A stretch of 50,784 nt of DNA from contig NZ_GL538186.1 of assembly GCF_000165735.1 (NCBI RefSeq), positions 1 to 50,784 of the forward strand, written 5' to 3'. The notes beneath the pieces were generated by a model. That model did not search any database. It had not been told where the DNA came from and worked only from the letters and a program-made list of their open reading frames with translations. The position numbers were made by a program, and so were the translations under genes. Of the stretch, positions 1-50,784 are shown one piece after another (the first letter of the stretch is position 1; each line of letters starts with the position of its first letter). The DNA comes from Megasphaera micronuciformis F0359 (GTDB lineage: Bacteria > Bacillota > Negativicutes > Veillonellales > Megasphaeraceae).

Positions 1-136
1 TTTCTTTGTCACATATGTCCTGTTCTCTTACAATCGGGGCGCTATGTTGAATATTAATACACAATATCTTTTCGGTGATACCGTAGTTTGCAACTTGGCT
101 CCCGATAAATAATACTAACATGTGCTTTCTTTTCAT
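1..136 (-). CDS. Partial ORF of unknown function running off the left edge
   Basis: An open frame starts at ATG 136 (an alternative in-frame ATG is at 121) and runs to the window edge without a stop, giving at least 45 residues. I do not recognise it. It could belong to the remnant prophage or to the host. The start has only a weak purine-rich upstream sequence. Confidence 0.3.
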   Translation of the reverse strand, partial: MKRKHMLVLFIGSQVANYGITEKILCINIQHSAPIVREQDICDKE

Positions 137-203
137 GTCTTTCCATGATAGGATATAGATAAGAGAATGAGGGCGTTGCCCTCATCCTTCTTACTTCTTG
201 CCG

Positions 204-293
204 TTAAGCCTGTCCCAGATGCTTATCAGTCCTACTAGAGTGATTAATTACCTGAGATATAAGGCTAACGGCTTTTTCTATATCCGTTATCAT
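204..293 (-). pseudogene. Small frameshifted ORF, 29 codons
   Basis: ATG 293 has a good ribosome binding site (agaggtgaaaac). The frame ends at 204 after 29 codons. A shift of one base near residue 19 would instead give an ending VGLISIWDRLNGKK, which looks like a more natural C-terminus, so this may be a damaged small phage gene. A GC-rich 8-bp hairpin at 168-186 follows it. The function is unknown. Confidence 0.3.
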
Positions 294-329
294 GTTTTCA
301 CCTCTTTGTTGTAATTTCTACAAGAAATT

Positions 330-357
330 AGGCCTTCCGGAATATTCCGGAAGGCCT
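330..357. terminator. Perfect 28-nt hairpin
   Basis: The palindrome aggccttccgga-atat-tccggaaggcct is perfect. It is followed by ttttgctt on the plus strand and by a weaker T-rich stretch on the minus strand. It lies directly downstream of the small minus-strand ORF ending at 363, so it probably works in both directions. Confidence 0.6.
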
Positions 358-362
358 TTTGC

Positions 363-482
363 TTATTTCTTCGACAATTCGGTAAATCCGTCTTGAATTG
401 TCTGTATGATATTATCTATTGTAGAATGAATACCTCGCAGATAAATTCGATTTCTAATCTTCGCCCACACCGATTGAGTCAT
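363..482 (-). CDS. Small protein of the remnant prophage, 39 aa
   Basis: An open frame of 39 codons (begins MTQSVWAKIRN, ends DGFTELSKK) runs directly into the hairpin at 330-357. It overlaps the broken end of the scaffold fragment in another frame, and no strong Shine-Dalgarno is visible. The position before a terminator and the sensible amphipathic composition are its only support. The function is unknown. Confidence 0.35.
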   Translation of the reverse strand: MTQSVWAKIRNRIYLRGIHSTIDNIIQTIQDGFTELSKK

Positions 483-648
483 TTCGATTTCTGCTCGGTT
501 CGGTTTCTTGTCTTGCAGCCTTTTCTTTGGCTTCTCGTTGCTCTTTCGACTCGCCGTTCAATTTCCCGACTTCTGCCTTAATGGTCTCCACCATTGCCGC
601 ACTGCCGTTGAGCTTTTCCGGTGCTGCATACAATTCTGCCATTGTCAT
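454..648 (-). pseudogene. Truncated scaffold protein gene
   Basis: The first 43 or so residues (MTMAELYAA onward) closely match the intact scaffold protein at 18217-18849. The two then differ by an exact in-frame deletion: the 10-bp repeat cagccttttc, found at 18561-18570 and 18717-18726 in the intact gene, is present once here at 516-525, so 156 bp (52 codons) between the repeats are gone. After KAARQE the frame is shifted and the rest is unrelated. The result is a 64-residue product with no capsid domain partner. Confidence 0.75.
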
Positions 649-719
649 GGTTCTCATTCTCCTTTTCGAACACATTAAATATATGTGATGCGGTCTCCTC
701 CGCTTTTCACCAATAAAAA

Positions 720-775
720 ATGCCCTACGCACCACTGCGCAAGGCATGAAAAAAGCACCCACATTCGTGAGTGCT
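720..775 (-). terminator. Tandem terminators between the small gene and the scaffold fragment
   Basis: Two hairpins read on the minus strand: 754-775 (agcactcac/gtgggtgct followed by a T run) and 720-747 (atgcc-ttgcgca/tgcgta-gggcat followed by ttttttatt). The second is identical to the one at 18921-18948. The first occupies the same place as 18955-18981 but differs in sequence. Confidence 0.65.
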
Positions 776-791
776 AAAAGATATTTCTCCG

Positions 792-1004
792 TTACCAGTC
801 AACTTGAGGCAAGCAGTCCTTAAGAGGCTTTCCGTCAAACATCTGATTGTTTACCAAATCATCAATCGTATCATAGTAAGCTCGCTCTTCATTACTTAAA
901 AACTCATAACCTTTATCTGTTCCACAAGCCAAAAACGTTTTTCCGTTATATTCGTATGTTGTATCGGTCGTAGCAACCATATCTTTAAACTCTTCAATTG
1001 TCAT
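792..1004 (-). CDS. Candidate immunity protein of the remnant MuF toxin, 70 aa
   Basis: The protein is a small acidic product of 70 residues with motifs such as YEYNGKTFLACGTDKGYEF near the middle and FDGKPLKDCLPQVDW at the C-terminus. Its ATG at 1004 overlaps the TGA of the MuF fragment (ATGA), and its Shine-Dalgarno (aaaggag) lies inside the last MuF codons. The equivalent position in the intact prophage holds an unrelated 70-codon gene. A small gene coupled to the end of a variable-tail protein fits an immunity role for a polymorphic toxin. That role is inferred from position and size only. The frame is intact although its neighbours are broken. Confidence 0.55.
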   Translation of the reverse strand: MTIEEFKDMVATTDTTYEYNGKTFLACGTDKGYEFLSNEERAYYDTIDDLVNNQMFDGKPLKDCLPQVDW

Positions 1005-1718
1005 GACTTAAGGCTCCTTTCTACATCTGTAAGTGCTTGTGGCTTACTTTTTCGCACTTCGTCTTTCCCCGTTTTTTCATTCTTCACGATTTTATATTCA
1101 TGCTTATGCCAATAATCAGGCTTATCATCCGTCTCCATGTTATGTTTTTTCGGATATCCATGATGCCCAAAGTGTATTTGTAAGCACATGTTTCCATTTT
1201 CATCATAAAAAGTGATATTTTCTTGCATTTGTTCGGGGCCACATTTTGATAAATGGCGAATTGCCGTATTAGGTTCTCCTCGCATAGGGATTTTGTGATG
1301 AACCTCATTCGTTCTATCAATGATTTCTGACTTAAGTATACCCTATAAGCTGGCTCTTGCAATACATTGTCTTTGCCTGCAGGCTTTCTAACCTCAAAAC
1401 CCTCTTTAGAGACGCTCCTAGCATTAGCAAACCATTCTTTTTTGCCGTTCATTACATCTTTTCTGCCATGGATACCAAGTAGCCGCTCTTGCTCTCGTTT
1501 CGGAAGCGTATCGATGTATGCTTTTCCACCTTTATCGACATTATCCTTTTGCCTACTCATGTCAATCATGCCGTCGACAATCGGCTTTATTCTACATAAG
1601 CAGTGAGGATGTGCCGGGAGCTTCGGGAATTTATCCTTCGGTAATATACCCTTGCCGAGTCCGTACAGGTCGGCATGTGCGTATACGTCGCAAATATCGC
1701 ACTTCGGATGTCTATCGG
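1001..1718 (-). pseudogene. C-terminal fragment of a MuF head protein with a different toxin-like tail, frameshifted
   Basis: From 1718 downward the sequence encodes the conserved MuF segment DRHPKCDICDVYAHADLYG, the AHPHCLCRIKP segment, and the linker ending KREQERLLGIHGR, all near identical to residues 257-341 of the intact MuF protein. After that the sequence is unrelated to the intact copy. The tail is in two frames: one reaches QEPAYR near 1340, and the next continues from GILKSEIIDRTNEVHHKIP to the stop at 1001. So there is a frameshift near 1335-1345. The second part has a histidine-rich pattern (HFGHHGYPKKH, then HKHEY) that I associate with toxin tails on MuF or RHS proteins. I cannot name the family with certainty. 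Confidence 0.7.
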
Positions 1719-1725
1719 CATTTAT

Positions 1726-1797
1726 GTAGTTGTATACGATGAATATATAAAAATCCGGTATAACGACAAAAGCGAACTACCCATCCTTATCAATTAA
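1726..1797 (+). pseudogene. C-terminal remnant of a second serine recombinase
   Basis: Read on the plus strand the codons give VVVYDEYIKIRYNDKSELPIL and a stop at 1795-1797. The intact recombinase has VVIYDDYIEIQYNYKKELPIL at the matching place, ahead of its att site. The match begins right after the MuF homology ends (about 1718), so it marks a deletion junction between muF and int of the older prophage. Unlike the intact gene, this one has a stop codon before the att sequence. Confidence 0.75.
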
Positions 1798-1821
1798 TAA
1801 GAATAAGTAGTTCGCTTTTGC
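1767..1821. terminator. Bidirectional terminator after the recombinase remnant
   Basis: Arms caaaagcgaactac (1768-1781) and gtagttcgcttttg (1807-1820) are perfectly complementary. An inner cttat/ataag pairing lengthens the stem. The ends are T-rich in both directions. A degenerate version of the same hairpin is recognisable at the 3' end of the intact recombinase gene (about 39686-39738). Confidence 0.7.
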
Positions 1822-1827
1822 ATTCTC

Positions 1828-1833
1828 TGGTGG
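1828..1833. other. Left attachment core (attL-like)
   Basis: The hexamer tggtgg here and at 39747-39752 is the last point where the recombinase-side sequences (about 80 percent similar over roughly 60 bp upstream) agree. At the right end it coincides with the CCA end of tRNA-Val. I infer that crossover happens in or next to it. The exact core for a serine recombinase cannot be fixed from one locus. Confidence 0.5.
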
Positions 1834-1997
1834 AATGTAGCGACCTACAATCGAACTTCATCTTCTACCCTGAAGGGTTCTCGTATATCGTTCGTCGAGT
1901 CGCTTAGTAGAATGTAAGCGTTCCTAACCAAGCCTCATTAATTAACTTCCGAATAACTTCCGACCGATTCAAGCCCTGAGCCTCAGCATAAAAAAAC
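1834..1997. other. Phage left-end noncoding stretch
   Basis: No gene is visible. It contains short inverted repeats (tgtag-cgac-ctaca near 1836-1849 and cgctta/taagcg near 1901-1920) and a repeated motif acttccga near 1948-1968. In the excised circle this stretch would follow the recombinase gene: a plus-strand frame continues from the att core to a stop at 1905-1907. The repeats could be recombinase arm sites. Confidence 0.35.
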
Positions 1998-2023
1998 AAG
2001 GCCCCCGATTATTCGGAGGCCTT
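1998..2023 (-). terminator. Terminator of the late operon
   Basis: On the minus strand ggcctccga-ataa-tcgggggcc is followed by ttgttttttt. It lies just past the stop of the last lysis-region gene at 2030. Confidence 0.8.
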
Positions 2024-2029
2024 TTTGCA

Positions 2030-2620
2030 TCACCATTCTTTTATTGTGTACATTACTGTACCACCCTGAACGCCCGTGCCGTCAGTGTGTATAATTCCTT
2101 CAACTCGCCCCGCTTGGTAGCCAATCGATAAGTACGGCTTGCCGTCGATGTACGTGCCGCCTGCTTTAATCTTGTGGTTGTTCCGTAAGTTGATTTTATA
2201 AACGTCAACTTTTTGTTTTTCTTCGTCAACAGTTACAACCGTTCTATCTGATTTCGCTCGTGCCGCAGACGGGATCTGACTATCGTTCTTCCGTATTGCT
2301 TGCTCCGTTCTATCGGCGGCTGCGTTCAAATTCGGAGCGGTCACATAATATGACACGTTCGGAGCAGTCTTCCCGTCGTGAATGCGTTCGATTTTCGTTA
2401 CAATTTCAGTTGCTTCACGGTCCGTAACGTGTAAATCTTTCTTTACCGAATTTTTGTCCGTTGTGTCCGAAAATTGCATTCGTGTAGGCTCGTCTGACGG
2501 CTGTTTCACGTGGTGTACAGCAAAGTATATGCCAAACAAACAAAAACCAGTCAGAACGCAAAATAAGCCAAGTTTTAGCCATTTGCCTGTTTTTTCGTCG
2601 TGAAAGGGTTGAAAGTTCAT
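2030..2620 (-). CDS. Membrane-anchored lysis-region protein, 196 aa
   Basis: ATG 2620 is chosen because aggcggtg precedes it and it starts 18 bp after the endolysin stop; upstream in-frame codons lie inside the endolysin gene. Residues about 15-37 form one hydrophobic helix (LGLFCVLTGFCLFGIYFAV) and the remaining 160 residues would be outside the cytoplasmic membrane. It contains a Lys/Arg-rich middle and a C-terminal glycine-containing beta-like region (GGTYIDGKPYLSIGYQAGR). It is the last gene of the late operon, beside endolysin and holin. In a diderm host a spanin-like role is possible, but there is no clear coiled coil or lipobox, so the function is open. Confidence 0.6.
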   Translation of the reverse strand: MNFQPFHDEKTGKWLKLGLFCVLTGFCLFGIYFAVHHVKQPSDEPTRMQFSDTTDKNSVKKDLHVTDREATEIVTKIERIHDGKTAPNVSYYVTAPNLNAAADRTEQAIRKNDSQIPSAARAKSDRTVVTVDEEKQKVDVYKINLRNNHKIKAGGTYIDGKPYLSIGYQAGRVEGIIHTDGTGVQGGTVMYTIKEW

Positions 2621-2637
2621 CAATTCACCGCCTTCGC

Positions 2638-3252
2638 CTAGTCGTACATGACGTTTTCGTCTACATTCACGCCGTCGACGTTGCCGGATTCTGAATATTG
2701 CCATATTTTTATGTTCGCATTCGGCTTATCAAGTTGTAAGTCATTTCGGCTAGAATATTGTGCAACCCAAAGCGGAACATAATTCGGCAAGCTGTCGATA
2801 TTCATTCCGTTCATGAACATATCATAGCTTCCGTATACGCCTACGTACTTGCCTGCGGCGTTCATTCGGTTGACCCAAGCCATAACGACGGTTGTCAGTT
2901 CATCAGCTCCGAGATTCCTTTGTGCTTCGGTTTCGACATCAAGCCATATACCTGCCGACAGGTCTACCCCGTCGAGGTATGTATTCAGTTGGTTGAGTAA
3001 CCAGTCCGCTTCGGCTTCGGCTTCTTCGGTAGTAGTTGCCATCGAGTAATAATATACGCCTAACTCCATGCCGTTCGCTTTGGCTTCGTTAATATTATGT
3101 ACGAACAGGTCATCGAGATTATAGCAACTTGCTGTATATCCGACATAGCAGGTATAACCGATACGGCAGATACAGAAATCATAACCGAGTATCCTCGCAC
3201 GCTCGAAGTCTAAGCCTTCTTGCCAAGTGGATACGTCTATACCGTATTTCAT
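2638..3252 (-). CDS. Endolysin, GH25 lysozyme family
   Basis: This is a muramidase that would cleave the glycan strands of peptidoglycan at the end of the lytic cycle. It is 204 residues long, a single catalytic domain with no recognisable cell-wall-binding repeat. The GH25 signature is visible: KYGIDVSTWQ at the N-terminus (Asp6) and GIWLDVETEA with the acidic pair Asp105 and Glu107. There is no signal peptide, so it should depend on the holin encoded just upstream. It overlaps that gene by four bases (3249-3252). Lack of a wall-binding domain is common for phages of diderm hosts. Confidence 0.92.
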   Translation of the reverse strand: MKYGIDVSTWQEGLDFERARILGYDFCICRIGYTCYVGYTASCYNLDDLFVHNINEAKANGMELGVYYYSMATTTEEAEAEADWLLNQLNTYLDGVDLSAGIWLDVETEAQRNLGADELTTVVMAWVNRMNAAGKYVGVYGSYDMFMNGMNIDSLPNYVPLWVAQYSSRNDLQLDKPNANIKIWQYSESGNVDGVNVDENVMYD

Positions 3253-3614
3253 CGCTTTCCTTCACCTCTTTCGTTGTTCATCGGCACTTGCGGCCGTTGC
3301 TGTTCTTCCAGTCTGTCCGGGATTCCGTTGCCGTTTCGGTCAATGAACAATGCCAGAAACCCAGAAAAGGCGACAACCACGGGCGGCGTGAACACATGGT
3401 CCACGATGCCCGAGCCCACCGTAATTAGTCGCCCGTGTTCTTCGCTTACGTATCCTTGTAAGAACGACAACAGATACGTAATCGACATCAGTACAATCGG
3501 CGTAATCATAATCGATACGAGGAATCGAGTCGCAATAATCCCTATCGGACTGATTCTCGCAATCCTTGCCGACTGGAACGCTCGCTTGAGTGAGTTAATA
3601 ACCTTCTCTCTCAT
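3249..3614 (-). CDS. Holin-like membrane protein, 121 aa
   Basis: Two hydrophobic segments (about residues 20-52 and 72-90) are separated by a short loop. The C-terminal tail is charged (DRNGNGIPDRLEEQQRP, a calcium-loop-like acidic stretch). This two-helix layout directly upstream of a GH25 endolysin is typical of a holin that permeabilises the inner membrane. No family name can be given from sequence alone. The start ATG overlaps the stop of the preceding coiled-coil protein gene (3611-3614). Confidence 0.7.
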   Translation of the reverse strand: MREKVINSLKRAFQSARIARISPIGIIATRFLVSIMITPIVLMSITYLLSFLQGYVSEEHGRLITVGSGIVDHVFTPPVVVAFSGFLALFIDRNGNGIPDRLEEQQRPQVPMNNERGEGKR

Positions 3615-3931
3615 CGCTTATCTCCGTGCATTTCATTCCTCAAATCATTTACACGAGCCTCGAGGACGTCAACACGTCCAACAAGCTGAAGGTGACGCTG
3701 TGCCTGTTGTATGCGGTCTTGACGAGATAGCTTGATTTCTTCCTTTAACTCACGCAAGGTTTCGATGAGTGTATCGTATTTAGAAGAAAAAAATGTGCGG
3801 TCGTTGATTCTATCTTCTTCGAGCCGCTGTAAGAACGGGCGAATCACCAAGTAATAAGCCATGCCGCCGAGCGTACTTATAATCGTTAGGGTTGTCAATA
3901 CGTCTGCCAACTCAAAACTCCATGTCCACAT
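3611..3931 (-). CDS. Membrane protein with coiled coil, lysis cassette, 106 aa
   Basis: One N-terminal hydrophobic helix (about residues 10-32) is followed by a long charged coiled coil (about 35-103). The shape resembles XhlA-type holin partners and also inner-membrane spanin subunits of the Rz kind. It sits first in the lysis cassette and overlaps the holin by four bases. In a host with an outer membrane a spanin role is reasonable, but no outer-membrane partner gene was found nested inside it. Confidence 0.55.
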   Translation of the reverse strand: MWTWSFELADVLTTLTIISTLGGMAYYLVIRPFLQRLEEDRINDRTFFSSKYDTLIETLRELKEEIKLSRQDRIQQAQRHLQLVGRVDVLEARVNDLRNEMHGDKR

Positions 3932-3942
3932 AGGCCGCCCCC

Positions 3943-4935
3943 TTACAGTCTGTCTTGCTTAGCATAGCTAACCCCTACGCCGTGGTCCCACGTAGAGCCG
4001 TCGCAGTCGATGTTCGCCCAACTGAACACGTCATCGGCGTACCCTTCTGCTCGGCCTTTTCGCCTGAATTCGAGGTTAAGCCGCTCGGACTGACTAGGCA
4101 ACTGAATATGCCTGGGCATTTCTTTATCTCTCGGGAAATACGCTTTACTCGTCAATCTTGCAAGCAACATCATGCCTGTAATCGTAATGTCATCGCCGCC
4201 GCCCGAAAGTTCGTTAAGCTCCAGGCTGTCGAAGTGAAGCGAGTCAAGATTCGGATTATTATATATCGGGTCGAGCATAGCGTATGCCGGAAATTCGATA
4301 ACAGCTTGACCGTCTGCACGCCGATAAATCTTCACGCCGTTCTCGTTGAACAGCTCTTCATTGCCCCCGCCCGTCTGCACTGCCGGGATTGTAAGCGAAG
4401 CGGCCGTACCTTCGCTGCTGTTCGGGTACTCCATTGTAAGAATCTTTTCGTTGCCGTCAAAAGGTTGCATGAGGGCAAAGTCAAGCCGTCCGCTGTCGGG
4501 TATCATCTGACGATTGCCCGTCGTGTCCACAACATAAAATCCGGGCTGACCTTCCACATGTACGACCGTGTCTCCGACTGCAACCGACGTACCGTCAACA
4601 AGCTTGAATTCGGCAAGATCCGAGGTATAGCGACCGTCGGGAATGACTTCCCGTAACAACGCTTTGAGAACGTCCTCCAGGCTGTCGCTGTCGACCTTCA
4701 TCGCTCTATCCTTCATCATTCTGTATACTGTCAGAAAGTTCATGCTGACCGGCTCGGAGCTGCTGCCGTTCTGCCCGTGAAGGCTTTCGAGCCATTCGTC
4801 AACCGTGCCAACAAAGCCCTGTTCGACAGCTACTTCGTAAGCACTCTTGCCGTCCTTGCCCGGTAAGCCCGGGACTTGTACGGCAATGTTAAGCGGATTC
4901 GGTAATGTGAGTTCTACTTTTTGTTTTTCTTCCAT
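3943..4935 (-). CDS. Tail fibre / receptor-binding protein, 330 aa
   Basis: The N-terminal 60 residues contain a collagen-like start (GLPGKDG) followed by SAYEVAVEQGFVGTVDEWLE, a module common in phage tail fibres and baseplate proteins. The middle and C-terminus are beta-rich and of low similarity to anything I recognise, as expected for a receptor-binding tip. It is the last structural gene before lysis, the usual place for a variable fibre in siphophages. Binding specificity is unknown. Confidence 0.75.
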   Translation of the reverse strand: MEEKQKVELTLPNPLNIAVQVPGLPGKDGKSAYEVAVEQGFVGTVDEWLESLHGQNGSSSEPVSMNFLTVYRMMKDRAMKVDSDSLEDVLKALLREVIPDGRYTSDLAEFKLVDGTSVAVGDTVVHVEGQPGFYVVDTTGNRQMIPDSGRLDFALMQPFDGNEKILTMEYPNSSEGTAASLTIPAVQTGGGNEELFNENGVKIYRRADGQAVIEFPAYAMLDPIYNNPNLDSLHFDSLELNELSGGGDDITITGMMLLARLTSKAYFPRDKEMPRHIQLPSQSERLNLEFRRKGRAEGYADDVFSWANIDCDGSTWDHGVGVSYAKQDRL

Positions 4936-4949
4936 TTTTTGTTCCCCCT

Positions 4950-5261
4950 CTAATGCATTGATTCATCATATACGATTCTCATATCGCCCATAATGAGCTT
5001 GTAGCTGTAGTCGTTTTCCTTTGTTACGAATACGTCGTACTTACCGACACGGTACCGTCTCGGTATCTCTCGACTACGCTCGCCAGGTATCTTCACTGTA
5101 ACGGATTCCCCGTCAACGGTGCAGTCGGCTGCTACAAGCTCGATGTCGTTTTCTGTGCGGACCTTCATTACCGCCGTCGCTCCTGTGAAGTCGTGGCCGT
5201 CAGCAACGTACCGCCGAACGAAGTCAGATCCGCAGTGCAGTTCATCGTTGAATATCGTCAT
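4950..5261 (-). CDS. Small tail/baseplate protein with Ig-like features, 103 aa
   Basis: ATG 5261 is chosen because taggtgagcg precedes it. The protein has an early DFVRRYVADGHDFTGATAVMK segment and a late YRVGKYDVFVTK segment, the kind of beta-sandwich pattern seen at the N-terminus of BppU-like baseplate proteins. It sits between the tail-tip accessory genes and the fibre gene. It is probably a virion protein that links the fibre to the tail tip; this is inferred from pattern and place. Confidence 0.5.
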   Translation of the reverse strand: MTIFNDELHCGSDFVRRYVADGHDFTGATAVMKVRTENDIELVAADCTVDGESVTVKIPGERSREIPRRYRVGKYDVFVTKENDYSYKLIMGDMRIVYDESMH

Positions 5262-5274
5262 TCGCTCACCTACT

Positions 5275-5829
5275 TTATATGAGATACATCGACAACCATA
5301 TAGACCGTTTGTCCACAAGGCACCTCATCGTAAACCATCGCTCTTCCGATGCCCCGATGTTGTTCTTGTACGATTCAAAAACAACTACCCCATCTTTTAC
5401 TCTTAAGTGAACTCCACTTAATACGCCCCATGCGTCCCAAGCGGCATCCTCATAAACTGCATAATAATAAACGAATTCATCGTTACACTGTACAATGGCA
5501 CATTCTTTATCCGTCGGAATAGTATATCCAGGCTTATCTGAATAGTGAAGCACTTTAAGAGGAAGCCAGTTACTGTCATATACAACTCGGCCAACTTCGT
5601 TAATAACTTGTAGCCCCATGCCGTGTTCAGAAGGCTGTTGAGAGTCTGCTGAAAATACGTATCGGCGCCCTTCATTGGAAGGGCTGCAGCCATATGCAGT
5701 CAGGCAATTTATTCCGTATGCAAAGCTTTCATCTTTGCTTTTTTCCTTGTCATACCAAAAATTCACATATGATTCATTAATTACAATCTCGCCGTCATCT
5801 GTATATACTCTCAATCCTGTCTCTGCCAT
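5275..5829 (-). CDS. Tail-tip accessory protein, 184 aa
   Basis: ATG 5829 overlaps the stop of the upstream gene (TAATG). The N-terminus MAETGLRVYTDDGEIVIN matches an internal segment of the upstream neighbour, so the two genes share a duplicated domain of the type found just after gene J in lambda-like phages (resembling DUF6453). The rest is beta-rich with aromatic clusters (EFVYYYAVYEDAAWDAWG). It probably decorates the tail tip or fibres. Confidence 0.55.
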   Translation of the reverse strand: MAETGLRVYTDDGEIVINESYVNFWYDKEKSKDESFAYGINCLTAYGCSPSNEGRRYVFSADSQQPSEHGMGLQVINEVGRVVYDSNWLPLKVLHYSDKPGYTIPTDKECAIVQCNDEFVYYYAVYEDAAWDAWGVLSGVHLRVKDGVVVFESYKNNIGASEERWFTMRCLVDKRSIWLSMYLI

Positions 5830-6332
5830 TAATATAACCCCCAGTATAATATCCCAGGCGAACCGGCCCACGCCATTTTATATGAATACGAAATTTTGCC
5901 GTCATCAATAGTAATGACAGGATTAATATAGTGCTCCCACATCATATACTCATCTCCTGAGCTTCTAGGAAATACCACGGCCGCCCATGTTCGGTTCTTT
6001 TTAATAAGCGGGTTTGTAATTTCGCCCGGCGTTTTTCCGTCGATGTTGATATATCCTAATGAATTACATATCGTGTCAGTCGTATTAATGACGATATTTC
6101 CGTCCTCATCAAAGACCTGCATACCTTCTGCCATATATATCACCGTTCCTTTCGTTTCTTTGCCGTTGTTTATGATTGTTACCGCTTCACCTTTATTGTT
6201 TCCATGTTTAGTTGCGGTCTGTACGCTTTCTTCCTTCTGTGCAGTATCAGGCGGTTTCTTGCTTTTATTTTTTAGCAATATAACGGCTGCCACTACAACC
6301 ACTAAAGCAATTCCGATTACCACGGTTACCAT
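5829..6332 (-). CDS. Tail-tip accessory protein with N-terminal membrane helix, 167 aa
   Basis: The first start (6332) overlaps the J-like stop as ATGGTAA and gives a hydrophobic helix (VIGIALVVVVAAVILL) before the accessory domain. A second in-frame ATG at 6134 has its own aaaggaacggtga upstream and gives MAEGMQVFDEDGNIVIN, the same N-terminus as its downstream paralogue. Two products, one membrane-bound and one soluble of 101 residues, are therefore possible. The domain resembles the downstream 184-residue protein. Confidence 0.5.
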   Translation of the reverse strand: MVTVVIGIALVVVVAAVILLKNKSKKPPDTAQKEESVQTATKHGNNKGEAVTIINNGKETKGTVIYMAEGMQVFDEDGNIVINTTDTICNSLGYINIDGKTPGEITNPLIKKNRTWAAVVFPRSSGDEYMMWEHYINPVITIDDGKISYSYKMAWAGSPGILYWGLY

Positions 6333-9300
6333 ACCCCCATTCTGACTCGTAGCCTATCATTAGAATCGTAAACTTCGATGAGATTGTCTCGTATCTCCGT
6401 CCGAGCGCCACTCGTTGCAGTACGAAGTGTGCCGATAGTCGCCGAAATAGCCGATAAGCTTTCCACATGCATTTTGTCGGCGGTCACCGCACCGGCTTGA
6501 ATCATCTTCGGAGTGACAATGTTGTCATCGAAGAGTGCTTGGCCAGTGACATGTAGCAGCTTGCCGTCGATTCGTGTTCCTGTTGGTGACAGATTAATAC
6601 GAGATATCAGCTCCTTGCCGTCTAGGCTGTTAAGCCGTAAATCAACGCTGTTTGAGAGCTGAGTAATACGAGTCGACGTTCCGGTTACTTCTGACTTCAC
6701 AACCCCAACATCACCCTCAATCTTGGCAATCGCCCGGTCTATTTCATCCAGGCCTAGTGCTTCACGACTGATGATTGACTTATCTATCTCGAGCTTCACT
6801 GTGGCAAGCTGTTCACCGCTCTTTTCGCCTTCTCCGAAGATATCCGTATAAGCAACTCGTACTCGGTAGATGCCAGGCGTAAGAATCAGAGAGAACGAAT
6901 TAGTCGGAGTGAAGTAAACCGCATCGTCGACATATACGTTGGCCCCTCGGCAACCAAGCGGAACAGGGTCAAACGTAACGCCGATTCCCGACATGCCGCC
7001 TTTAGCCGTTATATGCGTCGGTACTTTCGGTGCTTTAACACTATACTCAAGCATAGCCGGAGCGCTGTATCCCTTCATCGGATTGTGAGCGTACAAGTAC
7101 ACTCGCCCGCTTCGTTCCGTCAGTGTTCCGACGTATGTCGTATTCGTGCTTTTACCGATACGGCCGACCTCTTGACCCGGATTCAAGTCATGTCGAATCT
7201 CATAGAAGTCAATATCGGCGTTTCGCACCTCGAGCCAATTAAATGTGGCCGCATTTCCGAAGGTAACGGCAAAGCCTTGTGGTGTATTCGGGACTTCTGA
7301 TTTCATTTCGACAGTAAACCTCTTAATAAGGCCTTGTGAATAGTTACCGTGTCGGTCTTTAACCCTGATTCGAATGTCATACGTATGACCAAGCTCACAC
7401 CCACTGATGACGATTTGGCCGTCACCGTTACCGCCATATTTCCAGTCACCTGAGCCTTCTTTATACCACCCTTCGGCTGTATCGAAGCTTGTAATTTGAG
7501 GCGGTGCAAAGGTTGCGATAACATCAAAAGACGAAACGCCGTCGCCTAAGTCGTAATATTTCGTATATACGGCAAGGTCTCGAACTTCAGGAATGTAATA
7601 CGGCTGTATCGTATACTCAATGGCCTGCACTTCGGAAAGGTCCTGCTCATTGGACCCGAACATATTCACCGAAGCACACTTAATCCATATCTTCTTGCCG
7701 ATATCTTCCGTGCGGTACGGAGCGTGAAATAGTGCTTCATCGATTCGCACGCACTGCGAACCTTCGGCGTGGTTATTAGCTGTCGTGGCGTATTGGCCAC
7801 GCACTAAGCCTGTTAGTAAATACCGCCCGTCAGGCTGAAGAGTCGCACCTTCGTAACTCAGGCACTCGCCGTCAATCCAAATGAGCGTGTTCCCTCGCTG
7901 AGCGTCGATAGCCGATCCGCCTCGAAGCTCACCTGAGAATAGTTCGACTATGCAGCTTGTTGATTCGGCTGTCATGGCTGCAGCCAATCGTCCAATACGT
8001 GCCTGTGCCGTAATCTTACCGGCTTCTTTATATGAGTCGCCTGTGTCTGATACCCACACCGTACAGCCACCCCATCCCGACGGAGCCGTTACACCTAATA
8101 GCAGCTCGTTTCCTGATACATCTCCAGGTGTCTGTACAATGGAATAATGGTTAATAGCCGGAGCCGGAACATTATAGTCCGTAAACGGCCGTTCGTTCTC
8201 ATGTACGTCGTACCGTGCCGGTGCGTATGTACCAGGCGGCTTGCCTTCTGCTGTGATTTCAAGCTCACCGTCAGCCGCTTCGTTAACAGCCGTAATAACA
8301 ACGACTTGCCTGTCGAGTTGACATAATTCATCGGTAAGAGTTACAAGGTCTCCAGGCTCTAATCTACAAAAGGCCCAGTCAAGATGAAACGTGTACTGAT
8401 TCTTGCTATACAGCCGCTTCATAGCTAATTGTTCAGCGTAATACTGCGCTCTCTTTTTCGTATATAAGTAGTGTGCAGTCTTTTTGCTTGCAGGCTTCAT
8501 ACCGTTCTTCTGAACGTCAGCTACCACTTCGAAGGACACCGTTTCTTTTTCGTACCCGTTGGCACGATTGATAAATTCAACAGTAGCTTGGTTATACGTC
8601 TCCGAGCTGTCTTTACGCTTATAGATAACGAGTTGCCCGTCACTGCCAGGAATAAGGTCGTCGGCCGTAAGGTTGTATTGGATTTCTTTTTTAGGATTCC
8701 AATCTCCGACCGCTTTGTCGGCCAAGGGTACAATCTTCAGCCGGTCATCGGACCAGAAAAGGTAACAATTGGTGATTTCAGCGATATCGTTAATGATTTG
8801 CTGTGCCTTTTTCGCCGATTCGTCAGTCGGTGTCGAGATAAGAATATCGGCTGCTGCACAGTACTTACGGAAGTTCTCAATCCCCTCGATTTTGACATCT
8901 TCAATCCCTGCCGCTTTCAGCACATACAGAATATAATCAGCCGGATTCACGTCGATCCCGTCGCCTGTCTCGAGAAGTTTTCCTTTAACTTCAAAATTAT
9001 ACGTCGGAAGGCTGCCACGATTGCCGAGGTCGACAACGCCTGCCATATACGCTAATCCGCTGTACGGCAGTGCCTTTTCAGGGTGCTTGCTAGTAACGTA
9101 CGGCCACGGCTCTTGCCCGTATTCGCCTTTATAAAGGGATAATTGGATGTCGGCTTGAGGGTACTCGTAGACTTCCTTATCCTTCCACACCTTACCGATA
9201 CCTTGTATAGGCCCTTCACATAAAGCAATGGCTGCGGCTACGGTATACGTATAGTCTATTTCCGTATGCTTTGAGCCGCCGCCTTTACCGGTGCGGCTTG

Positions 9301-9472
9301 TGTGCTTATGTTCGTGTGCCGTAAAATCATCCCAATAGATGATATTGCCCGATACCCTGGTTGTCCCAAGGACTTCAGGTACCGTTTCGCCGTATGACGC
9401 ACTATTTATTTGGAAATCGCCGATAATATCGGCTCGATTCGTTGTATTGTTTTTCTTAAACAGAAAACCCAT
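6326..9472 (-). CDS. Tail tip attachment protein, lambda J-like, 1048 aa
   Basis: This is the large central tail-tip protein that contacts the host receptor. The N-terminal third carries the conserved J-family core (INSASYGETVPEVLGTTRV near residue 25, VAAAIALCEGPIQGIGKVW near 75). The middle has fibronectin-like beta repeats (about 640-850). The C-terminus has a short helix and the motif RTEIRDNLIEVYDSNDRLRV. The gene order M-like, L-like, K-like, J-like upstream matches lambda. It starts in a TAATG overlap with the NlpC gene. Confidence 0.85.
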   Translation of the reverse strand: MGFLFKKNNTTNRADIIGDFQINSASYGETVPEVLGTTRVSGNIIYWDDFTAHEHKHTSRTGKGGGSKHTEIDYTYTVAAAIALCEGPIQGIGKVWKDKEVYEYPQADIQLSLYKGEYGQEPWPYVTSKHPEKALPYSGLAYMAGVVDLGNRGSLPTYNFEVKGKLLETGDGIDVNPADYILYVLKAAGIEDVKIEGIENFRKYCAAADILISTPTDESAKKAQQIINDIAEITNCYLFWSDDRLKIVPLADKAVGDWNPKKEIQYNLTADDLIPGSDGQLVIYKRKDSSETYNQATVEFINRANGYEKETVSFEVVADVQKNGMKPASKKTAHYLYTKKRAQYYAEQLAMKRLYSKNQYTFHLDWAFCRLEPGDLVTLTDELCQLDRQVVVITAVNEAADGELEITAEGKPPGTYAPARYDVHENERPFTDYNVPAPAINHYSIVQTPGDVSGNELLLGVTAPSGWGGCTVWVSDTGDSYKEAGKITAQARIGRLAAAMTAESTSCIVELFSGELRGGSAIDAQRGNTLIWIDGECLSYEGATLQPDGRYLLTGLVRGQYATTANNHAEGSQCVRIDEALFHAPYRTEDIGKKIWIKCASVNMFGSNEQDLSEVQAIEYTIQPYYIPEVRDLAVYTKYYDLGDGVSSFDVIATFAPPQITSFDTAEGWYKEGSGDWKYGGNGDGQIVISGCELGHTYDIRIRVKDRHGNYSQGLIKRFTVEMKSEVPNTPQGFAVTFGNAATFNWLEVRNADIDFYEIRHDLNPGQEVGRIGKSTNTTYVGTLTERSGRVYLYAHNPMKGYSAPAMLEYSVKAPKVPTHITAKGGMSGIGVTFDPVPLGCRGANVYVDDAVYFTPTNSFSLILTPGIYRVRVAYTDIFGEGEKSGEQLATVKLEIDKSIISREALGLDEIDRAIAKIEGDVGVVKSEVTGTSTRITQLSNSVDLRLNSLDGKELISRINLSPTGTRIDGKLLHVTGQALFDDNIVTPKMIQAGAVTADKMHVESLSAISATIGTLRTATSGARTEIRDNLIEVYDSNDRLRVRMGVW

Positions 9473-9936
9473 TAAGCTGCGCCCCCTTTCTTCGGATTGA
9501 AGCGATACACGGCACGGAGCCTTGATTTCCCTCGATTATCGTAAAACAGAATATCGTCGACATTCGAGATAATAACGCCAATGTCAACGAAGGCGTGAAT
9601 AACTTTGTCATTGCCGATATATACCGCCCCATGACTTACACACCGCCCGTATTGATATAGCAAAAAGTCGCCGATTTGAGGTTCTCCCTGAACTTCGTCG
9701 GCGACTTGCTGTATGTACTTTAAATATTTTTCTTCAGAACGATGTAAATGCCATTCGTTCGAGTAGTTTTCTATCTGTAACTTGCCTTTTGCTATCAAAC
9801 CCGATCCGACAAGTGACGCAACAAGAAGGTATGCACAATCGACTCCGTGACCTTTGGCCATGGCGTTATTAACGTACGGAGTACCGAGCCACTCAAGAGC
9901 TGCGTTTGCGATTTTTTGCCCTGTAGTCTTTCTCAT
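9472..9936 (-). CDS. NlpC/P60 peptidase, lambda K-like tail protein, 154 aa
   Basis: The catalytic Cys34 is in HGVDCAYLL and the His102 in CVSHGAVYIG, as expected for the papain-like NlpC/P60 fold; the third polar residue is likely near His114. In lambda-type tails this protein sits at the tip and is thought to cut peptide cross-links during DNA entry. It overlaps the upstream gene (ATGA at 9933-9936) and the J-like gene downstream. Confidence 0.88.
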   Translation of the reverse strand: MRKTTGQKIANAALEWLGTPYVNNAMAKGHGVDCAYLLVASLVGSGLIAKGKLQIENYSNEWHLHRSEEKYLKYIQQVADEVQGEPQIGDFLLYQYGRCVSHGAVYIGNDKVIHAFVDIGVIISNVDDILFYDNRGKSRLRAVYRFNPKKGGAA

Positions 9937-10784
9937 CGTATCGTCTCCTTCAACGGAACATACGGAGTGGCTCTATTTCGCGCGAAATTATCGAACTTCT
10001 TCTTGCACGTTTCAGGCGTTTTATCGCAACCGGGATAAATATAAGCTTCGCTTCCAACGGCCGCTTGCGTATCACTCGGACTCATGTACATAACGGTACC
10101 GTTCGAGCTGCTCATTATCTGAGTCGATTGTCCTGCAAGGGGACCTGATACCCATTCGATACCGCCTGCATTGTAATAACCGTCTTCAAACGGCACGTCT
10201 ATTCCGACAGTGTTCACGCCTGTAAGTGCCGTTACTTTCATTCGCTTACGGTACTTTTTAATGTCGACACCGCACTCCTTGGAATACACGCAATAAGGGC
10301 ATTGCGGATAGTACCGCTTACTAGGAAACTCTGTATTTAACTTCTGTACGACAGACTTTACATCAAGCGTTATCGTGAAACCTCCGCCTTGTTTTACCTC
10401 GACTGTTCCGGTGAAGATATCCACAGCGTCAATCAGCGTTCCATCTTGCTTAAAGAACGCACGTTTTAGCTCCATGGTAGCTCCATCCAATCCGCCGTTA
10501 TGAGCGACTGCCAATATCGGCACGCCGCCTATTTGGTCGTACTTATCACACGATACCGAAACGGAAAGCTTATCAACCGCCACATCGGAATGTGTCGAGG
10601 TCTTGTTACGAGTAATGACAGGCCCGTCTGCACGGTAGACATGTCCACCGTGACTTACGTTTGAGTCCGTATCCGTCCAGTAATACGCCATGCCGCTTTG
10701 AAGTCGAAGGGCATACAAGTCGCAACTGCGGAACGACTTTGCCGTATTTAAGTGTTGAGTTAATGCTTCTCCTGCCTGTTTCAT
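9933..10784 (-). CDS. Tail tip protein, lambda L-like (DUF2163/BR0599 type), 283 aa
   Basis: The N-terminal two thirds match the DUF2163 pattern (beta-rich, with FTGTVEVKQGGG near residue 118). The C-terminal third contains cysteine pairs CPYC and KEC near residues 163-171, plus YPGCDKTPETC near the end. Lambda gpL uses conserved C-terminal cysteines to hold an iron-sulphur cluster, so a cluster is plausible here too. The gene follows the M-like gene and precedes the NlpC gene, the lambda order. Confidence 0.78.
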   Translation of the reverse strand: MKQAGEALTQHLNTAKSFRSCDLYALRLQSGMAYYWTDTDSNVSHGGHVYRADGPVITRNKTSTHSDVAVDKLSVSVSCDKYDQIGGVPILAVAHNGGLDGATMELKRAFFKQDGTLIDAVDIFTGTVEVKQGGGFTITLDVKSVVQKLNTEFPSKRYYPQCPYCVYSKECGVDIKKYRKRMKVTALTGVNTVGIDVPFEDGYYNAGGIEWVSGPLAGQSTQIMSSSNGTVMYMSPSDTQAAVGSEAYIYPGCDKTPETCKKKFDNFARNRATPYVPLKETIR

Positions 10785-11344
10785 TGCACGGTCACCAACT
10801 TAAAGGATTTTGATTTGTAAACGTCTTTATATTCAAGCTCTGCCGTAAAGTCACCACTAAGCAGCACCTTCCAATAGTACGTGTAATCGGCCGTGATGAC
10901 AGCGTCAGGCGATACGGCATCACTAGTCCGAATCGTGCCACCGTCTACAGTCACGTTCTCAACAGGAACACCGTCAGCATAGAGCTTTACATTATCAACG
11001 TATGCAACAGGTTCTGTATAATCGCCAAAACGCCTCACTGCTTGCCATTCGCCTTGACTACCCTTTCCTAGGATAATACCTTTTTCTTCGTTATCTTCAG
11101 GGTCGAGCCACAAGAAAGGCTCTGTGCCGCCTTGGATTTGCGACACAAAGCCCATCATTTTTTTGTACTCTTCAGGTTTGAGGTATGCGAATTCCGTCGT
11201 AATCGTGTACTGCGGATACCGCCACGTCGTCATGGTTCGTACCCTTCCGGATCCGCTACGTTTGGATTTTGTATCCCAGTGCTGCATTTTAGACGACTTC
11301 CACGCAAGCGACTTAATACGAGGGAATTTCTTCAATTTTTCCAT
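10781..11344 (-). CDS. Minor tail protein, lambda M-like (DUF2460 type), 187 aa
   Basis: ATG 11344 is preferred over an upstream GTG (11353) because gggag lies about 10 bases before it. The N-terminal pattern FPRIKSLAW...SGSGRVRTMTTWRYP and the central FVSQIQGGTEPFLWLDPE fit the DUF2460 family of tail-tip hub proteins. It lies between the tape measure and the L-like gene, the place of gene M in lambda. Confidence 0.72.
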   Translation of the reverse strand: MEKLKKFPRIKSLAWKSSKMQHWDTKSKRSGSGRVRTMTTWRYPQYTITTEFAYLKPEEYKKMMGFVSQIQGGTEPFLWLDPEDNEEKGIILGKGSQGEWQAVRRFGDYTEPVAYVDNVKLYADGVPVENVTVDGGTIRTSDAVSPDAVITADYTYYWKVLLSGDFTAELEYKDVYKSKSFKLVTVQ

Positions 11345-11346
11345 GG

Positions 11347-14300
11347 TTACCACACTCCCGACGTACCAATAAATTCACGGTCTTGGTTAACGGTAAACTG
11401 ACGCAATACTCTGCCGCCTTTCGATTCAAGCCAATTGCCGAAGGACTCGGCATCAAGAGCCGATACATTCAACGTTATGCCACCGGCCGCACCACCGTTT
11501 GCCCGTGCGATGCCTGCGCCCATTTCATCATATGTCTGCGTCGATAACGGGATGACCGCTTCGGGGTATTTACCCTCGCCAATTTCTGCGTATGTACGTC
11601 CTACTGCCACGCCACCACTTGCCATGTGTAAATTCGGAGCGCTTCCCATAAGCGTGTTTTTAGCCTGCATGGCAAGTCCTGCGGCCGCACCGATTGCGGA
11701 CTGTGCCGTCCATGCCGCCATACCCGTTGTTGCCGACACGCCACCAGTTGCCATTGCCACCTGCTGCGCAAGTGTTGTCCAAGGCGGTATTTGAGCGTTG
11801 GCTGCTGCGACGCTTGCAGCCGTTTCTTGCTGTTGAAGTGTCTTCCCGAGAATGGCTTGTTTAAGCCTTGCCGCCGCCCAATTGGCAACATAATCGGCCA
11901 GAGATTTGATAAGGGCCTTGCCGATATTCTCAAACGCCTTACCCAGGCTTGTCGTTCCTTGAAGAAGTCCGGATAACCCCTCTTGAAGTGCGTCAATCCC
12001 GGACATCATGGCCCCCATCCACATTTCTTGTGTGTTGAAGTATGAATCCATCACAGCCTGCTGATATTCGTCCAACATTTCTTTACGGAGGTTGTAATTG
12101 TCTTGAGTCATGACGTATTCGTCAGTCAAGGCTTGCTGTAGAGACGCAAAGTTTTGTGTCCGTAAGGCTTCATCAATAGCCCACTTCTCTTCGGACATCT
12201 GTCGGTACAGGTCGTTACGTTTTAACAGATATTCCTGTTCCTGTGCAAGGAGTTCTTTATTCTTCTCGGCCTCGAATGTAATTTCATTCTTCCCGACGAT
12301 TTCATACGCAATGCCGTTAGCGTCAAGAGCCGCTTTATATTCAGCCTGTTGTTGCTTGGTCATCTTGATATATTCATCAGAGAAGCCTTGCCACTTATCC
12401 GTAATACTGTTTACCGCTTCTTCGTGGTCTTTTTCGAGCTGTGTAAGCGGTGAAGCACTACCTGTCGAGTCCTTCGTACTAATCGAGAAGTTAAAATCCT
12501 TGGCCATATCCCGGACTTTATTCCACACTTCACGAATTGCTTCTTGCTCTTCGTGTTCGGCCTGGATACGCTTTTCAGCGTAAATAGCCTGAAGACTCGT
12601 CAGGTCTTCCTGGTAGTGTTCGTTAGCGTCCTTGGACTTATTTAGTTCTTCCAGTTCCTTTTTATACTGAAGCTCAACTAACTCGCTCTGCTTGCCGAAC
12701 ATCTCGAGATAGTTCTGTTGAATTTGCTCATGGATCCGTTTGGCTTCTTCGGCTAATTGGTTACCGGCGCTACCTGCACCACCACCGCCACCGCCGCCTG
12801 AGCCACCTGACCCACCGCCGCCACCGGCTCCTCCGGCATCGTAACCGCCGCCGTCATAGCCGCCACCGTCAATTTCACCGCCACCACCGCCAGACAGTGC
12901 GTTAAACAGATCTCCGGCTGCAGATTTAATAGTATCGCCAGCAGCCTGTGCTTCTTCAGGACTAATGCCTTCAATATTATTAATAGCTGAGAAATCAAAA
13001 TCGAATACCGATGCAAGCTTAGCCCCAACGCCGTTTACAGCGTTAATCAGCTTATTAATGAGAGCGATAATCTGATTAATCGCCCAGGCTACAGTGTGAA
13101 CAAGAGTTTCCCACACTGCCGATGCGGTTTCTCCGAATCCCTGAGTCGCTGCGGCACATGTGCCGAGAACTCCGGCCAAAACGGACAATATCGTAATAAC
13201 AATACCGACGGGATTGGCCCTCATGATTGCGTTCATAACCTTAGTGGCTGCACCCAAGGCCATTGTTCCGACTTTCGCCAGGTTAAGAGTACCGGATAAG
13301 GCCATCATAACGCCTCTTACTCCGGCTGTTGCAATAGCACTGGCTATCATGGCCGCCTTAAGCTGAATGGACGCAAGCGTAACGCCTATGGTCGCAATCC
13401 TGGACGCTACCATTTGCCCCTTATATAAGGCCTGCGCTGTGGCCGCTGCCTTGGTTGCTACCGATACGGCTAATATGGCCGTTTTCCAAGTCGTGAACGC
13501 TACCGCAACCCCGGCAATTATAGGCTTAATCTGATTACCCATTCCAATGATGACCGAAAAGGCTGATTTAATAACCGAAGCCACGGTCCTCACAATTACG
13601 CTTAACGCCGAGAAAGCCGCCTTTATGGCCGCAATGGCAACTTGTGCAGCCGCCGACATCACCTTAAAGGATATTCCGATACCCTCGACAATAGCCTGGA
13701 AATCACTCGAAGCGGTAATAGAGCTAAGCTGTTCGAGAACCGGCTGAAACGCCTGTAAAGCTTGATTAGAGAGCTGTTGTCCGATTTCGGCGAACGTCAT
13801 CGGTATTTCTGCGAACTTGGCGTTCGTTTCTTCGGCACTGTTGAACAAGGCTTCTTTAATGACATCGGCCGTAATAAGACCTTGTGATGACATCTCCTTT
13901 AATTGTCCGACAGTCATGCCCATTTGCTGAGCAATCGCCTGTGCAAGCATGGGAGCATTTTCCATGATTGAATGGAATTCATCACCCTGCAATTTGCCTG
14001 CTGCCATAGCCTGAGTTAACTGGTACATGGCTGCCGTCGATTCCTGGACGCTTGCTCCGGAGATTTTAAATTGTTTATTTAGCTGTTCAACGAAGGCTAT
14101 CGCTTCATCATTCGAGCTGAAGGCGTCCTTAGCAAGCATGTTCAGTTTAGCTACGCTGTCGGCCATTTCAACGTACCCGCCTCGAGACCGCTGTGCTGCC
14201 GCATAGACCTTGTCCATGATTTCGGTCGTCGTCTGAGTGCCGTCGTTAATAAGATTGATACGGGACTTAAGCTGTGCCATTTGGTCAGCCGTATCGGATA

Positions 14301-14508
14301 CTTTCCCGGCAAGCTGAGCAACCTCTTGGGCAACCAAAGCTACACCTGCTGCCGCCGCTGCCATGGGCATCTTCTCTAGTGCCTTCTTGGCAATGCCGCC
14401 CATTTTTTCGCCCAGGGCATTTTCGAGCTTACTACCGACTCGGTCAATCGCCGCCTCGGCACTTGAGCTATCGCCTTTTATCTTGACGTGAATATTTGCG
14501 TTTGCCAT
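11347..14508 (-). CDS. Tape measure protein, 1053 aa
   Basis: This is the longest gene after the tail chaperones, as expected. The N-terminal region (about 60-260) has the tape-measure domain with the pattern SGASVQESTAAMYQLTQAMA. Hydrophobic helices lie at about 265-470. A strongly glycine-rich linker spans roughly residues 540-585 (encoded at 12770-12900), followed by long amphipathic helices and a C-terminal Ala/Met-rich part. It sets tail length and is ejected at infection. Its ATG overlaps the stop of the frameshift extension (TAATG). Confidence 0.9.
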   Translation of the reverse strand: MANANIHVKIKGDSSSAEAAIDRVGSKLENALGEKMGGIAKKALEKMPMAAAAAGVALVAQEVAQLAGKVSDTADQMAQLKSRINLINDGTQTTTEIMDKVYAAAQRSRGGYVEMADSVAKLNMLAKDAFSSNDEAIAFVEQLNKQFKISGASVQESTAAMYQLTQAMAAGKLQGDEFHSIMENAPMLAQAIAQQMGMTVGQLKEMSSQGLITADVIKEALFNSAEETNAKFAEIPMTFAEIGQQLSNQALQAFQPVLEQLSSITASSDFQAIVEGIGISFKVMSAAAQVAIAAIKAAFSALSVIVRTVASVIKSAFSVIIGMGNQIKPIIAGVAVAFTTWKTAILAVSVATKAAATAQALYKGQMVASRIATIGVTLASIQLKAAMIASAIATAGVRGVMMALSGTLNLAKVGTMALGAATKVMNAIMRANPVGIVITILSVLAGVLGTCAAATQGFGETASAVWETLVHTVAWAINQIIALINKLINAVNGVGAKLASVFDFDFSAINNIEGISPEEAQAAGDTIKSAAGDLFNALSGGGGGEIDGGGYDGGGYDAGGAGGGGGSGGSGGGGGGGAGSAGNQLAEEAKRIHEQIQQNYLEMFGKQSELVELQYKKELEELNKSKDANEHYQEDLTSLQAIYAEKRIQAEHEEQEAIREVWNKVRDMAKDFNFSISTKDSTGSASPLTQLEKDHEEAVNSITDKWQGFSDEYIKMTKQQQAEYKAALDANGIAYEIVGKNEITFEAEKNKELLAQEQEYLLKRNDLYRQMSEEKWAIDEALRTQNFASLQQALTDEYVMTQDNYNLRKEMLDEYQQAVMDSYFNTQEMWMGAMMSGIDALQEGLSGLLQGTTSLGKAFENIGKALIKSLADYVANWAAARLKQAILGKTLQQQETAASVAAANAQIPPWTTLAQQVAMATGGVSATTGMAAWTAQSAIGAAAGLAMQAKNTLMGSAPNLHMASGGVAVGRTYAEIGEGKYPEAVIPLSTQTYDEMGAGIARANGGAAGGITLNVSALDAESFGNWLESKGGRVLRQFTVNQDREFIGTSGVW

Positions 14509-15226
14509 TACAACTCACCCCCTTCTTCAAGCCATTCTCTCATAAATTCCATTTCCTCTTTTTTACGATCCAGTCGTGTCGGAGGATGTAAATCTTTCAT
14601 GATATCCTTCACTTTAATTTGGTTCTTCTTATCAAGCTGAACATTAACAATAAGTGACGTCATATACGCCGTTCTGGCGTCTTCAATTCGAGTCCGAAGG
14701 TCATACCCTTGAACCATCTTCTCAAACTCCATAGGCGTAAGCTCATAGAATTCTGACGGCTTTAAAGCCAAGATACTATAAGCCACTTTTTCGGCTTTTC
14801 GTACCCATAATGCAAAAGAAGAGGGGGCATTATGCCCCCCGTTTAGTTTTTTACTGCTTCGTCTTCTTCGGCTTCGATTTCGGCATCATCTTCGGGTGTC
14901 TTTTCTTCAGGAAATGCCATGAAGTACGCCTTCTTACCGAGAATGCCACTGCCTGTAATGGCCTTCATAATCGGCATAATAATATCCTGTAACTCAACTT
15001 CTCCATTATCGAACAGCTCCTGCAAGCGATCAGAATAAAACTGAACACTGCGACGGCCATACTGACGAAGGCCAATCTCATATGCGGTTATGATATCCGA
15101 TAAGGACAATTGCTGAATAGCGTTGTAAATCGGCTTACCGACTGCCGATTCAAATTCAGCCAGGCGTTGGATATTAAAGTATAAGCGTTCACCCTTGCCG
15201 AAGAAGTCGCATTTAATTTGTTTCAT
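14508..15226 (-). CDS. Tail assembly chaperone fusion (lambda GT-like) made by -1 frameshift
   Basis: Ribosomes that slip at A AAA AAC (14846-14852) leave the G-like frame six codons or fewer before its stop and continue through KKLNGGHNAPSSF into the 92-codon downstream frame ending at 14508. The downstream part (AYSILALKPSEFYELTPMEF) has no ATG of its own with a ribosome site; its apparent start is an internal GTG. In lambda and many siphophages the fused chaperone recruits the tape measure and tail tube. The position just before the tape measure gene is exactly right. Confidence 0.85.
14823..14852 (-). promoter_or_regulatory. Programmed -1 ribosomal frameshift signal
   Basis: The slippery heptamer A AAA AAC (14846-14852) is in the correct phase (GTA AAA AAC TAA in the zero frame). 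It is followed after five bases by a very stable hairpin GGGGGCA-taa-TGCCCCC (14823-14840). Both parts and the spacing match the classical signal. Confidence 0.9.
14843..15226 (-). CDS. Tail assembly chaperone, lambda G-like, 127 aa
   Basis: This is the zero-frame product of the chaperone pair, 127 residues with an acidic C-terminus (EEKTPEDDAEIEAEEDEAVKN). It follows the tail tube gene and has the ribosome site agagggga upstream. The tail chaperone is needed in excess over the fusion form, which is why a frameshift fixes their ratio. The sequence has no catalytic motif. Confidence 0.82.
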   Translation of the reverse strand: MKQIKCDFFGKGERLYFNIQRLAEFESAVGKPIYNAIQQLSLSDIITAYEIGLRQYGRRSVQFYSDRLQELFDNGEVELQDIIMPIMKAITGSGILGKKAYFMAFPEEKTPEDDAEIEAEEDEAVKN

Positions 15227-15245
15227 GGTTTATATATTCCCCTCT

Positions 15246-15716
15246 CTAGGATTTCTTTAATTCAGATAAAGGCCCGATACCTGCCAAGGTGCCCTTATAA
15301 GACGCCACATCATCATGCGGAGCTTCAATGGAAAGTTCCGTAATAGATGCCCAACCGGTTACATAAGACTTGTCAGGGTACTCGAATTTAAGGTGTACAG
15401 GTTGGTCTTTAAGGAAGGCATCATTCAACGCTTCCAATCCATCATCGTTAGCCATGAGCAAAGTATCTAATTCAATGCTCCATTCCTTAAGACCGGGCAA
15501 TGTAGACTTCCAACCGCCAGAGTCTTTGTGCGATGCATCGATAGAATCGGCTTTACGGCTAATAGAGCCACCTTTCTGACCGCCGATTTTAGTCCATACC
15601 GCACCCGTTGTTTCATCAGTACCTGTATTTAAATAAATAAAATAATTTTTACCCACCGTCGCTAAAGAATTAGCTGCAGACGGTGCCAGTGCTTTTTTCG
15701 GTGTTGATGTCGGCAT
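15246..15716 (-). CDS. Major tail (tube) protein, 156 aa
   Basis: This small beta-rich protein has the pattern GGQKGGSISRKADSIDASHKD and LPGLKEWSIELDTLL, typical of tail tube proteins of the TP901-1/lambda V type. It is located between the tail terminator and the chaperones, its normal place. It polymerises as rings around the tape measure. The start overlaps the upstream stop (TAATG at 15716). Confidence 0.85.
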   Translation of the reverse strand: MPTSTPKKALAPSAANSLATVGKNYFIYLNTGTDETTGAVWTKIGGQKGGSISRKADSIDASHKDSGGWKSTLPGLKEWSIELDTLLMANDDGLEALNDAFLKDQPVHLKFEYPDKSYVTGWASITELSIEAPHDDVASYKGTLAGIGPLSELKKS

Positions 15717-16192
15717 TAGTATATTCCTCCTTCACGAGTTAAATCAAAAAGGCGACACTCAATCGTATACTGCGAACCGAGTAACGGTCGCAATGCGTCG
15801 AGGTCGCCCGTTTTTTGTTTAACTTTTAAATCTAAAATCTGATAGTTACTGCCATTAAGTACGCATATATCCTCATTTAGTGAACCGACGGCTTGCCGCA
15901 TTTGCTTTAAGGCTGCGTCGATTTGCCACTCAAGCTCACTAATTCGAGCGTATCCAACGGATAAATCCGGGTCGTCATTTCGTACCCAGGCTTCAAGATA
16001 AATCGTAACGAGAAGCTCGTTTTCGATACTTTCATCATTTACCGTTTCGGATCCTCGAACAAGCATGATTTTTCCGATTTCGTCGACGTTGGCATGTTGC
16101 GGTATAACCGCACCAAGCTGTACAGGTGCGGATACTTTACACACAATAAGAACATCCTGAATCCGCTTTAAAAGCTCAAACCACATTATCAT
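15716..16192 (-). CDS. Tail terminator / tail completion protein, 158 aa
   Basis: ATG 16192 follows a gggggt ribosome site; a second ATG lies two codons later, and earlier in-frame codons overlap the preceding gene. The size and position right before the tube protein fit a lambda U or SPP1 gp17-type terminator, which caps the tube and stops its growth. The similarity is by pattern and place only. Confidence 0.62.
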   Translation of the reverse strand: MIMWFELLKRIQDVLIVCKVSAPVQLGAVIPQHANVDEIGKIMLVRGSETVNDESIENELLVTIYLEAWVRNDDPDLSVGYARISELEWQIDAALKQMRQAVGSLNEDICVLNGSNYQILDLKVKQKTGDLDALRPLLGSQYTIECRLFDLTREGGIY

Positions 16193-16197
16193 ATCGG

Positions 16198-16578
16198 CTA
16201 CCCCCTGAAGATTTCGCACGACCGATAACCGGAATACTGCGTCGGGTCACCCGTAAGGTCTTCAGGTGTGATCGAGCCTTCAAGCTCTTTTATTCGTCCC
16301 TGGATATATGCAAGTTTCTTTCCGTAAAAGTCGTCCGTTTCGCCGCCACGGCCATAAGCCCCGGGCAAGCTGTACGCCTTTCGCACACATGTCTCACGAT
16401 ACGTATACAGTGTTACAAGCTCATCTGCCACAAAACTACGGATAACCTTTGCTTGCTCAACTCCAAGACGCTGTGCGAACAAATACAGCCACTTTTCGGC
16501 AATGGCAAGGTCGTTCTTGGTGACGTTTTTTCCAAGTAACTCGTCCGTAAATGCCATTTCGGCCAAGTCATATAACAT
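16198..16578 (-). CDS. Head-tail connector (adaptor-like), 126 aa
   Basis: Two nearby starts (16584, 16578) exist. The second has better spacing from aaagggag. The helical protein (FTDELLGKNVTKNDLAIAEKW, then SFVADELVTLYTYRETC) is in the slot for an adaptor that binds under the portal. I do not assign a named family with confidence. Confidence 0.55.
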   Translation of the reverse strand: MLYDLAEMAFTDELLGKNVTKNDLAIAEKWLYLFAQRLGVEQAKVIRSFVADELVTLYTYRETCVRKAYSLPGAYGRGGETDDFYGKKLAYIQGRIKELEGSITPEDLTGDPTQYSGYRSCEIFRG

Positions 16579-16593
16579 GTGCATTCACTCCCT

Positions 16594-17073
16594 TTAAAAT
16601 TTGAATTCAATCTCACATGCTTGGCCATTACTATACTTTTGTTCAATGGCATCACATATGTCTTTAGTGGCAAGCTTGGTATACTGGCCGAATATCTTAA
16701 TGATGTCCGGCCTTTTCGTATCTAGCGCTCTATACAAGAACGGATCCATGCGATTACCGGGATGAAGAACGTTTTTTGCGAACAAAAACGAGTTACCGCC
16801 AGTCGGGACCCATCGCAAAGCCTTACGATTCTTAGGCCGTATCATGTGCGGCCGTGTGCCTTCGTGAACGAACGGCCCATAATCGGCCAATCCCTCATCA
16901 AGATATACAACGGCACTCTTGTCGGTTAACATTCGCATGTCAATAGAGCGAGTCAAATCGCCCGTTCGTGACGTGTAATTGTGATGCGTTTGTGCTTCGT
17001 CCTGGACTTCAATGGCCGATGCCTTTACGGCCTGTCGTATTCTCTTATCGAACACATCCCGACTGACGCCCAT
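16594..17073 (-). CDS. HK97 gp10-like head-tail joining protein, 159 aa
   Basis: Conserved features of the HK97-gp10 family are visible: TSRTGDLTRSID near residues 34-45, YGPFVHEGTRPHMIRPKN near 65-82, and PFLYRALDTKRPDI near 113-126. These proteins act at the neck between capsid connector and tail. It is placed between capsid and tail genes as expected. The start is ATG after ggcgagtagt. Confidence 0.82.
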   Translation of the reverse strand: MGVSRDVFDKRIRQAVKASAIEVQDEAQTHHNYTSRTGDLTRSIDMRMLTDKSAVVYLDEGLADYGPFVHEGTRPHMIRPKNRKALRWVPTGGNSFLFAKNVLHPGNRMDPFLYRALDTKRPDIIKIFGQYTKLATKDICDAIEQKYSNGQACEIEFKF

Positions 17074-17074
17074 A

Positions 17075-17281
17075 CTACTCGCCTACCTGTTCTGTTTCTT
17101 CAGCCGGTTGTTCTACGGCTTCAGCCTTCTTCGCCTTTGTCTTTTTCGGCTTTTCTTCGACCGACTCCGTTTCTTCGGTCGGCTGTTCGTCCGCCACAAA
17201 CCCTTCGGCAATTAACTGCTGAAGACGGTATTCAGAATCGGCGTACTGAACTTCGTTAAGCCGAGTTACTCGAGTATTCAT
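17075..17281 (-). CDS. Small Lys/Glu-rich protein between capsid and neck genes, 68 aa
   Basis: A strong ribosome site (aaggaggtaccgt) precedes ATG 17281. The N-terminal half is a short folded-looking segment (VQYADSEYRLQQLIAEGFV). The second half is a low-complexity stretch of Glu, Lys, Pro and Ala. The position is that of lambda FI-type accessory head proteins, but no family is clear. Confidence 0.5.
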   Translation of the reverse strand: MNTRVTRLNEVQYADSEYRLQQLIAEGFVADEQPTEETESVEEKPKKTKAKKAEAVEQPAEETEQVGE

Positions 17282-17292
17282 ACGGTACCTCC

Positions 17293-18213
17293 TTATGCTC
17301 CAGTATTAACGAATACACCCTTAAGCTTGTTGCTCGGAATCCACAGGTCATGGAATTTTCTGTAATCAAGCTTCCAAGCGTCCGCCTTTTGGTTTTCGTC
17401 CGGAGTGAAGATGCGGACCTTGTCTGTCTTAGATACGGCAATCGGTGCGCGCTGGGCAATGACAATCCAGTTAATATCCTTCGCTTGAGTATCAGCCTTA
17501 AAGCCGCCCGCTTCCTGTCCGCTTGTAGTACCGTTGTTAAATACGTACTGCGTCTTCATTCGAGCAGACGGTACGCCAATGATAGGAATTTCATTGTACG
17601 TCCGTACTTTTGTCGTTACCGTACCAGCTGTAAAGTCGCCCGTATCGATGAACTTCTGAATACCCTTTGCATTGTTAAGAATCGTGCGTACCTTGCGATT
17701 CATCACGATAACAAGCGGTTCGTCATCGCCTACAATATCCTGCACTGCCGTAATGTCATCGTCGAGCTGTGCCAGGATATTATCAGCCGTCGGCGTAAAC
17801 GTTGCCTTTTCTTGGCTTGCTGCTTTAGCCAACGCCGCAATACGGCTATAACGATATGCGTCTACTTCAGGAACGACCTGTAAACGTTGGAACTCACCCA
17901 TAACATTACCCGAAGAAGCCACAAAGTTCGTTTCATCAACACTCATTGCGTCGAGCGAAAAGCTTCTACCACGGTCCTGTGTAAGCTTATAGGTACCGAA
18001 TTTCAGCGTAACTGCACCCTGTACGAAGCCGCTATCACGGTCGTATGTCGCAAGTCCTGCCGTCGAGATTTCGGGCATTTTTACTTCATCGCCACCGTTA
18101 TAAATTACCTGTGTTGCGTTGGCTTCCATCCATGCCGATGTTGCTGTTGCGAGCATTTGTGCGTCAAGCCCGTCTTGGAAAATTTTTGCACATTCTAACG
18201 TATTAATCGCCAT
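17293..18213 (-). CDS. Major capsid protein, 306 aa
   Basis: The gene follows the scaffold and is preceded by gaaaggagac. The 306-residue length, the mixed alpha/beta composition, the internal PEISTAGLATYDRDSGFVQG segment and the C-terminal VRIFTPDENQKADAWKLDYR segment fit an HK97-fold coat protein of the kind found beside GP20-type scaffolds and MuF proteins. No protease gene is near, which also suits a separate scaffold. Confidence 0.82.
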   Translation of the reverse strand: MAINTLECAKIFQDGLDAQMLATATSAWMEANATQVIYNGGDEVKMPEISTAGLATYDRDSGFVQGAVTLKFGTYKLTQDRGRSFSLDAMSVDETNFVASSGNVMGEFQRLQVVPEVDAYRYSRIAALAKAASQEKATFTPTADNILAQLDDDITAVQDIVGDDEPLVIVMNRKVRTILNNAKGIQKFIDTGDFTAGTVTTKVRTYNEIPIIGVPSARMKTQYVFNNGTTSGQEAGGFKADTQAKDINWIVIAQRAPIAVSKTDKVRIFTPDENQKADAWKLDYRKFHDLWIPSNKLKGVFVNTGA

Positions 18214-18216
18214 TAT

Positions 18217-18849
18217 TTAGTCTCCTTTCGTTGCCTGAGATATCCCCAGTGCCGCTTCAAACTGTGCTTTTACATCATTGCCGGCATTCTGCCCGGAGCT
18301 TCCTTGTCCGCTGCCGCCGTTTTGGTTATCCTTTACCGCCCAAGGCTTACCCTTAAGCCATGTAGTGGCTGCGTCTTCAATCGTCCCGACAGTGCCGTCT
18401 TCTTTTTTGAATCCGTACTTGCCATCATCGCCGACTTCAATGCCGCCAACAATAAGCTTGGCGAACTCTTTCGGATCCATTGCGTTATGTTTCGTTAACG
18501 CATCGACCGTCTGTGCCATGATGTCTGTTTGGATTCGTTTTTGCTCGGCTTCTTGCCTTGCAGCCTTTTCGGTCTCGAACGATTTGGAAAGGTCATCGAA
18601 TTTCTTCAGCAGAGTCTTATATTCTGTCGTTTGCTCTCCTGCTCCCGGCTTTTGAAGTTCCGCAATTTGATTGGCCAACGTTTCCTTTGCTTCGGTTAAC
18701 GTCTTAACCAAAGCTTCAGCCTTTTCTTTGGCTTCTCGTTGCTCTTTCGACTCGCCGTTCAATTTCCCGACTTCCGCTTTAATGGTCTCCACCATCGCCG
18801 CACCGCCGTCGAGCTTTTCCAGTGCTGCATACAATTCTGCCATTGTCAT
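18217..18849 (-). CDS. Capsid scaffold protein (GP20-type), 210 aa
   Basis: ATG 18849 is chosen because aaggag lies about ten bases upstream; longer in-frame versions would read through a terminator hairpin. Residues 20-110 are a long charged coiled coil (KEQREAKEKAEALVKTLTEA and EKAARQEAEQKRIQ). The C-terminus is Gly/Ser/Asn-rich, then ends in a short helix (FEAALGISQATKGD). This matches GP20-type minor structural/scaffold proteins that guide capsid assembly and leave before DNA packaging. Confidence 0.85.
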   Translation of the reverse strand: MTMAELYAALEKLDGGAAMVETIKAEVGKLNGESKEQREAKEKAEALVKTLTEAKETLANQIAELQKPGAGEQTTEYKTLLKKFDDLSKSFETEKAARQEAEQKRIQTDIMAQTVDALTKHNAMDPKEFAKLIVGGIEVGDDGKYGFKKEDGTVGTIEDAATTWLKGKPWAVKDNQNGGSGQGSSGQNAGNDVKAQFEAALGISQATKGD

Positions 18850-18918
18850 GGTTCTCATTCTCCTTTTCGAACACATTAAATATATGTGATGCGGTCTCCT
18901 CCGCTTTTCACCAATAAA
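18850..18918 (-). promoter_or_regulatory. Scaffold leader conserved in the remnant prophage
   Basis: The stretch from the first terminator to the scaffold start is identical to 649-717 of the remnant, even though coding sequence next to it has changed. It holds a gcgg-aggaga-ccgc hairpin and an imperfect palindrome cacattaaatatatgtg. A promoter could lie here (tatatt) but no good -35 is visible. Confidence 0.4.
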
Positions 18919-18920
18919 AA

Positions 18921-18981
18921 ATGCCCTACGCACCACTGCGCAAGGCATGAAAAAAGACCCTCGGCATTACCCGTTGGGTCT
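18921..18981 (-). terminator. Two tandem terminators before the scaffold gene
   Basis: Minus-strand hairpins 18955-18981 (agaccc/gggtct, then tttttt) and 18921-18948 (atgcc-ttgcgca/tgcgta-gggcat, then ttttttatt). They lie in the middle of the late operon, right after the candidate immunity gene, so either late transcription is antiterminated or capsid genes have an additional promoter. Confidence 0.7.
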
Positions 18982-19192
18982 AAATTTCTTTGATTGATTG
19001 AATTTCGTTTACAAACAGTTCAACCGAGTACCCCTTCTGTTGTAACGATATGGATGCCGGATCCGGCTCATTATCCGCACCAGACGTACAGGATACGAGT
19101 CTACCTGTAAAAAGACTACCGTCAACATCAGTAACCTCAAAAGTGCAAGACTTGGCATTCTTAACAAACCCAAATACTGCATCTTCAGTCAT
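18980..19192 (-). CDS. Candidate immunity protein for the MuF toxin domain, 70 aa
   Basis: The protein is a 70-residue acidic beta-rich product (FEVTDVDGSLFTGRLVSCTSG, then ISLQQKGYSVELFVNEIQSIKEI). It follows the MuF gene with a one-base gap, and its ribosome site gaaaggagcgg lies within the last MuF codons. In the remnant prophage the same slot holds a different 70-codon gene behind a different MuF tail. Co-variation of toxin tail and small neighbour is the pattern of toxin-immunity pairs. The function is inferred from context; no immunity family was recognised. Confidence 0.6.
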   Translation of the reverse strand: MTEDAVFGFVKNAKSCTFEVTDVDGSLFTGRLVSCTSGADNEPDPASISLQQKGYSVELFVNEIQSIKEI

Positions 19193-19193
19193 T

Positions 19194-20741
19194 TTACCGC
19201 TCCTTTCTAGGTACTATGTGAATTCCTTTATTTGAAATATGTACGGTTGCAAGACTAGTCCTAGTCATCTCTCCCGTTTCTTTATTCACAGTATAGCCAA
19301 TATGCGGTGATATATCAATAAGCACTTTATGACTCCAATTTCCGTTTTTTGTCATTTGTATTCCACTAGCATCAATGGCATCCTTTATGGCTTTGATTAC
19401 ATCTGCATTAGGGATTTCATACTCATAATAGCTTTTATTATCTTCGGGCTTGTATAGTTCATGCCCTTTTGTGTGCATTCCTTGCCGTGGAACGTATTCG
19501 CTCATAAAGAATGGTGAATTAATATAATCCTTAACCCGTTTTATAACATCATCAACCGCTTCTCCCTCAAGGCGTTTCCCTAATTTCCCTACGTTTACTT
19601 TGCCATTCTTAACATATGCTTTCAAACTTTCAGGAACAGGAACTCGTGCGTTGAATCCATCGTGGCTTATTCCTCTTACTTTTTCAGACCACGACAAAAA
19701 ACCTTTATTTACTAAATTTCTACCATGGACACCAAGTAGCCGCTCTTGCTCTCGTTTCGGAAGCGTATCGATGTATGCCTTTCCACCCTTATCAACATTA
19801 TCCTTTTGCTTGCTTATGTCAATCATGCCGTCAACAATTGGCTTGATTCGACATAAGCAGTGAGGATGTGCAGGGAGCTTCGGGAATTTATCCTTCGGGA
19901 ATATACCCTTGCCAAGTCCGTACAAATCGGCGTGTGCGTATACGTCGCAAATATCGCACTTCGGATGTCTATCGGAGAGTTTCCATTGAAACGCCACAAT
20001 GTCCGGGTCATCCATATATTTAGCCATGACTCCATCAGCATAGGCTCTCGCTCGTTCCGTACGTGCAATCCGTTCAGCGGTATACCTGGTCTTTTCTTGT
20101 ACTGCGGTATCGATAGCCTTGCTTACGTTTTGCTTTGCCCCGTTTTCGATGGCGTCCATGACTTCACTATACGCTGCTCTTAGCCCCGGCGTTGTTCCTT
20201 GCTCAATAAGCTTTCGTGCGTGACGTATGGCTGCCTTCCATTCAGCGACCGCTTCTTCGTCAAGCCAATCGGGAACAGGGAAGTCCTTCACCTCTTGAAT
20301 GAATTCGGGTATATCTTGCTCAGGAATAATGCCGCCTTTGCCGTATCCGTCAAATAGCTTCTTGGCCGTCTTGGCTGCCGACTCGCCTTCCTTAATAGCC
20401 TTGCCGATGACCTCGGCCGATTCGGCCTGGACCTTCTTGCTGTTCTTATACATGCGTTCAGAAAGATTTACGCCGTCATCGGTCCATGCCTTGCCCATGG
20501 CTTCCGATATAGCTTCTCGCTCAAACTTGGCCGCCGCTTGTTTCTTCCCGTACCCTTCAGCAAAATCGCCTACAAGGTCGTCGAGCAAATCCTTGTAAAG
20601 GTGCCGCATAACCGGATAACGGTGATACGCCACTTTTACGGCTTCTTTAGGGTCCATACCGGCTAAGATTAAGGCCCGAAGAACTCGCTCGAAACCGTCT
20701 AAATTATTCTCCAGGTTGTTCTGCGTTCTGTCCTTCGGCAT
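19194..20741 (-). CDS. MuF-type head morphogenesis protein with C-terminal toxin 50-like domain, 515 aa
   Basis: Residues 1-225 are helical. Residues 225-300 carry the MuF core (IARTERARAYADG, then WKLSDRHPKCDICDVYAHADLYG and AHPHCLCRIKP, with a probable zinc-binding Cys/His set). A conserved linker (KREQERLLGVHGR) ends at about 341. Residues 342-515 are variable. The segment RQGMHTKGHELY, the later GNWSHKVLIDISPHIGYTVNKE with TG, and the ending HISNKGIHIVP match the pattern I know for polymorphic toxin type 50 (predicted RNase), which is often fused to MuF proteins. So the virion may carry a toxin into the next host. The start lies inside the portal gene, 38 bases before its stop. Confidence 0.78.
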   Translation of the reverse strand: MPKDRTQNNLENNLDGFERVLRALILAGMDPKEAVKVAYHRYPVMRHLYKDLLDDLVGDFAEGYGKKQAAAKFEREAISEAMGKAWTDDGVNLSERMYKNSKKVQAESAEVIGKAIKEGESAAKTAKKLFDGYGKGGIIPEQDIPEFIQEVKDFPVPDWLDEEAVAEWKAAIRHARKLIEQGTTPGLRAAYSEVMDAIENGAKQNVSKAIDTAVQEKTRYTAERIARTERARAYADGVMAKYMDDPDIVAFQWKLSDRHPKCDICDVYAHADLYGLGKGIFPKDKFPKLPAHPHCLCRIKPIVDGMIDISKQKDNVDKGGKAYIDTLPKREQERLLGVHGRNLVNKGFLSWSEKVRGISHDGFNARVPVPESLKAYVKNGKVNVGKLGKRLEGEAVDDVIKRVKDYINSPFFMSEYVPRQGMHTKGHELYKPEDNKSYYEYEIPNADVIKAIKDAIDASGIQMTKNGNWSHKVLIDISPHIGYTVNKETGEMTRTSLATVHISNKGIHIVPRKER

Positions 20742-22104
20742 TTACATCACCCTTATCACCCGGCATCGGCTCAAACCATTGCTTCATTAAGTCCCTATCC
20801 CGTTCAGCCTCATCAAAGCCTTCTTCTATCTCGCTTACGATGTCATCATACGTATCAGGCTCAATATTTGGCATATACGCCTCCAGGACTTTCTTACTTA
20901 CTTCAGCGGAGAACGTATCAGATCTAAACCCAAGGTCCAGTGCCTGTTGTGCCTGAGACAGCGATTCGGTAACGTCGTTAATCTGAAAATCTCGAGGATA
21001 TTCAACTTCATAGCTAACGGTTTCCTTCGCCCACAATTCGTACAGCCCAATGATATCCTTTTCAGCCTCTTCACACTGAACGGAAAAGTCCGCCAGGCGT
21101 TGGTTGGTTCGTTCAAAATCCCATTGTTTGGCCACACCACTCTTTGACTGCTCTACGCCAACTACTGAATCAATGCCGCTCATGCGATACATTTCCTTAA
21201 TGAGTCGGTCAATTTGTGCCATCAGCACCTCAGCTGGCCCTTTATCCGGAGCAATAAATGCCGGTGCGTGAGACGACTCTTGCGGATACAGCAGCATGTT
21301 ATTTGTCCCGAGCGTTACGTCGGGAGTGCTGCCGTCTGCAGGCATCGTCAATACGGAGAACGTCTGATTGTTCAATATTTGCGTTAAGAGGCTGCACAGG
21401 TGGTACACATGGTAGTTTGTCTGTGCAATACTCAAAAATTCGGCAGGCGGTAAAATGTCCGTCTTTTTAGAGCTTCTACCGAACCACTGAACAACAGGAA
21501 TACGGCCAATGTTATGTGTACCATTTTTAATTTGGTTCCCGTTTTCGTCCAAGACCTGCCAATTCGTCGGAGTCCATATGTAATATCGTGTTTGTTTCTT
21601 TCGGTCAGCGTCGTAAATAACGTCCTTGTATGCGAACTTGATTAATATTCCCTTCTCATCAAACTGCCAGTCCGTAATGTGATGCGGCTCAACAGCCGTG
21701 AGATACGGTAAAGCTCGATTCTTGACGTTATCAGCCACCGATTCGCCGAACTCCACAACGTTATTCACGATGATATACATAACTCCGTATAGCTTGGCTA
21801 GGGTCGCTTGCTGACGTATATATTCCTGTAAGCTCGTGCCTTTGCGGTCTACGTCTTCCAAGAACACCTTGAACTTCTCCGTATCTTTATATTCACGCTT
21901 GATTGTATCTCGGAATATCGGATCTACCGACGCATTGACGATAGGACCGGTGTAATTCAAATAATACGCAAGCTTCTTACGAAAGGCGTAATTCGGCGTA
22001 CTTTCCCTCGGATGACGAACCAAGCCACGGCCAACAGAAAACAGGCCTGTACCGTAATATGCGTCTTTTAGTAACTTATATCCATACAGTTTTTCAGAGT
22101 CCAT
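20704..22104 (-). CDS. Portal protein, 466 aa
   Basis: The protein forms the dodecameric vertex through which DNA enters. The sequence has the usual portal layout: an N-terminal wing (KKLAYYLNYTGPIVNASVDPIF), a clip/stem region with ILPPAEFLSIAQTNYHVYHL, the segment RLIKEMYRMSGIDSVVGVEQSK and a C-terminal acidic tail. It lies between the large terminase and MuF genes. The ribosome site aggagtaaaaat precedes ATG 22104. Confidence 0.88.
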   Translation of the reverse strand: MDSEKLYGYKLLKDAYYGTGLFSVGRGLVRHPRESTPNYAFRKKLAYYLNYTGPIVNASVDPIFRDTIKREYKDTEKFKVFLEDVDRKGTSLQEYIRQQATLAKLYGVMYIIVNNVVEFGESVADNVKNRALPYLTAVEPHHITDWQFDEKGILIKFAYKDVIYDADRKKQTRYYIWTPTNWQVLDENGNQIKNGTHNIGRIPVVQWFGRSSKKTDILPPAEFLSIAQTNYHVYHLCSLLTQILNNQTFSVLTMPADGSTPDVTLGTNNMLLYPQESSHAPAFIAPDKGPAEVLMAQIDRLIKEMYRMSGIDSVVGVEQSKSGVAKQWDFERTNQRLADFSVQCEEAEKDIIGLYELWAKETVSYEVEYPRDFQINDVTESLSQAQQALDLGFRSDTFSAEVSKKVLEAYMPNIEPDTYDDIVSEIEEGFDEAERDRDLMKQWFEPMPGDKGDVNAEGQNAEQPGE

Positions 22105-22115
22105 ATTTTTACTCC

Positions 22116-23525
22116 TTAATAAATATTGACGTGTGCCGCTTTAATTTGCGGTGCGTTTATCTTCTCGGCAATGCCCGTCGTGGCATCAGGTGCGTCATCG
22201 TGAGCATTCTTGCCCTCACGTTGATAACGGGTCATCGCTCTGTGATATTCAGGCCATCGGTCTTTCCAGTTGGTCGGGAAATAAATATGCTCCATGACCC
22301 ATGTTGAATTAGAAAGTATTCGTGCCGTCTTATTTTTCGTCTGTGCGAACGTATTGATGACCGTCTTGTTCGACTTGTATGTGTCTTGTAGGATTCTTCG
22401 TACTTGCCGTGCAAAGCCTCGGCCACCGTTGTTTGATTCGAAGTCAACAACGTTCACGCCATTCTTATATAACATGGCGGCCGTTGCCGGCTCCGTCTCT
22501 TCCATAGCGTCTTTCGTATACAGAAGGTCAAGCACATAAGCTTCGCCGTTATACACGCCGTACACAATCGAGCAAAGGTAATCGGATCCTGTATCAGCCG
22601 TATCCGTATAATTCCGAATGGCCGTAAATAACGGATTGCCGTTTGCATCCGTCGGGATGCGGTCATACGTTTTAAAGCTCGAATATAGCTGGCCTTTGAG
22701 GTCTATCGGCTCCTGCTGATAGTTGGCACTGGCGATGTCGGCACCCATAGCACGTACTTTTTCTTCATAACTGCGTCGGGATAATATCTCATCGCAGAGC
22801 ATGGTACCGTCCGGCTGCAACGCCTGCATCGTAATCACCTTGGCCGCCTTACCAAAATGTTCAATGGCTCGACCGGCAAGGTCGTCGCTCGCCCATCTCG
22901 TCATGATGATGAGTATCTTACCGCCCTCTTCAAGACGGCTTAGCATTGTGTTTGTAAACCACAGCCAGGATTTTTCTTTCGCTGTTTCGTTGTAAGCTTC
23001 TTCGGCGTTCTTTATAATATCGTCGATAATAAGAAGTGAACAGCCAAAGCCGGTTGCCGTCCCTGACGGAGACGTGGCCAAGTATGAATTGTAGCCACCG
23101 TCAAGCGACCACATATCCATGGCTGCATCACCACGTTTTATACGGACGTTCGGAAAGATATCGGAGTAAACCGTGATATTATCATCAGCCTTAACCTCTT
23201 GGATCGCATTTCGAACATTCTTAGCAAACGTCGCCGAAAGAATATTATTATACGAACCGGTCATTATCTTTTCAGCCGGATTGCGGCCTAATACCCATTC
23301 GACAAATAAACTCGCCGTTCTGCTTTTTCCATGCCGTGGCGGTTCATTAATAATAAGCACTTTGGCCTTCTCATCTTCATAGAACGCTTGTAACGCTTCA
23401 CATAGCTCAACAAGATACCGCCGTTCAGGCTTATAAAAGTCTGAGGCCATTAAATTGCAAAAATAAAAGAACTCACGCCGTGCGAGTTCTCGTTTTGCTT
23501 GCCGTTTAATGCGTTCGTCAATCAT
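22116..23525 (-). CDS. Terminase large subunit, 469 aa
   Basis: This is the packaging motor ATPase and nuclease. Walker A is NEPPRHGKSR (about residue 57-66), Walker B SLLIIDDI (about 164-171), and the nuclease half shows RNYTDTADTGSDYL and FESNNGG with later acidic DDAPD. ATG 23525 is chosen over an upstream TTG; the start overlaps the small terminase stop by eight bases. Confidence 0.92.
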   Translation of the reverse strand: MIDERIKRQAKRELARREFFYFCNLMASDFYKPERRYLVELCEALQAFYEDEKAKVLIINEPPRHGKSRTASLFVEWVLGRNPAEKIMTGSYNNILSATFAKNVRNAIQEVKADDNITVYSDIFPNVRIKRGDAAMDMWSLDGGYNSYLATSPSGTATGFGCSLLIIDDIIKNAEEAYNETAKEKSWLWFTNTMLSRLEEGGKILIIMTRWASDDLAGRAIEHFGKAAKVITMQALQPDGTMLCDEILSRRSYEEKVRAMGADIASANYQQEPIDLKGQLYSSFKTYDRIPTDANGNPLFTAIRNYTDTADTGSDYLCSIVYGVYNGEAYVLDLLYTKDAMEETEPATAAMLYKNGVNVVDFESNNGGRGFARQVRRILQDTYKSNKTVINTFAQTKNKTARILSNSTWVMEHIYFPTNWKDRWPEYHRAMTRYQREGKNAHDDAPDATTGIAEKINAPQIKAAHVNIY

Positions 23526-23997
23526 CGGCAATCAGCTTCTTTATATCTTCCGACTTAACGCCATCAAAGGGATTATTCTCAATCTTTGCTTGCATATCGA
23601 CGTTCTTGACGTCTCTCCATAAGTCAGGCCGTCTGTTCTTCAGCCAGAAGATTTGCGCTGTTACATCAGGCCTTTCCCGCTTAGTTACAACCTTCGTCAC
23701 TGCAAGGCCTAGCGGTTCACCGTTAGGGGCATACGTCATTTCTTTCGTAATCTCGTTATACTCATACCCCATAGCTCGTTTAAGCAGCGCATTTTCAACC
23801 TCAATATCAACGACTTCCTTACCTCTTTTTAAGGCGTCAGAAAAGTCAGGGTATTTCTTCTTCCAGGAATATAAAGTGTCTCGACTAATGCCGATATGAG
23901 CCGCTATTTCGGCGTCAGTCGCTCCGTCACGAGTCCAAGCCTGTAACCGCAAAAGATTATCAGGCTGAAGCCACTGTACATATTTACCTTTTGCCAT
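23518..23997 (-). CDS. Terminase small subunit, 159 aa
   Basis: The N-terminus contains a helix-turn-helix (AEIAAHIGISRDTLYSWKKK, about residues 29-48) that would bind the packaging site. Then comes a helical oligomerisation part (FSDALKRGKEVVDIEVENALLKRA), followed by LKNRRPDLWRD, a common small-terminase motif. It has a strong ribosome site (ggaggtgag). It begins the packaging cluster. Confidence 0.88.
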   Translation of the reverse strand: MAKGKYVQWLQPDNLLRLQAWTRDGATDAEIAAHIGISRDTLYSWKKKYPDFSDALKRGKEVVDIEVENALLKRAMGYEYNEITKEMTYAPNGEPLGLAVTKVVTKRERPDVTAQIFWLKNRRPDLWRDVKNVDMQAKIENNPFDGVKSEDIKKLIADD

Positions 23998-24045
23998 TAC
24001 AGACTCACCTCCTTTAGTCCATTAGTTCATTGGCTGTTTGCTGTT

Positions 24046-24420
24046 TCATTCTTTTTTCCCTTCCATCGTTCGCATCAACAAGGCAATGTGTGCCTGTATC
24101 TCATTGTCTAGGTGATAGGTTATATCCATGTGACGTATGTCATGGGCTGAGATATTCAAGCCCTGACGATACCGATGTAAAAATACGGGCATTGACCGCT
24201 GTACTATTAAGTGCAGGTAATACGGAATAATCCCCCTTGGCCTTACGACTACGTATTTACTGTCGACTTCTTGGTCGTAGTCCAGGTATATCGTTTCTCC
24301 CTTGCTAGCGGATACCTGTATACCTATGCAGCCTTCGGGGTATATGGTGCCCTTTTTCGGCCTGCCTAAAATGTCGGCGACTTCTGTAATTTTGGCCGTT
24401 TTGTAATTTTTTAAGGTCAT
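24046..24420 (-). CDS. Half-size type I specificity subunit-like protein, 124 aa
   Basis: The sequence resembles one target-recognition region of a type I HsdS: KITEVADILGRPKKGTIYPE near the start, followed by VDSKYVVVRPR, and a C-terminal helix that would form the conserved spacer. Normal HsdS proteins have two such regions in about 400 residues; here there is only one, so a homodimer could act as a full subunit. It overlaps the methylase by four bases (ATGA). No restriction subunit is near, so this appears to be a methylation-only system. Confidence 0.65.
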   Translation of the reverse strand: MTLKNYKTAKITEVADILGRPKKGTIYPEGCIGIQVSASKGETIYLDYDQEVDSKYVVVRPRGIIPYYLHLIVQRSMPVFLHRYRQGLNISAHDIRHMDITYHLDNEIQAHIALLMRTMEGKKE

Positions 24421-25715
24421 ACAAACATCTCGGCCAGCATGTATTTTTTAAGGTCTTGGAGCTTTGCAATAACGGCTTCTTCTTCCTGGACGGTAACTGC
24501 TCCGGTTGATGAGGTTAAGAACTTTTCCATCTCGACGATAAACGCTTTAAACTCCTTCTCGTCTTCCGGGTTGGTGCATACGAGTTGCCGTAGCATTACC
24601 GCAACTTCCCGTCCCACCTGCTCCGCCTCTTCGTTAATTTGGTTTAATGCTTTGGCCATCTCCAAAGCATCGGGGATAGGCTCCAGCTCAAAATTGTCAA
24701 TATATCTGGGAATGTTTAGGTTGTAGTCGTTGTCCCTGATTTCCTCGATTGATACACACCGTGAATACTTGTCCTGCTCCGACCTTGTGGCGTATGTGTT
24801 AATGACCCTTGTCACGTGTTCGACGGTCATTTGGTTTTTATTTTTGAGTTTTTTAAACTCTTTTTGTGCGTCAATAAACAGAATGTCTTTACGGTCCCTA
24901 TTCTTTTTGAAAACAAGAACGCAGACGGGTATATCCGTGTTGGCGAAAAGCTTTCCAGGTAGTCCTACAACTGCATCCAACAGGTTACGGTCGATTAGCT
25001 CCCGTCTTATGTCTTCCTCGGCCTGTCCACGGAACAGTACGCCGTGCGGCAAAATATAAACCGCTGTACCGTTATCTTCCAATGAATGGATGCCGTCTAA
25101 TACGAAGGCGTAATCCGCCTTGCTTTTGGGGGCTAATTTATATCCCTCAAAGCGTTCATCCATAACGGGATCCCATGGCATCGAATACGGCGGATTACTG
25201 ATTACGGTATCGTACTTCCAGTCTTCCAGCGGGGGGACGGGAACTTGCGCAATACTCCCGTTTTCCACTCTGTAGGCATTTAATTTTTCTCCGGTTAATA
25301 CGTTCTTTTCTACGACGGTTGCCGGCGCTTCTGCCATCAATAGGTTAAGCAGCAGAAAAGCGATGGCGTTTTGGGAATATTCTTCGAGATGTAGGTCGAT
25401 TGTCTTATCGGTGTTATATTTTGTCAGCGACAGGCCGCCTATACCGGCGCATACGTCACGGACATTACCACCGGGGGCAATTCTTGCTACTATATCCAGT
25501 ACGCATTGCGGCGTGTAGTCCTGCATATAGTTTTTGCGGTCGGCACTTTGTTCTTCAAATTCGGCTAAAATGCCGCCGTAAGAATATACGTCTTTTAAGG
25601 CTTCCATCAGTTCTTGCCGCTTGATATCGTCAAGTAAGGCCGTCATCAACGCTTCCGGTATTTCGTATTGCTCCCTGATATTAAGCTTTTGCATGATTAT
25701 TCGCAATATCGCCAT
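24417..25715 (-). CDS. Type I-like N6-adenine DNA methylase, 432 aa
   Basis: The AdoMet-binding motif RDVCAGIGGLSL spans residues 86-97 and the catalytic NPPY motif lies at 174-177 in VISNPPYSMPWDP. These mark an HsdM-type N6-adenine methylase. ATG 25715 follows gggggt, about ten bases upstream. It is upstream of the half S subunit and downstream of a Cys-rich small gene. A phage methylase without restriction partner probably protects phage DNA from host restriction, or alters gene expression; this is inferred. Confidence 0.85.
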   Translation of the reverse strand: MAILRIIMQKLNIREQYEIPEALMTALLDDIKRQELMEALKDVYSYGGILAEFEEQSADRKNYMQDYTPQCVLDIVARIAPGGNVRDVCAGIGGLSLTKYNTDKTIDLHLEEYSQNAIAFLLLNLLMAEAPATVVEKNVLTGEKLNAYRVENGSIAQVPVPPLEDWKYDTVISNPPYSMPWDPVMDERFEGYKLAPKSKADYAFVLDGIHSLEDNGTAVYILPHGVLFRGQAEEDIRRELIDRNLLDAVVGLPGKLFANTDIPVCVLVFKKNRDRKDILFIDAQKEFKKLKNKNQMTVEHVTRVINTYATRSEQDKYSRCVSIEEIRDNDYNLNIPRYIDNFELEPIPDALEMAKALNQINEEAEQVGREVAVMLRQLVCTNPEDEKEFKAFIVEMEKFLTSSTGAVTVQEEEAVIAKLQDLKKYMLAEMFV

Positions 25716-25723
25716 ATTGGCAG

Positions 25724-25888
25724 CTACCCCCTTTGCCCGTATCGAGAAGTGTTCATAACAGACGTGGCTGCGACGAAGGCCTTGCACCTACCCGTGCTGC
25801 CGATGGTAATACAGTTAGCAGAGCAACGACATTTTTTATTATTCAGGCAGCTCCTGCGGTAGCATATGACCTTTGTCTTCGTCTCCAT
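25724..25888 (-). CDS. Small Cys-rich protein, 54 aa
   Basis: This open frame of 54 codons has a strong ribosome site (gaggag) before ATG 25888 and ends nine bases before the methylase start, so the genes are probably translated together. Six cysteines lie at positions 9, 14, 20, 22, 26 and 35. They could bind zinc. Phage Mu Com, a small zinc protein ahead of a DNA modification gene, is a loose parallel in layout only; the sequence does not match it. The function is unknown. Confidence 0.5.
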   Translation of the reverse strand: METKTKVICYRRSCLNNKKCRCSANCITIGSTGRCKAFVAATSVMNTSRYGQRG

Positions 25889-25921
25889 GAATCTCCTCGA
25901 TACGGTTAATGAAATGGCAAA

Positions 25922-25986
25922 GGCGACATCTCACGATGCCGCCTCTCTTAGCATATATAAAAAGGACGTCCCATTAGGACGTCCTT
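25922..25986 (-). terminator. Two hairpins after the toxin gene
   Basis: A perfect 10-bp hairpin aaggacgtcc-taatg-ggacgtcctt (25962-25986) is followed on the minus strand by tttttatata, a good terminator for the toxin-antitoxin operon. A second hairpin (25922-25943, ggcg.catc-gtga-gatg.cgcc) follows it in the leader of the Cys-rich gene. Confidence 0.7.
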
Positions 25987-26050
25987 GAAAAATCACTTTT
26001 GTGATATTTAACCTTGGCAACCACCATTACCAAGGTTTGTGATAGCCATT

Positions 26051-26377
26051 CTACTCTATATTATAAAAAGACAATAGCGAACGAATCGCCATAATATCAG
26101 AATCAGATAGTGAGCCCATACGGCCAACAAAATCTGACTCTTGTAGCTCTAATCTTTTAGACAATCTAACAACAGATGGTTTTTCTAATCCGGCCGCTTG
26201 CCATTGAACTATTTCGTATTCACCAAAATAGCGTTTCCTAGCTGAATGTGACGTTATCTTAAAAGATAATATGTAAGAAATTCTTTGGTCTACAACTAGA
26301 ACTGGCCTGCATTCAACTTGTTCGCAATCTTCAAACTTTACATTTGCCCACCAAATCTCCCAATTATTCATCGTCAT
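26051..26377 (-). CDS. MazF/PemK-like toxin, 108 aa
   Basis: The N-terminus WEIWWANVKFEDCEQVECRP followed by VLVVD is the MazF/PemK-type start (beta strand, acidic loop, RPVLVV), and the length of 108 fits the family. MazF toxins cut mRNA. The gene overlaps the antitoxin by 14 bases, ATG 26377 or 26371, with the partner upstream. The later segment KRLELQESDFVGRMGSLSD also fits the family's C-terminal strands. The activity is inferred. Confidence 0.72.
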   Translation of the reverse strand: MTMNNWEIWWANVKFEDCEQVECRPVLVVDQRISYILSFKITSHSARKRYFGEYEIVQWQAAGLEKPSVVRLSKRLELQESDFVGRMGSLSDSDIMAIRSLLSFYNIE

Positions 26378-26912
26378 TCCACTCGGCAGGCAGTACTAAA
26401 TATCCTTCATCGTCCCGTCGCCCTACGGTTTCGATTTTATTAATTACTTCTGAGAATGTGGGGATCGGATTTTGTTGAGAAAAATAACTATATATAGAGT
26501 CTATATCTATTTTCACATGCTTTCGGTTGGGGTCGTAAACTTGTTGCCACGGCGACCCCTTCTGATGTGACATTTTAACTAATGCCGACGAAGATATTTG
26601 CCCATAATAACTAGCAACGTCAAACAATAGTTCTCTCTCTTCTTCGCTAAATGCACCTTTGCTATACGGAATGCTTTCTTGAATAGGGTTTTTCTCTAAT
26701 GACTTATATTGTTCATATACAGAGGGAACAACAGGCCCATATTTCCAAGCCTCAATATCATCAGTGAACAGCGGATGGCCTAATTTCTTCAAACATTCTC
26801 CCTGCGCAAAATAAAGAAGTTTATTCACGCGCAGATTCGTCATCAAATCATCTGTAGGCAATGAATTTACGATATTAATAAAAAAACGCGCAACATCAAT
26901 TGCTTTCGCCAT
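26364..26912 (-). CDS. Panacea-domain (DUF4065) antitoxin, 182 aa
   Basis: The segments VNKLLYFAQGECLKKLGHPLF and DDIEAWKYGPVVPSVYEQY are the hallmark of the Panacea domain, a neutraliser used by many unrelated toxins. ATG 26912 has a perfect ribosome site (aaggaggtg); a longer in-frame version would read through the promoter. It is followed by, and overlaps, a MazF-like toxin gene. It probably binds the toxin and represses its own promoter. Confidence 0.85.
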   Translation of the reverse strand: MAKAIDVARFFINIVNSLPTDDLMTNLRVNKLLYFAQGECLKKLGHPLFTDDIEAWKYGPVVPSVYEQYKSLEKNPIQESIPYSKGAFSEEERELLFDVASYYGQISSSALVKMSHQKGSPWQQVYDPNRKHVKIDIDSIYSYFSQQNPIPTFSEVINKIETVGRRDDEGYLVLPAEWNDDE

Positions 26913-26926
26913 CTTAAACACCTCCT

Positions 26927-26944
26927 TATATAATGCATTATATA
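26927..26944. promoter_or_regulatory. 18-bp perfect palindrome in the toxin-antitoxin promoter region
   Basis: tatataatgcattatata lies 15 bases upstream of the antitoxin start and contains a TATAAT -10 sequence. It is a likely operator for autoregulation. No clear -35 was found at ideal spacing. Confidence 0.55.
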
Positions 26945-26986
26945 CTATTTGCATTAGAAAAATAAAGTAACCCTCACAACATAAAA

Positions 26987-27014
26987 CGAGACGCCCCACC
27001 ATTTGGACGTCTCG
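26987..27014 (-). terminator. Terminator after the late regulator gene
   Basis: cgagacg/cgtctcg stem with a 14-base loop followed on the minus strand by ttttatg. It separates the RinA-like gene from the toxin-antitoxin operon. Confidence 0.6.
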
Positions 27015-27109
27015 CATTACCACTCTATATGTTTTAGGAGGTGTTCACACTATTACTATACCAGCATTTTCCGCACTATATCGGCACAAATCCGCACCAT
27101 TTGTGACTG

Positions 27110-27619
27110 TTACGATTTCTTCCACTCATCAAAAAACACGAAATGCGTCTGTACCGGGATGACGGACGGTCCGAACATCATCGTCGCTATTTGTTCTAGG
27201 ACTTTACTCGAACGCTTACGCACGGCCGTTTCGCTCATGTGTAGCCTGTCGGCGATTCTCATCCACGACGCTCCGTTAATGAATCGTTCTTCGGTAATTA
27301 CTCGGTCCGAATACTCCAATGCCTCGATAGAACGGTTTAGTCGCTTGATTAGCGGCTCTACTTTCTCCAGGTCGGAATATAGCTTTTGCCGTCGTTCTTC
27401 GATGCGGTCATTCTCATATACGGCCCGCTCTTCCGGGCTTATCATAATCCCGTTGCCTCCAGGCGTGTGTGACAACGTCGGCACTTTCGGAGCGGCACAC
27501 AGTGCTTGCGTGGCGTTTAAGTCTTCTAAGTCGGCCTTGATATTCTTAATGTACGTATTAAATTCGTGGTATCGATGCAAGTACTCCCGTACCGCATTTA
27601 TGTAATCGTTATGAAACAC
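27110..27619 (-). CDS. RinA/ArpU-like late transcription regulator, 169 aa
   Basis: The start is GTG 27619 after gaaggaggacg. The C-terminal part has a sigma-region-4-like helix-turn-helix (LEYSDRVITEERFINGASW followed by MRIADRLHMSETAVRKR). A coiled coil precedes it. Phage proteins of this type (ArpU, RinA, LtrC-like) turn on the late operon, and it is the last gene of the early block before the packaging genes. The target site is not identified. Confidence 0.72.
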   Translation of the reverse strand: MFHNDYINAVREYLHRYHEFNTYIKNIKADLEDLNATQALCAAPKVPTLSHTPGGNGIMISPEERAVYENDRIEERRQKLYSDLEKVEPLIKRLNRSIEALEYSDRVITEERFINGASWMRIADRLHMSETAVRKRSSKVLEQIATMMFGPSVIPVQTHFVFFDEWKKS

Positions 27620-27659
27620 TGTGTGCGTCCTCCTTCTTACTGTTTACGTCGTTCGGGTA

Positions 27660-27959
27660 TCATTCTTTTACCTCGTTGTAAAATTCTTCTATTTCGTCTT
27701 GCAAGTAGGTTGTTATATTCCCGTACTCATCTCTTCCGATATAATCGCCATGTTCGACTTCGATGTTCCGGTAAACTCCCCCTTCGGGACAATGCTCACG
27801 GATTTGTAACAAAGGGCTTCCCTTAACTTTCCCGAATCTCCATTCATATTCTCTGCAATAAGTTTCGTTGTTTTCAGTTAAGAATTTATCGACTTCGCCG
27901 TTATTGTTATAAAACCGCTGAACAATTATCTCCGTCGGCTTATGTCTGAATTTTTGCAT
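27660..27959 (-). CDS. Hypothetical early protein, 99 aa
   Basis: ATG 27959 is chosen because aaggagcgg precedes it; the longer frame overlaps rusA with no ribosome site. The protein is charged with an acidic C-terminus (EIEEFYNEVKE) and a middle segment RNIEVEHGDYIGRDEYGNI. No family recognised. It lies between rusA and the late regulator in the early operon. Confidence 0.55.
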   Translation of the reverse strand: MQKFRHKPTEIIVQRFYNNNGEVDKFLTENNETYCREYEWRFGKVKGSPLLQIREHCPEGGVYRNIEVEHGDYIGRDEYGNITTYLQDEIEEFYNEVKE

Positions 27960-28002
27960 TTTCCCGCTCCTTCTTTGCCTTTCGGCTTGTGTACGAACTT
28001 CA

Positions 28003-28455
28003 TCATATTTTCGCTTGCAGAACGACCTCGATTCTCGGCCGTTCGCTATAGAATTTCCATGCGAATATCTCGCATACAACGCTATCATCTTTCAGTACCG
28101 TACCGTTAAGGGCATCGAGTACGCCTTTTACGTAATTATCTGTGTCCGGCTTCGTTGTCGGCCGTATATATCCGAGTACCGCTTCTTCCCGTTTTTTCTT
28201 GCTGAAACTTTTCGGCATTGACCGGAAAACTTTTAATTTCAAACAACACGCCCAGTCAATCGGTTTAAAGTTCGGATCCGACAGCAACGGCTGCAGCTCC
28301 AGTCGTATAAGTTGCTTATAAGACTTCGACTGAATCGGGTCATACGCCTTGACGAATCCGCCTTGCCGTGAAAATCTCGGCCGGCCTTGTGCAACCGGAT
28401 TCCCGTATACGATTAACTCTATTTGATTCTCATCTTTGTAATACTTCACCGGCAT
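28003..28455 (-). CDS. rusA: RusA-type Holliday junction resolvase, 150 aa
   Basis: RusA motifs are visible: VYGNPVAQGRPRF near residues 16-28, RPTTKPDTDNYVKGVLDALNG near 98-118 with the catalytic aspartates, and DDSVVCE near 123. The enzyme cuts four-way DNA junctions left by recombination. The gene belongs to the early replication/recombination set and has a good ribosome site (gaggagatgag). Confidence 0.88.
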   Translation of the reverse strand: MPVKYYKDENQIELIVYGNPVAQGRPRFSRQGGFVKAYDPIQSKSYKQLIRLELQPLLSDPNFKPIDWACCLKLKVFRSMPKSFSKKKREEAVLGYIRPTTKPDTDNYVKGVLDALNGTVLKDDSVVCEIFAWKFYSERPRIEVVLQAKI

Positions 28456-28489
28456 TTACTCATCTCCTCGAAAACCTTCCTATTTTGAC

Positions 28490-28553
28490 CTGTAACGAGT
28501 TTTTAATTGCTCCGTGATAAAATTATCACAAGATATATAAAAACTCGCTACAG
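28490..28553. repeat. Nested inverted repeat between ssb and rusA
   Basis: Outer arms ctgtaacgagttttta (28490-28505) and taaaaactcgctacag (28538-28553) are complementary at 15 of 16 positions; the odd pair is G.U in the minus-strand RNA. Between them an inner hairpin gtgataa-aa-ttatcac sits at 28514-28529. No T run follows, so this is not a plain terminator. It could be an RNA processing or regulatory structure, a single-strand initiation site, or a tiny inverted-repeat element. Confidence 0.6.
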
Positions 28554-28579
28554 ATACCAAATTTTTAATTTATCGGCTA

Positions 28580-28984
28580 TCAGAACGGCAATTCTTCATC
28601 GACAGGCGTTCCCAAGTCCTCGAATCCGTTACCCTGTGATGCCGGGATTCCGTCTTCGGATTTCTTCTTGTACGGGAATAAGGCCGTGCCGGCGGCAGTT
28701 GCAATGACGTTGCTTGAATATCTCGTTTCGCCGTCTTTTTCGTACTTAGACGTTGAGAATCGCCCGAATACCCATACCCGTTGCCCCTTCGACCACTGGT
28801 CCATGCCTTCGGCTAACGCTCCGAATGCCGTAAACGGTACAAAATCGGCTGTGTCCTTCCACTCGTCGCCGTCTTTGATGCGTCTGTTGCACGCCACTGT
28901 TCCCCGTGCTACCGCCATTCCGTTTTTACTGAACGATATTTCAATATCTCGTGCGAGATTTCCTTCGAGCTGTACGTTATTCAT
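28580..28984 (-). CDS. ssb: Single-stranded DNA-binding protein, 134 aa
   Basis: The OB-fold pattern is clear: MNNVQLEGNLARDIEISF at the N-terminus, VARGTVACNRRIK near 25-37, DFVPFTAFGALAEGMDQWSKGQRVWVFGR near 50-78. The C-terminus ends DEELPF, the acidic tip that recruits partner proteins. It is a phage SSB working with RecT, exonuclease and the replisome. The ribosome site is aaggagg. Confidence 0.92.
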   Translation of the reverse strand: MNNVQLEGNLARDIEISFSKNGMAVARGTVACNRRIKDGDEWKDTADFVPFTAFGALAEGMDQWSKGQRVWVFGRFSTSKYEKDGETRYSSNVIATAAGTALFPYKKKSEDGIPASQGNGFEDLGTPVDEELPF

Positions 28985-28995
28985 GTTGTTCCTCC

Positions 28996-29193
28996 TTAAT
29001 CTTCGGCAAAGTCGACAATATCGTAAGCCATATCAAGCCGCTTTATGCCTTCTTGTAAGTATTCTTTTGCCGCTTCCTGTTCATAATCATCGAGTCCGCA
29101 ATCCTCGATTCGGTCTAGTGCGGATTCGACTGCGTCAATAGCTCCGGAGATACTAAATGTCACGTCGTCTATCGCTGTCTTATCTAGTGCCAC
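28996..29193 (-). CDS. Small acidic early protein, 65 aa
   Basis: It starts with GTG 29193, which overlaps the end of the upstream DUF3310 gene by 14 bases; aaggaggaacag inside that gene serves as ribosome site. It is a short helical acidic protein (ISGAIDAVESALDRIEDCG). No family recognised. The duplicated 54-bp unit in the upstream gene contains this ribosome site. Confidence 0.5.
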   Translation of the reverse strand: MALDKTAIDDVTFSISGAIDAVESALDRIEDCGLDDYEQEAAKEYLQEGIKRLDMAYDIVDFAED

Positions 29194-29524
29194 GATTCTG
29201 TTCCTCCTTCAATTCAACAAGCATTTCTATATACTGCTTAGTGCCTTGATTCTGCTCCTCCTTCAATTCGATTAACATGTCGATATACTGTTTCGCTTTC
29301 TTCAAGTCCTTAATCGCCGTACCTTTGGCCGGGTATCGGTACAGATACTTCACGGCCGCCCCCAGGTAATACGCTTCCTTTCCCTCGGAGCCTTGTGTAA
29401 TATCCCCGATTATCTGCTCGCATTCCTTACCTCGCCACGTGTAGTGATTCGGCTGCTTAATCTCATCTTGCCCGAATTCCGGTTGTCCGTTGACCGGGCT
29501 TCTGTGAATCGTTCCGTGTTCCAT
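29180..29524 (-). CDS. DUF3310-type protein, 114 aa
   Basis: The segment QPNHYTWRGKECEQIIGDI and YYLGAAVKYLYRYPAKG are the DUF3310 signature, common in phage early regions and sometimes called nucleotide-kinase-like. The C-terminus has an extra copy of an 18-residue unit (KQYIDMLIELKEEQNQGT, then KQYIEMLVELKEEQNRGT). The biochemical role is not known. It starts after acggaggg. Confidence 0.72.
   Translation of the reverse strand: MEHGTIHRSPVNGQPEFGQDEIKQPNHYTWRGKECEQIIGDITQGSEGKEAYYLGAAVKYLYRYPAKGTAIKDLKKAKQYIDMLIELKEEQNQGTKQYIEMLVELKEEQNRGTR
29185..29292 (-). repeat. 54-bp tandem duplication
   Basis: Two 54-bp units (29185-29238 and 29239-29292) encode the repeated C-terminal 18 residues of the DUF3310 protein. 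The copies differ at several bases. Each holds an aaggagga sequence; the downstream one is used as ribosome site for the next gene. Confidence 0.7.
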
Positions 29525-29756
29525 GCTTTCCCTCCGTTAACGCTTTATATATTCTTCGGCATCGTGTACTGCAACATATCGTTTTGGCTTTAATGTCTTC
29601 CCGCCGTTTCCAGTAGCTGAACTGCACCGAGCCTCCGCATATAGGGCATGTCCAGTAATCGTGCTGCCGCTTTATCTGTTCCGTGTACCTTTTTCGGCAT
29701 GAAGGGCATAACTTGCTATGCCCTTCGTATTCCTTACCGCATCCGACGCATTCCAT
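29463..29756 (-). CDS. Zinc-ribbon protein, 97 aa
   Basis: Several CxxC pairs: CVGCGKEYEG and CPSC near the N-terminus, CPICGG in the middle and CCSTRC later suggest two treble-clef/zinc-ribbon units. The stop of this gene lies 62 bases inside the DUF3310 gene. Such proteins are common in phage early operons; the partner is unknown. ATG 29756 overlaps the upstream stop (TAATG). Confidence 0.6.
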   Translation of the reverse strand: MECVGCGKEYEGHSKLCPSCRKRYTEQIKRQHDYWTCPICGGSVQFSYWKRREDIKAKTICCSTRCRRIYKALTEGKHGTRNDSQKPGQRTTGIRAR

Positions 29757-29989
29757 TAGAACGGGTGCCGTCCTGTTTCGACATGTCGTTTTACTCGTTC
29801 CTGGTCTTTCAGCACTCGGAACGCTTCATCAATGTCTGTCTTATCGATAAATCGCCGTGTATACTCGCCATTAGGCTGTATAGGGTATGCGTCGATAACC
29901 CTTAACATTTCACAAAGTGTCACCTCGCCCATGCCCGTATACTCCATTGCTTCTTTCATTGTCATGTACCGCTTTTCTGTCTTTTTCAT
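29756..29989 (-). CDS. Excisionase-like / MerR-type helix-turn-helix protein, 77 aa
   Basis: ATG 29989 follows aaggagaatagg. The sequence TMKEAMEYTGMGEVTLCEML is a helix-turn-helix of the helix-turn-helix-17 (excisionase) kind, followed by a short wing (EYTRRFIDKTDIDEAF). It might help excision as a recombination directionality factor, or serve as a small regulator. The gene is in the early operon, consistent with need upon induction. Confidence 0.6.
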   Translation of the reverse strand: MKKTEKRYMTMKEAMEYTGMGEVTLCEMLRVIDAYPIQPNGEYTRRFIDKTDIDEAFRVLKDQERVKRHVETGRHPF

Positions 29990-30005
29990 GCCTATTCTCC
30001 TTTTC

Positions 30006-30272
30006 CTACACCGTCCTGTTAATAACCTCATCGACGATTTTATCAACGTCAATAACCGCATCTGTCCGTAATTCTCCGTGTTCGTTAAACTCTCCGCTCG
30101 CCCTGAATTTGACATCGTCTATGATGCCCCTCATAACGGCCCTGTCCTTCCATTGGCAATCACCGTCATACACGATAAACTCTTCTAATCCGTACCGTCC
30201 GATAATTCCTACTTGTGACCGTCTGTACAGTACATCTGCCGGTCGTTCTTTTCCAAACCTTATGATTCGCAT
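30006..30272 (-). CDS. Hypothetical early protein, 88 aa
   Basis: A good ribosome site (aggaggcg) precedes ATG 30272. The protein has basic N-terminal residues (RIIRFGKERPADVLYRR) and an acidic C-terminus with DAVIDVDKIVDEVINR. No family recognised. It lies between the putative helicase loader and the helix-turn-helix gene. Confidence 0.5.
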   Translation of the reverse strand: MRIIRFGKERPADVLYRRSQVGIIGRYGLEEFIVYDGDCQWKDRAVMRGIIDDVKFRASGEFNEHGELRTDAVIDVDKIVDEVINRTV

Positions 30273-30275
30273 TGC

Positions 30276-30827
30276 TTACGCCTCCTGTGTTAATACAATC
30301 CGTTCTACGACCTCGCCGGTCTTCGATAAGTACAGCTGCACCGCATTGCCCTTCTCGTCAATCGTGAATCCGTTCTGCTGATAGTGAATTAACAGCGGAA
30401 AGTTTCGGCGAATGACGCTGTCCGTAATATCCGGCCATAGCCGTTTGGCAAACTCTCGTAACCGGTTTGGGATAGGTCGCTCGAATTCGCCTTTTTTCAT
30501 TTTTTCTGCCTGTTCCATAAGTGCCTGAACGTTGACCCGGCCTCGAGGCTTTCTGTATTCGGCGATTTTTAACGCTGTCCGCTCGCTTTCGGCCCTGGCC
30601 TGTGCCTTCTTATCCAACGCTTCTTTGAAGGTCGCCAAGGACGGTAAAAAGCGTTCTCGGCTTATCACTTCTTCGACTACGTCTGCAACGTCCTGCTCAT
30701 CATATCGGTTGAACATTCGGACGAAGTTGTCAAAGTACCGTTGCCGTTCGTCTTTATCTCTAAGCCCGTTCGGATACGAGCCGACGATTAAATTCTCTAT
30801 GAAGTCCATGCTGCCGTTCGTGAACAT
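30276..30827 (-). CDS. Likely replicative helicase loader, 183 aa
   Basis: The N-terminal 60-residue part (RDKDERQRYFDNFVRMFNRY, then FLPSLATFKEALDKK) follows the pattern of small phage loader proteins such as SPP1 G39P. The gene is directly downstream of the DnaD-like initiator, the typical order for initiator then loader. The C-terminal half (about 100-183) is a separate basic region. Start at ATG 30827 after aaaggaggttc. The assignment is moderate. Confidence 0.55.
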   Translation of the reverse strand: MFTNGSMDFIENLIVGSYPNGLRDKDERQRYFDNFVRMFNRYDEQDVADVVEEVISRERFLPSLATFKEALDKKAQARAESERTALKIAEYRKPRGRVNVQALMEQAEKMKKGEFERPIPNRLREFAKRLWPDITDSVIRRNFPLLIHYQQNGFTIDEKGNAVQLYLSKTGEVVERIVLTQEA

Positions 30828-30830
30828 ACT

Positions 30831-31622
30831 TTAGAACCTCCTTTGCTTCTTCTTGTGTTCTTCCCGCTCACGCATAAACCGTTCAAGGTCTGCGGAACGT
30901 TCCGGATCTGACTGTTTTTCCGTTCTTTTTCCTTCGATGCCCTCGTCATATCCGTTCGCTTCCCAGTTATTCAGAATCCCGGTGATATACGCCAGGCTTC
31001 TTTTGTTCCGCATAACAGCTCTTTCAATGGCCTTTGCCACGAAGGTTTCGCCGTGAGTGTCAACGAGTGCCTTTAACTTTTCCGCTTCTACCGGTGAACT
31101 TACAGGGTGAATGTTATCCCCGTACATTTTCAAGATGTCAGAAGACGACGGAGGGTCCTCCTTTTCTTCTTCTTCTCTATCCTTACCTAACCTATCCTTA
31201 CCTAACCTATCCTTACCTGTGGCAACCAACGGTATACCACTGGTTGCCAATTGGTTGCCATTCGGTTGCCAGTTGGTTGCCAATTGGTATTCTTTATTGT
31301 CCGCAACAACCAGTTGTTTACGTTCATTCTCTAGCTGCGGATTGGGATTGTACCTGTCTTTCCGCAAGCTGTTGTGCAATCTCCAGTGCTTAATAACAAT
31401 TACGCCACTTTCAAAGGGAATGGTGTATCCTTTTGCCTGTAACACACGCATGTCATCATCTTTAGCCCCAATCACTCGCATTATTGATTTGGGTGCGTTG
31501 ATAAAGCCGTCATCGTCGGCCTCTAGCAATAAGTGGAAGTACAAGCACTGCGTTGTTGCCGGCATGTCTAGAAACTGATCTGATTTAATAATGCTTTTGG
31601 CTATCATTCGCCGTTCTGCCAT
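30831..31622 (-). CDS. DnaD-like replication initiator, 263 aa
   Basis: The N-terminus (MAERRMIAKSIIKSDQFLDM, then CLYFHLLLEADDDGFI) is the winged-helix start of phage replisome organisers. A low-complexity linker with three GKDRL units and acidic residues lies at about 135-155. The C-terminus (AYITGILNNWEANGYDEG) is the classic DnaD/DnaB-N-like motif. The gene holds tandem iterons in its linker-coding part, as in lambda O, so it likely encodes the origin-binding protein and contains the origin. Confidence 0.8.
   Translation of the reverse strand: MAERRMIAKSIIKSDQFLDMPATTQCLYFHLLLEADDDGFINAPKSIMRVIGAKDDDMRVLQAKGYTIPFESGVIVIKHWRLHNSLRKDRYNPNPQLENERKQLVVADNKEYQLATNWQPNGNQLATSGIPLVATGKDRLGKDRLGKDREEEEKEDPPSSSDILKMYGDNIHPVSSPVEAEKLKALVDTHGETFVAKAIERAVMRNKRSLAYITGILNNWEANGYDEGIEGKRTEKQSDPERSADLERFMREREEHKKKQRRF
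31177..31221 (-). repeat. Three 15-bp direct repeats in the initiator gene
   Basis: Units ctatccttacctaac at 31177-31191 and 31192-31206 and a variant at 31207-31221. Because 15 is a multiple of three they also encode a repeated GKDRL, so selection at protein or DNA level cannot be separated. Confidence 0.6.
31242..31285. repeat. Four 11-bp iterons, candidate replication origin
   Basis: Units GGTTGCCAATT, GGTTGCCATTC, GGTTGCCAGTT and GGTTGCCAATT follow without gaps. The reverse motif tggcaacc sits at 31220-31227. An AT-rich stretch follows at 31286-31300. Eleven is not a multiple of three, so the conserved GGTTGCCA is not due to protein repeats. Confidence 0.65.
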
Positions 31623-31644
31623 TCTTTTGCCCTGTAACGGGTTC

Positions 31645-31666
31645 GGGCCGGAGTGATTCCCGGCCC
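31645..31666. other. GC-rich hairpin between recT and the initiator gene
   Basis: gggccgg-agtgattc-ccggccc is a perfect 7-bp stem in the short gap 31623-31683. No T run follows on either strand. Confidence 0.5.
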
Positions 31667-31683
31667 TTCCTCCGCTTCCTTTC

Positions 31684-33358
31684 TTAGTTCATTGATGCCG
31701 CTAATATTGCATCGTCTTTCTGTTCTTGCTCCGTCTTGATTTCGCCCGTTGTCGGGTCTACATTGTCCGGCACTGTTTCGGCCTCGGCATCGATATAATC
31801 CGTTTCATCCGGTTCGGCTGTCATATCCGGCGTAATGTTCTTCTTGATAGTGCCGTCTGCACTCATTTCACGAACGAATTCGGTTTTAAGCGGTGCATAT
31901 TTTAAGCACTTCTTGAGAACGGTCTTTTTCGCCATTTCGTCGAAGTTCTTAGCCCAAGGACTGTAATTGCTTCCATATGCCTGGCTGTACTTCTTGGCGT
32001 GATTCTTTACGTCCTCGGCACTCATAACCTCGAATCCGTAACCGCCGTCCTTGGTATGGAATACGGCATAGTAGGCAATGACCGCACCCCGATTGCTTGT
32101 GGCCGGTACGTGTCGGAGCTTCGGTTCGAGTCCTAATTCGTATTCAAATTCGTCGTTCTCGTGTACCTCGTGTGCTTGTATATCCCGGACCTCGCCGCTC
32201 CGGTATGCCAGGTCGATTAATCCTTTATCTGTTATCCTTACGGTTTATCATCCCGTAAGCACGGACTATCTCTTCACGCTTATGCGTGCCATGCACTTCG
32301 AGCAGTAACTCATCGTCTGCCCTACGCTGCTACATTCATCGCAGCTAGTCTCTACACTCCGTTAAGAGCTTTATATGATATCCTTTGACCGTTCCACTTC
32401 TTTTAATAGCCTTCGTCACGGTCGATGCGTTTACACCAAGTTTTACAGCAACGTTTTTAATTCCGATAACGACTTCTCCGGTTTCTATAATTAGTGCCTT
32501 TTTTAAGTGTCCTGCATTCGTTTGAGGAAATATTTTGTGTCGTGCCTTTTGTCCTACACTAATTTTTTTGCCGACTTCCGGCGGCATCTTTTTACCTGCC
32601 AGTGCCTTGGAAAGTTTTTCCCTTGTTTCCATAGGCCTCGGCTTTCCAATGGTGTTATATTCGGGTTGTAATTTATGGATAAAATCCAGTTCCTTTGCTG
32701 CTATCTCTTGTTTACTTGTTTCTTCCGGGAAAATTTCAATAGGCTCAATCGTGAAATTATCTCTGCCATATCTTAGAATGTCTTTCTTGACGGCCGAGTT
32801 AACGTTTGATGTGTAATCTCGCCATTGCTGTACACGTTTTTTAAATCGTGTTGTACTGCCGATATAGAATTTCCCGTTTAACACATTAGTAATTTTGTAA
32901 ACACATTTCATATCATGTCGCTCCTTTCAAAGCACGGTATTACCCTCTTTAGTGACGGGCTTCACCGTTAGCCCCTGCAAGAGGACACCCCTGAGTAATA
33001 GGGTTCACACGGTTTTACTTGACCAAAAGGTTTAGCCAAGTTGGAATTGGCACTCGAGCGTGCCTTTATTCTTATACGGAATGAGATACGCCTGGCCAAG
33101 CGGTGTGTTCGGCTCTACACCCAACTGTGCCGCTTGCATCATCGCCCCCAGGAACGATTTCGGAGTGCATTGTTGTAATTGAGGATTGCTGCTCATCGCC
33201 GTGAGCACCATACGGGTGAATCTCTCACCCGTGATGACTGTCGGCAGGGCCTTCTGGATTTGGTCGCCCATGCTGACGACGAGGTCTTTCATGCTCTTTA
33301 CTCCGTCCGGTTTGTTGTTTGCTTTCGTTGTCATGATGCCGCCTTTTGTTGTTGCCAT
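31684..33358 (-). CDS. recT: RecT recombinase, split by a group I intron (two exons)
   Basis: Exon 1 is 33034-33358 and exon 2 is 31684-32228. Joined they give 870 bp, 289 residues. Exon 1 ends with LECQFQLG and the first base of a Tyr codon; exon 2 begins with the other two bases and KGLIDLAYRSGEVRDIQAHE, exactly the RecT core. The C-terminus is acidic (DYIDAEAETVPDNVD). RecT anneals single strands in partnership with the exonuclease encoded next upstream. The ribosome site is taggagg. Without splicing, translation stops one codon into the intron. Confidence 0.92.
32229..33033 (-). other. Group I intron with homing endonuclease gene
   Basis: The 805-bp insert follows group I rules. The upstream exon ends in U and the intron in G. 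P1 pairs exon CUUGGCU (33034-33040) with GGUCAAG (33018-33024), with a U.G pair at the splice site. P10 can form between intron CCUUU and exon AAAGG. P7 is GACUA (32346-32350) with UAGUC (32264-32268), inside the classic contexts AGAGACUA and AGAUAGUCC. P9 is a perfect CUUACGG/CCGUAAG stem. A likely P8 is GCUGC/GCAGC. Confidence 0.9.
32345..32911 (-). CDS. GIY-YIG homing endonuclease inside the recT intron, 188 aa
   Basis: The N-terminal 90 residues are a GIY-YIG nuclease (CVYKITNVLNGKFYIGSTTR, then FKKRVQQWR). Next come a NUMOD3-type segment (TREKLSKALAGKKMPPEVGKK) and a C-terminal helix-turn-helix (GIKNVAVKLGVNASTVTKAI), both typical DNA-binding modules of these enzymes. It would cut an intron-less recT allele and promote spread of the intron. 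The stop codon TAG lies within the P7 strand of the intron core. Ribosome site aaaggagcg before ATG 32911. Confidence 0.9.
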   Translation of the reverse strand: MKCVYKITNVLNGKFYIGSTTRFKKRVQQWRDYTSNVNSAVKKDILRYGRDNFTIEPIEIFPEETSKQEIAAKELDFIHKLQPEYNTIGKPRPMETREKLSKALAGKKMPPEVGKKISVGQKARHKIFPQTNAGHLKKALIIETGEVVIGIKNVAVKLGVNASTVTKAIKRSGTVKGYHIKLLTECRD

Positions 33359-33371
33359 AATTGATTACCTC

Positions 33372-34310
33372 CTAAATTTTGAATACTCTAATAGGGTTGC
33401 CTTGCTTGCTGTATTTCTCGTATACGTCCGGCATTTCGGCTTTCAGCTTCTTGCTGTCTACCGTGACTCGTCCGGCTTGCGTCTTCCATGTGACTTTACG
33501 CTCACCGGCATAGGCGATTTCGTGGTCGCCAAGCATTAACTTGATGCCGTTCTTCTTGCTTTCGATTTGGTCCTTGATTCTGTCGGCCGCCTCGTTCAAT
33601 TCGTCAATTTCGGCCAACAGTTCGTCCGCTTCCTTCGGTAATGTAATGCTGTCGGTCACACCTCCCGGGAATCGTTCGGCCAAGGCCTGGGAACAACTCT
33701 TGCTACCGTCTACGTCCGGCATGATGCCGCCTTTGACGTTGTCTTCCCAAAACGCCTTCTCGGCCTCGATGAGTGCCGTTATATCTTCCTCGTTCCTGGG
33801 TATCTCCTTCTGCACGAAGTGATTACCGCCGATGAGGCACGCTATATACCACTTTTCGCAACCGGTTACTGCCATATAGTGTTGGCATTGAAGGTAGTAC
33901 GAATCGGGTACGTTGTCGCCTTCCCACTCTTTGGCCTTGAATCCGTTAGCCGTCTTGCATTCCAGGCCGGCGTTTTCGCCTACGACCAGGCGGTCGACGT
34001 TGGCTATCATGAACGGGTAATCAAGCGATTGAAGGGTCCCACATTTTTTTACTTTTAATCCCGTAAGCTCAGTAAACCGGTTCGCAACCGCTTGTTCGTG
34101 AACATTCCCCCAATATACGCACTCATTGTCTGAGAGGTCTTCAGGCTCTACCTGTCCGGTCTTTTCCTGCCATAACTTGAACGGTGATTTCCAACGGTTA
34201 AGCCCGGCTATGATTGAAGCATCACTACCGCCGATCCCGATGTTTCGAAGTTTTTCCCAGGCCTTTCTGTCTTTCATTTCCTCTACTGTCATGATGAGTT
34301 TTGCATTCAT
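33372..34310 (-). CDS. YqaJ-type recombination exonuclease, 312 aa
   Basis: The YqaJ signature is visible: GIGGSDASIIAGLNRWKSP near residues 25-43, VYWGNVHEQAVANRF near 65-79, and PFMIANVDRLVV then GLECKTANG near 100-120, with the acid/Lys catalytic set. This lambda-Exo-like enzyme resects duplex ends for RecT, encoded downstream. The C-terminal 90 residues include a helical segment (LLAEIDELNEAADRIKDQI) and KVTWKTQAGRVTVD. Confidence 0.9.
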   Translation of the reverse strand: MNAKLIMTVEEMKDRKAWEKLRNIGIGGSDASIIAGLNRWKSPFKLWQEKTGQVEPEDLSDNECVYWGNVHEQAVANRFTELTGLKVKKCGTLQSLDYPFMIANVDRLVVGENAGLECKTANGFKAKEWEGDNVPDSYYLQCQHYMAVTGCEKWYIACLIGGNHFVQKEIPRNEEDITALIEAEKAFWEDNVKGGIMPDVDGSKSCSQALAERFPGGVTDSITLPKEADELLAEIDELNEAADRIKDQIESKKNGIKLMLGDHEIAYAGERKVTWKTQAGRVTVDSKKLKAEMPDVYEKYSKQGNPIRVFKI

Positions 34311-34425
34311 TGTGTTTTTTCTCCATTTCTGCTAAACTAGTAGCAATTTAAGTATTTGTTTTTCTGTTGAAACCGCACCTGTTGCCGCAGATGCGGTTTT
34401 TTCTTTGTCGTCTTTCGTAGCGGCC
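34311..34425. terminator. Plus-facing hairpin in a minus-strand operon gap
   Basis: Between 34372 and 34398 the sequence accgca-c-ctg-ttgccg-cag-a-tgcggt is followed by ttttttcttt on the plus strand. All genes around it are on the minus strand, where no T run follows, so it would stop antisense transcription. No other feature was seen in this gap. Confidence 0.5.
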
Positions 34426-34623
34426 TCATAGGATGATGATTGCCATCGCAATGATTAGGTATACCGTGAAGGCTCCGATGCCAATCTTTATGCCTTCTTT
34501 TAGCGTGACTTTAAAATCCTCCGATTCTTCCTCAATAACCGGCATCGGCTCAGCTGCCTGTAGTTCGTAATATCTCCGATTGATCCATGCAGCCGGAGCT
34601 GTGAGTTCTATTTGTTTCCGCAT
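34426..34623 (-). CDS. Small membrane protein, 65 aa
   Basis: A C-terminal hydrophobic helix (IKIGIGAFTVYLIIAMAIII) follows a charged N-terminus (PMPVIEEESEDFKVTLKEG). Ribosome site ggaagggagcg. It is one of several very short genes at the front of the early operon. Function unknown. Confidence 0.5.
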   Translation of the reverse strand: MRKQIELTAPAAWINRRYYELQAAEPMPVIEEESEDFKVTLKEGIKIGIGAFTVYLIIAMAIIIL

Positions 34624-34626
34624 CGC

Positions 34627-34713
34627 TTACGCTCCCTTCCTAAATTCTTGAATGGCTAATATTAATGTCAGTATCACTACTACCGCACTCGTTCCGATTG
34701 CCAAGACTTCCAT
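34627..34713 (-). CDS. Very small hydrophobic protein, 28 aa
   Basis: A 28-codon frame starts at ATG 34713 after gaaaggagc and encodes a single membrane helix (LAIGTSAVVVILTLILAIQE). It ends four bases before the next gene start, whose ribosome site overlaps its end. It overlaps the 53-codon ORF at 34640-34801 in another frame, so one of the two may be untranslated. Confidence 0.45.
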   Translation of the reverse strand: MEVLAIGTSAVVVILTLILAIQEFRKGA

Positions 34714-34801
34714 GTGATTTGCTCCTTTCTGCCTTCCATGCCCAATATTCATCACTGTTCTCTCGAATCACCTGAAGTATGTACCAAGTTAAGTAATGCA
34801 T
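34640..34801 (-). CDS. Small early protein, 53 aa
   Basis: ATG 34801 has an excellent ribosome site (aaggaggtg). The N-terminus is aromatic (MHYLTWYILQVIRENSDEYW); the C-terminus is polar. No family recognised. It is directly downstream of the Cro-like gene. Confidence 0.5.
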   Translation of the reverse strand: MHYLTWYILQVIRENSDEYWAWKAERSKSHGSLGNRNECGSSDTDINISHSRI

Positions 34802-34823
34802 TTGTTCACCTCCTTGTTTAGAA

Positions 34824-35027
34824 TTAAATTCTAGTTTTAGGGCCAAAAAAAATATAATCAATCGGCATGTCGTATGCAGCAGAAATTCTTTCTTGAAATA
34901 TGGGATTAACGAGTCCAGAGTTCTTTTCCCATTTCATTAAAGTATCCTTTCCAATTCCAATTTTCTTTGCCGCTTCTATAAGAGTGAGTTCAGCATTAAC
35001 TCGAGCCGCTCTAAGAGAAATTTGCAT
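34824..35027 (-). CDS. Cro-like XRE family regulator, 67 aa
   Basis: ATG 35027 follows ggaaaggaggtga. The helix-turn-helix is at about residues 11-40 (AELTLIEAAKKIGIGKDTLM). It is the first gene of the leftward early operon and faces the repressor gene across the switch, the usual place for a Cro-type protein. It likely binds the same TAGAA/TTCTA operators. Confidence 0.82.
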   Translation of the reverse strand: MQISLRAARVNAELTLIEAAKKIGIGKDTLMKWEKNSGLVNPIFQERISAAYDMPIDYIFFGPKTRI

Positions 35028-35199
35028 ATCATCACCTCCTTTCCAAATGTATATTTTATATGTCAAATATTACTAGAATTTATTTCTATTGTCAAGAAAA
35101 ATATTCTATGTTTTTAGATGGACAATTGACAATTTTAGAAAATTATTCTATTATTACCCCGTAGATTTAAAATATTTATTGTAATAAAGGAGCTTTTAT
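35028..35199. promoter_or_regulatory. Divergent lysis-lysogeny control region
   Basis: Leftward promoter: TTGACA (35090-35095), 17-bp spacer, TAATAT (35067-35072). Rightward promoter: TTGACA (35126-35131), 17-bp spacer, TATTAT (35149-35154). Operator TAGAA-N5-TTCTA occurs at 35074-35088 and 35136-35150, each inside one spacer. A divergent half-site pair (ttcta/tagat) lies between at 35104-35119. Each regulator can thus block either promoter. Confidence 0.82.
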
Positions 35200-35604
35200 A
35201 TGCCCACTGAAGATGATATAAAAAGATTGTTCAGTCGCAGACTGTCATCCCTAATGTCGGAAAGAAATATTAATCAACGTGAAATAGCACAAGTCGTCGG
35301 AGTAAGTGAGTCAACCGTAGGCAAATGGTTGCTATTAAAAGCTATCCCTAGAATGGGTGTAATTCAGAAGTTGGCCGATTATTTTAATGTTGGTAAAACT
35401 TACTTCTTGGAGGCTGAATCGGAACAACCAGGCTACTATGCGGACCCGGAAGTTGCTGAACTTGCCGAAGAGTTGCGAACAAACCCGGATTTAAGAGTTC
35501 TCTTTAGCAGCAGCCGTAATTTGACGAGGGAACAAATGCAAGAAGCATATAATTTCATCAAATTCTTAAAAATGAAGGAAGAAAATAAAGTACATGACGA
35601 TTAA
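35200..35604 (+). CDS. CI-like phage repressor, 134 aa
   Basis: The XRE helix-turn-helix spans about residues 19-55 (NQREIAQVVGVSESTVGKWL). The C-terminal part (ADPEVAELAEELRTNPDLRV and REQMQEAYNFIKFLKMK) is the helical multimerisation domain of short repressors that lack a LexA-like autoprotease. It overlaps the ImmA-type protease gene by 11 bases, so removal of the repressor may depend on that protease. Confidence 0.88.
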   Translation: MPTEDDIKRLFSRRLSSLMSERNINQREIAQVVGVSESTVGKWLLLKAIPRMGVIQKLADYFNVGKTYFLEAESEQPGYYADPEVAELAEELRTNPDLRVLFSSSRNLTREQMQEAYNFIKFLKMKEENKVHDD

Positions 35605-35860
35605 TATAATTTTCGCTTCTATCCCGCACGCCAAGGCTTCCGTAACGTCAAACGTCGACGGTAGCTATTCCATCGTCGTTAGTAAATCGCTATCTCGAGA
35701 ACAGGCAAAAAGGGAAGTCCTGCATGAGCTTGGTCACATTGTTGGTGACGATTTCGGAAAAGATATGCATGCCAGTATGATCGAAGAGATGATTCGCCGG
35801 AGTAATATTGTTCCCGATAAAGTCGCCGAAAACGTCGAGTTTTACTATCATGTAGTATAA
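35594..35860 (+). CDS. ImmA/IrrE-type metallopeptidase, 88 aa
   Basis: The zinc site HELGH is at residues 44-48. It is short for the family (88 residues) but keeps the core helix (SREQAKREVLHELGHIV). In ICEBs1 and related phages ImmA cuts the repressor upon DNA damage. The gene overlaps the repressor gene, which supports that role here. Confidence 0.8.
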   Translation: MTINIIFASIPHAKASVTSNVDGSYSIVVSKSLSREQAKREVLHELGHIVGDDFGKDMHASMIEEMIRRSNIVPDKVAENVEFYYHVV

Positions 35861-35905
35861 ATGACAGGGTTTATGAAAGAAGAAAACTTTTAACGGGAGG
35901 GTTTT

Positions 35906-36346
35906 ATGAAAAAATTGCTATTAACTATTTTATGTGTACTCATTTGTCCCCTTGCGGTTAACGCCGTTAATTACGTCCAGATCTCAAAGAATATAGACTC
36001 AGCTGTCTTTGTCGACAATGATAGCATTTCTGTAATCCGCTATGCACCACCATATTATGTTATTCAATGTGATGAACGAATTCACAGTTTTACAATGGGA
36101 AAATGGGCTCAAATAACGAGCCAATATCTCTATGACTATGATAATCAGATTATTAAAAAACGATATGTTAGCATGAAAGCAAGAAAAGAAGATTCCCCTT
36201 GGAGTAATCCTATTAAATATACAAGGATAGACGACGTTAGTAAAAATCAAGCCAACTGGTGGATAGCCAATTACATCTTCAACAAGGCATACAACATGTA
36301 TTTCTCTCCGGAAGTGCAGGCCAAGTATGGAGCCAAGCATACATAA
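35906..36346 (+). CDS. Secreted protein, possible lysogenic-conversion factor, 146 aa
   Basis: A signal peptide is clear (MKKLLLTILCVLICPLAVNA, cleavage likely after Ala20). The mature part is about 126 residues (NYVQISKNIDSAVFVDNDSI and NQANWWIANYIFNKAYNMY). It is on the plus strand with the repressor, where it would be expressed in lysogens. I do not recognise the family for certain; it resembles small host envelope proteins of Negativicutes. Superinfection exclusion is one possibility. Confidence 0.55.
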   Translation: MKKLLLTILCVLICPLAVNAVNYVQISKNIDSAVFVDNDSISVIRYAPPYYVIQCDERIHSFTMGKWAQITSQYLYDYDNQIIKKRYVSMKARKEDSPWSNPIKYTRIDDVSKNQANWWIANYIFNKAYNMYFSPEVQAKYGAKHT

Positions 36347-36434
36347 CGAGCCGCACTTTTACTCAAACGAAGAGATAGAAGCATTGCCTGTACAAATATC
36401 AGGAAAAGTCGTTGAGTTAAGAGGAAAACTTTAA
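36327..36434 (+). CDS. Possible small protein, 35 aa
   Basis: A 35-codon frame (MEPSIHNEPHFYSNEEIEAL, ending VVELRGKL) starts within the end of the secreted-protein gene. No good ribosome site. The composition looks protein-like and resembles the tail end of a regulator, so it may be a fragment. Confidence 0.3.
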   Translation: MEPSIHNEPHFYSNEEIEALPVQISGKVVELRGKL

Positions 36435-36463
36435 AATATAAAAATATTTTAGGAGGTATTCAA

Positions 36464-37099
36464 ATGTTTTGTGAACAATGTGGTAAACAAGTATCAGAAA
36501 CGGCTAAATTTTGCTCTAATTGCGGAGCCCCTGTAGCTCGTGAACAGATGTGTGAAGAGGTGCAGATTGAACACCCCATAGACTCAACGCTATCTTCTTC
36601 TGCTAATTCCGAAAATGCCCTCGTTGAACAACCGAGTGCTGAAAAAACGTTGCCTGTTTACAACAAGGAAGTAAACGGCGTTACTTTCAATGCCTTTGAG
36701 GTTGCTTTAGAAACGGATCCCTGGCAAAAAGGAAGTGCCGGCACTCTCGCTTTTAGCCAAGCTGTCCGGAAGCTGACAGGGTGCGGAATTTTTAAGGCCG
36801 CCAAAATCACGGAACAAGTTCGCACTGACGAAACATTGAAGGCAATGGTAACCGCATATAAATCGGGTATGTCGGTATCATTTAATACCTCGGACGAACC
36901 CAAGGAGCCTATAGATGGTGAGTTGCGTTGCCCTAAATGCCACTCAAAACATATTGAGTTCGACAAGAAAGGATTCCAAGCCGGCAAGGCTATTGTTGGT
37001 GGGTTGTTAACCGGTGGGATCGGTATTGCTGCCGGTTGGCATAACCGGAACAGACGAGTTGGCGTATGCTTGAAGTGTGGGCATCGTTGGAAATTATAG
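36464..37099 (+). CDS. Double zinc-ribbon protein with Gly-rich hydrophobic segment, 211 aa
   Basis: The N-terminal zinc ribbon (FCEQCGKQVSETAKFCSNCG) is joined to a central domain (TFNAFEVALETDPWQKGSAG). A second CPKC...CLKCGH pair surrounds a Gly-rich hydrophobic stretch (AIVGGLLTGGIGIAAGW) that could insert in a membrane. It is an unusual arrangement. The ribosome site is aggagg. It lies in the lysogeny-side cargo cluster; the function is unknown. Confidence 0.55.
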   Translation: MFCEQCGKQVSETAKFCSNCGAPVAREQMCEEVQIEHPIDSTLSSSANSENALVEQPSAEKTLPVYNKEVNGVTFNAFEVALETDPWQKGSAGTLAFSQAVRKLTGCGIFKAAKITEQVRTDETLKAMVTAYKSGMSVSFNTSDEPKEPIDGELRCPKCHSKHIEFDKKGFQAGKAIVGGLLTGGIGIAAGWHNRNRRVGVCLKCGHRWKL

Positions 37100-37142
37100 G
37101 GTCACTTAAAATATAAAATGGTCTGCCGGAGGTGTTCTCATT

Positions 37143-38156
37143 ATGTCTATAAAATTATCTGATGATACATTAGCTGCATACAATAATTCGCTCTCAACTA
37201 TAAAAGAATTTAACGCAAAGGATCTCGTCCGACGTGATGAGTTGGGAGCGGAAATGAGCTTTGCTGACGCCGAGGATGACTTTGAATCTGCTATCGGACT
37301 TTTCAAAGGATTGCTCGACATTGATATAACCCGGATTCCTCCGTCAAGAGTTATGGTTCTAATTAGTGATATGGACAACTTTATTAGTTGCATTCAAGCC
37401 ATAAAGGACTTCTCGTCTACTCAAGGCGTCGATACAAGACAAAGCTTGATAAACGATATTATCAATAGTTACAATGGATGGTTTAACGATATCTCACCCG
37501 TCATTGCATATTGCATAAAGGCAGACACTGATTATGATGCTTTAAAGCGACAGGCACAACAGGCGAGGGATGATATTGTTGCCGAATTAAAGCAAGCAAA
37601 GACAGAGCGTGAAGAAACAAAACAACAGACAGATGAAATAATAGCCGCTGTACAAAAAGCCGCTCATTCTGTCGGTGTAACGAATCACACCGTAAATTTC
37701 CAAGAGGCTGCCACTTCTTTTGAGATGGAAAAGGGCTATTGGGCTAGACGGATACTTTGGCTTAGTATCGTGATTGTAGCATATTCGCTAGTATCTTTTT
37801 GGTATTGCCCGATACAGTTAGAAGAACCTTACTTATACCACTTTTTGCAAGCAGCCTTGCCTAGGTTCACTGGATTGGTAGTATTGTTTTATGGACTAAC
37901 AATTTGCAGTAGAAATTACAGAGCCCAAGCACATAACTATATCATAAATAAAAACAAACAAAACGCACTAAGTACATTTGAGACCTTTGTAAATGCTAGT
38001 AGCAACGAAGAAATTCGTAATGCGGTGTTATTGCAAACCACAAAAGCAATTTTCTCTAATCCCCAAAGCGGATATTTAAAAGAAGACGGCTCATCAGATG
38101 ACTCGGCCCACATTATTGAGATCATAAAAGATGTTTCTAAATTAACAAATCGTTAA
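37143..38156 (+). CDS. Two-helix membrane protein with coiled coil, 337 aa
   Basis: Residues 1-130 are helical and acidic. A coiled coil follows at about 136-185 (DIVAELKQAKTEREETKQQT). Two membrane helices lie near 200-218 and 230-258. The C-terminal region contains NKNKQNALSTFETFVNAS and then LLQTTKAIF, a segment I have seen in 2-TM proteins linked to anti-phage systems. It could be an exclusion or defence protein of the prophage. That is inference; no experiment-based family can be named. Confidence 0.5.
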   Translation: MSIKLSDDTLAAYNNSLSTIKEFNAKDLVRRDELGAEMSFADAEDDFESAIGLFKGLLDIDITRIPPSRVMVLISDMDNFISCIQAIKDFSSTQGVDTRQSLINDIINSYNGWFNDISPVIAYCIKADTDYDALKRQAQQARDDIVAELKQAKTEREETKQQTDEIIAAVQKAAHSVGVTNHTVNFQEAATSFEMEKGYWARRILWLSIVIVAYSLVSFWYCPIQLEEPYLYHFLQAALPRFTGLVVLFYGLTICSRNYRAQAHNYIINKNKQNALSTFETFVNASSNEEIRNAVLLQTTKAIFSNPQSGYLKEDGSSDDSAHIIEIIKDVSKLTNR

Positions 38157-38168
38157 ACAAAAAAATCC

Positions 38169-38257
38169 CCCGATGTGTTGCAGCACATCGAGGGCAATCC
38201 ATAATCCCCTCCCAAAAGGGTCGATTACGCTATAAGTATATCACATCGGCCCTTTTT
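38169..38257 (+). terminator. Hairpin and terminator upstream of the recombinase
   Basis: First a cgatgtg/cacatcg hairpin (38171-38190). Then an aggg.cgat/atcg.ccct stem ending in a T run (38217-38257), only 25 bases before the recombinase start. The gatgtg arm could also pair with the downstream cacatcgg, giving a possible alternate fold. Confidence 0.5.
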
Positions 38258-38281
38258 ACAACAGAAAGGACTGATTTTTTT

Positions 38282-39822
<1,541 letters not shown>

Positions 39823-39827
39823 GAGTG

Positions 39828-39902
39828 TGGTGACCCCTACGGGATTCGAACCCATGTTATCGCCGTGAAAGGGCGGTGTCTTAACCGCTTGACCAAGGGG
39901 CC
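39828..39902 (-). tRNA. tRNA-Glu (anticodon TTC)
   Basis: Acceptor GGCCCCT/AGGGGTC with one G.U pair, anticodon loop CTTTCAC, encoded CCA. Second gene of the tRNA operon. Confidence 0.95.
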
Positions 39903-39903
39903 A

Positions 39904-39979
39904 TGGCTCCTCAAGTAGGACTCGAACCTACGACAAATCGGTTAACAGCCGATTGCTCTACCGACTGAGCTATTGAGGA
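39904..39979 (-). tRNA. tRNA-Asn (anticodon GTT)
   Basis: Acceptor TCCTCAA/TTGAGGA, anticodon arm ATCGG-CTGTTAA-CCGAT, encoded CCA. First gene of the operon, one base from tRNA-Glu. Confidence 0.95.
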
Positions 39980-40007
39980 ACAACGTGTTCCATACGGAAC
40001 AATAAGA

Positions 40008-40036
40008 ATTATAACAAAGAACCGTACAAAAAGCAA
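40008..40036 (-). promoter_or_regulatory. Promoter of the tRNA operon
   Basis: Minus strand TTGCTT (40031-40036), 17-bp spacer, TATAAT (40008-40013), about 30 bases ahead of tRNA-Asn. Confidence 0.7.
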
Positions 40037-40071
40037 CACCAAAATTGAATGCTTACGGGCAAAACACAAAA

Positions 40072-40106
40072 GAAGGCCGAATCCCTCGAAAGAGGACTCG
40101 GCCTTC
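40072..40106 (-). terminator. Terminator of groESL
   Basis: Minus-strand stem gaaggccga...tcggccttc with a cttttgtg tail, 50 bases after the groEL stop. Confidence 0.82.
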
Positions 40107-40157
40107 CTGATTTCACATCGCCTGTGAGCAGACAATTTATAGGCTATATATGTCGGC

Positions 40158-41795
<1,638 letters not shown>

Positions 41796-41819
41796 TCACT
41801 CCTTATAAGAAATGCTATA

Positions 41820-42101
41820 TTATATAGTCGCTAAAATATCACGTTCACTGACAATTAAATAATCAACACCGTCATATTTAACTTCCGTACCTGCATATTT
41901 CGAGAAAATAATTTTATCGCCTACGCTTACTTCCAAGGGAGTACGCGTACCGTTGTCCTGTAATTTACCTGTGCCTACGGCAATAACTTCCCCCTGGCTC
42001 GGTTTTTCTTTAGCCGTATCGGGCAGGAAAATACCGCTCGCCGTCTTTTCTTCCTGTTCTAATACACGAATTACTACACGATCTCCTAACGGTTTAATCA
42101 T
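41820..42101 (-). CDS. groS: Co-chaperonin GroES
   Basis: The 93-residue protein begins [19 protein letters not shown] and contains the mobile loop ([15 protein letters not shown]) that docks GroEL, and ends [10 protein letters not shown]. First gene of the heat-shock operon. Confidence 0.98.
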
Positions 42102-42141
42102 TGTATGTTCCTCCTCATATCATTCATTTCCATCTTCATTG

Positions 42142-42168
42142 TTAGCACTCAAGTTTTATGAGTGCTAA
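42142..42168. promoter_or_regulatory. CIRCE operator (HrcA binding site)
   Basis: Perfect TTAGCACTC-N9-GAGTGCTAA, about 40 bases ahead of groES. It indicates HrcA repression of groESL. Confidence 0.97.
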
Positions 42169-42179
42169 CCACAAGACTT

Positions 42180-42208
42180 ATATTACCCATTAAAGGTGAA
42201 AAAGTCAA
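42180..42208 (-). promoter_or_regulatory. groESL promoter
   Basis: Minus strand TTGACT (42203-42208), 17-bp spacer, TAATAT (42180-42185), directly upstream of CIRCE. The -35 overlaps the last codon region of the response regulator gene. Confidence 0.82.
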
Positions 42209-42789
42209 GATTTATTTTTATTCGTTTCTGCACGAATTAAATCGGTCGCCGCCTTTTTCATAGAGATGCCGTGCTTCATGCAATACTGTTGAAGACGCCG
42301 TTGTGCCTCTCCTTCCGTAATACCGTATCTTTTTACCAAAATTTCTTTGGCCCTCGCCGACAGTTTCAGCAGCTGTTTCTCTTCTCTCAGCCGAAATGAC
42401 TCCTCATCCTTTTGACGTTGGCTCCTGAACTGAGATACGGCCACTTCCATGGCCGGATACAAATTGGCGGGATTTACAGGTTTCACCAAATAGGCGAATA
42501 CACCCGACTTAGCCGCTTCATCTACAATATCCGGCTGACTATAGGCGGTCAGTAAGATAACGGGAGCCAATTTTTCACCATGAATCAACTTTGCAGTATG
42601 AATTCCGTCAAGCCGCGGCATCTTCACATCCAGAAAAACCAAATCGGGTCGTTCTCTGCGCACCGCTTCCAACGCCTGCACTCCGTCAGCCGCTTCCGCA
42701 ACGACGACATGACCCCTTTCTTCCAGCATTTCTTTCAAATCCATGCAAATAAGGGCTTCATCATCGGCAATGACTATGCGATAAGACAT
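42205..42789 (-). CDS. Response regulator with ANTAR RNA-binding domain, 194 aa
   Basis: ATG 42789 has correct spacing from gaggag; the ATG two codons earlier is too close. The receiver domain has IADDEALICMDL with Asp9/Asp10 and phospho-acceptor Asp54 (LVFLDVKMPRLDG). The C-terminus (SARAKEILVKRYGITEGEAQR) is the ANTAR domain, which binds paired RNA hairpins to block transcription termination. It is the partner of the kinase immediately upstream and resembles PdtaR/EutV. The regulated transcripts are unknown. Confidence 0.9.
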   Translation of the reverse strand: MSYRIVIADDEALICMDLKEMLEERGHVVVAEAADGVQALEAVRRERPDLVFLDVKMPRLDGIHTAKLIHGEKLAPVILLTAYSQPDIVDEAAKSGVFAYLVKPVNPANLYPAMEVAVSQFRSQRQKDEESFRLREEKQLLKLSARAKEILVKRYGITEGEAQRRLQQYCMKHGISMKKAATDLIRAETNKNKS

Positions 42790-42794
42790 TTTCA

Positions 42795-44198
42795 TCACTC
42801 CTCTATGTAAGGAAAAGTTACGGTCGCCGTTGTCCCGCACGGTTGATTGGCGCAGATAGAAAAACTGCCGTGTAAATCTTTTTCCGCCACAGTTTTCACG
42901 ATTTCCAGACCCAAGCGTTTTTTACCGTCTATTCCGGGTTCCATACCTTTCCCCGTATCCGTAACGACAAGTATACACTGCCCGTTTCGCCTCTTGACGG
43001 AAAGATAAATATCACCGCAACCGTCGTCTGAAAATCCGTGTAACACGGAATTGGTAAGCAGCTCATTTAAAATCAAAGCCGCCGACACGCCTACGCCTGA
43101 TGACACGAAAATCACTTCACCGTTAAAGTGTGTCCTTATTCGTTCTCGGATTTCCGTGAGACTGGAAACGGTCAATCCCAATAAACTCTCCCCTAACTTA
43201 GCCAAATCTATTCGTTCTTCTTCCCCGTATGCCAACGTATCGTGAACCAACGCGATACCGAGGATACGATTTAAAGCTTCCTGCAATGCGTTCCGTGCTT
43301 CTTCATGCTCGACACGCCGCATTTGCATGCGTAAAATACCGGCAACGGTTTGCAAATTATTTTTCACACGATGATGAATTTCTTTAATAACCGAATGCTT
43401 TACTTGCAGTTCTTCTTCTTTTCTTCTTATTTCCGTCCGTTCCGTTAAGACGAGAACCAGCTGAAAGAGTTTTCCGCCTCGCACAAGAGGAATAGCCCTT
43501 AAAGTCAACGACGATTCGGGGCTGTTAATCTCTTCCGTCGTTCCCTGCCGTGTTACCAGGGCGTGGCGTGCAGCACTTAGATCAGCAAAATCCGTAAAAA
43601 CGCTTTCTCCCTTAAGCGGCGACGTACGCCCCCGTAATCTCATGATTTTTTCCGCCGTGTCATCGGCATAAATAATCCGTCCGCCTTTATCCACAATGAT
43701 GACTCCGTCCTGAACGGACAGGCGACCGTATAATCCCGCTTCATCGGCCGAAGCGGGCACTTGTAAGATACTGAAAGCCGTTTCCGTCAACAGCTGTTTA
43801 TCGGCCGCCACCTCCCCCGTAAAAGACAGTACGGCAATGACCTTGCCGCCGTTATCGACAAAAGGATAGACCGTCATGGATTCCGTACGACCGTAATCCA
43901 CTTCCTTGTGTGCTGTCAAGCTTCGCCTTTGCGTAAACACATCGGCAATAACCGGCTCATCCCCGCAAGCTACGATAGCACCGACCGATGTATCCGCCTT
44001 ACCTTCCGCTGCAAATAAGGGTTTACGCACAGCTGCCGACACGAGAAACCCCTCTTTGGATGACGGTACGAAAAGAGCCAACCTTCGTTGCGCCAAATCG
44101 GCGGCAAACTGAAGGAAAGGCTCACTTTTTTCCAAAATATGAATTTGTACGTCCGATAAGTGACTGTCACTATGACAGATATCCGCTATAGTAGGCAT
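42795..44198 (-). CDS. Sensor histidine kinase (PdtaS/EutW-like), 467 aa
   Basis: Residues 1-150 look GAF-like, 155-250 PAS-like (IIVDKGGRIIYADDTAEKIM), then a HisKA_2 phospho-site (IKEIHHRVKNNLQTVAGIL) and the ATPase boxes (LNELLTNSVLHGF and VVTDTGKGMEPG). There is no membrane helix, so it is cytosolic. It lies six bases after tsaD and just before its regulator, likely in the same transcript. Confidence 0.9.
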   Translation of the reverse strand: MPTIADICHSDSHLSDVQIHILEKSEPFLQFAADLAQRRLALFVPSSKEGFLVSAAVRKPLFAAEGKADTSVGAIVACGDEPVIADVFTQRRSLTAHKEVDYGRTESMTVYPFVDNGGKVIAVLSFTGEVAADKQLLTETAFSILQVPASADEAGLYGRLSVQDGVIIVDKGGRIIYADDTAEKIMRLRGRTSPLKGESVFTDFADLSAARHALVTRQGTTEEINSPESSLTLRAIPLVRGGKLFQLVLVLTERTEIRRKEEELQVKHSVIKEIHHRVKNNLQTVAGILRMQMRRVEHEEARNALQEALNRILGIALVHDTLAYGEEERIDLAKLGESLLGLTVSSLTEIRERIRTHFNGEVIFVSSGVGVSAALILNELLTNSVLHGFSDDGCGDIYLSVKRRNGQCILVVTDTGKGMEPGIDGKKRLGLEIVKTVAEKDLHGSFSICANQPCGTTATVTFPYIEE

Positions 44199-44204
44199 AC
44201 GTTC

Positions 44205-45221
44205 CTATGTCTCCGTTCCCGTTAGAGACAATGCCGGTTTCGCATTCAAAGTCATATCTGCGAAACGGCCGTCTTGAGCCATGTAATACGCACGACAGCC
44301 GATCATAGCCCCGTTATCCGTGCATAAAATCGGCTCAGGCTTATAAAAAGTATATCCTTTTTCTTTACACACCGTTTCCATAGCCTGTGTCAAGCCGTGA
44401 TTAGCCGCTACGCCGCCGGCCAGGACGACGGTGCGAAGCCCCGATAATTCCGCCGCATTGACAGTCTTTTCAACGAGTGTTTCTACAACCGTCTTTTGAA
44501 ACGACGCCGCAACATCCTCGGGACTATACGTTTCACCGCGTTGCTCCTGCGTGTGCAAATAATTGAGTACTGCCGACTTCAAGCCGCTGAAGCTGAATTC
44601 AAAGTTGTTTCTCTCATGCAAGGCCTTAGGAAAAACAACGGCATCGGCATTTCCGAGGGCTGCCAGTTTATCAATTTGCGGACCTCCCGGATAGGGATAC
44701 CCCATGACGCGGGCTATCTTATCAAAAGCCTCTCCCGCCGCATCATCCCGCGTCTGTCCCATGAGTTCAAATCGATTATAGCCCAGCACCTTTACAAGCT
44801 GAGTATGGCCGCCCGACACGACAAGAGCCAAAAAGGGCGGTTCCAATTCTGTATGACTGAGAAAGTTGGCAAATATATGCCCTTCCATATGATTGACCCC
44901 TACCAAGGGTTTGTCGGCGGCAAAGCTCAAGGCCTTAGCCGTAGCCACCCCGACTAAAAGGGCCCCTACCAGACCGGGGCCGTAGGTTACTCCGATATGG
45001 TCGACATCGTTCAACGTGATTTCAGCCTCTTCCAACGCTTCTTTTACAACAGGCATAACATATTCAATGTGCTGTCGTGAAGCGATTTCCGGCACGACGC
45101 CGCCGAACTTACGATGAATCGGTACTTGCGTAGATATAATATTGGATAAAATCCGACGACCGTCTTCAATGACAGCCACGGAGGTTTCATCACAACTCGT
45201 TTCCAAAGCTAATGTATACAT
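44205..45221 (-). CDS. tsaD: tRNA N6-adenosine threonylcarbamoyltransferase TsaD
   Basis: 338 residues. The metal-binding histidines 111 and 115 lie in NHMEGHIFANF, and the N-terminus LALETSCDETSVA is the ASKHA start. It transfers the threonylcarbamoyl group to A37 of ANN-decoding tRNAs with TsaB and TsaE, both encoded upstream in the same cluster. Confidence 0.97.
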   Translation of the reverse strand: MYTLALETSCDETSVAVIEDGRRILSNIISTQVPIHRKFGGVVPEIASRQHIEYVMPVVKEALEEAEITLNDVDHIGVTYGPGLVGALLVGVATAKALSFAADKPLVGVNHMEGHIFANFLSHTELEPPFLALVVSGGHTQLVKVLGYNRFELMGQTRDDAAGEAFDKIARVMGYPYPGGPQIDKLAALGNADAVVFPKALHERNNFEFSFSGLKSAVLNYLHTQEQRGETYSPEDVAASFQKTVVETLVEKTVNAAELSGLRTVVLAGGVAANHGLTQAMETVCKEKGYTFYKPEPILCTDNGAMIGCRAYYMAQDGRFADMTLNAKPALSLTGTET

Positions 45222-45236
45222 TATCTCTATCCTTCA

Positions 45237-45701
45237 TCAGCGTACCCAAGGGTAGGCTTCTTTTTTACAATCCATAACATAGGCATCTTCTACGGGGTCG
45301 GAATAATAATGCTTTCGTACACTTAATACCTCGTAGCCCAATTTTCGATATAGGTGAATGGCTCCCTGATTGGAAATGCGCACTTCCAAAAATATTTCAG
45401 TACAACCTGCTTCCCATGCGGCTTCCATCAAAACACGCACCAGCAATTCGCCGTACCCTTGTTGACGAAATTCCTTGCGCAAGGCAATATTGGTAATCTG
45501 CCCTTCATCAAGAACCTGCCACAACCCGGCATACCCGACGATCGTACCGTCTTCTTGCTCCAGTACATAGTAAAGAGCCCGTTCGGACTCCAATTCCCGT
45601 TGCACAGCCTGTAACGACCAGGGAATGGAAAAAGAATCCTGTTCCACTTCAAAAATTCCCTTGTCGTCGGTCCGTACGGCTTTACGAACAATTACGGACA
45701 T
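45237..45701 (-). CDS. rimI: RimI-type ribosomal-protein alanine acetyltransferase
   Basis: 154 residues of the GNAT fold: ALRKEFRQQGYGELLVRVLM is the acetyl-CoA loop, and LYRKLGYEVLSVRKHYYSD the C-terminal motif. It sits between tsaB and tsaD, the common location. It overlaps tsaB by ten bases. Confidence 0.92.
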   Translation of the reverse strand: MSVIVRKAVRTDDKGIFEVEQDSFSIPWSLQAVQRELESERALYYVLEQEDGTIVGYAGLWQVLDEGQITNIALRKEFRQQGYGELLVRVLMEAAWEAGCTEIFLEVRISNQGAIHLYRKLGYEVLSVRKHYYSDPVEDAYVMDCKKEAYPWVR

Positions 45702-46402
45702 ATTGGATCACCGTGCCGTTTCTCCCAGAGAACTTCCGCCTCACTGCGCCGCTTATAAGCCGGTGTCAAGGTCATACAATCATCCGTATCGCCCTTGTCA
45801 AAACGTTCCTGTGCCGCTACTGCCAAAGCTCCGGCTCTGGGAATAATTTGGTGCGGTCGAGCAAGCAAACACTTGTCTCCGCCGGATGCAATCAAATCGG
45901 CAAACTTAGAGGCTCCGTCACCGCAAAACACAACCTTTTGATTTCCTTCAGATACGCGGTTAATAATATCCGCTACCGCCATAACCGTAACGGCTTCATC
46001 TTCATACAGCTTTCCCTGCCGCCACGAATACACGGATACATATACATTCCCCTTCTGTGCGTCAATAAGCGGACATACGGCATAAGCCGAATCGACAAAA
46101 TTCCACGCCAGACTACGCGGCGTTTCAACCCCCACAAGGGGTACCTTCCAAGCAAAAGCCAGTCCCTTGGCCGTAGCCAGACCGATGCGTAAACCCGTAA
46201 AAGACCCGGGCCCGACGGATACGGCTACTCCGTCAATATCCTTCTTACTGACAGCCGCCTTGGTAAGCATATCCGCAATATGCGGCATAAGCTGTTCCGA
46301 ATGAGTTAATCGTGCCTGAACGGTTACTTCCGCCTTTAATACGCCTTCGTGCAAAAGTGCGACACTTGAAACGAGACAAGATGTCTCAATGGCCAAGAGC
46401 AT
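45692..46402 (-). CDS. tsaB: TsaB, t6A synthesis partner
   Basis: 236 residues with the ASKHA N-terminus LLAIETSCLVSSVALLHEG and GVAVSVGPGSFTGLRIGLAT. It lacks the metal site of TsaD and acts as its scaffold partner. It overlaps tsaE by 17 bases. Confidence 0.95.
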   Translation of the reverse strand: MLLAIETSCLVSSVALLHEGVLKAEVTVQARLTHSEQLMPHIADMLTKAAVSKKDIDGVAVSVGPGSFTGLRIGLATAKGLAFAWKVPLVGVETPRSLAWNFVDSAYAVCPLIDAQKGNVYVSVYSWRQGKLYEDEAVTVMAVADIINRVSEGNQKVVFCGDGASKFADLIASGGDKCLLARPHQIIPRAGALAVAAQERFDKGDTDDCMTLTPAYKRRSEAEVLWEKRHGDPICP

Positions 46403-46853
46403 ATCCTTCTACCTCTTTCAATAAATCTTTCCAACGGGATGCATCTGCTTCTACTGTAATCTCCCGCTGAGTATCACCTGTTTTTTTGATGGTAATCACT
46501 GCCGCATCATCAGGAAGTCGATGAGGAAACTTTTCCGACCATTCTACAAAAGAAATCCCCGTCTCCCAATATTCTTCCGGATCGATAGAATCCAGCTCAT
46601 ATTCTTCTTCAAGACGATAGAAATCGAAATGATGCAAAGGCGGTACATGGTCATATACATTCATAAGAGAAAAGGTGGGGCTGACAACGGGTGAAGTAAT
46701 TCCCATTTGCTTAGCCGCTCCTTGGACCAAATGCGTCTTACCGGCCCCCAAATCCCCCTTGAGAGCGATGACATCCCCTTGTTTTAAAACCTTGCCCACA
46801 CATTCGCCGAAGGCTATAGTTTCGGCTTCACTACGGGTATATAGAGTAATCAC
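46386..46853 (-). CDS. tsaE: TsaE ATPase
   Basis: 155 residues with the P-loop LKGDLGAGKTHLVQG and the switch region PTFSLMNVY. It powers the t6A complex. It starts directly after the thiL stop. Confidence 0.96.
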   Translation of the reverse strand: MITLYTRSEAETIAFGECVGKVLKQGDVIALKGDLGAGKTHLVQGAAKQMGITSPVVSPTFSLMNVYDHVPPLHHFDFYRLEEEYELDSIDPEEYWETGISFVEWSEKFPHRLPDDAAVITIKKTGDTQREITVEADASRWKDLLKEVEGYALGH

Positions 46854-46854
46854 C

Positions 46855-47841
46855 TTATTCGCCTCCGCTGAAATGATTCCATCCCGACGGTGCCAATACC
46901 TGCGTATGGTGTCCGTCTTTCAAATATACGTTACCGCTCCCTGCTTGAACCTTTCCGATTACCGTAAGAGAGGAAAACTCCTCTTTCAGTAAATAAAAAT
47001 CGTCGGGTGCCATAGTCAGCACGAGCTCATAATCTTCACCGCCCGCAAGAGCGTAGGCATACGGATCCTTTCCCGACACTTCGCACCATCGGCGGAGTTC
47101 ATCAGACAGGGGGATTTGCAACTTGTCCAGTATCAGATCTACATGACTGGCCGCTGCAATTTCATTGCTTTCACTGGCTAAGCCGTCGCTAATATCATTT
47201 AAACTGTGACACCCGTATTTTACGGCCAATCGTCCCAGTTCTACTTGCGGCACGGGCATAGCATGTGCCTTCTTCATGGCCGCGTACCCTGCATCTCCTG
47301 CCAAGAGGACATCCAACCCGGCTCCAGAATTTCCCAACGTATTGGAAACAGCCACAATATCACCCGGTACGGCGCCGCTTCGTAAGACGGCCTTACCCGC
47401 CTCAATTTCACCGAAAGCCGCCACCGTAAGCACGGCACCTTCAGATGACACTACCGTGTCTCCACCGAGAATATTAACACCGTAATGACGGCAAATATCC
47501 TTCATTCCCCTATACAATTCATCCGTTTGCGCCGCATCCATCTGCGGTGTCAGAGCCACGGACAGAACCAGGTGCGTCGGTTCAGCCCCCATTGCCGCAA
47601 TATCACTTAAATTGGACGCCACGGCCTTATATCCCGCTTCGTACCAGGTAGCCGTCTTACCGATAATAAAATGTCGACCTTCAATCATCGTATCTATAAC
47701 GGCCACTTGTTCCTTGCCTTCCGTTGTCTTATATACGGCCCCGTCATCGCCTATACCGACAACGACTGATGCGGGATTTACAATCGTGTCTTTTTTTATT
47801 CTGTCTATAAACCCGAACTCTCCTATGTCCGACAACTTCAT
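46855..47841 (-). CDS. thiL: Thiamine-monophosphate kinase ThiL
   Basis: 328 residues from ATG 47841 (a GTG three codons earlier is possible). Motifs: VVGIGDDGAVY near 22-32, GGDTVVSS in the middle, and YALAGGEDYELVLT near 260. It makes thiamine diphosphate from the monophosphate. The gene is first in the thiL-tsaE-tsaB-rimI-tsaD run, so it may lead the operon. Confidence 0.95.
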   Translation of the reverse strand: MKLSDIGEFGFIDRIKKDTIVNPASVVVGIGDDGAVYKTTEGKEQVAVIDTMIEGRHFIIGKTATWYEAGYKAVASNLSDIAAMGAEPTHLVLSVALTPQMDAAQTDELYRGMKDICRHYGVNILGGDTVVSSEGAVLTVAAFGEIEAGKAVLRSGAVPGDIVAVSNTLGNSGAGLDVLLAGDAGYAAMKKAHAMPVPQVELGRLAVKYGCHSLNDISDGLASESNEIAAASHVDLILDKLQIPLSDELRRWCEVSGKDPYAYALAGGEDYELVLTMAPDDFYLLKEEFSSLTVIGKVQAGSGNVYLKDGHHTQVLAPSGWNHFSGGE

Positions 47842-47896
47842 ACTTTCCACCGTCCTTATGCCTTATGCGGTCTATTTGCTCATCATTTTATTGTAA

Positions 47897-47932
47897 AATA
47901 AGACGCCTTGCTTGTACAGACATAGACGTCTT
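47897..47932 (-). terminator. Possible terminator after the GNAT gene
   Basis: aagacg/cgtctt stem with a long loop and attttac on the minus strand. Weak. Confidence 0.4.
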
Positions 47933-48425
47933 ACCTATTTTCCGAACGAATATAGTCATAAGCTATCAGTTCTCCGCCTCTTACAGTTATGATTCCGCAC
48001 CGTTTAAACCCGAACGACTCTATGACCTTTTGCATAGGAAGATTATTCTTATGCGTATCAATCCGCAAATAAGGCTTCCGGTCTGAACAATAGGTAAGAC
48101 AGGCCCGACCGGCTCCCTTTACAGTCCCGTCCGAAGCTAAGCGATGAACCGTTCCGTACGTTTCATTCTTACGCCACTGTCCGTCACAAATCTTCGTATA
48201 CGTAGGTTCTTCTCCTACAATAAATGCAAAAGCACCGTGAACCCTTCCTTTTTCTTCCAATACATAAGCTTGGCCATCGGTAATATTTTTCACCAAAAGT
48301 TCTCGGCCGGGGTAAGAAGGCTCCCATTGGTCAGGATTTCCCGTAGTAATCATAAACTTCCTGGCCCTTGCATATATCTGTTCCATAGATGCCAAGTCTA
48401 CAATAACTGCACGTCTGATTTCCAC
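47931..48425 (-). CDS. GNAT family acetyltransferase, 164 aa
   Basis: The fold is recognised by LASMEQIYARARKFMITTGN at the start and the late segment AGRACLTYCSDRKPYLRIDT, then NLPMQKVIESFGFKRCGIITV, the typical C-terminal GNAT motif. The substrate is unknown. It stands alone between thiL and the TetR gene. Confidence 0.82.
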   Translation of the reverse strand: MEIRRAVIVDLASMEQIYARARKFMITTGNPDQWEPSYPGRELLVKNITDGQAYVLEEKGRVHGAFAFIVGEEPTYTKICDGQWRKNETYGTVHRLASDGTVKGAGRACLTYCSDRKPYLRIDTHKNNLPMQKVIESFGFKRCGIITVRGGELIAYDYIRSENR

Positions 48426-48498
48426 TATTATCGCCCGCTTTCATCCACATGAGTGTACCACAAAGCATCGTCTCGAACAAACATCACGGCCATAACAA

Positions 48499-48527
48499 AA
48501 AGTCGCATCCATAAATGATGCGACTTT
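48499..48527 (-). terminator. Terminator after the TetR gene
   Basis: Minus-strand gtcgcatc-atttatg-gatgcgac followed by tttttgtt, 46 bases past the TetR stop. Confidence 0.82.
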
Positions 48528-48572
48528 CGTCATTTTCTATATTATTGCTACAACAGAAATTCCGGATTTCGT

Positions 48573-49193
48573 CTATTTTAAAAGACGGGCGGCACAATTA
48601 TAAACCAATTCATATACACTCATTTGCATGGCAGCAACATTAGCCAACTCCAAGGCTTCCGCCTGTTTTTTTGTACCCGTTGTATACGGATAAATTCCGA
48701 ACATAAAAGGAAAAAAAGCATAAGCAAAAGCTTCCGCTTCGGCAATCCCCATGTAGGGGATATATCGTGCCAAACAGCTGCACACAGCCTTTCTGGCCGC
48801 CATACAGACGCTTTTAAACTCGGCCAAGCAACGAACGTCGCTATGCTCTTCCATATCGAATTGATTCATGGCCAAAAGCTTCAATAAGATCGGTCGTGTC
48901 GAGAGCGATTCAGCCAGCATGCCGGCAAAACCGGACGCTGTCTTTTCGTCTGACGTCGGCTTTACCGCTTCCAGATAACGAATCCACGCTTCGTATTCGC
49001 GCTGTAATAAGGCCAGAAAAATATCTTCTCTCGTGCTGAAATAATTGTATATGGAAGGCCTCGTAAAAGATGTATACTTGGAAATTTCCTTAATTGTTAC
49101 CTCTTTAAAGCTCATTACCTCATATAGCTTCTCACATGCATTAATAATTTCTTCCCTACGCGCCCGTGTTAACTCCGGAGATCCCTTCGGCAT
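48573..49193 (-). CDS. TetR family regulator, 206 aa
   Basis: ATG 49193 follows aaaggagtc. The N-terminal helix-turn-helix is at about residues 20-50 (EVTIKEISKYTSFTRPSIYN followed by YFSTREDIFLALL). The C-terminal 150 residues would bind a ligand. No efflux gene lies next to it except the ClC channel gene on the same strand 230 bases upstream. It probably controls its own promoter. Confidence 0.88.
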   Translation of the reverse strand: MPKGSPELTRARREEIINACEKLYEVMSFKEVTIKEISKYTSFTRPSIYNYFSTREDIFLALLQREYEAWIRYLEAVKPTSDEKTASGFAGMLAESLSTRPILLKLLAMNQFDMEEHSDVRCLAEFKSVCMAARKAVCSCLARYIPYMGIAEAEAFAYAFFPFMFGIYPYTTGTKKQAEALELANVAAMQMSVYELVYNCAARLLK

Positions 49194-49263
49194 TTTGACT
49201 CCTTTCCGACAAGCTGCTTGCATCACTTGTCTTTCCGTTTTCTTTCTGCCGCCTCAATCCTAA

Positions 49264-49330
49264 GATGATTAAATTAGATTTTAATATTTCTATTTAGTAA
49301 TAGTATAGTATGGCGGTCTACATAAATCAA
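49264..49330 (-). promoter_or_regulatory. Promoter and possible operator of the TetR gene
   Basis: Minus strand TTGATT (49325-49330), 17-bp spacer, TATACT (49302-49307). Just downstream an imperfect inverted repeat (taaattaga...tctattta, about 49269-49296) could be the TetR operator. Confidence 0.6.
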
Positions 49331-49370
49331 ACGTTTAAGTTACCCCATAACCAACGGGCATTAAATAAAA

Positions 49371-49410
49371 AACAGATAGAAGCCATAGTCATATATGACT
49401 TCTATCTGTT
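49371..49410 (-). terminator. Terminator of the ClC gene
   Basis: Perfect 12-bp stem aacagatagaag/cttctatctgtt, with ttttattt after it on the minus strand. Confidence 0.85.
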
Positions 49411-49423
49411 CCGGTCGACTGCA

Positions 49424-50647
49424 TTAATATTTTCTTTGTAAAAATCGTTGCGTTATCAAGGCCGTTCCCATAGCCAGAGCCATAGGATAAAAAAGTTCAG
49501 TTGAAAATCGAGATATTTCCAACATAAATACGCAGGCTGTCAGAGGCATTTTCTGTGCCAATCCCAAAAATACGACAGCTCCTACAAAGGCTGCAAAAGA
49601 CAAAGATACGGGACTGATACAAACACCCCACAAAGCAGCTAAGACAAGGGCCGACGTACTCCCCAGCATCATAGACGGAGTAATGCGGCCACCGTAGGCA
49701 CCTGCCGCAAGAGCTGCCAAAACAGCCAACCACTTCGTCAGGAACAACCCTGCCGCATACTTCCAATCGATGGCATCCGTAAAGGTCAGCTCATTTCCCG
49801 CCTTACCGTTCCCTAAAATTTCAGGAAAATACACGGCCATGAGACCGATGAAAACAAATGCCCCTACGGCAATAACGATCATTTTCGGACTTTTTCTGTC
49901 AAACTTCGGTAAAGCGGTTACGGTCTGATTAAAGAGCCGAACAGTTACAGCCGTAAAGATTCCCAAGATAACGGCAAAGGTTTGGTAACTTCCCGTTACA
50001 TCCGGCATAGGTAAGGCATATTGAACCGCATCTCCTACGACAAAGCGTACAATACCTGCCGCCAATCCGCACGATAACAAGGCTGTACCGACAGCCTTTA
50101 CATTGCAAGTCATAACGAGAGTTTCCAAAATGAATACGGCAGCCGACAAAGGGGCATTATATACGGCAGCCAAACCGGCCCCGGCTGCACAGGCAATAAT
50201 CAAGGCCCGATTATCCCTCGTTAGATTATTGTGCTTTACAAGCGCACTCATAATACAGGCACTGGCTTCCCGCGGGGCCACTTCTCGTCCCAGCGGTGAG
50301 CCGGCACCGACGGTAATAATTTGTAAGGTCGCATGAACCAGAGTCGTCACTAAGGGCATGGTCTTCTTTTCATCTTGAATAGCCGTTTTAATATCCACCA
50401 GCGGTGAACCGTAACGATGAATAAGCACCCACCCTATGCCGACAACCAGACCGCACCCGAAGAGAGCCGCCAGTCTGTGTTCGGGAGATACTCGCGCCAC
50501 AGCCTGTCCGAAATCCAACCCATCAGCCGTAGAATAGGCATATACAAGATGCTGTACAAAATGCATTAAATGAATATAAAAAGAACCGATGACTCCCGCT
50601 GCAAGACCGGTAATCAGAACCAAAAATATTACTTTTCTGTCTTCCAT
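49424..50647 (-). CDS. ClC family chloride channel/antiporter, 407 aa
   Basis: It is a multi-span membrane protein with the ClC features GAGSPLGREVAPREAS (about residue 116-131), AAVYNAPLSAAVFILE (about 158-173) and GAYGGRITPSMMLGS near 310-330. It moves chloride or fluoride across the membrane. The usual selectivity residues of GSGIP are changed to GAGSP. Ribosome site aaggtgag. No regulatory CBS domain is present. Confidence 0.88.
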   Translation of the reverse strand: MEDRKVIFLVLITGLAAGVIGSFYIHLMHFVQHLVYAYSTADGLDFGQAVARVSPEHRLAALFGCGLVVGIGWVLIHRYGSPLVDIKTAIQDEKKTMPLVTTLVHATLQIITVGAGSPLGREVAPREASACIMSALVKHNNLTRDNRALIIACAAGAGLAAVYNAPLSAAVFILETLVMTCNVKAVGTALLSCGLAAGIVRFVVGDAVQYALPMPDVTGSYQTFAVILGIFTAVTVRLFNQTVTALPKFDRKSPKMIVIAVGAFVFIGLMAVYFPEILGNGKAGNELTFTDAIDWKYAAGLFLTKWLAVLAALAAGAYGGRITPSMMLGSTSALVLAALWGVCISPVSLSFAAFVGAVVFLGLAQKMPLTACVFMLEISRFSTELFYPMALAMGTALITQRFLQRKY

Positions 50648-50692
50648 GATCTCACCTTACGTATTCGTACAATAAAAACATTTTACTCCCTC

Positions 50693-50784
50693 GTCGTCCT
50701 TGCCGCTTCACAGCCCGCACTTCTCGCAACCCTCGCGGGGGTATAGACTCATTGCGCGGTAGGTTGCGGTCGTCCTTGCCGCTT
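50693..50784. repeat. Start of a possible tandem repeat at the right edge
   Basis: gtcgtccttgccgctt occurs at 50693-50708 and again at 50769-50784, a spacing of 76 bp. The sequence between is GC-rich. The second copy is cut by the window end, so the array size is unknown. Confidence 0.4.

Follow-up and report, generated by a model that had tools for sequence, protein, structure and literature searches.

The stretch of DNA examined here (50,784 bases, hereafter the window) carries on its minus strand, in gene order, a RecE/YqaJ-type exonuclease (33372-34310; PF09588, E 5.9e-38; phrog_434), a first recT exon (33034-33358; 108 codons and the first base of Tyr109; PF03837 positions 1-61, E 1.4e-16), an intron containing a GIY-YIG open reading frame, a second recT exon (31684-32228; PF03837 positions 133-187, E 1e-12 for the ORF 31684-32025) and a DnaD-like helicase loader. 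The intervening segment (32229-33033, minus strand, 805 nt, ending in G) is read as a group I intron from the exon join, from alignment with an intronless allele and from a covariance match. A PHROGs scan of ten window ORFs gave matches in nine of them, and as these include tail, tape measure, major head, portal and terminase proteins we regard the region as a prophage. Three consecutive tRNA genes (Rfam; 39750-39979, minus strand) lie possibly near its edge.

Left unspliced, the RecT frame meets a stop at the junction (GGC U|AA), and RecT production is therefore predicted to depend on splicing. When exactly 33033-32229 is removed, the joined frame (...ECQFQLG-Y-KGLIDLAYRSG...; stretch around the junction ECQFQLGYKGLIDLAYRSG) reads on to its normal stop, which places the intron after the first base of the Tyr codon that belongs to the conserved G-Y-K/R-G motif. 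The RecT domain extends over both exons (PF03837 in each half), and the joined protein matches the RecT of PDB 7ub2 (E 5e-19). Group I introns are reported to prefer conserved sites (PMC2814812, in the portion available), and the G-Y-K/R-G codon of RecT fits this preference.

Intronless recT genes

The same genome (37 contigs, 1.76 Mb) contains a second recT, on contig C30 (L004:981-1868), which lacks the intron. The joined window recT aligns with it in a single 1007-nt HSP (72% identity, gapless at the junction), and the unjoined sequence yields two HSPs, one ending at 1312 and the next starting at 1314. The proposal of the initial annotation, that removal of an 805-bp segment (32229-33033) rejoins RecT in frame, is thus borne out by the join and by this alignment, and an intronless recT, which it had proposed to look for in relatives, exists within the very genome that carries the intron. 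RecT alignment found 14 loci in IMG/VR, and L022, the window's own record, is the only one with a split here: a RecT of 29% identity (L024) gave one continuous HSP, though its DNA does not match the site pattern, and the closest relative found (L011; RecT 87% identical) is without the intron. Across the 17 genomes of the bacterial family, the only DNA match to the intron was the window's own.

Structure of the intron RNA

The core helices P3, P4, P7 and P8 with J8/7, a P1 of exon and guide that ends in U.G at the splice site, and the terminal guanosine of the intron are all present (minus-strand coordinates throughout). The internal guide GGUCAAG (33018-33024) pairs in 7/7 positions with the exon strand CUUGGCU (33034-33040), i.e. 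the last 7 nt of exon 1. Against this guide the C30 allele forms 5/7 pairs (hand count), fewer than the window's own exon, and the weaker pairing is a possible reason, among others, why the C30 recT was not invaded. The 5' strand of P3 (CCGUGUG, 33006-33012) pairs with UGCAUGG (32289-32295), and this helix has, by eye, covarying counterparts in the introns of Geobacillus virus E3 (CUCGGUG/CGCCGAG), Bacillus phage phiAGATE (CGUGGUG/CGCCACG) and Klebsiella phage RCIP0039 (CCAUGUG/CGCAUGG), on account of which our first guess for P3 (UCUUGCA/UGCAUGG) was dropped. The helix reading further gives two hairpins between P3 and P4 (CCCU/AGGG and CCUC/GGGG; 32972-33003), located at the same places in the E3 and phiAGATE introns (by eye), as well as P4 (ACGGU/ACCGU) with P5 (CCC/GGG) (32934-32968) and a 7/7 P9 hairpin (CUUACGG/CCGUAAG; 32237-32259). 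The strand AGGAGC (32920-32925), which holds the ribosome-binding site of the endonuclease, can pair with GCUCUU (32364-32369), in the last codons of the endonuclease ORF, and would thereby form P6a. The 3' catalytic core (P7, P7.1, P7.2, P3', P8, J8/7 and P7') occupies 32262-32353 according to the covariance model described below. The window's P7 reads G[A]GACUA/UAGUCC and that of the first-fetched relatives A[C]GACUA/UAGUCU; both the P7.1 and the P7.2 hairpin are present between P7 and P3', the IA2 subgroup itself being described as heterogeneous (PMC11878797, as far as available).

The P1 with its U.G splice pair and the helices P7, P8 and P9 drawn in the initial annotation were recovered in this reading. 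Its P10 was recovered as a pairing of CCUUU (33026-33030) with AAAGG of exon 2 (32222-32226), or in the neighbouring register UAAAGG/CUUUUG by automatic reading, yet on weaker evidence, since P10 pairing in the recT introns described below is only modestly above that of shuffled exons (mean 5.0 vs 4.2).

Covariance searches

We built a covariance model of the 3' core from P7 to P7' (R1) on five introns with the window excluded, namely those of Geobacillus virus E3, a Pseudomonas phage, Klebsiella phage RCIP0039, T4 td and T4 nrdB. All five are of the short type (alignment A4); joint MAFFT alignments of long and short P7.1 types (A2, A3) were misaligned. The non-T4 training introns had first been found by blastn with the window intron, and R1 is thus independent of the window's letters, though not of the search. 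On both strands of the 50,784-base window R1 produced a single match (32353-32262, minus strand; 51.6 bits, E 5e-11, the E-values of such searches being rough). In 44 further loci it recovered all 10 fetched phage introns (9 loci; 5 introns used in training and 5 not) and matched nothing in the remaining 35, which include intronless recT and GIY-YIG loci.

The Rfam group I model (RF00028) did not match the window, neither at gathering nor at E<=10, and at E up to 0.1 it also left the two recT introns that lack an ORF (L094 and L128) unmatched. We take this miss as weak evidence against a group I intron, because at gathering RF00028 also misses the introns of T4 td and nrdB, along with the E3 and JEP1 loci; it does match L058. 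With lax filters, related ORF-less phage introns score 85 (L048), 71 (L046) and 48.7 bits (the E3 tape measure intron, E 4e-10, just below the gathering score of 50). A match to RF00028 is a library hit and not a defining group I feature, and a single alignment is considered unlikely to capture the structural diversity of group I introns (PMC6125680, in the part seen). The initial annotation had held that failure to match any group I model would speak against the intron: for RF00028 such a failure was found, and for the purpose-built R1 it was not. Phage introns of such kind are probably undercounted, since Rfam missed the window intron as well as L094 and L128; the available text of PMC11878797, which describes Bastillevirinae introns in four gene families, notes that current models may miss phage introns.

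The endonuclease gene

The ORF in the loop closed by P6a (32345-32911, minus strand; 188 aa) carries a GIY-YIG domain above the Pfam cut-off (PF01541, 33.8 bits, cut-off 22.6), with NUMOD3 just below its own (20 vs 20.4 bits), and its UAG stop lies inside the 5' strand of P7. In alignment with T4 I-TevI (25% identity) Tyr5, Tyr16, Arg26, Glu74 and Asn86 are kept, which, by the I-TevI residue numbers that we take to apply, are of the catalytic type. The Arg, Glu and Asn act in I-TevI catalysis (PMC2988022, partial text), and a T4 mutant in the hairpin that sequesters the I-TevI ribosome-binding site splices td poorly (same source). By analogy, translation of the endonuclease and splicing of the window intron likely compete.

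Close relatives of the endonuclease protein in IMG/VR were confined to the window's own record. Eight phage records, seven from Enterococcus (VD13, BC611 and Entf1 included) and one from Synechococcus (RB11-B), have GIY-YIG proteins ~32-34% identical to that of the window. The GIY-YIG proteins of genus g65 (L026-L045) are 33-45% identical to it in the matched stretch, and the fetched stretches of these 20 loci contain no R1 core.

Introns at one recT codon

A strictly filtered R1 search of 380 genomes of the same class located the core in 36 genomes, one of which is the window's, and of the thirty matches fetched as loci only one besides the window's own lies with a RecT (L081). This second recT intron occupies the same codon of a RecT only 28-32% identical to the window's; its exon 1 and endonuclease match L132 (Anaerovibrio slackiae NZ_VUNR01000013) at 100%, and the two were taken as the same locus. 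The 5' core letters GTGAACCCTATTACTCAGGGGTGT are common to the window and L081 (E3 has the same with G for one A), and this pattern retrieved 49 loci from IMG/VR and the GTDB genomes (44 viral and 5 genome loci, with L125, the window's own record, and some duplicates such as L126/L130 among them). R1 found the 3' core downstream of the motif in 48/49 loci, and in 18/49 tblastn with the joined RecT showed a recT interrupted around the motif, with the break falling between residues 108 and 110. With the window's own record excepted, the RecT HSP identities of these split loci range from 23.6% to 79.3%, so that insertion at the same codon reaches RecTs as low as 23-36% identical to the window's. 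Counting identical introns once leaves 16 sequences in the 18 loci, the window's being one.

In all 18 recT introns the junction falls at U|AY of G-Y-(K/R)-G (S-Y-R-G in L114), the exon ends in U and the intron ends in G; exon borders follow the ends that tblastn gave for residues 108 and 110, the exon end of L114 was set by hand (its HSP being one residue short), and the 3' junctions of L084, L102 and L095 were placed by searching beyond the core for A[TC]AA[AG]GG. P1 is complete (7/7) in 16 of the 18 and reaches 6/7 in L132 and L120, the guide being the best-scoring window near the intron start, and P3 is 7/7 in all 18 (44/48 loci overall; none of the four loci without a full P3 by automatic reading is a recT locus), the search pattern having dictated three of the seven letters in the P3 5' strand. 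Owing to these two properties of the counts, the compensatory changes weigh more than the counts themselves. Exon and guide change together in P1 (CUUGGCU/GGUCAAG, CUUGGGU/GCUCAAG, UGUGGCU/GGUCACA, CUUAGCU/GGUUAAG and AUUGGGU/GCUCAAU); for P3, none of 10000 permutations of 24 distinct strand pairs reached the observed pairing sum (one locus with a distance >=1500 omitted); and the first pair of P7 co-switches (A[C]GACUA/UAGUCU, G[A]GACUA/UAGUCC or U[C]GACUA/UAGUCA) in 46/48 loci, all 18 recT introns among them.

A GIY-YIG gene or its remnant is present in 16/18 recT introns. No GIY-YIG match was found in L094 (249 nt) and L128 (275 nt), and in L129 the gene is broken (match in two separate segments, longest ORF 94 aa). 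A homing cycle predicts just this coexistence of endonucleases that are intact, decayed or lost. Of 13 endonuclease ORFs checked, 11 have their stop within the P6/P7 letters, either as the UAG/UAA of GACUAG/GACUAA inside P7 (the window, L097, L085, L114 and L132) or as the UAG of GUGUAGAGACUA just before P7 (L100, L093, L084, L090, L102 and L092); those of L120 and L117 end slightly further upstream. Two RAGATH-18 RNAs (Rfam RF03064; L094:4067-4127 and 4447-4506) were observed on the contig of the ORF-less recT intron L094.

Bacterial carriers with a name comprise Anaerovibrio (class Negativicutes), a Clostridiales MAG and a Lachnospiraceae MAG, all Bacillota. Searched against 50,697 phage records (E<=1e-5), intron L097 had no match, while L092 matched 47 records and L132 matched 18, with ~1/10 of the query covered among the matches listed; at this sensitivity there is no recT intron in a named phage. 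Intron L100 returned nothing from 72,556 plasmids.

Movement between recT genes and frequency

The phylogenies of the two proteins conflict with support on both sides, in keeping with horizontal homing. In the tree of 16 RecT sequences the window groups with L100 and L093 (support 97/97), whereas in the tree of 14 endonucleases it groups with L097, L085 and L114 (98/97) and the endonucleases of L100 and L093 form a separate clade (99/98). HSP identities run the same way: the window's RecT is 68-79% identical to L100 and 34-42% to L097, and its endonuclease is 43% identical to L097 vs 34% to L100. Both trees were built without L111 and L095, which duplicate the introns of L093 and L102, and the broken endonuclease of L129 fills 38% of the tree columns. 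We therefore conclude that the endonuclease, at the least, passed from one divergent recT to another at a single site. The simplest case would be transfer of the entire intron, although the RNA-core identity of the window to 15 other members (0.63-0.74) holds no signal as to whether the core follows RecT or the endonuclease.

Interrupted recT genes are rare: they account for 5/160 sampled viral recT (4/80 and 1/80), all split at the same site by introns already in the family. The sample, drawn from two exon-1 alignment scans (the best 80 of >=560 and the best 80 of 566 relatives), consists of the relatives closest to the queries and cannot stand for a census; the two sets have no locus in common (200-nt identity check), and each contains near-identical pairs, the interrupted L146/L150 among them. 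Eleven recT had been flagged as interrupted; on reading, six of the flags proved spurious (YKA/YKS motifs, distance 0) and were discarded.

Interpretation of the locus

We consider it very probable that the window contains a mobile, IA-like group I intron in the Tyr codon of a prophage recT, which is spliced, homes by means of its GIY-YIG enzyme and belongs to a recT-specific family. The RNA would fold into P1-P9, and two guanosine-initiated transesterifications would excise it, leaving an uninterrupted recT mRNA; for these reactions we rely on the anatomy and the junction as read from the sequence. The GIY-YIG enzyme would then cut intronless recT genes of co-resident or co-infecting phages near the Tyr codon, and the intron would be copied in as the cut is repaired; the comparisons above show both empty sites and a transfer between divergent RecTs. 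The family to which the intron would belong is distributed over phages and prophages. The group I intron with a GIY-YIG gene in recT that the initial annotation had suggested is accordingly supported by the junction, the R1 match, PF01541 and the existence of the family.

Two other readings carry the same low probability. It could be that the intron is a degenerate, immobile remnant, whose ribozyme splices poorly or not at all, so that this recT is effectively dead and the genome relies on the intronless recT of the other prophage; the presence of that second recT and the loss or breakage of the endonuclease in some family members (L094, L128, L129) would suit such decay, but the window shows no damage to the helices, the terminal G, the U.G splice pair or either exon frame, and the 188-aa GIY-YIG ORF is open with its catalytic-type residues kept, which makes this improbable. 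We likewise give little credence to a domesticated switch, i.e. an intron kept because its splicing times the production of RecT and not through selfish homing. Unspliced RNA does stop at or soon after the junction, and the ribosome-binding site in P6a together with the ORF 3' end in P6/P7 would set translation and splicing in competition, as with I-TevI in td (PMC2988022, in part); however, the rarity of the intron in the viral sample and its absence from L011 fit a patchily distributed mobile element better. That a freestanding GIY-YIG gene or another insertion disrupted recT and acquired intron-like pairings by chance has next to no probability, for although similar GIY-YIG genes do occur without a recognisable core (the 20 genus g65 loci without an R1 match), the exact in-frame restoration, the covariance match, the compensatory changes in P1, P3 and P7 and the introns without an endonuclease match (L094, L128) all speak against it.

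Within the mobile-intron reading, we tentatively raise a further idea, which we hold to be rather less likely to be right than wrong: the family may have specialised on the very recombinase that would repair the cut made by the intron. Homing would then be tied to phage annealing through a recT that lies beside its exonuclease partner gene, splicing and endonuclease translation would be mutually exclusive (P6a/P7) so that the phage would alternate between cutter and annealer, and a single near-invariant codon would have allowed the spread across RecTs that are ~23-36% identical.

Comparison with known introns

A close known parallel in layout is the T4 td group IA intron, which shares with the window a P3-P9 core with P7.1/P7.2 and a GIY-YIG ORF in the P6-side loop. 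As in the window, the 3' end of its ORF forms core helices and the ribosome-binding site lies inside a helix (PMC2988022, available part). It differs in its host gene (thymidylate synthase vs recT), in an endonuclease only 25% identical to the window's, and in that neither of the two extra P3-P4 hairpins of the window intron was seen in it. Among phage records, Geobacillus virus E3 provides the closest RNA relative of the window's 5' core (its tape measure intron; blastn E 5e-6). The E3 intron and the tape measure introns of Bacillus-type prophages (the host gene of E3 by annotation, that of the other prophages by eye from the exons) likewise have the two P3-P4 hairpins and a covarying P3, but they are short: their 3' core lies ~108-129 nt after the 5' motif, which leaves no room for an ORF at P6. 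The DNA polymerase intron of phiAGATE shows the same 5' core layout and P3 covariation, but its endonuclease is of the HNH type and its host gene is a polymerase; a phiAGATE polymerase transcript (maybe of another intron than the one compared here) is reported to undergo excision in infected cells by RT-PCR, with a negative result in vitro (PMC11878797, in part). The phage nrdD introns (phi92, JSE, JEP1) share 31 nt of P7/P7.1 with the window (96.8% identity to the phi92 type), but have no blastn match in the 5' half, another P3 and another host gene. The Bacillus recA introns (PMC3984707, excerpt) are likened to the window by host gene and not by sequence, both residing in a recombination gene, RecA however not being a RecT-type annealing protein.

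Mobile introns are usually reported in phage genes for replication, nucleotide metabolism and structural proteins. Bacterial protein-coding hosts include recA, nrdE and flagellin (PMC3984707, partial text), and lysin introns are the subject of PMC5601072 (as far as its text was available). In the searchable literature (most subscription journals and bioRxiv lying outside it) no recT intron appeared in the titles and abstract starts among the matches listed, and the only two papers that contain the words RecT and 'group I introns', PMC8987985 being one, are off topic in what was accessible. The initial annotation had called a recT host unusual, which is fair with respect to this literature, but the case is no singleton, given that the same codon is split in 18/49 motif loci. 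Elements of this kind are well known; what is new, as far as searched, is the recT host, the single site across divergent RecTs and the link to recombination.

RecT proteins are mined for genome engineering, and a recT split by an intron is easily annotated as two truncated genes and then lost. The recT family would amount to a natural experiment on homing into recombination machinery, and its set of intron-bearing and intronless genes, with one pair inside a single bacterial genome, can serve as test material.

Related cores outside recT

The 3' core of L092 resembles stretches of phage records, mostly from Escherichia (79% over 87 nt, E 5e-10, among the matches listed). No annotated feature underlies the match in 11/12 of the matches listed (the other record is unannotated), and these phage records likely contain unannotated introns; the T4 td/nrdB stretch gave no match to the L092 intron like that of the mostly Escherichia phages.

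The non-recT motif loci include, by eye, tape measure and polymerase-like genes. Tape-measure-like genes of Bacillus-type prophages are split by introns of the same lineage (L088, L089, L091, L099, L107, L109, L116, L122, L126, L130, L131 and others; by eye), and a second R1 core lies nearby in several of them. In L096 and L121 a DnaE-like polymerase frame, recognised by eye from a VGAGRGSA-type motif, has the same 5' core at its end; by automatic reading the P7 letters are poor in both, as is P3 in L096. Moreover, some genomes of the same class harbour group I cores in multiple copies (G161, 11; G153, 10; G152, 4; G258, 4; loci L059, L076 and L077), and, judging by the TnpB-like ORFs close by (by eye), the cores of L059 and L076 look like IStrons.
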